Below, piece after piece: positions 1 through 34,522 of a DNA stretch of 34,522 nt; within the stretch, counting starts at the first letter, position 1; the number at the start of each line of letters is the position of its first letter. Position numbers and translations under genes: made by a program. Source of the DNA: an uncultured Clostridia bacterium (GTDB lineage Bacteria > Bacillota > Clostridia > Christensenellales > Borkfalkiaceae); NCBI GenBank assembly GCA_944372515.1, contig CALVZM010000005.1, forward strand, positions 1 to 34,522, given 5' to 3'. The notes beneath the pieces are model-generated. The model searched no databases. It saw nothing but the letters and a program-made list of their open reading frames with translations, and was not told where the DNA came from.

Positions 1-1
1 C

Positions 2-610
2 ATGACTGCCAACCGCCGCGCCGCGCTCTATGTGCGGGTGAACGCCCTCGACGACCGTTGGAAAAAAGGGCTTTTGGGCTATAAAAAGATCTCGCCGGAC
101 GACCGCCTGCGCAAAGTCCGCCGCGTCGTGCGCTGCAAAAATTACTTCGCCGAGAAGGACGAAACCTTTCTCGCGTTTTCCCTTGCGGCGGGGGAATCTT
201 CGCCCGTGCCGGGCGCGCCTGTATATTTTATCCGCGGCGAGGATGGCGGGCGCGTGCCGGATGATTTCACGCACGAGATGTATCTTCTGGTGCGCGGGGA
301 GAATAAACGCTGGGCGTTGTTCTGCGGGGCGGTATGTGCCGGGTTTGCCCCCGCGGTGCGCCGCGCCGCGTCGCTCGTTTCCCGCAATTTCGGCGGAACG
401 CTCTCCTGCGTCGTGAGCGGGCTGCAACTGCCGCGGGGCGGGAGCGCGGCGGAAGGGTATGCCGATGACGCCGCGGCGGCGGTTTCGGAGGCGGGGGCGG
501 TGCTCTATGCGGGGCTGCCGCCGCGGGACGCAAAGGTCGGCGAACGCCTTGCTTCGGCGCTCGGGGCGCGGTTTTGCCCGTTTGCCGCGGGCGACGTGCT
601 CGAATTCTGA
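2..610 (+). CDS. Hypothetical protein, possibly cut by the window edge
   Basis: The frame is open from the second base to a TGA at 608-610, giving 202 residues from the first ATG. No ribosome binding site can be seen because the window starts here, so the true start may lie upstream. The N-terminal half is basic, with many Lys and Arg in residues 20-50. The C-terminal half is rich in Ala and Gly and has no obvious membrane segment or signal peptide. I do not recognise a family and see no catalytic motif. G/C-rich third positions match the neighbours, which supports real coding. It is followed by two hairpins (630-687) before the next gene. Confidence 0.6.
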   Translation: MTANRRAALYVRVNALDDRWKKGLLGYKKISPDDRLRKVRRVVRCKNYFAEKDETFLAFSLAAGESSPVPGAPVYFIRGEDGGRVPDDFTHEMYLLVRGENKRWALFCGAVCAGFAPAVRRAASLVSRNFGGTLSCVVSGLQLPRGGSAAEGYADDAAAAVSEAGAVLYAGLPPRDAKVGERLASALGARFCPFAAGDVLEF

Positions 611-664
611 TTTTTCAAAAAAAGGGAAGGGCATGCCCGCGTTAAGCGGGTCATTGCCCCATCG

Positions 665-692
665 CCCCGCGGCGGAACGCCGCGGGGCTTTC
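665..692 (+). terminator. Hairpin, weak terminator of the first gene
   Basis: A perfect 9-bp inverted repeat, CCCCGCGGC (665-673) and GCCGCGGGG (679-687), with a 5-base loop is followed by CTTTC, a poor U-tract. A weaker hairpin sits just upstream at about 628-658. Together they probably end or slow transcription of the first gene. The hairpin ends just before an ATG at 695, which argues against using that ATG as the start of the next gene. Confidence 0.45.
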
Positions 693-730
693 GTATGTTT
701 TCGGCGGCGGAAGGGCATACTGTTTCTGTC

Positions 731-1444
731 ATGCCCACAGCCGTTACCCATCAGATCCTTGCGGAAGAAGTTTATCGCCGTCTGCCCGTCCGCCTGCGGC
801 GGCAGATCTCGTCCCTGCCCCGTTATTTTCTGGGCGCGCAGGGTCCCGATCCCTGGTTTTTATGCGGGGCGTCCGGTGCGGAAGAAAATTTCGGCCGCAC
901 CCTGCACACCCGCGCGACCCTTCTCTTTTTCCGCATCCTGCGGGCGGAGAGCGCGGGGGACGGCGGCATGTTTTCCTATGCCGCGGGGTACATCACGCAT
1001 TATGCCGCGGACGTCGTGTTCCATGCCTATGTGTACGGCATGATGGAAAAATCGGGGCGGGAAGGGAAATACCTGCACCATGCCATCGAACACGCCCTCG
1101 ACGGGGCGCTCGTGCGGGCGTTTGGCGGCGGGTCGCTCGCCTTCTTCCGCCTTCGCGGCGCAACGGATGCCGACGCGCGGGACGTTTATAAGGTGTACGC
1201 GCGATATGCGCGCGCGACGGGACGGCGGGTGCCTGCGCGGGAAAGTTTTGTCCGCGCCGTGCGGCGGTATTATGCCCTCAACGCCGTGCGCACGCCCCTG
1301 TATCGGGCGGTGTATGCCGCTCCCGTCGAAAAATTGTTTGCCTATGCGCTGCGCGAGAGTCTGCGGCTCTTGTCCCTGTTTGCTTCGCCTTCGGCGCTGC
1401 GCGCGCAGGATTTCGGGCGGAGTTTTCTCGGCGATGTTCGCTGA
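731..1444 (+). CDS. Zinc-dependent phospholipase C-like protein
   Basis: This is a 237-residue protein of the zinc-dependent phospholipase C/S1-P1 nuclease-like fold (Zn_dep_PLPC family). Members that begin MPxxVTH are common in Clostridia, and their substrate is mostly unknown. Likely metal ligands visible are His7 in the VTH motif, Asp40 in GAQGPDPWF, His90 and Asp94 in YITHYAAD, His98, and His116/His117 with Glu120 and Asp124 in the HHAIEHALD stretch. There is no signal peptide, so it is probably cytoplasmic, unlike secreted clostridial toxins of the same fold. I chose ATG 731 because it gives the family's usual N-terminus. An in-frame ATG at 695 lies directly after a hairpin. No good ribosome binding site precedes either start. 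Confidence 0.75.
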   Translation: MPTAVTHQILAEEVYRRLPVRLRRQISSLPRYFLGAQGPDPWFLCGASGAEENFGRTLHTRATLLFFRILRAESAGDGGMFSYAAGYITHYAADVVFHAYVYGMMEKSGREGKYLHHAIEHALDGALVRAFGGGSLAFFRLRGATDADARDVYKVYARYARATGRRVPARESFVRAVRRYYALNAVRTPLYRAVYAAPVEKLFAYALRESLRLLSLFASPSALRAQDFGRSFLGDVR

Positions 1445-1552
1445 AAGGCGCTTTTTCCTTTGTCTTTTTTTCCCGAAGCGGGGGCAGGGCGAAAAAAAGC
1501 GAAAAAAAGAGGGAGAAAAAAAGAAAAAATTGAGAAAAGAAGAAAAAATGAG

Positions 1553-1579
1553 TTGACAAGCCGTCTCCGATGTGATAAA
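1553..1579 (+). promoter_or_regulatory. Promoter of rpmG-secE-nusG
   Basis: A consensus -35 TTGACA at 1553-1558 is followed 15 bp later by GATAAA (1574-1579), preceded by TG; the offset TAAACT at 1576 gives 17 bp. About 70 bases upstream are almost all purine, with repeated A-tracts (1490-1550), like the UP elements of strong ribosomal promoters. The -35 is clear; the exact -10 is uncertain. Confidence 0.65.
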
Positions 1580-1635
1580 CTCTACTTACGCACCTGAAAA
1601 AAGGGGTGTAATTTTTTTGTACGGAGTTTTCGACA

Positions 1636-1800
1636 ATGGCTACAAAGACGACGAGAACCAAGATTACGTTCGAGTGCACGGAATGCAAGAATCGTAACTA
1701 CAATTCTTTCAAAAACAAGAAGAACGACCCCGACAGGCTGACCATCAACAAGTACTGCCCGTTCTGCAAGAAGCACACCGCGCACAAGGAAACCAAATAA
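1636..1800 (+). CDS. rpmG: 50S ribosomal protein L33
   Basis: This short gene encodes 54 residues of ribosomal protein L33, a large-subunit protein near the E site. It is the zinc-binding (C+) form: Cys14/Cys17 and Cys41/Cys44 form two CxxC pairs, the second as CPFC. The start ATG follows ACGGAG with about 9 bases of spacing. It opens the rpmG-secE-nusG unit, the usual order in Firmicutes, with secE 40 bp downstream. Length and sequence are normal for the family. Confidence 0.95.
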
Positions 1801-1840
1801 GGGGGCTTTCCCGCGGAAGGGGGAAGCAAGAGGAGAAATC

Positions 1841-2062
1841 ATGGCAAAGACAAAGACCGACAAACCCAATATTTTCATCCGCTTCGGCAGAAAGGTCAAG
1901 GAAATTTTTTCGGAACTGAAAAAAGTAACCTGGCCTTCCTTCGGCAAGGTGGTCAAGACCACGGGCGTGGTGCTCGTTCTGGTGCTTGCCTTCGCGGTGG
2001 TGTTCACTGCCATCAATTTCGGGCTCGCGCAACTTTTGGCATTGCTCACGAATCTGAGCTGA
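1841..2062 (+). CDS. secE: Preprotein translocase subunit SecE
   Basis: This 73-residue protein is SecE, the small clamp subunit that holds the SecYEG protein-export channel together. The N-terminal half is a basic amphipathic helix with the typical FSELKKVTWPS motif (residues 23-33). It is followed by a single transmembrane helix at about 40-65. This is the short, one-helix form of Gram-positive bacteria. An AGGAGA ribosome binding site sits 7 bases before the ATG. It lies between rpmG and nusG as expected and should be cotranscribed with both. Confidence 0.95.
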   Translation: MAKTKTDKPNIFIRFGRKVKEIFSELKKVTWPSFGKVVKTTGVVLVLVLAFAVVFTAINFGLAQLLALLTNLS

Positions 2063-2078
2063 GGAGTAACGGGCGATT

Positions 2079-2666
2079 ATGGAAAACGTAGCGACCGATA
2101 AGCTGGAATGGTACATCCTGTCTACCTATTCGGGCTATGAAATGATGGTCAAGGACAGCCTGGAAAAACTTGTGGAGAACAACAATCTCTCCGACCAGGT
2201 AACCGACGTCAAGATCCCGATGGAAGAGGTGATGGAGGAGAAGAACGGCAAGAAGAAGATCGTCAGCCGCAAACTCCTGCCGGGCTATGTGTTCATCAAG
2301 ATGATCTATTCCAATCAGCTTTGGTATATGGTTACCCAGATCCGCGGCGTAACGAGTTTCGTCGGTCCGCAGGGACGGCCCATACCCATGAAGGCGGATG
2401 AGATACGCAGGATGCGCCTCGAAGAGTTTGTCTCCAACGCCGATTTCAAGACGGGGGACACGGTCAGCATCGATGCGGGTCCGCTCGAAGGGTTCACGGG
2501 CAGGATCGTGGAAGTCAACGACGCGACGCAGAAGGCGCGCGTCAATCTCGAGATGTTCGGCAGAAGCACGGACGTCGAAGTGGAATATATGCAGATGAAG
2601 AAGATCGACGTCGTTCTGCCCGCCGAGGAGGACCCCGCGGAAGAGCCGTCGCCTTCTGCGGAATAA
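2079..2666 (+). CDS. nusG: Transcription termination/antitermination protein NusG
   Basis: NusG (195 residues) binds RNA polymerase and affects pausing, Rho-dependent termination and coupling to ribosomes. The NGN domain covers about residues 10-115, beginning with WYILSTYSGYE and including LLPGYVFIKM. The KOW domain follows at about 142-175 with GDTVSIDAGPLEGFTGRI. The tail after about 180 is acidic and proline-rich. The gene follows secE by 16 bp, with GAGGAG upstream of the ATG. A hairpin with a U-tract lies just after the stop, so it probably ends the rpmG transcript or attenuates reading into rplK. Confidence 0.95.
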   Translation: MENVATDKLEWYILSTYSGYEMMVKDSLEKLVENNNLSDQVTDVKIPMEEVMEEKNGKKKIVSRKLLPGYVFIKMIYSNQLWYMVTQIRGVTSFVGPQGRPIPMKADEIRRMRLEEFVSNADFKTGDTVSIDAGPLEGFTGRIVEVNDATQKARVNLEMFGRSTDVEVEYMQMKKIDVVLPAEEDPAEEPSPSAE

Positions 2667-2672
2667 AAAGAG

Positions 2673-2723
2673 AATTTCCGGTGCGGCAGCGTTGCCGCAT
2701 GTGCCGCGGCGGGGAAATTTTTT
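2673..2723 (+). terminator. Branched terminator or attenuator between nusG and rplK
   Basis: AATTTCC (2673-2679) pairs with GGAAATT (2713-2719) and is followed by a run of six T. Inside is a second perfect hairpin, TGCGGCA (2682-2688) with TGCCGCA (2693-2699). I see no consensus promoter in the 125 bases between this element and rplK. Some read-through into rplK-rplA may therefore be needed, making this an attenuator rather than a full stop. Confidence 0.65.
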
Positions 2724-2848
2724 CTCCCGATGTGCGGCGGAAAGGCAAGACATACGTTAAATCGCGCGGTTTTTTCCGCGTCGGTTGTGGGAGAGGGGAT
2801 AAATCCTTTTTTCTGTCCCCTTGTTAAAACCACGTTTTGGAGGATATT

Positions 2849-3274
2849 ATGGCAAAGAAGATCACCGCTGTAGTCAAATTGCAACTTCCTGCCGGAAAAG
2901 CGACTCCGGCACCCCCCGTCGGTTCCACGCTGGGCCCTTACGGCATCAACCTGCCCGGGTTCACGAAGGAATTCAACGCCAAGACGGCGAACCAGCCCGG
3001 GCTCGTCATTCCCGTCGTCGTAACCATCTATCAGGACCGTTCCTTCACGTTCATCCTGAAAACGCCCCCCGCCCCCGTGCTCATCAAGAAGGCGCTCGGG
3101 TTGGAAACGGCGAGCGCGAAACCCAACTCCCAGAAAGTGGGTCAGCTCACCAAGGCGCAGGTGGAAGAGATCGCAAAGACCAAGATGCCCGACCTCAATT
3201 GCAGTTCTTTGGAAGCGGCAATGAGCATGATCAAGGGCACGGCGCGCAGCATGGGCGTTACGGTCGAGGAATAA
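2849..3274 (+). CDS. rplK: 50S ribosomal protein L11
   Basis: L11 (141 residues) forms the GTPase-associated centre of the 50S subunit with L10 and L7/L12 and is needed for RelA/Rel activation. The N-terminal domain shows the proline-rich segment [18 protein letters not shown] (residues 17-34). The C-terminal RNA-binding domain covers about 70-141 and ends in [20 protein letters not shown] at 2839-2843 sits 5 bases before the chosen ATG; an in-frame TTG at 2837 overlaps this site and is unlikely to be used. It ends in tandem stops (TAATAA), and rplA follows after 57 bp. Confidence 0.96.
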
Positions 3275-3331
3275 TAAGGAGCGCGTGGGAGAGAGCAACA
3301 TCTCGCAGGAACCACGAGGAGGTTATTGAAA

Positions 3332-4012
3332 ATGGGTAAGAAGTATACAGACAGCGTAAAGAGTTATGACCGCACCAAACAGTATGAACTTGCGGAAGCG
3401 GTCGGCATCGTATTGAATACCGCCAAGGCAAAATTCGACGAAACGATCGAACTGCACATCCGTCTCGGGGTCGATCCCCGTCAGGCAGACCAGCAGGTCC
3501 GCGGCGTGCTCGTTCTGCCGAACGGCACGGGCAAGGACAAGAAAGTCCTCGTCATCGCCAAGGGCGAAAAGGCGGACGCCGCGCAGGCGGCGGGTGCCGA
3601 TTACGTCGGCGCGGAAGAGATGATCGCGCGCATCCAGGGCGAAAACTGGTTCGATTTCGACGTCATCATCACCACGCCCGACATGATGGGTATGGTCGGC
3701 CGCATCGGTAAGATCCTCGGCCCGAAGGGCTTGATGCCCAACCCCAAGAGCGGCACGGTTACCATGGACGTCGCCAAGGCGATCAAGGAAGTCAAAGCCG
3801 GTAAAGTCGAGTACAGACTGGACAAGACCGCCATCATCCACTGCCCGATCGGCAAGAAGAGTTTCGGCGTCGAAAAACTGAGCGAAAACTTCAACGCGCT
3901 CATGGAAGCGGTCGTCAAGGCGAAACCCGCCGCGGCGAAGGGACAGTATGTCAAGAGCGTTACCGTGGCGAGCACCATGGGCCCCGGCGTCAAGGTCGCT
4001 TACAGGGCGTAA
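3332..4012 (+). CDS. rplA: 50S ribosomal protein L1
   Basis: L1 (226 residues) forms the mobile L1 stalk at the ribosomal E site and in many bacteria represses its own rplK-rplA mRNA. The sequence has the family's two-domain layout, with the signature [18 protein letters not shown] near residues 127-144 and the RNA-binding N-terminus [15 protein letters not shown] at 3318-3322 fixes the start at ATG 3332; the in-frame TTG two codons upstream lies too close to it. The gene is followed by the rplJ promoter region. I could not identify a clear L1-binding copy in the rplK leader. Confidence 0.96.
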
Positions 4013-4066
4013 GGCGGTGCCTGCGGCGCAGGAGAAAAAATTTTTCCCCGCAGCGGGAAAAAACGT

Positions 4067-4095
4067 TTGACAGAAAGACGTAAAAACAATATAAT
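4067..4095 (+). promoter_or_regulatory. Consensus promoter of rplJ-rplL
   Basis: TTGACA (4067-4072), a 17-bp spacer and TATAAT (4090-4095) match the housekeeping sigma consensus exactly. Transcription would start near 4102, giving a leader of about 200 bases before rplJ. Confidence 0.9.
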
Positions 4096-4101
4096 AATAA
4101 A

Positions 4102-4240
4102 GAAAGCGAACGAATACCTGGAGACAGCAAGCATCCCTTTGGGGGTTTGATGGCTTTGCCGCTTGCCGAGGGCGAAGAGTTTCTTTTGAAATGATTTTGA
4201 TTTCAAACGATCCCCGCACCCTCGGTGCGGGGATATTTTT
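4102..4240 (+). promoter_or_regulatory. L10-type leader RNA with attenuator
   Basis: The long leader between the rplJ promoter and rplJ fits the Firmicute L10(L12)4 autoregulatory leader, in which excess L10-L7/L12 complex binds the nascent RNA and favours termination. Visible elements are a folded region around 4117-4180, a hairpin TTTGAAAT (4185-4192) with ATTTCAAA (4200-4207), and an intrinsic terminator: ATCCCCGCACC (4210-4220) with GGTGCGGGGAT (4224-4234) followed by ATTTTT. The terminator lies 60 bases before the rplJ start, so read-through must be regulated. The assignment rests on position and structure, not on a covariance search. Confidence 0.8.
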
Positions 4241-4299
4241 CTCCCGCGGGCGGGGATTCGTCAAAGCAAACGTCGGGCGCAAGCCCTGAGGAGGTAACA

Positions 4300-4800
4300 A
4301 TGTCAGCGAATTTAGAGGCAAAAAAGCAGGTCGTCGAAGAGATAAAGTCCAAAATTCAGGCGAGCAAAGCGGTCGTTCTCGCGAACTACAACCGCCTGAC
4401 CGTTTCGGAGATCACCGCGCTGCGCAACAAATTCCGTGAAGCGAGTTGCGAATACAAGGTGTACAAGAACACTTTGGTGCGCAAAGCGTTCAACGAATTG
4501 GGCGTAACCGCGTTCGACGCCGATCTGAACGGCACGACCGCCACCGTCTTCTGCAACGAAGAGACGTCGGGACTGAAAATCATCTCCGACGCACTCAAAG
4601 CGGACAAGACGATGGAAGAAAAATTGGTCGTCAAGAGCGCATATGTGGACAACGCATATGTGGACAAGGCAGGCGCCGCCGCTCTCGCAGCCATCCCCGC
4701 AAAAGAGGTGCTGCTCGCAAGAATGGTCGGATCGTTGCAGTCGTCCATTTCCAAGTTGGTCTATGTTCTGGACGCCATTGCAAAAAAACAGGAAGCATAA
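4300..4800 (+). CDS. rplJ: 50S ribosomal protein L10
   Basis: L10 (166 residues) is the base of the ribosomal stalk. Its N-terminal domain binds 23S rRNA with L11, and its C-terminal helix carries L7/L12 dimers. Typical features are the N-terminal NLEAKKQVVEEIKSKI helix, the VVLANYNRLTVSEITALR segment and YKVYKNTLVRKA. The C-terminal helix (about 135-166) binds L7/L12. The start at ATG 4300 follows GAGGAGG with 6 bases of spacing; the open frame upstream lies inside the leader. It is cotranscribed with rplL 45 bp downstream. Confidence 0.95.
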   Translation: MSANLEAKKQVVEEIKSKIQASKAVVLANYNRLTVSEITALRNKFREASCEYKVYKNTLVRKAFNELGVTAFDADLNGTTATVFCNEETSGLKIISDALKADKTMEEKLVVKSAYVDNAYVDKAGAAALAAIPAKEVLLARMVGSLQSSISKLVYVLDAIAKKQEA

Positions 4801-4845
4801 TCAAAAAAATTATCTCATCAAAGAATTATGGAGGATTAAAAAATC

Positions 4846-5214
4846 ATGGATATTCAGAAGTTTATCGAAGAAGTCAAAGGTATGACCGTTCTCGAACTCA
4901 ACGAGTTCGTTAAAGCGCTCGAAGCGGAGTTCGGCGTTTCCGCCGCTGCTCCCGTCGCCGTTGCCGGCGCTGCTGCGGGTGCCGCCGCTCCCGCCGAAGA
5001 GGAAAAGACCGAGTTCAACCTCGTTCTCAAAGATTTCGGCGCCAACAAGATCGGCGTCATCAAGGTCGTCCGCGAACTGACCGGTCTCGGCCTCGCCGAT
5101 GCCAAGAAGATGGTCGAATCTCTGGGCACCATCAAGGAGAACATGCCCAAAGCCGACGCCGAAGCCGCCGTTGCCAAACTCAAAGAAGCGGGCGCGGTTG
5201 CCGAAATGCAGTAA
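4846..5214 (+). CDS. rplL: 50S ribosomal protein L7/L12
   Basis: L7/L12 (122 residues) is the multicopy stalk protein that recruits translation GTPases. The N-terminal dimerisation domain covers about residues 1-33, and an Ala-rich hinge about 34-52. The C-terminal domain contains the conserved [19 protein letters not shown] and [12 protein letters not shown] stretches. The start follows GGAGG with 10 bases of spacing. A strong terminator comes directly after the gene, so the operon is only rplJ-rplL; rpoB and rpoC, the usual next genes, are not here. Confidence 0.96.
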
Positions 5215-5238
5215 CTTTTTTCGGATCTTGTTTTCCGA

Positions 5239-5285
5239 GCCTTCGCGGGCAGCACCTCCTTTTGCTGTCTGCGGAGGCTTTTTTT
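5239..5285 (+). terminator. Strong terminator after rplL
   Basis: The 15-base arms 5239-5253 and 5264-5278 pair fully (three G-U pairs) around a 10-base loop and are followed by seven T (5279-5285). This ends the rplJ-rplL transcript. Confidence 0.92.
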
Positions 5286-5640
5286 GTTTTTCTCCGTCTT
5301 TTTTCCGCCCCTCATTTTGTGCTTCGACGCGGTTTTCCGCCTTTACCGAAAACCGCGAAAATGCGGGCATGCCCCTTGTCTTTTTTTGCGTTGTGTGGAA
5401 GGGAGGGAGGAGATTGTCGGGCGGGCGGCGCGGCAAACGTCTCCGCGGGAGGAAAATTGCCGTTCCCCTTCGGATATTACGAAAAGTTTACCTTCTTTAC
5501 GATATAATGAAACAGATCCTGCGGCATGCCGCTTCGGCGGCGGGTGCGGCGGGGGAAAGAAGGGAAAAAGAGGCGGTTGCGGCGTGCCTGCCGTGCGGGA
5601 AAAGGAAAAATTTTTCTCCCGGGGAAAGAACATGCCGGAG
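5286..5640. other. Non-coding gap of about 350 bases
   Basis: Between the rplL terminator and the next promoter I find no convincing gene. A TATAAT at 5503-5508 has no matching -35 at the right distance. The 44-codon frame that begins inside it (ATG 5508) has no ribosome binding site. The region is pyrimidine-rich at its left end and purine-rich at its right end. Confidence 0.5.
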
Positions 5641-5669
5641 TTGACAACATTGCCCTTCCCGTGTATAAT
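5641..5669 (+). promoter_or_regulatory. Consensus promoter of the CmpB-family gene
   Basis: TTGACA (5641-5646), a 17-bp spacer and TATAAT (5664-5669) match the housekeeping consensus exactly. The predicted start of transcription near 5676 leaves a leader of about 18 bases that holds the AGAGAGGA ribosome binding site. Confidence 0.9.
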
Positions 5670-5693
5670 AGAATCATAAAGCAGAGAGGAAAT

Positions 5694-6488
5694 ATGCAAA
5701 AGACAGCGGATGTAGAAAGAGAAGTCGCCGAAGCGGACGGCGTTGTCGCCGGAGAAGGGAATGTTGCCGCGGCGGAAGCGGCGGCAGAGACCGCCCTTGC
5801 GGCGGATGCGGGCGGGGTGCCCGCGGAACAAAAGGGATTTTTGCCCGCCGAAGAGGCGCGGCATGCCGCACGGCCGATGTTTTTCGGCGCGGAGGCGGCA
5901 TATCTGTTCTTCTTGGGGATCATCACGTCCATGGTGGGCTGGATCGCGGAGAATCTGGTGCGCCTGGTCTCGCTGGGCATTCTCGATTCCCGCACCCACG
6001 TGCTGCCCTTCATTCCCGTTTACGGCATGGTGGTTTTCGCCTTGCAGATCGTCTTCGGCGATCCGGACGACATGAGCCCGTTCGGGCACAAACTGTTCAG
6101 GGAAAAGACGGCAAAGACGATGGTTTTGTCCAACGTCATCTGCGTTCTGACGGCTTGCCTTGCCGTGTTTTTGGGTGAACTTGTCGTCGGCAACGCCTGG
6201 GAACTGATTTCGGGGGTGTCCCTCTGGGATTACAGCACGCTGCCGCTGAGCGTAACGCAGTATGCGGGGCTCATCCCTTCCCTCGGCTACGGCATCGGGG
6301 CATACCTTCTCTATCGTTTCGTGCTGCGCCCCCTTCTGAAACTTTTGCAGCGGAAAGCCAATTACAGGGCAATCGTCATCGTGAACTGCGTGCTCGGCTG
6401 TCTGATGTTCGCCGACGACATCGCCATGATCTTGCAGGTGCTCATCCTGCAAGAAGCCCCCGTCTATTGGCAGATCGTATTTTGGTAA
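5694..6488 (+). CDS. CmpB-family membrane protein (putative ABC transporter permease)
   Basis: This 264-residue protein resembles the ABC_trans_CmpB family (PF06541): integral membrane proteins common in Clostridia that are annotated as putative ABC permeases but whose function is not shown. The first ~60 residues are a poorly conserved Ala/Glu-rich cytoplasmic tail. At least five hydrophobic segments follow. Two family hallmarks are visible: GWIAENLVRLV followed by LPFIPVYGM (first helices), and the WELISGVSLWDYS stretch before the later helices. The start at ATG 5694 follows AGAGAGGA and sits correctly below a consensus promoter. No ATPase gene lies nearby, so a transport role is not supported by context. 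Confidence 0.7.
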   Translation: MQKTADVEREVAEADGVVAGEGNVAAAEAAAETALAADAGGVPAEQKGFLPAEEARHAARPMFFGAEAAYLFFLGIITSMVGWIAENLVRLVSLGILDSRTHVLPFIPVYGMVVFALQIVFGDPDDMSPFGHKLFREKTAKTMVLSNVICVLTACLAVFLGELVVGNAWELISGVSLWDYSTLPLSVTQYAGLIPSLGYGIGAYLLYRFVLRPLLKLLQRKANYRAIVIVNCVLGCLMFADDIAMILQVLILQEAPVYWQIVFW

Positions 6489-6621
6489 AAATTTTTCCCG
6501 TCCCGCCGCGTTCAAAAGTGCGTCGCCGCGGGGCGTTATTGCGGGCATGGGTGTGCCCTTGATTGTGTATGCGGCGGCAAGCCGCCGGGGAGAGGAGAAC
6601 GGGTCGAACGGGTGAATCGTT

Positions 6622-7323
6622 ATGCAGGAAGAAAGAAAATTGTACATCGTCGTCAGCCAGACGGGGACGGCTTTATCCAGGATATTGAAGGTCCTGACGG
6701 GCGCCAAATATAACCACGCCTCGCTTTCGCTGGAAGAGTCGCTCGTCCCCATGTATTCCTTCGGTCGGAAATATCCCTGCAATCCCTTCTGGGGCGCGTT
6801 CGTCAGGGAATATTCCGACAAGGGCACGTTCGGGCGGTTTCGGAATACGGAAGCGCAGGTCCTTGCATTGCCCTGCACGCAGGCGCAGTACGACGCCATC
6901 CGGGAACGGATAGAAAAGATGTGGCGGGAGCGGGAAAAATATCACTACAATTACGGCGGATTGTTCCTCGCCTATTTTTCCAAAAAACACCGCAGAAAAC
7001 ACCATTATTACTGTTCGGAGTTCGTCCGCGAGATCCTCGAACGCAGCGGCGTCATTCCGCCGGGCACTTTCGGCGAGATCGTCAAGCCCATCGATTTTCT
7101 CGGCTTGCCCGGGGCAAAACTCATCTATTGCGGCAAACTGCGCAAATACCGTCCCGCATCGCGGCAGCCTGCTCTGCCCGACGCGGAAGCGCGAACAGAA
7201 GAAAGGGCACCGCTCACCGCCGCGGACGTTTTTGCGGCGTCTTCGGTCCGCATCGCGCGGGAAGCGGCAATCGCCGACGCGGCGCCGCGGTCGGACGGCG
7301 GAGAGGGCGCGGGGGAAAGATGA
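6622..7323 (+). CDS. Permuted papain-like (YiiX/NlpC-P60-type) hydrolase
   Basis: The first ~180 of 233 residues resemble the YiiX/YycO branch of the permuted NlpC/P60 papain-like fold, thiol enzymes acting on amide or thioester bonds. The likely catalytic His is His32 in KYNHASLSL, and the nucleophile is Cys131 in HYYCSEFVRE; both have the family spacing. Residues beyond about 180 are an Ala/Glu/Arg-rich tail with no recognisable fold. There is no signal peptide or membrane helix, so it appears cytoplasmic. The ribosome binding site is a weak GGGTGA; a better GAGAGGAGAA lies 21 bases upstream of the start. The substrate cannot be told from the sequence. Confidence 0.7.
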   Translation: MQEERKLYIVVSQTGTALSRILKVLTGAKYNHASLSLEESLVPMYSFGRKYPCNPFWGAFVREYSDKGTFGRFRNTEAQVLALPCTQAQYDAIRERIEKMWREREKYHYNYGGLFLAYFSKKHRRKHHYYCSEFVREILERSGVIPPGTFGEIVKPIDFLGLPGAKLIYCGKLRKYRPASRQPALPDAEARTEERAPLTAADVFAASSVRIAREAAIADAAPRSDGGEGAGER

Positions 7324-7409
7324 GCCCGTCTTCTTGCGGCGGCGCGGGTGTTGGTTTGATGAAAATTCCGTTCGGCGTGAATTTATTGCAAAATCGGGGC
7401 AAAAAACCC

Positions 7410-7438
7410 TTGACGGAAAGGCAAAATACGGGTAAAAT
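7410..7438 (+). promoter_or_regulatory. Promoter of the cyclophilin lipoprotein gene
   Basis: TTGACG (7410-7415), a 17-bp spacer and TAAAAT (7433-7438) give a good housekeeping promoter. The leader to the start at 7577 would be about 130 bases. I see no riboswitch-like structure in it. Confidence 0.7.
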
Positions 7439-7576
7439 AGATAATACAGCGTGCGGCGTCTTTATTTCGCTCCGCCGTTGTGTTATTTATTTTTTTATGA
7501 TTGCGCAGCATGCGTTCGGCGGCGGCGTGCGGGGGAAGCCCGTGCCGCCAAGGAACAGGGCGCACGGAGGGTCGCA

Positions 7577-8533
7577 ATGACAAAAATTCTGCATAAGATC
7601 GGACGGGCGGCAGCCGTTTTCTTTGCCGCGCTCCTGCTCGTCGGCACGGCGTTTGTCTTCACCGCCTGCGAATCTTCGCAGCCGAAGGTAACGCTCAGTC
7701 TGAGTTTCAACGGCAAGACGTATAATCTCGAATACAGATTGTACCGCAAATTCTTCCCCAACACCGTGCGGCACTTCATCGAGTTGGTGGACGCCGATTA
7801 CTATGACGGGCTCTGCTTCCACGATTACGACGAAGCGGTCGGCATGTTCACGGGCGGGTATACCTACAATGAGTCGCTCGCGGACACGGATACGAACGGG
7901 CTGGACGAGAAGAATTACTTTGACTGGATCGAAGCGGGCAAAGTATCCCTGACGCAGACCGTGTTCGGCAAGGATTCGGACGGCGACGGCGTGCCCGATG
8001 AAAATTCGGGGCTCAATACCGTCGTGGGCGAGTTCGAGCAGAACAATTACAGCATCGAAAACAACGACAAGAAATACGGTGCCAAGAAAGAGGGCGCGCT
8101 GGTCATGTATTATACGCCCAAGGACGGCGTGCCCAACACGCAGGTCTTCACCAAGCGCGAAACCCGCCGCACGGACGTCGAGGGCGATGCGCGGTGGTAC
8201 GACGAGCGCAGTTACATCTACAACTCCGCCACGTCCCTCTTCTACATCAGTTTCACTTCCGAATCTTCCGTGAACAGCGAATACACCGTGTTCGGGGAAC
8301 TGTATGACGAGAATGCCGAAGAGGTGTATGATTCCCTCATCGCCGCCATCAACAGTTATATCTCCGCCAACGGGCTCGACGGCGAGGACGAAGGGGATCC
8401 CTCGTTTACCGAAGAAGCCGAATTGAGCGTGGACGACGATGCGCCCTATTGCGCGGGCTATAACCTGACGGCGACCTATAACGTTCCCGTCAAGCCCATC
8501 ACCATCAATTGGGCGAGGGTGGACAGATATTGA
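7577..8533 (+). CDS. Cyclophilin-type peptidyl-prolyl isomerase lipoprotein
   Basis: This 318-residue protein has a basic N-terminus, a hydrophobic stretch and a lipobox-like FTAC with Cys31, so it is probably a lipoprotein facing outward. The mature part begins like a cyclophilin: KVTLSLSFNGKTYNLEY, then PNTVRHFIELVDADYYDGLCFHD (61-83), the usual strand-helix start of peptidyl-prolyl isomerases. Where a cyclophilin normally continues with its GGD motif, this protein has GMFTGGYTYN. A large insertion follows (about 95-220), including DSDGDGVPD at 133-141, a thrombospondin-3/dockerin-like calcium-binding loop. GGAGGG 6 bases before ATG 7577 fixes the start. Isomerase activity is uncertain because the core is heavily modified. 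Confidence 0.7.
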   Translation: MTKILHKIGRAAAVFFAALLLVGTAFVFTACESSQPKVTLSLSFNGKTYNLEYRLYRKFFPNTVRHFIELVDADYYDGLCFHDYDEAVGMFTGGYTYNESLADTDTNGLDEKNYFDWIEAGKVSLTQTVFGKDSDGDGVPDENSGLNTVVGEFEQNNYSIENNDKKYGAKKEGALVMYYTPKDGVPNTQVFTKRETRRTDVEGDARWYDERSYIYNSATSLFYISFTSESSVNSEYTVFGELYDENAEEVYDSLIAAINSYISANGLDGEDEGDPSFTEEAELSVDDDAPYCAGYNLTATYNVPVKPITINWARVDRY

Positions 8534-8549
8534 TTTTTCATGAAAGGAC

Positions 8550-8587
8550 AAAAACGGGCGCACCCGAAAGCGGGTGCGCCCGTTTTT
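8550..8587. terminator. Bidirectional terminator between convergent genes
   Basis: A perfect stem of about 17 bp with loop AAAG has an A-run on its left and a T-run on its right. It can therefore stop transcription from both sides: the cyclophilin gene (plus) and the unknown gene ending at 8595 (minus). Confidence 0.92.
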
Positions 8588-8594
8588 CTTGCGG

Positions 8595-9524
8595 TCAGAA
8601 CGTGCGGCGGATGTTTTGGATCCTGCCTTCCTTCATCTCGGCGGCATAGCCCTTCATTTCGTAAACGTTCGGGCGTTTTTGCCGCAGCATGCCCGCGGCA
8701 AAGGGGGTGAACGGCAAGGGGAAAACGGCGGTATATGCCCCGAAATAATCTTTGAGCGCGGACAGGTCGGCAAGAAGGTCGCCGCTTAAAAGTTCGGCTG
8801 CTTCTTCGTCCTCGTTTTGTTGCAGGGCTTGCAGCAGCGCGCAGAGGGCAAACCGTTCGGGCAGGGGCTGTGCGTCCGAGCGCGTGCGTTCTTGCAGATC
8901 GGCGCGTCCGTTTTCACAGCGGAAGGTCAGCGCGGTTTTTCTGCCCCTGAAATCTCCCGCCGGGGCGACGACGCGCAGCGTGCCGCCCGCCTCTTCGCCG
9001 TCCGATCGGTCAAAAACCACCTGTTCGGCGGCGCCGCGGAAGAAGGGCGTTCCGTCCCCGCCGATGGCGCACAGTGCGCCCTCGCCCTGCAACAGGACGC
9101 AGCCGCCGCAGCCCGCGATCCCGCACCCGCGGAAGGCTTCGCCGAGATCGCCCGTCTTTGCCTCGCCCGTCCGCTCCCAAAGATAATGCACGCCCGATTG
9201 GCTGAAAACGGTCATCGTGCCGCCCGCGACCTCCCGGCGCGCCAGCAGGCGGAAGGCGGCGTCCGCGCAAAGAAACTTGTCCGCGTACAGGGCAACGCCG
9301 TCGGGCAGGAAGCAGAGGGAAAGCCCTGCGGGCGGGCGGAAGGCGATCTCTTCGGTGAACACAAAGCGCAGGGGGCAGAAAGCGCTGTCGACGGGCAGAA
9401 ATTCGCAAAAGGGCAGGTCGCGGGGGGACAGGTCCAGAAAACGCGGAAACCCGTCGGCATACCCCGCAAACGCGCCGTTGATCCGCAGGGCGCAGCGCCG
9501 TGCGGATAAAAAATATACTCTCAT
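8595..9524 (-). CDS. Hypothetical protein
   Basis: This 309-residue protein on the minus strand has no family I recognise. It has no signal peptide or clear membrane segment and is rich in aromatic residues and Cys, including a GCGIAGCGGC cluster mid-protein. The C-terminal third (LLQALQQNEDEEAAELL onward to PNVYEMKGY) looks like a folded, mostly helical domain. The start at 9524 (MRVYFLSARR) was chosen because residues upstream run into the divergent promoter region; no Shine-Dalgarno sequence is visible. It is divergent from the SANT-like gene at 9604 with an 80-bp gap, and its 3' end meets the bidirectional terminator. Confidence 0.65.
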   Translation of the reverse strand: MRVYFLSARRCALRINGAFAGYADGFPRFLDLSPRDLPFCEFLPVDSAFCPLRFVFTEEIAFRPPAGLSLCFLPDGVALYADKFLCADAAFRLLARREVAGGTMTVFSQSGVHYLWERTGEAKTGDLGEAFRGCGIAGCGGCVLLQGEGALCAIGGDGTPFFRGAAEQVVFDRSDGEEAGGTLRVVAPAGDFRGRKTALTFRCENGRADLQERTRSDAQPLPERFALCALLQALQQNEDEEAAELLSGDLLADLSALKDYFGAYTAVFPLPFTPFAAGMLRQKRPNVYEMKGYAAEMKEGRIQNIRRTF

Positions 9525-9603
9525 ATTGCAAATGTATGAATAAATCTGCGCGGATATGTCAATAAAAGGAGCGGAAAGGAAAAAATCAAGGACGGTTTCG
9601 GCT

Positions 9604-10212
9604 ATGTCTGATACGGAAAAAATCAACGGTTACACGCGGGAAGAAGCCAAAGAATTGGTCGATTACATTGCGGCGGGCAAGCGGGAAGGCAAGGCGCTTT
9701 CCTATCTCTTTGCCTCTTTCGGCAAGACGCACGGCCGCGCCAAAGGCAGCGTGCGCAATTATTATTACACGCTCCTGAAACAGAGGGGGGACGAACGGGT
9801 GGTGCGGCTTTTGGACGGGACGAATCTTTCCGTGGAGAAGATCCGCGCGTTTTCCGAAGAGGAAACGGACGCGGTCCTGCGCAGCATTCTCGCCGAAAAG
9901 GCGAAGGGGCTCTCCGTGCGCCGCGCCATCCGCAACATCACCGCGGGGGACGAAAAACTCACGCTGCGCTTGCAGAACAAATACCGCAACCTGCTCAAAA
10001 AGCAACCGGAGCGCGTGCGGAAAGTGGCGGAATCTTTGGGCATGCCCCCTTCGGCGGCGCCCGTTTTGCGCATGAATAAGACGGCGTTGCAGCGGCGGCT
10101 GGAAGAGGAGATCGACGCACTTGTCGAGCGGTTGACGGAAGGGCTGAAAGCGGAGAACGCGGCGCTGCGTGCGCGGGTGGAATATCTCGAAAACCTGCAT
10201 AAAGAGAAGTGA
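9604..10212 (+). CDS. Protein with two Myb/SANT-like repeats and a C-terminal coiled coil
   Basis: The 202 residues contain two similar ~55-residue repeats. Repeat 1 (about 9-65) runs from YTREEAKELVDYIAAGK to VRNYYYTLLKQ. Repeat 2 (about 81-138) runs from FSEEETDAVLRSILAEK to LQNKYRNLLKKQ. Each has an acidic first helix, a Lys/Gly turn and a final helix with aromatic and basic residues, like Myb/SANT or RsfA-type DNA-binding units. The C-terminal 35 residues form a leucine-zipper-like coiled coil (LKAENAALRARVEYLENL). A dimeric DNA-binding regulator is inferred, not shown. AAGGA lies upstream of the chosen ATG. The small membrane protein gene follows on the same strand. Confidence 0.6.
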   Translation: MSDTEKINGYTREEAKELVDYIAAGKREGKALSYLFASFGKTHGRAKGSVRNYYYTLLKQRGDERVVRLLDGTNLSVEKIRAFSEEETDAVLRSILAEKAKGLSVRRAIRNITAGDEKLTLRLQNKYRNLLKKQPERVRKVAESLGMPPSAAPVLRMNKTALQRRLEEEIDALVERLTEGLKAENAALRARVEYLENLHKEK

Positions 10213-10227
10213 ATGCGCGCATACTGT

Positions 10228-10257
10228 CCGTGCGGCGGCAAAAGCGCCGCCGCACGG
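10228..10257 (+). promoter_or_regulatory. Perfect 12-bp hairpin touching a ribosome binding site
   Basis: CCGTGCGGCGGC (10228-10239) pairs perfectly with GCCGCCGCACGG (10246-10257) around a 6-base loop. The last two bases of the right arm are the first two of the GGAGG ribosome binding site (10256-10260) of the next gene. No T-run follows, so it is not a usual terminator. It may tune translation or protect the mRNA 5' end after cleavage. Confidence 0.6.
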
Positions 10258-10269
10258 AGGCTTTCGCAA

Positions 10270-10467
10270 ATGGAAAAGATGTTTTGTTTGGGTCTGGCGC
10301 TCGGATTTTTAAGCGGCGCCCTGGTCGTGGCGAACAATTATAAAGCGCGTTCCCTGGTCAAAAAGGGACAGCAGGAAGTCATGGACAAAGTGGACAAGAT
10401 GATGGACGAAAAACTCAAAGCCATGGAAGACGCCGCGCCCGGCGGGGAAGAACAGCGCCGCGGCTGA
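10270..10467 (+). CDS. Small single-pass membrane protein
   Basis: This 65-residue protein has one hydrophobic segment at about residues 5-22 (FCLGLALGFLSGALVVANN) followed by a charged helical tail with many Lys and Glu (KKGQQEVMDKVDKMMDEKL). The layout resembles the small YtxH-like membrane proteins of Firmicutes, but it is too short to assign firmly. GGAGG sits 9 bases before the ATG and touches a perfect hairpin. It is probably cotranscribed with the SANT-like gene 57 bp upstream. Two terminators follow. Confidence 0.65.
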   Translation: MEKMFCLGLALGFLSGALVVANNYKARSLVKKGQQEVMDKVDKMMDEKLKAMEDAAPGGEEQRRG

Positions 10468-10496
10468 GCGGCGCACGGGCACAAAACAGTCGGATG

Positions 10497-10526
10497 CGGG
10501 CGGGAAAAGGCGTTTTCCCGCCCGTT
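10497..10526 (+). terminator. Terminator 1 before ruvX
   Basis: CGGGCGGGAAAA (10497-10508) pairs perfectly with TTTTCCCGCCCG (10513-10524) around GGCG. Only a short T-stretch follows, so it is less efficient than a textbook terminator. Confidence 0.7.
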
Positions 10527-10549
10527 CCGTTTGTTACGGACAAAAAAAG

Positions 10550-10573
10550 AATTTCCGTTTTTCGGAAATTTTT
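10550..10573. terminator. Terminator 2 before ruvX
   Basis: AATTTCCG (10550-10557) pairs with CGGAAATT (10563-10570) around five T and is followed by more T; an A-run precedes it. It sits just upstream of the ruvX promoter and insulates the two units. Confidence 0.75.
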
Positions 10574-10583
10574 CGGGAAACGC

Positions 10584-10612
10584 TTGAAAAATGCGGCGGG
10601 GTATAGTATAAT
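10584..10612 (+). promoter_or_regulatory. Promoter of ruvX, giving a leaderless start
   Basis: TTGAAA (10584-10589), a 17-bp spacer and TATAAT (10607-10612) make a strong promoter. Transcription is expected 6-7 bases after the -10, that is at or next to the ATG at 10619, so the ruvX mRNA would have no 5' leader. Confidence 0.8.
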
Positions 10613-10618
10613 ATCGGT

Positions 10619-11053
10619 ATGGAAAAACGCATCATGGCGCTGGACATCGGCGATAAGCGCATCGGCATTGCCGTAACCGATCCGTTCAACAGTTATGCCC
10701 TGCCTTCCGAGACCTATCGCCGCACGGGAAACTTTTTTGCCGACGTGGAAGCGATGGCGCAAGCCGCGCGCAGCCGCGGGGTCGGCTGCATCGTGTGCGG
10801 GCTGCCCCTGAACGCGGACGGCAGCGAGAGCGCGCAGACCGAAAAAGCCCGCGGCTTCATTGAAAAATTGCGGGAAGCGGCGGGCATGCCCGTATTCACG
10901 GAGGACGAGCGCTTCACCAGCCTTGCAGCGCACGACACCTTGCACGAAGAGGGCTTGAAGGCGGCAAAGCATAAAAAAAGCGTGGACGCCGTCGCGGCGG
11001 CGTATATCCTGGAAGGCTTTCTTGCCCGCAGGAACAGACCGCAAAATCAATAA
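10619..11053 (+). CDS. ruvX: Holliday junction resolvase-like RuvX (YqgF)
   Basis: This 144-residue protein is RuvX/YqgF, an RNase H-fold nuclease linked to 16S rRNA 5' processing and Holliday junction resolution. Conserved acidic residues are visible: Asp9 in ALDIGDKRIG, Glu97 in TEDERFTS and Asp123 in KKSVDAVAA. The GLPLNADGS motif (61-69) is also typical. It is paired with a DUF1292 gene 13 bp downstream, as in Bacillus (yrrK-yrzB); alaS and the UPF0297/ireB gene, which often precede it, are absent. The ATG lies 7 bases after the -10 box without a Shine-Dalgarno sequence. A second in-frame ATG at 10634 is the only alternative and has a poor site. Confidence 0.9.
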   Translation: MEKRIMALDIGDKRIGIAVTDPFNSYALPSETYRRTGNFFADVEAMAQAARSRGVGCIVCGLPLNADGSESAQTEKARGFIEKLREAAGMPVFTEDERFTSLAAHDTLHEEGLKAAKHKKSVDAVAAAYILEGFLARRNRPQNQ

Positions 11054-11066
11054 GGAGAAAAAAATC

Positions 11067-11372
11067 ATGACAGACAAAGACGAAATGCTCCCCGAAGAGG
11101 CATTTGAGGACGAACCGCTGGAACTCGTGGACGAGGACGGCAAGACCGAAAAATTCTATCATCTCGCCACCATCGAGTATAAGGGCGCGCGCTACGGCAT
11201 CTTTGAACTTGCGGAGCCCGAGAGCGAAGAGGACGAAGGCGGTTTCGTGTTCAGCATCGAAGAGGACGGCGACGAATTTGTCCTCAACGAAGTCGAGGAC
11301 GAAGCCCTTGCCGATGCCGTGTTCGGCATTTATCTGCAACAATGCGAAGAGGAGGAAGAGGACGGCGAATGA
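11067..11372 (+). CDS. DUF1292 (YrzB-like, UPF0473) protein
   Basis: This is an acidic 101-residue protein of the DUF1292 family, whose members sit beside ruvX in many Firmicutes and have no established function. The family core is visible: LVDEDGKTEKFYHLATIEYKG followed by ARYGIFELAEPE and the C-terminal DAVFGIYLQQ helix. It is strongly rich in Glu and Asp, especially at both ends. AAGGAGA lies 9 bases before the ATG. It is cotranscribed with ruvX and followed by a terminator. Confidence 0.85.
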   Translation: MTDKDEMLPEEAFEDEPLELVDEDGKTEKFYHLATIEYKGARYGIFELAEPESEEDEGGFVFSIEEDGDEFVLNEVEDEALADAVFGIYLQQCEEEEEDGE

Positions 11373-11388
11373 CCGTTCTCTCCCGTCT

Positions 11389-11420
11389 GCGCTCCCGCGG
11401 CTCAAAGGGGGCGCTTTTTT
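11389..11420 (+). terminator. Terminator of the ruvX unit
   Basis: GCGCTCCC (11389-11396) pairs with GGGGGCGC (11407-11414), with one G-U pair and a 10-base loop, followed by six T (11415-11420). Confidence 0.8.
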
Positions 11421-11486
11421 CTTTTCCGTCGCCGCCCGATTGCCTTCGCCCGCTCGCCGCGTCCGCCTGCGTTTTCTGCCGCCCGC

Positions 11487-11705
11487 TCAATAGTCCCGCA
11501 GTCCGAGAATGTAATCGGCGGAAACGTCCAGCGCCTTGCACAGCGCGGCAAAAGTATCCAGCCGCGGCAGTTTTTTTGTGGTCGCGTATTGGGTGATCAT
11601 TTCGGGCGAAACGCCCACTTTCCGCGCGATCTCCGTCGTCGTCAGTCCGCTGTTTTTGATCTCTTCCCGCAACCGCCGTTTGATGACTTGTCCCGTTTCG
11701 TTCAT
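11487..11705 (-). CDS. XRE-family transcriptional regulator
   Basis: This 72-residue minus-strand protein is a single Cro/C1-type helix-turn-helix domain. The HTH is LTTTEIARKVGVSPEMITQY (about residues 21-40), followed by the typical LPRLDTFAALCKALDVSADYILG. It has no extra ligand or peptidase domain, so its signal, if any, is unclear. GAGAGGGA precedes the ATG at 11705. Two matching operators lie just upstream, one on its own promoter side and one in a divergent promoter, so it probably represses itself and the divergent transcript. The open frame upstream of the chosen start runs through these operators and is not likely to be translated. Confidence 0.88.
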   Translation of the reverse strand: MNETGQVIKRRLREEIKNSGLTTTEIARKVGVSPEMITQYATTKKLPRLDTFAALCKALDVSADYILGLRDY

Positions 11706-11733
11706 AAACCGTCCCTCTCTTAGCCTCAAAATA

Positions 11734-11775
11734 TAACTAATGGTTAGAAAATACTTGACAAATAACCATTGGTTA
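11734..11775. promoter_or_regulatory. Paired operators of the XRE regulator
   Basis: Two 13-bp sites match at 11 positions: TAACTAATGGTTA (11734-11746) and TAACCATTGGTTA (11763-11775). Both have inverted halves (TAAC...GTTA), and their centres are 29 bp apart. The first overlaps an AT-rich -10-like sequence (TATATT on the minus strand) for the regulator gene. The second fills the spacer of the divergent plus-strand promoter. They are inferred binding sites of the adjacent XRE protein. Confidence 0.75.
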
Positions 11776-11782
11776 GTATACA
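11755..11782 (+). promoter_or_regulatory. Divergent promoter overlapping the second operator
   Basis: TTGACA (11755-11760) is followed by TATACA (11777-11782, 16-bp spacer) or TACAAT two bases further (18 bp). The spacer is almost entirely the second operator, so the XRE protein should block this promoter. Transcription would begin near 11789. Confidence 0.75.
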
Positions 11783-11821
11783 ATAACAAAAGAGAAAGGA
11801 TTCGTTGCGGAGGGACGTTTT

Positions 11822-11884
11822 TTGGAAGAAGAGATTTTTTCGGGGTCGGCGCGGCGGAAAAAAGATAAAAGAATATGGGTTTGA
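11822..11884 (+). CDS. Candidate 20-residue peptide under XRE control
   Basis: A TTG at 11822 opens a 20-codon frame ending in TGA at 11882-11884. GGAGGG (11809-11814) sits 7 bases upstream, the best ribosome binding site in this transcript. The peptide would be LEEEIFSGSARRKKDKRIWV, with an acidic start, a basic middle and an Ile-Trp-Val end; it has no membrane helix. The frame ends 7 bases before a 15-bp terminator, which is what a tiny complete gene would look like. Against it: the start is TTG, it is very short, and conservation cannot be tested here. The RNA itself may be the product. Confidence 0.35.
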   Translation: MEEEIFSGSARRKKDKRIWV

Positions 11885-11891
11885 GTGTAAG

Positions 11892-11930
11892 GGAGCGCCC
11901 CGCGGCTGTTTGCCGCGGGGCGCTCCTTTT
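11892..11930 (+). terminator. Strong terminator of the divergent short transcript
   Basis: A perfect 15-bp stem (11892-11906 with 11912-11926) with loop TGTTT is followed by TTTT. It ends the transcript that starts near 11789, giving an RNA of about 140 bases. Confidence 0.88.
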
Positions 11931-12064
11931 CGTCCTTCGTTTTTTCGTTCGGCACGGACATGCTCCCCGCCAAAAGGCGTCTTTCGCCGCCGAACAGGAA
12001 CGCGCGGTGAGTCAAGGCAGTGCGGCGGGGAAGAAACGCAATATAATTTGTATATTTTTTGCAA

Positions 12065-12092
12065 TTGACTTTCTACGGGGGGGGGGTATAAT
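12065..12092 (+). promoter_or_regulatory. Esterase lipoprotein promoter with a G10 tract, likely phase-variable
   Basis: TTGACT (12065-12070), a 16-bp spacer and TATAAT (12087-12092). The last ten bases of the spacer (12077-12086) are an unbroken run of G that touches the -10. Slippage by one base would give 15- or 17-bp spacing and change promoter strength. The leader downstream contains a perfect hairpin, GCATTTCG (12112-12119) with CGAAATGC (12124-12131). Confidence 0.75.
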
Positions 12093-12172
12093 AAAATCGT
12101 CCATATAATCGGCATTTCGTTGCCGAAATGCATACGGACGAAAAATCAAACGGTATAAGGGAGGATTTACAC

Positions 12173-14569
12173 ATGAAAAGCAAAAAGATCCAAAGCGTCC
12201 TGCTCGGGCTCGTCTTCGCGCTTTCCGCTCTGTTTATGACGGTGGCGGCGGGTTGCGATTTTTCAGACGGCGATTCTTCGGGCAGCGCTTCCGCGGGCGG
12301 TGATTCTTCGGGCAGTGATTCTTCGGGCGGCGGACAGACGGTCGCCGTGTCCGAGGTTTCGTTGGACGAAACGGCGCTTGCATTGGAGATCGGGGAAAGT
12401 TACACGCTCACCGTAACGGTCAAACCCGCCGACGCGACGGACAGGGACGTGGAATGGTCCACGGACGATGCCGCCGTCGCCACGGTGTCGGGCGGCAGGG
12501 TAACGGCAGTCGGCGAGGGGCAAGCCGTCATCACCGCGGAAGCGGGCGGCAAGAGCGCAACGTGCACCGTTACCGTCAGCCAGCCCGCCGTCGACGTGGT
12601 GGACGTCATCCTCTTCACGGTGCAGTCCAACATGGTCGGGCGGGAAACTTCGCCGTATTCCGTCAGCATTCCCGCGGACTATGCCTATGAATATAAATAC
12701 AACACGGACAGCCTGACGGCGCTGCGCAATCCCGTCGGCGAAAAACTGAAAGCGGCGGAACCGTCCAGCGGTTCGAGCATCGTGCCGCAGTTCTGCGCCG
12801 ATTACGTGGCGAAAACGGGCAGAAAGGTCGTCGCCGTACACGTGGCGCGCGGCGGGCAGGAGATCGCCAAGTTCGCGCCCGGACAGACGCTGTATAACGA
12901 CATCGTAACCAAGTTCACCGCCTGCCTCGACTATCTCGAAGAAGCGGGCACGTTCGAGATCGGCCGCACGTTCTACGTCATGTATCAGGGCGAGTCCGAC
13001 TCTCGGAACTCCAATACGATGGCAACCACGTCCAAAGAACAATACATGAAAACCTACATGCAGTTCCACAACGGGCTGCAAGCGGCGTTCGATTTTGAGT
13101 TCGGCGCCATCATCTATACGGGCAGAAATACCTATGAAAGCCTTGCAGGTGTCAAGACGGTCAACGCGGCGCAGAACCAACTTGCCTTGGACAACGAGGA
13201 CATCATCGTCTGCGACAAGGCGCCCGCCAATTACTACCTCTTCCACACCGATTACATGCTTTCGGACAACGTGCACCTGAACGCGGCGGGTCTGCGTAAG
13301 GTCGGCTCCGATTCCTGCCGCGCCGTGCTCGATTACATGGGGCTCGGCGATCCCGAAAAGGCGGGCGTGGATCCCGCGACCTATCTTGCCGAACCGATCT
13401 ATGAAGTGGCGCCTGCGAGCGGGGCTTATGAATGGAACTTCGACGAGGGGGACATGTCCGAGGCGAGCGGAAGATTCACGGCGACCAAAGTGGGGGAAGG
13501 CGAAGCCGTGTTCAAGGACGGCAAGTACACGCACGCGGCGGACGGTTCCAGCGTCTATTGGGAACTCTCCGCGCCCCTGCTCCTCTCCAAAGACCAGAAT
13601 TGGACCATGGAGTGGAAGGGCAAGAGCGGCAGTCCCATGAACGGGCACGCCGCGGTGCTCCTCACCAACGGCGCCAACGTCTTTGTTACTTTCCAGGAAA
13701 CCAACGGCATCTATCTGCGCAACAACGACGCAAGGGCGCAGTTCAAGGACGTTGTGGGCGAGATCTATACCGAACACGTCTGGAAACTTTCCTATGACAG
13801 CGCGGCAGGGCAGGTCGAACTCTTCATGGACGGCGTATCCAAGGGCAAACTTGCGTGGAACTCCGACCTCACTTTCACCCATCTTTTCGGCGCGACTAGC
13901 ACATTAGGCGGCGCTTCCGACAACTCCGACAACAACTATTCCTTCGTCGGCGAACTCGACTATCTGAAAATTGCCGCCGAGGACGAGGCGGAACCGCCCG
14001 CTCCCGCGGCAGATGGCTATGAATGGAACTTTGACGAGGGGGACATGTCCGAGGCGAACGGGCTTCTCACGGCGACCAAAGTGGGGGACGGCAGCGCCGT
14101 ATTCACGGACGGGAAATACACGCACGCGGCGGACGGCTCCAGCGTCTATTGGGAACTCTCCGCGCCCGTCAAACTCTCCAAAGACCGGAATTGGTCGATC
14201 GAATGGAAGGGCAAGAGCGGCAGTCCCATGAACGGGCACGCCGCGGTGCTCCTCACCAACGGCGCCAACGTCTTTGTTACCTTCCAGGAAACCAACGGCA
14301 TCTATCTGCGCAACAACGACGCAAGGGCGCAGTTCAAGGACGTCGTGGGCGAGATCTATACCGAGCATGTCTGGAAACTTTCCTATGACAGCGCGTCGCA
14401 TCAGGTCGAACTCTTCATGGACGGCGTGTCCAAGGGCAAACTTGCGTGGAATGCCGACCTCACTTTCACCCATCTCTTTGGCGCGACGAGCACATTAGGC
14501 GGCGCTCCCGACAACAACTATTCCTTCGTCGGCGAACTCGACTATCTGAAAATTGCCTTGGGCGCATAA
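12173..14569 (+). CDS. Surface lipoprotein: Ig-like domain, SGNH/sialate O-acetylesterase-type domain and two lectin-like modules
   Basis: This 798-residue protein has a lipoprotein signal peptide with Cys28 in VAAGC and a Ser/Gly/Asp linker (31-54). A BIG2-type Ig-like domain follows (about 57-137). Residues 142-390 are an SGNH-type carbohydrate esterase domain like sialate O-acetylesterase or CE6: nucleophile Ser152 in VQSNMVGR, the YQGESD block (271-276), and Asp365/His368 in SDNVHLN. The C-terminus holds two nearly identical ~180-residue modules (419-601 and 616-795) with a LamG/concanavalin-like pattern (YEWNFDEGD start, VELFMDGVSKGKL, YSFVGELDYLKIA end), likely binding glycans. AGGGAGG precedes ATG 12173. 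Deacetylation of host or dietary glycans at the cell surface is inferred. Confidence 0.85.
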   Translation: MKSKKIQSVLLGLVFALSALFMTVAAGCDFSDGDSSGSASAGGDSSGSDSSGGGQTVAVSEVSLDETALALEIGESYTLTVTVKPADATDRDVEWSTDDAAVATVSGGRVTAVGEGQAVITAEAGGKSATCTVTVSQPAVDVVDVILFTVQSNMVGRETSPYSVSIPADYAYEYKYNTDSLTALRNPVGEKLKAAEPSSGSSIVPQFCADYVAKTGRKVVAVHVARGGQEIAKFAPGQTLYNDIVTKFTACLDYLEEAGTFEIGRTFYVMYQGESDSRNSNTMATTSKEQYMKTYMQFHNGLQAAFDFEFGAIIYTGRNTYESLAGVKTVNAAQNQLALDNEDIIVCDKAPANYYLFHTDYMLSDNVHLNAAGLRKVGSDSCRAVLDYMGLGDPEKAGVDPATYLAEPIYEVAPASGAYEWNFDEGDMSEASGRFTATKVGEGEAVFKDGKYTHAADGSSVYWELSAPLLLSKDQNWTMEWKGKSGSPMNGHAAVLLTNGANVFVTFQETNGIYLRNNDARAQFKDVVGEIYTEHVWKLSYDSAAGQVELFMDGVSKGKLAWNSDLTFTHLFGATSTLGGASDNSDNNYSFVGELDYLKIAAEDEAEPPAPAADGYEWNFDEGDMSEANGLLTATKVGDGSAVFTDGKYTHAADGSSVYWELSAPVKLSKDRNWSIEWKGKSGSPMNGHAAVLLTNGANVFVTFQETNGIYLRNNDARAQFKDVVGEIYTEHVWKLSYDSASHQVELFMDGVSKGKLAWNADLTFTHLFGATSTLGGAPDNNYSFVGELDYLKIALGA
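13427..14557 (+). repeat. Tandem duplication of a 180-codon module
   Basis: Unit 1 is 13427-13975 (183 codons) and unit 2 is 14018-14557 (180 codons), separated by a 14-codon Glu/Pro/Ala linker. By my count they differ at about 16 residues plus a three-residue indel. Long stretches, such as 13609-13803 against 14200-14394, differ at only a few silent sites. This points to recent duplication or gene conversion. Confidence 0.92.
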
Positions 14570-14623
14570 GCGCACGAGGGGCGCGGCAACCGTCCGCGCG
14601 ACAACTTGATCGATGCAAACGGG

Positions 14624-14666
14624 ATGTCCCCGCCTGCCGCTTTTTGCGGCGGGCGGGGATATTTTT
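14624..14666 (+). terminator. Terminator of the esterase lipoprotein gene
   Basis: A long stem (14624-14640 with 14646-14662, two G-U pairs) with a loop of five T is followed by a T-run (14662-14666). Confidence 0.88.
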
Positions 14667-14684
14667 GCGCGGCGGCAAGGCAGG

Positions 14685-14922
14685 TGCGGCGGGAGAAAGA
14701 AACGCATATAATTTTTATGCGCTTTAACATTTGACTTTTTACGGGGGAGGGGTATAATAAAATCGTCCATATAATCGGCAGTTCGTTGCCGAAATATATA
14801 CGGATGAAAAATCAAACGATATAAGGGAGGATTTACACATGAAAAGCAAAAAGATCCAAAGCGTTCTGCTCGGGATCGTCTTCGCGCTCTCCGCTCTGTT
14901 CATGACGGTGGCGGCGGGCTGC
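14685..14922 (+). repeat. Second copy of the promoter, leader and signal-peptide cassette
   Basis: This segment matches 12021-12256 closely: the same -35 and -10 boxes, the ATCGTCCATATAATCGGCA leader stretch, the ribosome binding site and the codons for the signal peptide up to the lipobox Cys. Similarity stops right after the Cys codon, where the two proteins become unrelated. Confidence 0.88.
14731..14758 (+). promoter_or_regulatory. Promoter of the second lipoprotein gene, G-tract interrupted
   Basis: TTGACT (14731-14736), a 16-bp spacer and TATAAT (14753-14758) repeat the esterase promoter almost exactly, but the G-run is GGGGGAGGGG (14743-14752), broken by one A. That should make it stable against slippage while keeping the same spacing. 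Confidence 0.8.
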
Positions 14923-15360
14923 AAAATCGCCGTGCAGGATGAAAACACTTCCGGTGCGGGCAACAGCGGCGCGGCAGGCGATTTCGTCGGAGAAAAATTG
15001 TCCGCAGATGAATGGAACGATGCGCTCGTTCTGTCGCTCGGCAATTTTTCCATGACGAATGAAGTGATAAAATCGGACGATTCCCGAGCGATCGGAGCAA
15101 AGTGCGACTTCCGATTCGACGGAAAGAATGCGTTGCCGGCGATCGACGCAGACGAAAATACCGTGGAGAGCGATGCGGAAGGCTATTTCTTTACTTATAC
15201 CGACGGGGAATGCCGGGGATATGCCTGTGAGAACGGCGTCCGGACAGAAGTGAGTTTGGACGGGATCGGCATGACGGGCGTATCCCGCTTTCTCGTTTTT
15301 GCCGCGTTTCGGAAGAAAAAGGGGCGAAAGAAAGATAAAATTATGAAAGCGGAAGCATAA
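14839..15360 (+). CDS. Short lipoprotein of unknown function, possibly C-terminally degraded
   Basis: The 173-residue product starts with the same signal peptide as the esterase lipoprotein (one change in the first 28 residues) and has its lipidated Cys28 in VAAGC. The mature part begins with a Gly/Ser/Asn linker, then a SADEWNDALVLSLGNFSMT segment. This resembles the start of small beta-rich lipoproteins I have seen in Clostridia, but I cannot name a family. A YFFTYTDGECRGYACENG stretch follows. The end, FRKKKGRKKDKIMKAEA, is very basic and unlike a folded domain end, which suggests truncation by an old frameshift or deletion. No terminator is obvious before the rpsB promoter. Confidence 0.7.
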   Translation: MKSKKIQSVLLGIVFALSALFMTVAAGCKIAVQDENTSGAGNSGAAGDFVGEKLSADEWNDALVLSLGNFSMTNEVIKSDDSRAIGAKCDFRFDGKNALPAIDADENTVESDAEGYFFTYTDGECRGYACENGVRTEVSLDGIGMTGVSRFLVFAAFRKKKGRKKDKIMKAEA

Positions 15361-15386
15361 AAATTTGCATTTTGCGGCAAAAACGG

Positions 15387-15415
15387 TTGTCAAGCGCGGG
15401 GAAATATGGTAAAAT
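15387..15415 (+). promoter_or_regulatory. Promoter of rpsB-tsf
   Basis: TTGTCA (15387-15392), a 17-bp spacer and TAAAAT (15410-15415), with an extended TGG just before the -10. The leader to rpsB is about 115 bases; no specific fold is recognised in it. Confidence 0.8.
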
Positions 15416-15538
15416 TGTCGTTGCTGATAAAAAATTCACACCCTTGTCCGCCGCACATTCCGTGCTCCGTAAATTTTTTTCCTGCGGGGTAACATGTGGC
15501 AAAACGGCGGGAGGGGAGGTAAAACGGAGGAATTTATC

Positions 15539-16354
15539 ATGGCAGTCATCTCTATCAAACAACTTCTCGAAGCGGGCGTGCACTTCGGACACCAGACCCG
15601 CAAGTGGAACCCCAAAATGAAGCCGTATATCTTTGCGGCGCGCAACGACATCCACATCATCGACCTGCAACTCACCGTGCAGTACATCGAAAAGGCGTAT
15701 AACTTCGTCGTCGATCAGGTCAAAGAGGGCAAGAGCGTTCTCTTCGTCGGCACCAAAAAGCAGGCGCAGACCGCCATCAAGGAAGAGGCGGAGCGTTGCG
15801 GCATGCACTATGTCAACACCCGTTGGCTGGGCGGCTGCCTCACCAACTTCAAGACCATGCGTTCCCGCGTGGAGCGCCTCGAACAGATCGAGCGCATGGA
15901 GCAGAGCGGCGAATTTGACCTTCTGCCCAAAAAAGAGGTCATGAACCTCAAAAAGGAAAAGGAGAAATTGGAATCCAACCTCGGCGGCATCCGCAATATG
16001 AAGACGCTGCCCGGGCTGCTCTTCGTCGTCGATCCGCACAACGAGGACATTGCCGTCGCCGAAGCGAGAAAACTCCGCATCCCCGTCGTCGCCATCACGG
16101 ACACCAACTGCGATCCCGATCTCATCGATTACGTCATTCCCGGCAACGATGACGCCATCCGCGCCATCAAACTCATTTCCTCGGTCATCGCCAACGCGGT
16201 CATCGAAGCCAACCAGGGCGAAGAGGCGCTTTTGAGCGTTGCCGCTCCGACCGAAGAGGAAAAAGAGGAAGCCGCGGCGGAAGTCGCCGAAGCGGCTGCG
16301 GAAGAGGCGGCTATGGAAGAAGCGGAAGCCCCTGCCGAAGAAAAGGCGGAGTAA
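15539..16354 (+). CDS. rpsB: 30S ribosomal protein S2
   Basis: S2 (271 residues) is a late-assembling small-subunit protein near the S1 site. The N-terminus [28 protein letters not shown] is diagnostic, as are [21 protein letters not shown] and [20 protein letters not shown]. The last ~40 residues are an Ala/Glu-rich tail beyond the usual fold. GGAGG lies 7 bases before the chosen ATG; an upstream in-frame ATG at 15494 lacks a site. It is cotranscribed with tsf, 69 bp downstream, the usual pair. Confidence 0.96.
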
Positions 16355-16423
16355 GCCTTTCCGCTCCCCTCGGCAATCGTTTGATTCCCAAGCAACGCAT
16401 ATCATTATAAGGAGAAAAGAATT

Positions 16424-17332
16424 ATGGCATTTACGGCTAAGGACGTTATGGCTCTGCGCGAAAAGACGGGCGCGGGCATGATGGATTGCAAAAAGGCGCT
16501 GACCGACGCGGACGGCGATATGGAAAAGGCATGCGAACTGCTGCGCGAGCGCGGCATCGCCAAGGCGGAAAAGAAGGCTTCCCGCATCGCGGCGGAAGGG
16601 GTCGTCCTCGGCTATGTCGAGGGAAAGACGGGCGTGCTCGTCGAAGTTAACTGCGAATCGGACTTTGTTGCCAACGGTCCCAAATTCCACGACCTCGTGC
16701 TCGCCGTCGCAAAGCACATCGCGGCGAAGAAGCCCGCGACCGTGGAAGAACTGCTCTCGCAGGAATTTACGGGCGAAGCGGGCAAGACGGTGGAGACCTT
16801 CATCAAGGAACAGGTCGCCGTCATCGGCGAAAAGATCTCCGTGCGCCGCTTTGTCGTGCGTGAATCGGAAGGCTATCAGACGACGTATATCCACCTCGGC
16901 GGCAAGTTGGGCGTCCTTCTGGACGTCGCCTGCGACGAGGCGACCGACGCCGTGAAGGAAACGGCGCACGACATCACTTTGCAGATCGCCTTCACCAAAC
17001 CCGCATATCTTTCGGAAGGGGACGTGCCCGCGGAAAAGATTGAACGGGAGAAGGAGATTTTGAAAGAACAGGCGATCAATGCGGGCAAAAAGCCCGAGAT
17101 CGCCGAAAAAATGGTCATGGGCGGCATCAAAAAGTTCTACCAGGAAAACTGCCTTTTGGACCAGGCGTTCATCAAGGACGACAAAAAGACGGTTGCCTCC
17201 CTGCTGAAATCCGCAGGTTCGGGCATGGCGATCAACGGCTTCGATTTCTACGTCATGGGCGAAGGGCTCGAAAAGAAGCAGGAGGACCTCTCCGAGGAAG
17301 TCGCCAAACAGGTGCAGGCAATGAAAAAATAA
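16424..17332 (+). CDS. tsf: Elongation factor Ts
   Basis: EF-Ts (302 residues) exchanges GDP for GTP on EF-Tu. The N-terminal UBA-like domain has MALREKTGAGMMDCKKAL (residues 8-25) and the core has VEVNCESDFVA, the TDFV-like exchange motif region. A coiled-coil part and the C-terminal dimerisation module follow. AAGGAGA lies 8 bases before the ATG. It is the second gene of the rpsB operon; a terminator follows 26 bases after the stop. Length is normal for a mid-sized bacterial EF-Ts. Confidence 0.96.
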   Translation: MAFTAKDVMALREKTGAGMMDCKKALTDADGDMEKACELLRERGIAKAEKKASRIAAEGVVLGYVEGKTGVLVEVNCESDFVANGPKFHDLVLAVAKHIAAKKPATVEELLSQEFTGEAGKTVETFIKEQVAVIGEKISVRRFVVRESEGYQTTYIHLGGKLGVLLDVACDEATDAVKETAHDITLQIAFTKPAYLSEGDVPAEKIEREKEILKEQAINAGKKPEIAEKMVMGGIKKFYQENCLLDQAFIKDDKKTVASLLKSAGSGMAINGFDFYVMGEGLEKKQEDLSEEVAKQVQAMKK

Positions 17333-17358
17333 AGGATGACGGATATCACCGTTTCCCT

Positions 17359-17389
17359 TCCCGTTTCCGCAAGGAAGCGGGATTTTTTT
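17359..17389 (+). terminator. Terminator after tsf
   Basis: TCCCGTTTCC (17359-17368) pairs with GGAAGCGGGA (17373-17382) around GCAA, with one G-U pair, and is followed by seven T. Confidence 0.92.
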
Positions 17390-17575
17390 GTATTCCCGTT
17401 TCCCCTTTCCGCGCCCTCTTTCGTTTCTTCCCGCACCGCTTTTTCCGTTTCGTCTGCGTTTTTTTGTTCTTTCCTTTCACGGCAGCGGGCACGGCGGAGA
17501 CAAAAAAATGAAAAAACGGGACAAAAAACGTGGATAAAAAAAGTTTTTCGCCCCCTTTTTTCCGAAGGACGCAAT

Positions 17576-17612
17576 TGTCTTGACACATGTAAAAATTAAG
17601 TGTATAGTTACA
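17576..17612 (+). promoter_or_regulatory. nadABC-niaR promoter with candidate NiaR operator
   Basis: TTGACA (17580-17585), a 17-bp spacer and TATAGT (17603-17608) form the promoter. The -35 is embedded in the inverted repeat TGTCTTGACA (17576-17585). A second inverted pair, TGTAA (17588-17592) and TTACA (17608-17612), flanks the spacer. Firmicute NiaR proteins repress NAD genes by binding palindromes at the promoter when niacin is plentiful. These repeats are good candidates, but I cannot confirm the exact consensus here. Confidence 0.65.
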
Positions 17613-17641
17613 GGGAAAAATTACGGAACGAAGGGGAAGTC

Positions 17642-18541
17642 ATGCAGACGATCAGCGAGCGCATCCTGTCGCTTAAAACACAAAAAAACGCCGTCATCCT
17701 GGCGCATTACTATGTCCCCGATGAAGTGCAGGCGGTCGCCGATTTCGTGGGGGATTCCTTCTATCTCGCGCGCGTCGCGCGGCAGACGAAAGCCGACGTC
17801 GTGGTGTTCTGCGGCGTGCATTTCATGGGGGAAAGCGCCAAGATACTCAATCCCGCCAAAAAGGTGCTCCTGCCCGATCCGTCCGCGGACTGTCCCATGG
17901 CGCACATGGCGACGGCGGAGCAGATCGCAAAACTGCGCCGCGAAACGGACGACCTCGCCGTCGTGTGTTACGTCAATTCCACGGCGGCGCTCAAAGCCCT
18001 TGCGGATGTATGCGTAACCTCTTCCAACGCGGTGAAGATCGTCGGGGCGCTGCCGCAGAAGAACATTCTCTTCATCCCCGACCGCAACCTCGGCGCTTTC
18101 GTGGCGGCGGCACTGCCCGAAAAGAAGTTTTATTTTTCGGGCGGCTATTGTCCCGTGCACGCCTTTCTGCCGGCGGCGGACGTGGCGGCGGCAAAGGCGC
18201 TGCATCCCGCCGCGCTCGTGCTGACCCATCCCGAATGCGAAAAGGAAGTGCGGGAACTGTCCGATTTTCTCGGCAGCACGGCGGAGATCATCTCCTTTGC
18301 GGGACAGAGCGAGGCAACGGAATTCATCGTCTGCACCGAACCGGGCGTGCTCTTTGAACTGAAAAAGCGTTATCCGCAAAAAACCTTTTTCGCCGCGGGC
18401 ATGGTATGCCCCGATATGAAAAAAATCACCTTGGAAAAAGTCCTTCGCTGTCTGGAAGAGGGCGCGGGGGAAGTGGAGATAAGCGAAGAAGAAGGGGCGC
18501 GCGCCCGCGTTCCGCTCGCGCGGATGCTCGAACTCGGCTGA
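17642..18541 (+). CDS. nadA: Quinolinate synthase
   Basis: NadA (299 residues) condenses iminoaspartate with dihydroxyacetone phosphate to quinolinate using an oxygen-sensitive [4Fe-4S] cluster. The three cluster ligands are visible at the family positions: Cys84 in DCPMA, Cys170 in GYCPVH and Cys256 in MVCPDMKK. ILAHYYVPDEVQ and FCGVHFMGESAKIL are also diagnostic. The start at ATG 17642 follows GGGGAA. It is the first gene of nadABC-niaR, 13 bp before nadB, whose product supplies iminoaspartate. Confidence 0.95.
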   Translation: MQTISERILSLKTQKNAVILAHYYVPDEVQAVADFVGDSFYLARVARQTKADVVVFCGVHFMGESAKILNPAKKVLLPDPSADCPMAHMATAEQIAKLRRETDDLAVVCYVNSTAALKALADVCVTSSNAVKIVGALPQKNILFIPDRNLGAFVAAALPEKKFYFSGGYCPVHAFLPAADVAAAKALHPAALVLTHPECEKEVRELSDFLGSTAEIISFAGQSEATEFIVCTEPGVLFELKKRYPQKTFFAAGMVCPDMKKITLEKVLRCLEEGAGEVEISEEEGARARVPLARMLELG

Positions 18542-18554
18542 CGGGAGAAAAAAG

Positions 18555-19874
18555 ATGCAAGAGGACAATTTTTCCGAACGGTATGACGTGCTCATTGCGG
18601 GCATGGGTGTGGCGGGGCTTTTCTGCGCCCTGCACCTGCCCGCAGAGATGAGAGTGCTCGTTCTCTCCAAAGACGGCGCGGAAAAGAGCGATTCTTTCCT
18701 GGCGCAGGGAGGCATCTGCGTGCTCAAAGATCCTGCGGATTTCGACGGTTATTTTGAAGATACCATGCGCGCGGGGCACTATGAAAACGATTCCGCCGCC
18801 GTGGAACAGATGATTCGGCGTTCGCCTTCGGTCATCGCGCGGCTGGTCGCCTGCGGCGTGGCGTTCGCGCGGGACGAGGCGGGGAACTTCCGCTACACGC
18901 GCGAAGGCGGGCATTCGTCGCCGCGCATTCTCTTCCACGGCGACACGACGGGCAAAGAGATCGCGGGGCGCCTTCTTTCGGCGGTGCGGCAAAGGGAGAA
19001 CGTGCGCCTTGCGGAAGGAGTCGAACTTGTCGACATCCTGACGGAAGAAGGGGAATGTTTCGGCGGCATCGTGCGGAAAAAGGCGACGGGCGCCGTCTTT
19101 CCCGTGTACGCCGATCATACCCTTCTGGCGACGGGCGGCGTAGGGGGGCTCTTCGAGCATTCCACGAATTACCGCCACCTGACGGGCGACGCGGTCGCCA
19201 TTGCGCTGCAAAACGGCGTGCAGACCGAACACATCGACTATGTGCAGATTCACCCCACGACTTTCTATTCGCCCAAACACGGCAGGCGGTTTCTGATCTC
19301 CGAGTCGGTGCGCGGCGAAGGGGCGGTGCTCCTCGGCGCGGACGGAAAACGGTTCTGCAACGAACTGTTGCCGCGGGACGTCGTTACGGCTGCCATCCGC
19401 GAGCAGATGGCAAAGGAAGGTTCCTCGTTCGTGCGCCTGGATATGCGTCCCGTCGGCGAAAAAACCCTGCGCGAACACTTCCCCACCATTTTTGCCCATT
19501 GTCTTGAAGAGGGATACGACGTATTAAAGACGCCCGTGCCCGTCGTGCCCGCCCAGCATTATTTCATGGGCGGCATCAAAGTCGACCTTTGGGGCAGGAC
19601 GAACATGCGGCGGCTGTATGCGGCGGGCGAGACTGCCTGCAACGGCGTGCACGGCAAGAACCGTCTTGCCAGCAATTCCCTGCTGGAAAGCCTCGTCTGG
19701 GCGGAGCGGGCGGCGCAGGCGATGGCGGAAGACGGCGCGGGCAGGATCAAAAAATTCCCCCAAAAGGATCTGTCGGCTTATGCCGATTACGATACGCTGA
19801 AAAAAACATATGCGGCGCTCGTGCGCGCGGAAGCAAACAGGCAGCGGGCGGAGAGCGAAAGGAGAAAGGCATGA
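18555..19874 (+). CDS. nadB: L-aspartate oxidase
   Basis: NadB (439 residues) oxidises L-aspartate to iminoaspartate with FAD. The Rossmann motif is VLIAGMGVAGLFCALHL near the N-terminus, followed by SDSFLAQGGICV. The HPTTFYS and SESVRGEGAVLL blocks and the C-terminal GLxxAGETACNGVHGKNRLASNSLLE region are typical of the succinate dehydrogenase/fumarate reductase flavoprotein family. It is about 100 residues shorter than the E. coli enzyme, mainly in the C-terminal helical domain, as in other clostridial NadB. In an anaerobe the electron acceptor is probably not oxygen. Its stop overlaps the nadC start by four bases (ATGA). Confidence 0.94.
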   Translation: MQEDNFSERYDVLIAGMGVAGLFCALHLPAEMRVLVLSKDGAEKSDSFLAQGGICVLKDPADFDGYFEDTMRAGHYENDSAAVEQMIRRSPSVIARLVACGVAFARDEAGNFRYTREGGHSSPRILFHGDTTGKEIAGRLLSAVRQRENVRLAEGVELVDILTEEGECFGGIVRKKATGAVFPVYADHTLLATGGVGGLFEHSTNYRHLTGDAVAIALQNGVQTEHIDYVQIHPTTFYSPKHGRRFLISESVRGEGAVLLGADGKRFCNELLPRDVVTAAIREQMAKEGSSFVRLDMRPVGEKTLREHFPTIFAHCLEEGYDVLKTPVPVVPAQHYFMGGIKVDLWGRTNMRRLYAAGETACNGVHGKNRLASNSLLESLVWAERAAQAMAEDGAGRIKKFPQKDLSAYADYDTLKKTYAALVRAEANRQRAESERRKA

Positions 19875-20725
19875 TCGATGAAATCACAATGAAGGTCCAC
19901 GGCGACAAAATCATCCTCGCGGCGCTTGCCGAGGACGTAACGCAAGAGGACGTTTCCACCAACTGCGTTTTGCCGGGGTATAAAAAGGGCGAAGCCGAAC
20001 TTCTGTGCAAACAGGACGGCGTCATTGCGGGGCTGTCCGTCTTTGCGCGGACCTTCCGCCTGCTCGATCCCGCGGCGGAGATCGAATTGTTTGCCGAGGA
20101 CGGCGCGGAAGTGAAAAAGGGGCAGCGCCTCGGGCTGGTGCGCGGGGACATGCGCGCCATCCTGACGGGAGAGCGCACCGCGCTCAATTTTTTGCAGCGC
20201 ATGAGCGGCATCGCCACGGCGACGCGCGCCATGGTCAGGCTCCTTGCCGGGAGCGGGCTGCGCCTTGTTGATACCCGCAAGACGACGCCGGGGCTGCGGC
20301 TCTTTGAAAAATACGCCGTGCGTGCGGGGGGCGGCGGTAACCACCGTTACAACCTCTCGGACGCCGTTCTGCTCAAAGACAACCACATCGGCGCGGCGGG
20401 CGGCGTGAAAAACGCCGTGGCGGCGGCAAAACGGTATGCCTCTTTCGCAACGAAAGTGGAAGTGGAAGTCGAAACGACGGATATGGCGCGGGAAGCGGCG
20501 GAAGCGGGCGCCGACATCATCATGCTCGACAACATGACCTTTGAGGATATGCGCGAAGCGGTACGCATCATTGCGGGCAGGGCGATCGTGGAGATCTCGG
20601 GCAACGTAACTAAAGAGAACGTCGCGCGGCTCAAAGACATCGGGGCGGACGTCGTTTCCTGCGGCGCCATCACGCATTCCGCGCCCGTCTTGGACGTTTC
20701 TTTGAAAAATCTGCACGCCGTATGA
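19871..20725 (+). CDS. nadC: Nicotinate-nucleotide pyrophosphorylase (quinolinate phosphoribosyltransferase)
   Basis: NadC (284 residues) turns quinolinate and PRPP into nicotinate mononucleotide, completing the de novo branch begun by NadA and NadB. Conserved signatures include ERTALNFLQRMSGIAT, DTRKTTPGLR, KYAVRAGGGGNHRYNLSD and the DNHI segment; the barrel end has EVEVET and MLDNM. The start overlaps the nadB stop (ATGA), implying translational coupling. An upstream open frame runs through nadB in another reading frame and is not used. Confidence 0.95.
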   Translation: MIDEITMKVHGDKIILAALAEDVTQEDVSTNCVLPGYKKGEAELLCKQDGVIAGLSVFARTFRLLDPAAEIELFAEDGAEVKKGQRLGLVRGDMRAILTGERTALNFLQRMSGIATATRAMVRLLAGSGLRLVDTRKTTPGLRLFEKYAVRAGGGGNHRYNLSDAVLLKDNHIGAAGGVKNAVAAAKRYASFATKVEVEVETTDMAREAAEAGADIIMLDNMTFEDMREAVRIIAGRAIVEISGNVTKENVARLKDIGADVVSCGAITHSAPVLDVSLKNLHAV

Positions 20726-20753
20726 GAGAAAAACGGAACAGGGGGAGCGGAAC

Positions 20754-21269
20754 ATGACGGGTGAGGAACGCAGAAAAGAGATAAGCCGTCTGCTGGGCGA
20801 AAAGCCGCTGGCGGCGGCAAAGATCGCGCAAATGTTCGGCGTCAGCCGCCAGGTCGTGGTGCAGGACGTGGCACTTCTGCGCGCCGAGGGGAAGGACATC
20901 CTTTCGACCAACCGCGGCTATGTCCTGCCGGGCAAAAAGGTCTGTTCCCGCACCTTCAAGGTGCGCCACTCGGACGGCGAAACGCGGGAAGAACTCTGCC
21001 TGATCGCCGACAGGGGCGGCTGTGTGGAGAACGTGTTCGTGCATCACAAAGTATACGGCACGATCACCGCGCCGATGGGCATCGACAGCCGCAGCAAAGC
21101 GGATGCGTTCATGGCGGACATCGCGCGCGGCAAATCGGATTTTTTGAAAAACATCACTTCGGACTATCATTATCATACGGTTACCGCCGAGAGCGAAGAG
21201 GTGCTCGACGGCATCGAGGCGGAACTTGCCCGCCGCGGGTTTTTGATCCCGCGGAACGGGGACAACTGA
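20754..21269 (+). CDS. niaR: NAD biosynthesis repressor NiaR
   Basis: This 171-residue protein has an N-terminal winged HTH (RRKEISRLLGEKPLAAAKIAQMFGVSRQVVVQDV, about 6-40) and a C-terminal 3H domain, whose conserved histidines appear in VFVHHKVYGTI and DYHYHTV. This is the NiaR (YrxA) architecture: a niacin-responsive repressor of NAD genes in Firmicutes. As the last gene of nadABC-niaR it would repress its own operon through the candidate operator at 17576-17612. The start follows GGGGGAGCGGA with suitable spacing. A 15-bp hairpin follows. Confidence 0.92.
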   Translation: MTGEERRKEISRLLGEKPLAAAKIAQMFGVSRQVVVQDVALLRAEGKDILSTNRGYVLPGKKVCSRTFKVRHSDGETREELCLIADRGGCVENVFVHHKVYGTITAPMGIDSRSKADAFMADIARGKSDFLKNITSDYHYHTVTAESEEVLDGIEAELARRGFLIPRNGDN

Positions 21270-21288
21270 AAGGGCGGCAAGAAAAACG

Positions 21289-21325
21289 ATATCCCCGCGC
21301 GGCAAACGCCGTGCGGGGATATTTA
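21289..21325 (+). terminator. Terminator of the nad operon
   Basis: A 15-bp stem (21289-21303 with 21308-21322, one G-T pair) with loop AAAC is followed by TTAA, a weak T-run. The arms start and end with ATAT, so it could also work from the other strand. Confidence 0.78.
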
Positions 21326-21457
21326 AGGCACCATGCCCGCATTGAACGGGGGAAAGGGTAAAAAAATCCCGTCGTTGCTTTTGTTCGAAAAAATTTGCCT
21401 TTTTGAATAGGATCACGGGGCGAAACGGGCATACCGTGTCCGGGAAAACATAGAAAT

Positions 21458-21490
21458 ATCCCCCGCAAAAACGACCGTTTCGCGGGGGAT
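21458..21490. terminator. Terminator of the flavoprotein-rubredoxin gene
   Basis: ATCCCCCGC (21458-21466) pairs with GCGGGGGAT (21482-21490), with further pairing (AAAC with GTTT) inside the loop. GTTTTTC follows on the plus strand and ATTTCT on the minus strand, so it can stop transcripts from both sides. Confidence 0.78.
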
Positions 21491-21512
21491 GTTTTTCAAC
21501 CGGAAAGTCCGC

Positions 21513-22133
21513 TCATTTTCCGACCTTCTCGAAATCGGATGCGGGGTGTTTGCAGACGGGGCAGATGAAATCGGGCGGCAGTTCTTCGCCCTTGTATTCA
21601 TACCCGCAGATCGTGCAGCGCCAGACGGTCTGTCCCGCCGCGTCCGTTTGCGGCTTGGGCTTGACGTTGGCGTGATAGTAGGCATAGGTGCAGGATTCGT
21701 TGCGGGAGAGCACGGCGCCGTCGGTAACTTCGGCGATGAAGAGATAATGCGAGCCGAGGTCCAGGACGTTTTCGACTTTGCAGCAAAGATATCCGTTCGC
21801 GCCCGCCGTGAGAAAGGCGCAGCCGTTGGACGCGGTATCCCAAGAATGAAAATCCCTGAATTTGTCGGTGTCCCTGCCGCTGTGGAAGCCGAACCGTTCG
21901 AACAGATCGAATTTTACGGACGTATCGAGAACGGATACGGCAAATTTTTTGGTCGCGAGGATGCGTTCGGCGGTATAATTCCCCTTGTTGACCGCCACGG
22001 TGATCCGGTTGGGGGTCGTGGTTACCTGGGTAACGGTGTTGACGATGCAGCCGGTGTCCTTTGCGCCGTCCCTGTCTTTGACGGTCAGCACGAACAGTCC
22101 GTAACTCAGATTGCGCATGACTTTTTCATTCAT
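21513..22133 (-). CDS. Flavin reductase-like domain fused to rubredoxin
   Basis: This 206-residue protein joins an FMN-binding flavin reductase-like domain (about 1-155) to a C-terminal rubredoxin (about 168-206). The flavin part has LSYGLFVLTVKD and the VNTVTQVTTTPNRITVAVNK block. Rubredoxin iron ligands are Cys173/Cys176 in CTICGYEY and Cys191/Cys194 in CPVCKHP. Such fusions (Hrb-type proteins) in anaerobic Clostridia pass electrons to flavodiiron proteins that reduce oxygen or NO; that role here is inferred. AAGGAG lies 8 bases before the ATG. It is 57 bp downstream of the decarboxylase gene on the same strand. Confidence 0.9.
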   Translation of the reverse strand: MNEKVMRNLSYGLFVLTVKDRDGAKDTGCIVNTVTQVTTTPNRITVAVNKGNYTAERILATKKFAVSVLDTSVKFDLFERFGFHSGRDTDKFRDFHSWDTASNGCAFLTAGANGYLCCKVENVLDLGSHYLFIAEVTDGAVLSRNESCTYAYYHANVKPKPQTDAAGQTVWRCTICGYEYKGEELPPDFICPVCKHPASDFEKVGK

Positions 22134-22190
22134 CTCTTTTTCTCCTTATCGGTTTTTTCGTTCGATCGACGGTCGGCAGCCTTGTTCCCT

Positions 22191-23450
22191 TCAACGCTTT
22201 TTGAAGGGGGCAAGATCGAGGGTGGCAAAATAATCTTCGGGCGTTTCGGCGCGGCGGATGCATTTGACCGAGCCGTCGGGGCGGAGCAGAAGTTCCGCCG
22301 AGCGCAGTTTTCCGTTGTAGTTATATCCCATGGAGAACCCGTGCGCGCCCGTGTCGTGGATGACGACGTAATCCCCGACGTCGATCGCGGGGAGCATGCG
22401 GTCGATGGCAAATTTATCGTTGTTTTCGCACAGCCCGCCCGTAACGTCGTACATGTGGTCGCAGGGGGCGTTCTCCTTGCCGAGCACGGTGATGTGGTGA
22501 TACGCCTTGTACATGGCGGGGCGCATGAGGTTGGCGGCGCAGGCGTCCAGCCCGACATATTCCTTCCAGATATGTTTTTCATGCAGCACTTTGGCGACGA
22601 GGTGTCCGTAGGGCGCGAGCATGAACCGCCCGAGTTCGGTAAAGACGGCAACATCGCCCATGCCCGCGGGCACGAGGATCTCTTCATATGCCTTGCGCAC
22701 CCCTTCGCCGATGACGAAGATGTCGTTTTCCCGCTGATCGGGGCGGTAGGCGATCCCCACGCCGCCCGAAAGGTTGACAAAAGCGATGTGCACGCCCGTC
22801 TCTTCGGCGAGTTCGGCGGCGAGGCGGAAGAGGATGGAGGCGAGTTTGGGATAGTACCCGTTGTCGGTGGTGTTGCTGGCGAGGAAGGCGTGGATGCCGA
22901 AGTGTTTCACCCCGTAATTTTTGAGTTTTAAGAACGCCTCTTTCATCTGTGCTTTGGTCATGCCGTATTTGGCGTCTTTGGGGGTGTCCATGATGGCGTT
23001 GTTCAAGGTGAAGTCCCCGCCGGGGTTATAGCGGCAGCACATGGTCTCGGCAAAGGGGGCGATCCCCGCAAAGAAATCGACGTGCGTGAGGTCGTCGAAG
23101 TTGATGATGGCGTTGAGTTTCCGCGCCAGACGAAAATCGGCGGCGGGGGTAACGTTGGAAGAGAACATGATCTCTTTTCCCGAAAAACCGACGGCGTCCG
23201 AGAGCATGAGTTCGGTGAGGGAAGAGCAGTCCACGCCGCAGCCCTCTTCTTTCAATATCTGCATGATGTAGGGGTTGGGCGTGGCTTTGACGGCGAAATA
23301 TTCCTTGAATCCCTTGTTCCAGGCAAAGGCTTCTTTCAGCCTGCGCGCGTTTTCGCGGATGCCCTTTTCGTCATAGATGTGAAAGGGCGTGGGGTATGTC
23401 TTGACGATCTCTTCGATCTGTTCTTTGGTAACAAAAGGCTTTTTTTCCAT
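22191..23450 (-). CDS. lysA: Diaminopimelate decarboxylase family, PLP-dependent
   Basis: This 419-residue protein is a fold-type III PLP decarboxylase, most like LysA, which makes lysine from meso-diaminopimelate. The PLP lysine is Lys55 in EYFAVKATPNP. Other family blocks are FNNLSGG-like FVNLSGGVGI, the EGVR/ELGRFMLAPYG segment, GLDACAANLMRPAMY and GGLCENNDKFA with the conserved Cys. Close relatives act on ornithine, arginine or carboxynorspermidine, so substrate is likely but not proven. The start MEKKPFVTK follows AGGA at 23450; upstream the frame stays open antisense to the ClC gene, which is not coding. An own promoter lies upstream. Confidence 0.85.
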   Translation of the reverse strand: MEKKPFVTKEQIEEIVKTYPTPFHIYDEKGIRENARRLKEAFAWNKGFKEYFAVKATPNPYIMQILKEEGCGVDCSSLTELMLSDAVGFSGKEIMFSSNVTPAADFRLARKLNAIINFDDLTHVDFFAGIAPFAETMCCRYNPGGDFTLNNAIMDTPKDAKYGMTKAQMKEAFLKLKNYGVKHFGIHAFLASNTTDNGYYPKLASILFRLAAELAEETGVHIAFVNLSGGVGIAYRPDQRENDIFVIGEGVRKAYEEILVPAGMGDVAVFTELGRFMLAPYGHLVAKVLHEKHIWKEYVGLDACAANLMRPAMYKAYHHITVLGKENAPCDHMYDVTGGLCENNDKFAIDRMLPAIDVGDYVVIHDTGAHGFSMGYNYNGKLRSAELLLRPDGSVKCIRRAETPEDYFATLDLAPFKKR

Positions 23451-23481
23451 CGGTGGTGCTTCCTGCGTATCTTTTTTGTCT

Positions 23482-23510
23482 ATTGTAGCATAAAATCCCC
23501 GTGCGCGCAA
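23482..23510 (-). promoter_or_regulatory. Promoter of the decarboxylase gene
   Basis: On the minus strand, TTGCGC (23510-23505), a 17-bp spacer and TACAAT (23487-23482) with an extended TGC directly before the -10. The leader would be about 25 bases. Confidence 0.65.
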
Positions 23511-23550
23511 GTTATTTTTTGCCTTTCTCGGCGCGGGCGAAGAAAAATAA

Positions 23551-23579
23551 TTGACTGTTGACGGTGCGGGTGTTACAAT
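23551..23579 (+). promoter_or_regulatory. Promoter of the ClC antiporter gene
   Basis: TTGACT (23551-23556), a 17-bp spacer and TACAAT (23574-23579), with an extended TGT before the -10. A second TTGACG at 23558 is too close to be used. Confidence 0.75.
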
Positions 23580-23624
23580 AAATCCCGAAAGAAGAGAGAA
23601 AAATAAGAGAAGGAGGGGATCGGC

Positions 23625-25331
23625 ATGCGCAAAAATTTCCGCAAAGACAAGGGCGGCGCAGGCGGCGCGCCCGCCGCGGGCTGGGGCAGGCGGCTTGCCG
23701 GCAATTGGTTCCACCGCGGGCTGCAACTGCTGTTCATGGGCTGTGTTACGGGGTTCCTTGCGGGCGTCGTCGTTACTTTTTATAACATCTGCACCTCTCT
23801 CGCCGAAGGGTTTGCGGAAGATGCGTATGCCTATCTGCGCGGGCATGCCTTTTTGATTCCGCTCTTGTTCGCCGTGCTGGCGGCGGCGGGACTGCTCATC
23901 GGCGTGCTCGTGCAGTTGGTGCCGATGATCCGCGGCAGCGGCATTCCGCAGACCGAGGGCGCGGCGCGCGGGACGCTGCGGTATAATCCCTTCACCGTCC
24001 TTTGCTCCATGTTCGCCGCCTCGCTTCTGTGCGTGTTCACGGGACTGTCGGCGGGCAGCGAGGGGCCGAGCGTGCAGATCGGCGGCGCGTGCGGCTACGC
24101 TTCCGCGCCTCTCTTTTCCCGCACGGACATGCTCCGCCGCTATCAGATCACGGGCGGGGCTTGTGCGGGGCTGGCGGCGGCGTTCAACGCGCCGCTCACG
24201 GGCATGGCGTTCGCCTTTGAAGAGACGCACAAGAAATTTTCTCCCGAAGTGTTCATCTGCGCGTTTTCCTCCGTGCTCTCGGGGGTGATCACGCGCAATC
24301 TCATCCGCGGCGGGCTGGGGCTGTCCACGGGCGCCGTGTTCACGAGTTTTTCCTTTTCGGAAATTCCCTATCCTTACACCCGTTACGGCTATGTGGTGCT
24401 GTGCGCGCTCGTCTGCGCGTTGCTCGGCGTGGCGTTTTTTCATGCAGTCATCCGTCTGAAAAAAGCCGCGGAGGAAAAACTGACCTTTTTCGGCGGCGCG
24501 GGAAGGATGCTGATCCCTTTTCTTCTGGCGGGCGCGTTCGGACTGATCAGCGTATACGCCACGGGCGGCGGGCATGCCCTGATCGAAGCCCTCGGAACGC
24601 AGGGCGGCACGGCGCCGATGAGCGTGCAGGATACTCTTTCTTGGGGGCTTTCGGGCACGATTGCCGTCGTCCTGTGTCTCCGTTTTTTTGCGGCGATAGC
24701 CAACATGTCCTGCGGCGCGCCCTGCGGGGTGTTCATTCCCATGCTCGCCGTCGGGGCGGCGGCGGGGGCGCTGCTCTCCCTCTTTATGCAGCATTTTCTG
24801 GGCATGGATGCCGCCGATTCCGATCTCATCGTCATGGTGGGCATGGCGGCGTTCTTCACCTGCGTCGTGCGCGCGCCCATCACGGGCGTGGTGATGGTCG
24901 TCGAACTGACGTGGAGTTTCACCTCCCTTCTGCCCGTCGTTTTGGGCGTTGCCGTGGGATATATGGTCGGACAGGCGGCGGGCACGGGACCCGTTTACGA
25001 GGTGCTGCTCGAACAGATCGAAAAAAAGCGCGGCGTGCGCCCCGTGCATTTCGCGCGGGAACTGACCGTGCGGCGGTACAGCATTTTGGAGGGGATGCCC
25101 CTCAAAGACGTGCTTTTGCCGGAAGGGTGCGCCGTGAAGGGGCTTGTGCGGGACGGCGGGGCACGCACGCCGAGCGCCGATACCCTTCTGCGCGACGGGG
25201 ACGTCCTTTCGTTTGAAGCCGAAACGCCCGATCCCGCCGGCTGCGAGCGGGAAGTCTGTCTGCTGACGGGCAATCCGCCGCCGCAGGCGGAAAAGGAAGG
25301 GGACGATCGCAAGGCAGCGGGGCAGACCTGA
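23625..25331 (+). CDS. ClC-type chloride/proton antiporter with C-terminal TrkA-C domain
   Basis: This 568-residue membrane protein is a ClC family member with many hydrophobic segments over residues 30-470. Selectivity-filter motifs are visible: GSGIP (104-108), GSEGP (144-148, with gating Glu146) and GVFIP in the second half. A Glu-Glu pair (199-200) in FAFEETHKKF matches the internal proton glutamate of antiporters, so exchange of chloride for protons is more likely than a passive channel. The C-terminal ~80 residues form a TrkA-C/RCK_C-type regulatory domain (VRRYSILEGMPLKDVLLPEG), often ligand-binding. AAGGAGGGG precedes the ATG. It is transcribed divergently from the decarboxylase gene. 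Confidence 0.92.
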   Translation: MRKNFRKDKGGAGGAPAAGWGRRLAGNWFHRGLQLLFMGCVTGFLAGVVVTFYNICTSLAEGFAEDAYAYLRGHAFLIPLLFAVLAAAGLLIGVLVQLVPMIRGSGIPQTEGAARGTLRYNPFTVLCSMFAASLLCVFTGLSAGSEGPSVQIGGACGYASAPLFSRTDMLRRYQITGGACAGLAAAFNAPLTGMAFAFEETHKKFSPEVFICAFSSVLSGVITRNLIRGGLGLSTGAVFTSFSFSEIPYPYTRYGYVVLCALVCALLGVAFFHAVIRLKKAAEEKLTFFGGAGRMLIPFLLAGAFGLISVYATGGGHALIEALGTQGGTAPMSVQDTLSWGLSGTIAVVLCLRFFAAIANMSCGAPCGVFIPMLAVGAAAGALLSLFMQHFLGMDAADSDLIVMVGMAAFFTCVVRAPITGVVMVVELTWSFTSLLPVVLGVAVGYMVGQAAGTGPVYEVLLEQIEKKRGVRPVHFARELTVRRYSILEGMPLKDVLLPEGCAVKGLVRDGGARTPSADTLLRDGDVLSFEAETPDPAGCEREVCLLTGNPPPQAEKEGDDRKAAGQT

Positions 25332-25348
25332 AAAAACTTTTTTTGCCG

Positions 25349-25387
25349 CCCGCCGGCACGGCAGTGCCCCGGCGGGTATACTTTTTC
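25349..25387 (+). terminator. Terminator of the ClC gene
   Basis: CCCGCCGG (25349-25356) pairs with CCGGCGGG (25369-25376), with an inner CAC/GTG pairing, followed by TATACTTTTT. The T-run starts a few bases after the stem. Confidence 0.65.
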
Positions 25388-25404
25388 CTCGGCGGGCATA
25401 CATT
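25376..25404 (+). promoter_or_regulatory. Sigma-E-like sporulation promoter of yqfCD
   Basis: CATACATT (25397-25404) differs at one base from the sigma-E -10 consensus CATACAAT. GTATACT (25376-25382) lies 14 bp upstream, the sigma-E spacing, and partly fits the -35 consensus. Transcription would start near 25411, just before the ribosome binding site of yqfC. In Bacillus subtilis yqfCD belongs to the sigma-E regulon, which supports the call. Confidence 0.55.
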
Positions 25405-25438
25405 AAACAAAAAAAGGCGGGGAGGAAGAGAGGAAAAC

Positions 25439-25714
25439 ATGCGGCTCTGGCAGGAGATCTTGTCCCAACTTGGCGACGGGCAGCCGCCCGCGGGGGATGC
25501 CGCGGGCGTCATTTACACCGTCTGGGAGGGCAAAGGGGGCTATTTTCAGAACGTAAAGTCCCTGACGGCGTTTTCCCCGACGGAGATCCTCCTGCGCCTG
25601 CGGCGGGGCGAACTGTGCGTTTCGGGCGAAGGGCTGACGGTGGCGAAGTACTGCGAGAGCGACGTCTTTATCCGCGGCAAAATCGTCGGCGTACAGCGCA
25701 AAGAGGGGGGATGA
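25439..25714 (+). CDS. yqfC: YabP/YqfC-family sporulation protein
   Basis: The 91-residue protein matches YqfC of the YabP family, small proteins made in the mother cell during sporulation; the biochemical role is unknown. The family's beta-rich core is visible: NVKSLTAFSPTEILLRLRRGELCVSGEGL and SDVFIRGKIVGVQ. A GGAGGAAGAGAGG stretch lies just before the ATG. It is followed by yqfD after 7 bases, the pair conserved in spore formers. Its presence suggests the organism can sporulate or descends from one that could. Confidence 0.85.
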   Translation: MRLWQEILSQLGDGQPPAGDAAGVIYTVWEGKGGYFQNVKSLTAFSPTEILLRLRRGELCVSGEGLTVAKYCESDVFIRGKIVGVQRKEGG

Positions 25715-25721
25715 CGCGGGC

Positions 25722-26588
25722 ATGGAAGGGTGGTTTTCGTTGCAACTTACCATCGAGGGGATCGCGCCCGAAGGGGCGCTTTTGCGCTTTCAGCGGGAAA
25801 ATATCCCCGTCGCGCACGTCGAAAAACCGGACAAAAGGACGCTGCGGCTGTGTATCGAGCGGAAAAACCGTGAAAAAGCCTTTACAATTTTGCGGGATTC
25901 ATGTTATAATATTACGGCGGAAAGGTCGTTCGGCGTCCGCCGTCTGGCATCGGCGCTCGCAAGGCGGGCGGGATTTTTTCTCGGTGCGGCGGCGTTTGTC
26001 CTTTTGTGCGCGCTCTCCGATCTCTTTGTTCTGCGCATCGACGTGGACGGAACGGGGGCGTATTACCGGGATCGGGTGCTTTCCGTCCTGCGGGAAAACG
26101 GCGTTCGCGTCGGGTGCATGTACCGCGGTAGTCGGACGGCGGAAATCACCGCGCAGATCCTGTCTTTTGAGGGGGTCGTTTTCTGCTCCGTGGAAAAGGC
26201 GGGGAGCGTTCTCACCGTCGAGGTGCAGACGTCTTCGGGCGTGCCGCCCGCGGCGGCGGGCGGGTTGTATGCCGCGCAGGCAGGCGTGGTGCAGTCCTTG
26301 ACCGTTCTGCGCGGAGAGGCGCAGGTGCAGGAGGGCGACGAGGTAAAAAAGGGACAACTGCTCGTCGGCGGCAAAGAGGGCGGGTTCGTGATGGCGAGCG
26401 CGCGCATCTTATGCCGTTTTGAAGGCTTTTTTGCCGCGGAGAGCGAGGAAACCGCGCTGGCGCAGGCGCTCCTGTTCGTGCAGGCGGCGGGGGAAACGGA
26501 ACTCCTTTCCCAAAGCGCCGTGCCGCAGCAGGGCGGTTACGCCGTAACGGCGGAATATCTTCTCACCGTCCGCAAGAACATGGACTGA
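25722..26588 (+). CDS. yqfD: Sporulation protein YqfD
   Basis: The 288-residue product fits YqfD, a mother-cell membrane protein of sporulation. The N-terminal ~80 residues form a cytoplasmic domain, with one transmembrane helix at about 86-107 (ARRAGFFLGAAAFVLLCALSD). The outer part has the family's GTGAYYRDRVLSVLRENGVRVG region and a biotinyl-like hairpin (EGDEVKKGQLLVGG). At 288 residues it is about 110 shorter than the Bacillus protein, with the loss in the C-terminal region. The ATG is 7 bases after the yqfC stop; a G-rich stretch serves as its ribosome binding site. phoH follows, as in Bacillus. Confidence 0.85.
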   Translation: MEGWFSLQLTIEGIAPEGALLRFQRENIPVAHVEKPDKRTLRLCIERKNREKAFTILRDSCYNITAERSFGVRRLASALARRAGFFLGAAAFVLLCALSDLFVLRIDVDGTGAYYRDRVLSVLRENGVRVGCMYRGSRTAEITAQILSFEGVVFCSVEKAGSVLTVEVQTSSGVPPAAAGGLYAAQAGVVQSLTVLRGEAQVQEGDEVKKGQLLVGGKEGGFVMASARILCRFEGFFAAESEETALAQALLFVQAAGETELLSQSAVPQQGGYAVTAEYLLTVRKNMD

Positions 26589-26669
26589 ACGCGCCGCGGG
26601 TGCGGCGGGCATACGAAAAAAAAGAACGGATACATACACAAAAATTCCCGCCTTTGGAGGAAAGGATTT

Positions 26670-27650
26670 ACGGCACAACGCAGAACAACGGTGGAAACGT
26701 CCGGATTGGACGAATTACAAAAACTGCTCGGCAATTTCGATGAAAATCTGACTGCCGTTACGCGCGCGCTCGCGCTGACGGCGCGCGTGGAAGGGACAAG
26801 CATTTTCCTGGACGGAGAGGAACCGGACGCCGCCGCGGGCGCGGCGGTGATGGAGAGCCTTTTGGACATCATCCGCCACGGCGAATCCATCGACAGGAGC
26901 CGCATCGGATATTGCATCGAACTTGCCCGCGAAGGCAGGGCGGAGGACATCTGCTCGGTCATGTCGGGGGTGGTCGCCATCACCGCGCGTGGCAAACAGG
27001 TCAAGTGCAAGACGGTGGGGCAGAAGCGGTATGTGGACGCCGCGAAGAACAACACCGTCGTTCTGGGCATCGGACCGGCGGGTACGGGCAAGACCTATCT
27101 TGCGGTGTGCCTTGCCGTCGCCGCGCTCAAAAGCCGCCAGGTGGAAAAGATCGTGCTCACCCGTCCCGCCGTGGAAGCGGGGGAAAAACTCGGCTTTTTG
27201 CCGGGCGATCTGCAAAACAAGGTCGATCCCTATCTGCGGCCCCTCTATGACGCCTTGCAGGAACTTTTGGGGCTTGAAAATTACACGAAATACATGGAGC
27301 GCGGGGTGATCGAGATCGCGCCTCTCGCCTATATGCGCGGGCGCACGATCTCCAATGCGTTCATCATTCTGGACGAAGCGCAGAACACGACGCGGGAACA
27401 GATGAAGATGTTCCTGACCCGCATGGGCGAGGGCAGCCGCGTCATGGTAACGGGCGATCTCACGCAGATCGACCTTCCGGAAGGCAAGAAGAGCGGGCTC
27501 GTTCACGCCGCGCGCATCCTCAAAGGGGTGGAGGGGATCGCCGTCTGCCGCCTGACGGACAAGGACGTGGTGCGTCATCCGCTGGTCATGGCGATCATCC
27601 GCGCTTACGAGCGGGACGCCGAGGAAGCGGAAGGAGGTAAAAACAAATGA
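26670..27650 (+). CDS. phoH: PhoH-family ATPase, probable ACG start
   Basis: PhoH-like P-loop ATPase; the family is linked to RNA metabolism and sits next to ybeY widely. Walker A is GPAGTGKT and Walker B is FIILDEAQNTT, with the arginine-rich MRGRTI block before it. The only in-frame codon correctly spaced from GGAGG (26656-26660) is ACG at 26670, 9 bases downstream, giving an N-terminus AQRRTTVETSGLDEL. The first canonical start is GTG 26691, 30 bases from the site. I chose ACG; the alternative shortens the protein by seven residues to 319. The stop overlaps the next start (ATGA). Confidence 0.85.
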   Translation, partial: TAQRRTTVETSGLDELQKLLGNFDENLTAVTRALALTARVEGTSIFLDGEEPDAAAGAAVMESLLDIIRHGESIDRSRIGYCIELAREGRAEDICSVMSGVVAITARGKQVKCKTVGQKRYVDAAKNNTVVLGIGPAGTGKTYLAVCLAVAALKSRQVEKIVLTRPAVEAGEKLGFLPGDLQNKVDPYLRPLYDALQELLGLENYTKYMERGVIEIAPLAYMRGRTISNAFIILDEAQNTTREQMKMFLTRMGEGSRVMVTGDLTQIDLPEGKKSGLVHAARILKGVEGIAVCRLTDKDVVRHPLVMAIIRAYERDAEEAEGGKNK

Positions 27651-29149
27651 TAATCGATGAAGAACGGCCCTTCACGGGGCTCATTCTCTTCAAGAGCATC
27701 GCGGTATTCGCGGTCAATTATTTCATTCTGCTGGGCATTGCCCTGCTGATGGTCTTTCTGGGCGATCCCGCAGGGTATTCGCAATATCTGGCGGAAAACC
27801 TGTTCATGCTCTTTTTCACCGTCGGCTGCCTGTTCCTTCTTTGCTGGATCATCTATCTCTATTATTTCTTCGACAAGCGCAATTTTCTGACGGAAATGAA
27901 GAACATATGGCTGGTGTTCTTCATTCTGGATGCGAGCATCATCGTGAACAGTCTGTGCGGGAGTTATATCAGCGTCTATGCGCGCCCCGCGGCGATGCTC
28001 GCGCTGCTCACCCTCTTTCTCGTGGGCTACCGCGACGCCATCTTCCTCAACGTCGTCTTTTCGGTCGCGATGTTCGTGCTCGACGTCTTCGTCGATTATC
28101 AGATCTACGTCGCCACGGGCATGACCAACCAGATGTTTTCGGCGTTCATGATCTCCTTTATCGGCGGGATGTTCGCGATATTCGTGGGCAATTCCGCCAA
28201 GACGCGGGGACACGTCCTCGGCACCGGGTTCGTCATCGCCGTGCCCGCCGTCGTCATCATCCTGCTGCTGAAAATCACCGATTACAACAATCTGGACGGG
28301 CTGGAACTGCTGCGCTCGGCGGGCTTCGCTCTGGGCGGCAGCGTCTTTTCCGCCATTCTCTCTCTGGCGTTCCTGCCCGTATTTGAAGGGCTTTTCAGCG
28401 TGCTCACCGTCTTCCGCCTGCGCGAGTTGACGTCTCCCGATTCCAAACTCCTCAAACGCCTCAAAAGCGAGGCGCCGGGGACGTTCAACCATTCCATGGC
28501 TGTGGCGCAACTCGTCGAAAGTTGTGCTTCCGCGCTGGGAGAAAACGTGGAATTGGCGCGTGCCGCCGCCTATTATCACGACGTGGGAAAACTCCGCCAG
28601 CCCGATTTTTTCACCGAAAACCAGACCGATCACAATCTGCACGACGAACTGACCCCCGAACTTTCGGCGGACATCATCCGTTCGCACACCAAGGACGGCT
28701 ATGACCTCATCACGGCATACCGCCTGCCCCGTTTCTTTGCCGAAGTCGCGCTCGAACATCACGGCACCATGCCCATCAAATATTTCTATGCCAAGGCGCT
28801 CCGGATGTCCGACGGGGAAATCAACATCGAAAATTATTCCTATCAGGGACCCAAGCCGAAGAGCAAGATCGCGGCGATCATCATGATCGCCGATGCCTGC
28901 GAAGCGGCGACCCGTTCGCTCACCGACCGCACGCCCGAAAAGGTGGAAAAGGCGGTGCGCTCCATCATCCAGGAGCGCATGGATCTTGAACAGTTTTCGC
29001 GCTGCGAGATCACCATGAACGAACTCAACGTCATCAAGGAGACGCTGGTTTCCGCTCTGACGGGGCTCTATCACCACCGCATCAAATATCCCGACATACG
29101 TTTCACGCGCGGCGGCGTGGAGGATAAGGGGGGCAGGGAGAATGGCTGA
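27647..29149 (+). CDS. pgpH: PgpH/YqfF-type HD phosphodiesterase without extracellular domain
   Basis: This 500-residue protein matches the membrane and HD parts of PgpH, which degrades cyclic di-AMP in Firmicutes. Hydrophobic segments span about 12-260. The cytoplasmic HD domain has the metal-binding set: His282 in FNHSMAV, His311-Asp312 in YYHDVGKL, His347, His371-His372 in EHHGT and Asp416 in IADACEA. Canonical PgpH (about 700 residues) has a 7TMR-HDED sensor of over 200 residues between the first and second helices; here only about ten residues (DPAGYSQYLAE) separate them. AAGGAGG inside the end of phoH is its ribosome binding site; it overlaps phoH and ybeY. Confidence 0.9.
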   Translation: MIIDEERPFTGLILFKSIAVFAVNYFILLGIALLMVFLGDPAGYSQYLAENLFMLFFTVGCLFLLCWIIYLYYFFDKRNFLTEMKNIWLVFFILDASIIVNSLCGSYISVYARPAAMLALLTLFLVGYRDAIFLNVVFSVAMFVLDVFVDYQIYVATGMTNQMFSAFMISFIGGMFAIFVGNSAKTRGHVLGTGFVIAVPAVVIILLLKITDYNNLDGLELLRSAGFALGGSVFSAILSLAFLPVFEGLFSVLTVFRLRELTSPDSKLLKRLKSEAPGTFNHSMAVAQLVESCASALGENVELARAAAYYHDVGKLRQPDFFTENQTDHNLHDELTPELSADIIRSHTKDGYDLITAYRLPRFFAEVALEHHGTMPIKYFYAKALRMSDGEINIENYSYQGPKPKSKIAAIIMIADACEAATRSLTDRTPEKVEKAVRSIIQERMDLEQFSRCEITMNELNVIKETLVSALTGLYHHRIKYPDIRFTRGGVEDKGGRENG

Positions 29150-29648
29150 GAAGTTTTCCTTCTATCGGGAAGAGGGGGAAGAGCCGCTCTCTTACGCCCC
29201 GCTGGAAGAGGCGCTTGCCGCCTTTACGGACAGCGACGTGCCGCTCGCCGCGGAAGCGGTCTTTGTCGGGGAAGAGGAGATCCGGCGGCTGAACCGCGAA
29301 CAGCGGCAGGTGGACGCGGTTACCGACGTTTTGAGTTTTCCCGCCCTTTCGCTCGTACCCGGCGCGTCCATCCGGAAAAAGGATTTTCCCTTTGACGTCG
29401 ACGAAGCGGGCAATCTCCTGCTCGGCTCCGTCGTCATCTGCACCGCGCGTGCGCGGGAGCAGGCGGAAGAGTACGGGCATTCCTATGCGCGGGAACTGCA
29501 TTATCTTCTGGTGCACGGCGTCATGCATTGCCTGGGGTATGACCATACGGAAGCGGACGAAAAAGCCGCCATGCGCGCCGCGGAGGAGTCCGTTCTTTGC
29601 AGCATCGGCATCACGCGGGAACGGCGGGAGGAAGAAAACGGAAAATGA
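29142..29648 (+). CDS. ybeY: Endoribonuclease YbeY
   Basis: YbeY (168 residues) is a zinc endoribonuclease for 16S rRNA 3'-end maturation and ribosome quality control. The zinc triad is HGVMHCLGYDH (His125, His129, His135). TDVLSFP (61-67) and the GSVVICTARAREQAEEYGHS block are typical. It overlaps pgpH by eight bases and era by four, so the run is translationally coupled. The dgkA and cdd genes that sit between ybeY and era in Bacillus are missing. Confidence 0.95.
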   Translation: MAEKFSFYREEGEEPLSYAPLEEALAAFTDSDVPLAAEAVFVGEEEIRRLNREQRQVDAVTDVLSFPALSLVPGASIRKKDFPFDVDEAGNLLLGSVVICTARAREQAEEYGHSYARELHYLLVHGVMHCLGYDHTEADEKAAMRAAEESVLCSIGITRERREEENGK

Positions 29649-30535
29649 AAAGCGGATATGTTGCCGTCATCGGCAGATCGAACGCGGGCAAGAGCACGCT
29701 CATCAACGTCCTGGTCGGGGAAAAGGTCTCCATCGTTTCCCCCAAGCCGAAGACCACGCGGAACCGCATCCTGGGCGTGCTGACCAAAGAGGAATATCAG
29801 ATCGTGTTTGTGGACACGCCGGGGATATACAAAGCGCAGAGCGCCCTCTCCCGCCGCATGATGCACACCACGGACGTCAGCGCCGAGAGCGTGGACGTCA
29901 TTTTGTATGTCCTGGACGGGCATGAGCGGGTGGAAGAAGAGGACGCGCGGTTGATCGCGCGTTTTTCGGGCGGGGAGATCCCGCTCATCGTCGCCTTCAC
30001 GAAGACGGACATCATGCCCGCCGCACAACTGCCCGAGCGGCTGCTGGGGCTTGCCGCCATGGGCGTGGATGCGGACATCTATCCCGTTTCCGCCCGCCGC
30101 GGCAGGGGGCTCGCCGCGCTGGAAAAGGCGCTGGCGGCGTTATTGCCCGAAGGGGAGAAATGTTTTGAAGAGGACGTCGTGTCCGACCGTAGCGAGCGGT
30201 TCATGATCTCCGAGATCATGCGCGAAAAGATCCTTCTGAAATTCGACAAGGAGATCCCGCACGGGGTGGCGGTGGTCGTGCATACCTTCCGCCGGCAGGA
30301 AAACGGCGTGTACGAGATCGGGCTGGACATCGTGTGCGAAAAAGCCAACCACAAGTCCATCCTGATCGGCAAACAGGGCAGGGCGATCAAGGAAGTTTCC
30401 TCTTTTGCCAGGCAGGACATGGAAAAATTCCTCGGCGGCAAAGTCTTTCTCACGACCTATGTCAAGGTCAAGGAAGATTGGCGCAACCGCCCCGGACTGA
30501 TGAAAGAGTTCGGCTACGGCGACGACGAAGAATAG
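29645..30535 (+). CDS. era: GTPase Era
   Basis: Era (296 residues) is an essential GTPase that binds the 3' end of 16S rRNA during 30S assembly. Visible motifs are the P-loop GRSNAGKS (10-17), DTPG (57-60) and TKTD (119-122) in the G4 position. The C-terminal KH domain has IGKQGRAIKEV (241-251). The P-loop has Ser-Asn-Ala in place of the usual Pro-Asn-Val, a mild change that keeps the Lys and Ser. The start overlaps the ybeY stop; the in-frame extension upstream lies inside ybeY. Confidence 0.96.
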   Translation: MKSGYVAVIGRSNAGKSTLINVLVGEKVSIVSPKPKTTRNRILGVLTKEEYQIVFVDTPGIYKAQSALSRRMMHTTDVSAESVDVILYVLDGHERVEEEDARLIARFSGGEIPLIVAFTKTDIMPAAQLPERLLGLAAMGVDADIYPVSARRGRGLAALEKALAALLPEGEKCFEEDVVSDRSERFMISEIMREKILLKFDKEIPHGVAVVVHTFRRQENGVYEIGLDIVCEKANHKSILIGKQGRAIKEVSSFARQDMEKFLGGKVFLTTYVKVKEDWRNRPGLMKEFGYGDDEE

Positions 30536-30578
30536 CCCCCCGGTTTTTGCGCATACTTTTTCCTGAAAGGAGGGGGGC

Positions 30579-30686
30579 ATGCACAAAAACAGATACGACG
30601 ACGATGCGGCGGACATTGCGTGGAAACTCTTTCAGAAAACGGGCAACATGAGTTATTATATGCTGTATAAACAACTCAAAAAATGA
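30579..30686 (+). CDS. yqzL: YqzL-family small protein
   Basis: A 35-residue gene sits between era and recO, exactly where Bacillus has yqzL. The product fits the YqzL pattern: AWKLFQKTGNMSYYMLYKQLKK, with conserved Trp15, Phe18, Thr21-Gly22 and Tyr residues. Its function is unknown. AAAGGAGGGGGGC directly before the ATG is a very strong ribosome binding site. However, its G-run can pair with a C-run at the end of era (30535-30541). Confidence 0.85.
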   Translation: MHKNRYDDDAADIAWKLFQKTGNMSYYMLYKQLKK

Positions 30687-30713
30687 CCCGCGCAGGTGTC
30701 GCCTTGCGCGGGT
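30687..30713 (+). other. Hairpin after yqzL
   Basis: CCCGCGCA and TGCGCGGG (within 30687-30713) form an 8-bp stem without a T-run. Downstream, the 11-base unit CGGTTAAAAAG occurs twice in tandem (about 30748-30769). No gene is seen between yqzL and recO; neither element has a clear role. Confidence 0.5.
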
Positions 30714-30837
30714 GCGGGTGCCGAGAGGGGGCATGGTTCCTTCGCGCGGTTAAAAAGCGGTTAAAAAGCGGCGCTCCGCGTAGGGCATGCCCGCAAACGA
30801 GAGAAAAAACAACGACCGGATACGGACGGAAAAACAG

Positions 30838-31548
30838 ATGGAAGTCAAGTGCGACGCGCTCATGCTGCGCGCCAACGATTACAAGGACAACGACAAACTG
30901 CTCACGCTGTTTGCGGCGGGAAAAGGAAAAATCACCGCCGTTTGCAGGGGGGTGAGAAAGGCGGCGGCGAAACTCCGGTTCGCCGCGCAGCCTTTTTGTT
31001 TTGCGGAATATGTGCTTGCCGAGCGGGCGGGCAGGTTCACCGTGGTCTCGGCGTTCCTGCACGACGGGTTCTATTCCCTGCGCGAGGACATCGGAAAATT
31101 TTATGCCGCGTCCGCCGTTACGGAAGCGTGCAATCTGCTCCTGCCCGAAGGGTTGCAGAGCGACGCGCTCCTCCTTGCCGCGGTGCGGACGCTGGAAGAG
31201 ATCTGCGACGGAGAGGAGGGGCATGCCCTCGTTTCGTTCCTTCTTTCCGCGCTCGATCAGGCGGGATATACCTTGCGGACGGACGGATGTCTTTGCTGCG
31301 GTAAACGGCTGCGCGGCAGGGGGGCTTTCAGTTTTGAGCGGGGCGGGTTTTACTGCGCGGACTGCGCCGCGGCGGACGGCGTGCCCGCCAGCGAGAGCAC
31401 CTTTGCCGTCCTGCACGCCGCCGCGCGGCGGGCGCCTTTGCCCGCGGGCGACGGGGTGAAGCGCGCGCTCCGCCTGCTCAAAGAGTACTTTTTTCAAAAG
31501 ACGGGCTGCCGCGCGGAGAGTCTTTCGGAATATATACGCCTGATTTGA
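30838..31548 (+). CDS. recO: DNA repair protein RecO
   Basis: RecO (236 residues) helps load RecA on SSB-coated gaps in the RecFOR pathway. The N-terminal OB-fold starts EVKCDALMLRANDYKDNDKLLTLF and includes GKITAVCRGVRK. The C-terminal part has a four-Cys zinc site: Cys151/Cys154 in CLCCGK and Cys173/Cys176 in YCADC. The start at ATG 30838 gives the family N-terminus although the ribosome binding site is weak (GGACGGAA); ATG 30787 is less likely. It closes the run that began at yqfC. Confidence 0.9.
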   Translation: MEVKCDALMLRANDYKDNDKLLTLFAAGKGKITAVCRGVRKAAAKLRFAAQPFCFAEYVLAERAGRFTVVSAFLHDGFYSLREDIGKFYAASAVTEACNLLLPEGLQSDALLLAAVRTLEEICDGEEGHALVSFLLSALDQAGYTLRTDGCLCCGKRLRGRGAFSFERGGFYCADCAAADGVPASESTFAVLHAAARRAPLPAGDGVKRALRLLKEYFFQKTGCRAESLSEYIRLI

Positions 31549-31583
31549 GCAAAAAAATGGCGTTTGTTTTCCAAAAAGCGAAA

Positions 31584-31603
31584 TCGGCGAAAAAAATCGC
31601 CGA
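31584..31603 (+). other. Hairpin after recO
   Basis: TCGGCGA (31584-31590) pairs perfectly with TCGCCGA (31597-31603) around six A. No T-run follows on the plus strand, so it is a poor terminator in this direction; it may stabilise the recO mRNA end. Confidence 0.55.
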
Positions 31604-31608
31604 AAGAC

Positions 31609-31637
31609 TTGAAATTTCAGGCATTTTATATTACAAT
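31609..31637 (+). promoter_or_regulatory. Promoter of ppdK
   Basis: TTGAAA (31609-31614), a 17-bp spacer and TACAAT (31632-31637). The ~100-base leader begins with a perfect hairpin, TTGCCCG (31649-31655) with CGGGCAA (31661-31667), and ends with AGGAGG before the ATG at 31747. Confidence 0.75.
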
Positions 31638-31746
31638 AATAAGTGGCATTGCCCGTATGGCGGGCAAAAAGCCGCGCAATGTATCTTCATCGGTCAAGGA
31701 CAAAGAATCAAAATCAAAAGTTCTAATATCAGGAGGAGTGAAACTT

Positions 31747-34383
31747 ATGGCAAAGAAGTATTGCTACCTTTTTTCCGAAGGTAACGCAAAGATGAGAGAG
31801 ATCCTCGGCGGCAAGGGCGCCAACCTTGCGGAAATGACCAACATCGGTCTTCCCGTGCCGCAGGGGTTCACCATCTCCACGGAAGCGTGCACGCAGTATT
31901 ATGAAGACGGCAGACAGATCAATCCCGAGATCCGGAAAGAGATCATGGAATACATCGAAAAGATGGAAAAGATCTGCGGGAAGAAGTTCGGCGACAAGGA
32001 AAATCCCCTGCTCGTTTCCGTCCGTTCGGGCGCGCGTGCGTCCATGCCCGGCATGATGGACACCATCTTGAACCTCGGTCTCAATGAAACGGTCGTCAAC
32101 GTCATCGCCGCCAAATCGGGCAATCCCCGCTGGGCGTGGGACTGTTACAGAAGGTTCATCCAGATGTTCTCCGACGTCGTTATGGAAGTCGGCAAGAAAT
32201 ATTTTGAAAAACTCATCGATAAGATGAAGGAAGAAAAGGGCGTGGAATTCGACGTCGATCTCAACGCCGACGATTTGAAAAAACTCGCCAACCAGTTCAA
32301 GGCGGAATATAAAAAGCAGATCGGCAAGGACTTCCCCGACGATCCCAAGGAACAACTCTTTGAAGCGATCAAGGCGGTTTTCCGTTCGTGGGACAACCCG
32401 CGCGCCAACATCTACCGTATGGATCACGACATCCCGTACAGTTGGGGTACCGCCGTCAACGTGCAGATGATGGCGTTCGGCAACATGGGCGACGACTGCG
32501 GCACGGGCGTTGCGTTCACGCGCAATCCCGCCACGGGCGAAAAGGGGCTCATGGGCGAATTTTTGACCAACGCCCAGGGCGAAGACGTCGTTGCGGGCGT
32601 CCGCACCCCCATGCCCATCTCCGAAATGGCGGAAAAATTCCCCGAAGCGTTCAAACAGTTCACCGAAGTCTGCAAGGTCCTCGAAAATCATTACAGAGAT
32701 ATGCAGGACATGGAGTTCACCGTCGAGCACGGCAAACTCTACATGCTCCAAACCCGCAACGGCAAGAGAACGGCTGCCGCCGCCATCAAGATTGCCTGCG
32801 ACCTCATCGATGAGGGCATGATCACCGAGAAGGAAGCCCTCATGCAGATCGACGCCAAGTCTTTGGACATGCTCCTGCATCCCACGTTCGACCAGAAGGC
32901 GCTCAAAGCCGCCAAGCCCGTGGGTAAGGGCATCGCCGCTTCCCCCGGCGCGGCAGCGGGACAGATCGTGTTCACCGCCGAAGACGCCGTTACGGAAGGC
33001 AAGAAGGGCAAGAAAGTCGTCCTCGTCCGTCTCGAAACTTCTCCCTAAGACATCGAGGGTATGAAATATTCCCAGGGCATCCTCACCGTCCGCGGCGGTC
33101 AGACGTCGCACGCGGCGGTCGTGGCGCGCGGCATGGGCACCTGCTGTGTCTCTGGCTGCGGCGACATCAAGATGGATGAAGAGAACAAGCAGTTCACCCT
33201 TGCGGGCAAGGTCTATAAGGAAGGCGACAGCCTGTCTTTGGACGGCTCCACGGGCAACATCTACGGCGAACTCATTCCCACCGTGCCCGCCGATCCCAAC
33301 AGCGGCTATTTCGGCAGGATCATGGATCTCGCCGATAAATACAAGGCGATGGGCGTCCGCACCAACGCCGATACGCCAAATGACGCCAAGCAGGCGGCGG
33401 CGTTCGGCGCACAGGGCATCGGGCTGTGCCGCACCGAGCACATGTTCTTCGACCCCGCGAGGATCGGCGCTTTCCGCGAAATGATCTGTGGGGATACCGT
33501 GGAAGAGAGGGAAAAGGCGCTCGCCAAGATCGAGCCCATGCAGCAGGCTGACTTTGAAGGTCTCTTTGAAGCGCTCGAAGGGCAGCCCGTAACCATCCGT
33601 TTCCTCGATCCGCCCCTGCACGAGTTCGTGCCCACCGAAGAGGCGGACATCGAAGCGCTCGCCAAGACCCAGGGCAAGACGGTCGCGCAGATCAAGCAGA
33701 TCATCTCCGATCTGCACGAATTCAACCCCATGATGGGGCATCGCGGCTGCCGCCTGACGGTTACCTATCCGGAGATCGCCGTCATGCAGACCAAGGCGAT
33801 CATCAAGGCGGCGCTGGCGGTACAGGCAAGACATCCCGATTGGAAGGTCGTGCCCGAGATCATGATCCCGCTCGTCGGCGAGGTCAAGGAGTTGAAGTTT
33901 GTCAAAAAGATCGTTGTGGAAACGGCGGACGCCGTCATCAAAGCGAGCGGCAAAACGCTTGCCTATGAAGTCGGCACGATGATCGAGATCCCGCGCGCGG
34001 CGCTCACCGCCGACGCGATCGCCGAGGAAGCGGAGTTCGTCTGCTTCGGCACCAAGGACCTCACGCAGATGACTTTCGGCTTCTCGCGCGACGACGCCGG
34101 CAAGTTCCTGCCCGCTTATTATGAAGGCAAGATCTATGAGTCCGATCCGTTTGCAAGGCTGGACACGACGGGCGTCGGTCAGTTGATGGAAATGGCGGTA
34201 ATGAAGGGCAGAAAGACCCGTCCCTCGCTGCACTGCGGCATCTGCGGCGAGCACGGCGGCGATCCTTCTTCCATCGAGTTCTGCCACGAGATCGGGCTGG
34301 ATTATGTTTCCTGTTCGCCTTTCCGCGTGCCCATCGCGCGTCTTGCCGCCGCGCAGGCTAATATCCGTAATCCGAGGGGCTAA
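31747..34383 (+). pseudogene. ppdK: Pyruvate phosphate dikinase interrupted by an in-frame TAA
   Basis: PPDK interconverts pyruvate, ATP and phosphate with PEP, AMP and pyrophosphate. The frame 31747-34383 encodes 878 codons, the family's normal length, but codon 434 is TAA (33046-33048). The sequence reads VLVRLETSP-stop-DIEGM, where the family has Glu. Everything downstream stays in frame: phosphorylated His455 in GGQTSHAAVVARG, then the barrel with LCRTEHMF and catalytic Cys833 in CGICGEHGGDP. The N-terminal part is the ATP-binding domain (GGKGANLAEMTNIGLPVPQGFTI). The break lies inside the phosphohistidine domain, so two free halves should not fold well. A GAA to TAA point change, a sequencing error or read-through are all possible. 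AGGAGG precedes the start. Confidence 0.9.
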
Positions 34384-34438
34384 GAATTAGCGCCAAAAAG
34401 CGGTAAAAATTCAATTTTTAATTAAAAAATAACGTTTT

Positions 34439-34474
34439 AGTAGTCATTCTTTTCGGAGAGTGACTACTTTTTTT
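34439..34474 (+). terminator. Terminator of ppdK
   Basis: AGTAGTCATTCT (34439-34450) pairs with AGAGTGACTACT (34457-34468) around a 6-base loop, with one G-U pair, and is followed by a T-run to 34474. Confidence 0.92.
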
Positions 34475-34522
34475 CTCTTAAAAATCTCTTGTCAGGTCAA
34501 AAATCGGTCAAAAAACGGGGTG

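What the first reader, a model, noticed from the sequence alone, without database searches (positions are those of the whole stretch)
11734..11930. XRE repressor with paired operators and a divergent ~140-nt transcript carrying a 20-codon frame
Two 13-bp sites that differ at two positions cover the repressor's own promoter side and the spacer of a divergent promoter. The divergent RNA runs only from about 11789 to a 15-bp terminator at 11930. It holds a TTG-started 20-codon frame with GGAGGG at 7 bases, ending just before the terminator. A dedicated repressor for such a short transcript suggests a regulatory RNA, a signalling peptide or a small toxin-like peptide. No known family matches.
Basis: partly seen in the sequence, partly recalled or inferred. 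Interest (0 to 1): 0.58.

Follow-up and report, generated by a model that had tools for sequence, protein, structure and literature searches.

The report
Repressor cassette with exchangeable cargo slot
A tiny repressor gene that, across related gut bacteria, sits in front of a different gene in almost every lineage has here nothing but a short, probably untranslated RNA in that slot, so the small peptide first suspected is probably not real while the repressor-controlled RNA probably is.

Summary
The anatomy is as described: a 72-aa XRE repressor, two 13-bp operators 29 bp apart, a divergent promoter with operator 2 in its spacer, and a transcript of about 140 nt ending at an 18-bp hairpin. 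The operators are real: a promoter-plus-operator pattern hit 20 of 301 family genomes (reversed control 0), and 20 of 20 hits lie beside a divergent XRE homologue. In the window's genome the operator consensus occurs only at this pair, so the repressor looks dedicated.

The 20-codon peptide is not supported: in both orthologous loci the frame lacks a stop before the hairpin or is shifted. The RNA keeps an 11-nt block and a covarying hairpin, but no other significant fold.

In 93 related loci the XRE and operators stay while the divergent gene changes (72 proteins, about 39 clusters, 31 lipoprotein-like); at one site three unrelated cargos share the same flanks. Eleven of 93 hold only a short RNA plus hairpin. 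In sister species G004 a lipoprotein gene, homologue of window 14839, follows the leader. I read the window as a cassette uncoupled from its cargo. A functional sRNA is the main rival: a sibling XRE group drives a covarying ~145-nt RNA without a Rfam match.

The parts
11490..11705 (-). XRE (HTH_3) repressor, 72 aa, no sensor domain
   Evidence: HTH_3 E 7.8e-10; single-copy orthologue in 91 of 398 family genomes; dN/dS 0.06-0.11 among the three genus members
11734..11746 (.). operator 1, between the repressor gene and the divergent promoter
   Evidence: operator pair in 83 of 93 XRE loci, spacing 28-31 bp; only pair in the genome
11763..11775 (.). operator 2, inside the spacer of the divergent promoter
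   Evidence: same promoter arrangement in 79 of 93 loci
11755..11784 (+). divergent sigma-70-type promoter TTGACA-18-TACAAT
   Evidence: same promoter-operator pattern in 20 of 301 genomes, control 0
11790..11930 (+). predicted short transcript / leader RNA
   Evidence: start site inferred; conserved blocks with G003 and G004; no Rfam family
11822..11884 (+). 20-codon TTG frame, judged not a gene
   Evidence: frame not kept in G003 or G004
11870..11880 (+). 11-nt block AGAATATGGGT invariant in the three genus members
11889..11929 (+). 18-bp hairpin, probable terminator with a short T tract
   Evidence: stem kept with paired changes in G003 and G004
12065..12092 (+). separate promoter of the first lipoprotein gene; spacer holds a run of ten G
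   Evidence: second copy at 14731-14758, 86% identical DNA
12173..14569 (+). lipoprotein with Big_2 and SASA domains; lies between the cassette and its probable former cargo
   Evidence: first 28 aa 96% identical to the second lipoprotein
14839..15360 (+). second lipoprotein, homologue of the gene that follows the leader in G004
   Evidence: 61% identity over 147 aa to the G004 gene

Best explanation
This is one member of a family of chromosomal repressor cassettes: a 72-aa XRE protein binds two 13-bp operators about 29 bp apart and shuts a strong divergent promoter, probably limiting its own transcription too. The promoter normally drives one exchangeable cargo gene. In this genus the cargo was most likely the lipoprotein now at 14839, preceded by a leader of about 200 nt with a hairpin. 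In the window that gene has been uncoupled: the hairpin is a long GC-rich stem with some T behind it, both lipoprotein genes carry their own promoter, and another lipoprotein gene lies in between. What remains under the repressor is itself and a short untranslated leader RNA. Shown: operators, promoter layout, cargo diversity, synteny, loss of the peptide frame. Inferred: repression, autoregulation, termination, and that 14839 was the former cargo.
For: Operator specificity: 20 of 20 pattern hits beside a divergent XRE; 83 of 93 loci with the pair; the operator consensus occurs only at the cassette in 10 of 12 XRE-carrying genomes examined, including all 3 of this genus. Cargo exchange: 72 cargo proteins plus 2 window lipoproteins fall in 39 blastp clusters; at one site in genus g9 the flanks are 74-92% identical DNA while three unrelated cargos occur. 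G004: leader and hairpin are followed by a homologue of window 14839, 61% over 147 aa, with no recognisable promoter of its own (by eye). Decay elsewhere: in G003 operator 1 and the -35 hexamer are missing and no lipoprotein follows; in g9 L123 has no cargo while L100 has a broken copy and L106 an intact one.
Against: The XRE stays under purifying selection where no cargo follows (dN/dS 0.03-0.10 among cargo-less cassettes); a pure relic would be expected to decay. The leader keeps an 11-nt invariant block and the hairpin stem keeps paired changes, also in G004, where the T run is missing. The G004 lipoprotein start is out of frame at a run of A, so that gene may not be expressed as drawn. Only three genomes hold this orthologue.
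Confidence: 0.55

Rival explanations
1. The short RNA is a functional regulatory RNA and the XRE is its dedicated switch, as in the sibling XRE group.
For: A sibling XRE group (46-58% identical, different operator) drives a covarying ~145-nt RNA in 16 of 27 loci; 11 of 24 pairs have changes on both sides and 0 of 500 shuffles reach this. Cargo-less cassettes recur in several genera, 11 of 93 loci by reading, with the XRE under purifying selection. Leader blocks are conserved in G003 and G004.
Against: The window RNA does not belong to the sibling RNA: best score 10.7 bits, E 0.069. Outside the hairpin it folds no better than shuffles, z -1.19; G003 z 0.25; G004 z -1.25. The G003 promoter is partly deleted. 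In G004 a lipoprotein gene follows.
Confidence: 0.28
2. The segment is a conditional leader: the hairpin is an attenuator, and read-through from the XRE promoter reaches the lipoprotein genes under some conditions.
For: Short T tract behind the stem, not listed by the terminator scan; stem conserved with paired changes even in G004, which lacks the T run; G004 has the lipoprotein gene directly downstream.
Against: No competing antiterminator fold was seen; no Rfam leader reaches its gathering score; both window lipoproteins have their own promoter-like site.
Confidence: 0.12
3. The 20-codon frame is a translated signalling or toxin-like peptide.
For: GGAGGG seven bases before TTG; the frame ends just before the hairpin. 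The last residues RIWV recur in some frame in G003 and G004.
Against: No stop before the hairpin in G003; one-base shift in G004, where the frame that holds RIWV has a stop upstream and no start after it. The conserved block is invariant also at third codon positions, which points to RNA rather than peptide.
Confidence: 0.04

Closest known systems
Phage and ICE repressors of the C2/ImmR/RstR type (PDB 2r1j P22 C2; 7t8i ICEBs1 Xre regulator; NCBIfam phage_RstR)
   Same: HTH domain of the same type (sequence matches); divergent promoter with operators around it (recalled for those repressors)
   Different: only 72 aa; no phage or ICE genes noticed nearby; no viral-contig homologue found; below the phage_RstR cut-off (38.6 against 80 bits); controls one cargo slot
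Chromosomal XRE regulators beside a single divergent target, in general (recalled)
   Same: XRE next to one divergent target, operators at the shared intergenic region
   Different: same regulator and operators are kept while the target gene changes between and even within lineages
Sibling XRE cassettes with the ATCG-type operator in the same family (found here)
   Same: XRE 46-58% identical, operator in the promoter spacer, often no protein cargo
   Different: their RNA is a defined structured family with a C-rich loop; the window RNA is not a member

Membership tests
XRE / HTH_3 repressor | HTH_3 domain above the curated cut-off | tested here: met
   39.1 bits against 23
phage_RstR (NCBIfam NF041951) | curated score cut-off | tested here: not met
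   38.6 against 80 bits
TAACC-operator XRE cassette (defined here) | two TAACN5GTTA sites 28-31 bp apart beside a divergent XRE | tested here: met
   window 11734 and 11763, 29 bp
TAACC-operator XRE cassette (defined here) | last operator inside the spacer of the divergent promoter | tested here: met
   window; 79 of 93 loci
TAACC-operator XRE cassette (defined here) | protein cargo directly downstream | tested here: not met
   no conserved open frame before the hairpin; 11 of 93 loci share this state
Sibling XRE-driven sRNA (model R1) | covariance-model score comparable to members | tested here: not met
   10.7 bits against 100 and 134 for two of the model's own source loci
Known Rfam RNA families | gathering score | tested here: not met
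   0 matches in the window; best sub-threshold hits fall on the hairpin
Small peptide gene | conserved start-to-stop frame in orthologues | tested here: not met
   0 of 2 orthologues
Repression by the XRE in vivo | binding and derepression | not testable with these tools
   needs DNA-binding and reporter tests

The most novel reading that the evidence does not exclude
A lineage-wide set of mutually orthogonal mini-repressors, each reading its own operator, forms plug-in expression slots; some slots lost their protein and became dedicated switches for small regulatory RNAs. The window would be one such switch, with a ~140-nt RNA as its only product besides the repressor.
Probability: 0.25. Interest if true: 0.68.

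Novelty: new variant of a known kind. Interest (0 to 1): 0.52.

Why it matters
A fixed repressor, operator pair and promoter that recur with unrelated cargo, at one site even with the flanks unchanged, would be a natural expression slot and a way for gut bacteria to swap surface proteins under constant control. The cargo-less versions and the sibling group's structured RNA make it testable whether such slots turn into small-RNA switches.

Tried and rejected
Peptide reading: rejected on frame comparison in the two orthologues. A 23-bp perfect match to the leader elsewhere in the genome (G000 C71) lies in GC-rich sequence that by eye looks coding; treated as chance. A DNA search with the leader alone found only hairpin-like fragments in G003 and G004, not the orthologous leaders; those were found through the XRE. 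Rfam: no family at gathering score for the window or for 15 other loci scanned, 10 sibling and 5 of the TAACC group. Membership of the window RNA in the sibling RNA family: not met. In the family-wide search with model R1, 71 of 201 genomes had a match at E <= 0.001, but only 8 matches exceed 50 bits; all 8 lie beside an XRE. I treat the weaker ones as mostly terminators by chance, without checking each. Phage or plasmid origin: no relative in viral contigs by protein or by pattern; 9 plasmid records matched, all below 60% identity (the 8 shown 33-41%). Defence function of cargo: 1 of 10 cargo proteins had a PADLOC match (PDC-S64, E 8e-8, 62 residues), 9 none. Before clustering I set aside 21 of 93 loci as empty, truncated, broken or unclear; the 11 I call empty are L001, L153, L142, L054, L079, L083, L118, L143, L120, L043, L123, judged by reading, not by a blind rule. 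L143 has a possible 71-aa frame through the hairpin. Extra operator matches exist in G153 and G084, and one each in G001 and G002, which lack the XRE orthologue. Literature: seven searches listed nothing on such cassettes; I saw search listings only and read no paper.

Full report
What is there. A 72-aa XRE protein (11705 to 11490, minus) stands opposite a strong promoter (TTGACA 11755, TACAAT to 11784). Two 13-bp sites, at 11734 and 11763, differ at two positions; the second fills the promoter spacer. The predicted RNA ends at an 18-bp hairpin, 11889-11929. The T tract is short and the simple terminator scan did not list the hairpin, so termination is inferred.

The operators are real. I searched 301 genomes of the family for the promoter-operator pattern without using the protein. 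Twenty genomes had one hit each; the reversed control had none. All 20 hits lie beside a divergent XRE homologue, 68-100% identical. A protein search found the orthologue in 91 of 398 family genomes, one match each at E <= 1e-22. With two from other families of the order, 93 loci were examined: 83 have at least two sites, 6 have one, 4 none; the spacing is 28, 29, 30 or 31 bp in 1, 49, 26 and 7 loci, and in 79 of 93 the last site lies in the promoter spacer. In the window's genome the 14-bp consensus occurs only at this pair. In 12 XRE-carrying genomes examined, 10 have it only at the cassette; G153 and G084 have it at one more place, and G001 and G002, without the orthologue, have one match each. 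The repressor therefore looks dedicated.

The peptide is not supported. Orthologous loci exist in 2 of the 4 other genomes of the genus. In G003 the TTG frame has no stop before the hairpin; in G004 the distance to the conserved block differs by one base. The block AGAATATGGGT is invariant in all three at DNA level, while synonymous divergence in the XRE is 0.8-1.1, which favours constraint on the RNA. The hairpin keeps paired changes. The rest of the RNA folds no better than shuffles (window z -1.19); the G003 and G004 folds also give nothing (z 0.25 and -1.25; the G004 stretch began upstream of the start and cut the hairpin).

What the slot usually holds. Reading the divergent side of the 93 loci, I set 21 aside as empty, truncated, broken or unclear and took 72 cargo proteins. 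With the two window lipoproteins they fall in 39 clusters at E 1e-4; a lipobox pattern matches 31 of the 72. Pfam names for ten of them include BspA-type LRR (2), SHOCT (1) and weak zinc ribbon or DUF4352 matches. Six loci of genus g9 (L068, L070, L073, L097, L102, L141) share left flanks (74-90% identity to L141 over 687-954 bp) and right flanks (82-92% over 249-803 bp), yet carry three cargo types without detectable similarity. Cargo is thus replaced at a fixed site.

The window's case. In G004 the leader and hairpin are followed by a lipoprotein gene homologous to window 14839 (61% over 147 aa); it is weakly similar to the cargo of L063 (22% over 244 aa, E 0.001). I see no promoter before the G004 gene, and its start is out of frame at a run of A. 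In G003 operator 1 and the -35 hexamer are gone and no lipoprotein follows. In the window both lipoproteins have their own promoter-like site, in two copies of one stretch at 86% identity. I therefore read the window's RNA as the leader of a former lipoprotein operon, now uncoupled.

Why a functional RNA stays open. Eleven of 93 loci have only a short RNA with a hairpin (my reading), among them three of genus g3 that share a GGTTCTTAT stretch and three of g10 that share an AACAAATGAG core. Between such cargo-less loci the XRE shows dN/dS of 0.03-0.10. A sibling XRE group, operator TTGACAATCGYAYATTANGYGAT, was found in 26 of 398 genomes, 27 sites, control 0, with a divergent XRE at 27 of 27. 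By my reading, 8 of these carry a protein, 3 a short RNA of another kind, and 16 a conserved structured RNA with a C-rich loop. In the alignment of those 16, 94.5% of cells pair and 11 of 24 pairs have changes on both sides; 0 of 500 shuffles reach either value. A covariance model then found three further loci that the operator pattern had missed, each beside an XRE. Rfam has no match for the ten scanned. The window's RNA is not of that family.

Taxonomy and setting. One related locus (L186, the same XRE as L063) is named Candidatus Borkfalkia excrementavium, and G003 corresponds to an uncultured Clostridia bacterium; the family is probably Borkfalkia's, by inference. No viral-contig relative was found. 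Literature searches listed nothing on such cassettes; I read no paper.

Noticed in passing
L218-L232 and L242 (sibling XRE loci), e.g. L227:1530-1680: A structured ~145-nt RNA with three covarying helices and a CUUUCCCC-type C-rich loop, opposite an XRE at every aligned locus; no Rfam match in those scanned. The loop resembles anti-Shine-Dalgarno seeds of known sRNAs (recalled)..
   Followed up: partly
window 12065-12092 and 14731-14758; L003:1534-1556: Promoter spacers made largely of G: ten G in a row in the window, an interrupted copy before the second lipoprotein, and nine G between TTGACA and TATGAT in another contig. Slippage could switch such promoters on and off..
   Followed up: no
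window 12173-12256 and 14839-14922: The two lipoproteins share an almost identical signal peptide (96% of 28 aa) and upstream DNA but no similarity further on, as if a promoter-plus-signal module had been copied..
   Followed up: partly
L141, L068, L070, L073, L097, L102: Same flanks and XRE, three unrelated cargo genes: exchange of cargo at a fixed site..
   Followed up: yes
L083, L118, L143 (genus g10): Cargo-less cassettes sharing an AACAAATGAG core, with a longer shared block TTCTCCTGAAACAAATGAGAGTAAATAC in L083 and L143, before a strong hairpin..
   Followed up: no
L099, L136 (genus g7): The XRE cassette lies directly upstream of a lepA-like elongation factor gene; in L099 a short cysteine-containing frame lies between..
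   Followed up: no
G000:C42:14171-14368 (L038): A second XRE (48%) in the same genome with its own repeat-type operators and a small cysteine-containing protein opposite: another sibling cassette..
   Followed up: no

What the first reader, a model, noticed from the sequence alone, without database searches (positions are those of the whole stretch)
12065..12092. Run of ten G between -35 and -10: candidate phase-variable promoter of a surface esterase
An unbroken G10 tract fills the 3' part of a 16-bp spacer between TTGACT and TATAAT. Homopolymer runs in this position switch surface genes on and off in other bacteria (for example Neisseria porA) by slipped-strand changes in spacer length. The gene behind it encodes a surface lipoprotein with an esterase and glycan-binding modules, a typical target. 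The sister promoter at 14731 has the same spacing but an A interrupting the G-run, a natural stable control.
Basis: partly seen in the sequence, partly recalled or inferred. Interest (0 to 1): 0.62.

Follow-up and report, generated by a model that had tools for sequence, protein, structure and literature searches.

The report
Poly-G switch promoters of surface genes
In this uncultured gut bacterium and many of its relatives, promoters of surface-protein genes carry a run of about ten Gs between their two RNA-polymerase contact sites, most likely a copying-slip switch that turns single genes up or down at random; switches of this kind are known from pathogens such as Neisseria, but no report of them in this group of gut bacteria was found.

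Summary
G-runs alone are unremarkable in this window, but their position is not. Of 18 G9+ tracts in the 1.57-Mb genome (one junk contig end aside), 11 follow a TTGAC -35 on the sense strand. In 151 genomes of the family the same geometry occurs 80 times; reversed controls give 0 and poly-C gives 4. Ordinary promoters have 17-nt spacers (78/95). Pure poly-G promoters almost never do (2/60), while interrupted tracts return to 16-18 (11/13). One promoter shared with a sister species is nearly identical around the tract but has G9 versus G6. The tracts precede surface genes (77% versus 42% for ordinary promoters). Within the genus, a shared direct repeat (GCAAT...GCAATTGAC) marks a subset that includes this promoter; all 12 intergenic copies lead into a G-run. 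Best reading: slipped-strand variation of promoter spacing, as in Neisseria porA, used on many loci in Christensenellales. Read-level variation and expression could not be tested, and no relative carries this particular esterase promoter, so its own variability is inferred.

The parts
12038..12065 (+). Direct repeat GCAAT (12038-12042) and GCAAT (12061-12065, overlapping the -35), probable regulator site shared by a subset of poly-G promoters
   Evidence: 12 of 12 intergenic copies in the genus lead into a G-run promoter; reversed control 0
12065..12070 (+). -35 element TTGACT
12077..12086 (+). G10 tract filling the 3' part of the 16-nt spacer 12071-12086
12087..12092 (+). -10 element TATAAT
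12098..12140 (+). 5' leader hairpin, also present behind the sister promoter
   Evidence: -19.2 kcal/mol for the 78-nt leader, z -2.69
12160..12164 (+). Ribosome-binding site GGAGG
   Evidence: read from sequence
12173..14569 (+). Gene for a lipoprotein with Big_2 and SASA carbohydrate-esterase domains and two similar C-terminal repeats
14731..14758 (+). Sister promoter with interrupted tract GGGGGAGGGG (14743-14752), same 16-nt spacing
14764..14806 (+). Leader hairpin of the sister promoter
   Evidence: z -2.71
14839..15360 (+). Gene for a 173-aa lipoprotein behind the sister promoter; signal peptide nearly the same as that of the esterase
   Evidence: (no Pfam family)
11890..11931 (+). Terminator-like hairpin with T-run that separates the promoter from upstream transcription
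   Evidence: read from sequence

Best explanation
The G10 run is a slippage-prone tract whose length sets the distance between -35 and -10. Replication slippage adds or removes single Gs and moves the spacer through strong (near 17 nt) and weak lengths, so cells of a population differ in transcription of the downstream surface gene. At this locus the assembled G10 gives 16 nt; G11 would give 17, G9 15. It is one of at least 11 such promoters in the genome. Shown here: position, purity, family-wide recurrence, abnormal spacing, tract-length differences between near-identical promoters, surface-gene targets. Inferred: slippage within a clonal population, the dependence of expression on length, and a shared regulator acting through the GCAAT repeat.
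For: Genome: G9+ tracts at C5, C8, C18, C20, C29, C31, C38 (two), C43, C69, C73 all lie on the sense strand just after TTGAC, ten of them before a -10-like hexamer; C69 ends in the tract. Longest G-run in 100 canonical spacers is bimodal: 5 or less in 95, 10 in 5, none 6-9. Family: 80 matches in 29 of 151 genomes, reversed control 0; poly-C 4. Spacing: ordinary 78/95 at 17 nt; pure poly-G 2/60; interrupted 5/13 at 17 and 11/13 at 16-18 versus 20/60 for pure, p=0.001. Tract length hardly compensates the rest of the spacer: slope -0.13, where -1 would hold the total fixed. Length differences: G000:C38 versus G003:C26, 93% over 321 bp, two substitutions in about 165 bp next to the tract, G9 versus G6; sulfatase-maturase orthologues G10 versus G8; paralogues G10/G9, G9/G8, G11/G10. 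Targets: 116/151 surface or membrane versus 28/67 for ordinary promoters (p=1e-6); lipoproteins 41/151 versus 5/67.
Against: No reads or conspecific strains could be examined, so variation of this very tract was not seen; no relative among 40 has the whole esterase gene. Genome G139 has 19 poly-G promoters all with G8, mostly of one sequence with a 15-nt spacer, and G043 has several with G9 and 15 nt, which looks fixed rather than wandering. MutS is present, which would lower slippage. The G over C bias (80 to 4) is not explained by spacer slippage alone. The ordinary-promoter baseline comes mainly from one genome, and the pattern search needs long tracts, so the shortage of 17-nt spacers is partly ascertainment.
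Confidence: 0.78

Rival explanations
1. The G-run is a fixed promoter element: a binding site or DNA-structure element (for example G-quadruplex or A-form spacer) for a regulator that activates promoters of abnormal spacing, and its exact length matters little or is held constant.
For: Strong preference for G over C on the non-template strand; constant tract lengths within G139 and G043; shared upstream direct repeat in the genus.
Against: Pure tracts dominate (52 of length 9 or more versus 12 with a middle interruption), whereas a G-rich site should tolerate interruption; interrupted tracts go back to canonical spacing; near-identical promoters differ by 3 G; spacers run from 13 to 25 nt.
Confidence: 0.15
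2. The long G-runs are sequencing or assembly artefacts, such as false G calls of two-colour chemistry or wrong homopolymer lengths.
For: Contig C78 ends in G-rich junk; poly-G promoters lie near contig ends more often than expected (7 versus 2.4).
Against: Sense-strand placement between -35 and -10 in independent genomes, zero reversed controls, conservation at orthologous genes, and presence in genomes recorded under isolate strain names: Pumilibacter muris and P. intestinalis, and the complete Treponema ruminis genome.
Confidence: 0.03
3. The tracts are mutational by-products, neutral length polymorphisms in weak promoters with no selected switching function.
For: Spacing is scattered and some relatives lack the feature: only 29 of 151 genomes match the strict pattern.
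Against: Concentration in spacers rather than intergenic DNA at large, enrichment before surface genes, retention at orthologous genes across species, and none of the 6-9 G intermediates expected from drift among the canonical promoters of the own genome.
Confidence: 0.1

Closest known systems
Neisseria meningitidis porA (poly-G spacer) and opc (poly-C promoter) phase variation (van der Ende 1995, Sarkari 1994; titles seen in the reference list of PMC5084427; details from general knowledge)
   Same: Homopolymer between -35 and -10 of a sigma-70-type promoter; surface protein downstream; spacing sets transcription.
   Different: Uncultured gut Clostridia; at least 11 loci in one genome; G strongly preferred over C; shared upstream direct repeat in a subset; no expression data.
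Bifidobacterium breve G-tract slippage at sortase-pilus genes (PMC9187656)
   Same: Gut commensal, G10-G11 tracts, surface structure; tract length shifts in the mouse gut.
   Different: There the tract is inside the coding sequence and changes the frame; the authors only mention other G-tracts in promoter spacers.
Invertible promoters of gut bacteria (Bacteroides, Clostridioides difficile; review PMC11868660)
   Same: Random ON/OFF transcription of surface and glycan-use genes in gut bacteria.
   Different: Site-specific inversion between inverted repeats, not slippage.
Neisseria nadA, repeat-length variation combined with the NadR repressor (PMC2791445, abstract)
   Same: Repeat length combined with a regulator at the same promoter, as the GCAAT repeat may do here.
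   Different: Tetranucleotide repeat that alters spacing of distal promoter elements, not of -35 to -10.

Membership tests
Promoter-spacer homopolymer phase variation (porA type) | Uninterrupted homopolymer between -35 and -10 | tested here: met
Promoter-spacer homopolymer phase variation (porA type) | Tract length differs between otherwise near-identical promoters | tested here: met
   (G9 versus G6), for other loci of the class
Promoter-spacer homopolymer phase variation (porA type) | Length variation at this very tract (12077-12086) | tested here: inconclusive
   no orthologue of the whole gene in 40 relatives
Promoter-spacer homopolymer phase variation (porA type) | Transcription depends on tract length | not testable with these tools
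   only indirect: interrupted tracts have 16-18-nt spacing
Promoter-spacer homopolymer phase variation (porA type) | Reversible switching in a clonal population | not testable with these tools
   no reads held
Promoter-spacer homopolymer phase variation (porA type) | Surface-exposed target | tested here: met
Invertible promoter | Inverted repeats and recombinase at the promoter | not tested
   no dedicated search; the promoter is explained by the tract
MerR-type activated promoter | Spacer of 19-20 nt with a palindromic operator in it | tested here: not met
   spacer is 16 nt and filled by the G-run

The most novel reading that the evidence does not exclude
A lineage-wide contingency regulon in Christensenellales: a common upstream regulator site (GCAAT direct repeat) decides when the regulon may be on, and independent poly-G spacers decide at random which surface enzymes (sulfatase with its maturase, GH3 glycosidases, esterase, lipoproteins) each cell uses, so that glycan use is partitioned among cells.
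Probability: 0.35. Interest if true: 0.8.

Novelty: new member of a known kind. Interest (0 to 1): 0.62.

Why it matters
Slippage switches are known mostly from host-restricted pathogens. Here they appear as a main promoter class for surface genes in a large, mostly uncultured group of gut Clostridia, including cultured Pumilibacter species in which the idea can be tested. If so, assembled genomes of these bacteria record one arbitrary state of many switches, and single-cell differences in glycan and mucin-sulfate use should be common. Interrupted tracts offer natural locked controls.

Tried and rejected
Scan of viral contigs for near-identical copies with different tract lengths: only 5 hits, no pairs used. 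Search for the esterase in relatives: only domain-level hits apart from the own gene, so no direct length comparison at this tract. Loss of MutS as a cause of instability: MutS is present above cut-off. The dip at 17 nt as proof of OFF bias: kept as support only, because the length threshold of the pattern cuts off short tracts. Maturase homologue in G004 as a fourth orthologue: only 42% identical, no G-tract seen in the upstream stretch read. Papers joining Christensenellales and phase variation: none in the held library.

Full report
Observation. The sequence is as described: TTGACT 12065-12070, ten G at 12077-12086, TATAAT 12087-12092, spacer 16. The sister promoter at 14731 has GGGGGAGGGG and the same spacing; the two 49-bp cores differ at two sites. 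A run of eight or more G in this window is not in itself unusual against dinucleotide shuffles. The gene behind it encodes a lipoprotein with Big_2 and SASA esterase domains. The window is one contig (C5) of a 1.57-Mb genome in 96 contigs.

Genome-wide pattern. Searching the genome for G9 or longer and reading the contexts showed that 11 of 18 tracts (leaving out a G-rich, junk-like contig end, C78) lie on the sense strand directly behind TTGAC, ten of them before a -10-like hexamer; the eleventh (C69) ends the contig. Among 100 canonical promoters listed from the genome, the longest G-run in the spacer is 5 or less in 95 and exactly 10 in 5, with nothing between; runs of A and T show no such gap. 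So the tract belongs to a distinct promoter class, not to a tail of G-rich spacers.

Family-wide pattern. In 151 genomes of the same family the geometry TTGAC - G8 or more - TATAAT occurs 80 times in 29 genomes, with 0 for the pattern read backwards. Poly-C in the same place occurs 4 times. RpsB of the window is 75% identical to that of Candidatus Borkfalkia faecigallinarum and 62% to Pumilibacter, so the host is most likely a Borkfalkia-like member of Christensenellales (inference).

Spacing. Ordinary promoters of the genome have 17-nt spacers in 78 of 95 cases. Pure poly-G promoters of the family have 17 nt in 2 of 60 distinct cases. Tracts with one interruption, including the window's sister, have 17 nt in 5 of 13 and 16-18 nt in 11 of 13, against 20 of 60 for pure tracts (p about 0.001). 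In a wider set of 141 distinct motifs 11 have 17 nt, against 28 of 41 ordinary promoters from the same loci. Tract length hardly compensates for the rest of the spacer (slope -0.13; -1 expected if total spacing were conserved). Pure tracts thus behave as if their length were not held, and interrupted tracts as if locked at working lengths. Caution: the search needs long tracts, which removes some 17-nt cases, and near-identical promoters in G139 (19 copies, all G8) and G043 have constant tracts.

Length variation. The cleanest pair is G000:C38 and G003:C26, two species of the genus: 93% identity over 321 bp, two substitutions in about 165 bp beside the tract, and as the only indel there G9 against G6. 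The sulfatase-maturase orthologues (82% identical) carry G10 and G8; a small membrane-protein gene carries G10 in one species and GGGGGAGGGG in the other; GH3 glycosidase genes of both species carry G10. Paralogous promoters inside other genomes differ by one G. For the esterase tract itself no comparison exists, because no relative searched has the whole gene.

Targets and regulator site. The first genes behind poly-G promoters encode predicted lipoproteins in 41 of 151 cases and any membrane or exported protein in 116 of 151, against 5 and 28 of 67 behind ordinary promoters (rule-based classification). In the own genome they include a sulfatase operon with its maturase, a GH3 glycosidase, a LytTR response regulator, lipoproteins and this esterase. 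A direct repeat GCAAT-N17-GCAATTGAC, its second half overlapping the -35, occurs 15 times in five genomes of the genus with no control match; 12 copies are intergenic and all 12 lead into a G-run promoter, the other 3 lie within reading frames. The window's promoter is one of them, with one extra base between the halves. This suggests a common regulator on top of the random switch (inference).

Mechanism and comparison. Slippage in the tract changes the -35/-10 distance, as in Neisseria porA; the steps not shown are slippage in a clonal population and the effect on transcription. Bifidobacterium breve shows that G10-G11 tracts in a gut commensal do slip and that lengths shift in the host (PMC9187656), though there inside a coding sequence. 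No paper in the held library joins Christensenellales with phase variation; that library lacks most subscription journals.

Verdict. Observation confirmed; interpretation supported and extended from one locus to a promoter class. New member of a known kind, on an unusual scale.

Noticed in passing
window 11487-11790: Reverse-strand reading frame resembling an XRE-type regulator (by eye); beside it a TTGACA promoter within the inverted repeat TAACCATTGGTTA and a terminator-like hairpin about 120 nt on: possible autoregulated gene with a short transcript on the other strand.
   Followed up: no
window 12098-12140 and 14764-14806: Leader hairpin kept behind both promoters, z about -2.7 in each.
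   Followed up: partly
G000:C78:28668-28756: Contig end made of long G-runs broken by single T, probably an assembly or sequencing artefact.
   Followed up: no
family genomes: Poly-G outnumbers poly-C 80 to 4 in the same spacer position; the cause of the strand preference is unknown.
   Followed up: partly
G139 (family scan): Nineteen poly-G promoters in one genome, all G8 and mostly near-identical with a 15-nt spacer, possibly a spread gene or promoter family.
   Followed up: no
G000:C35:2899-2907: G9 inside a reading frame whose start resembles prolipoprotein diacylglyceryl transferase (by eye); slippage there would shift the frame.
   Followed up: no
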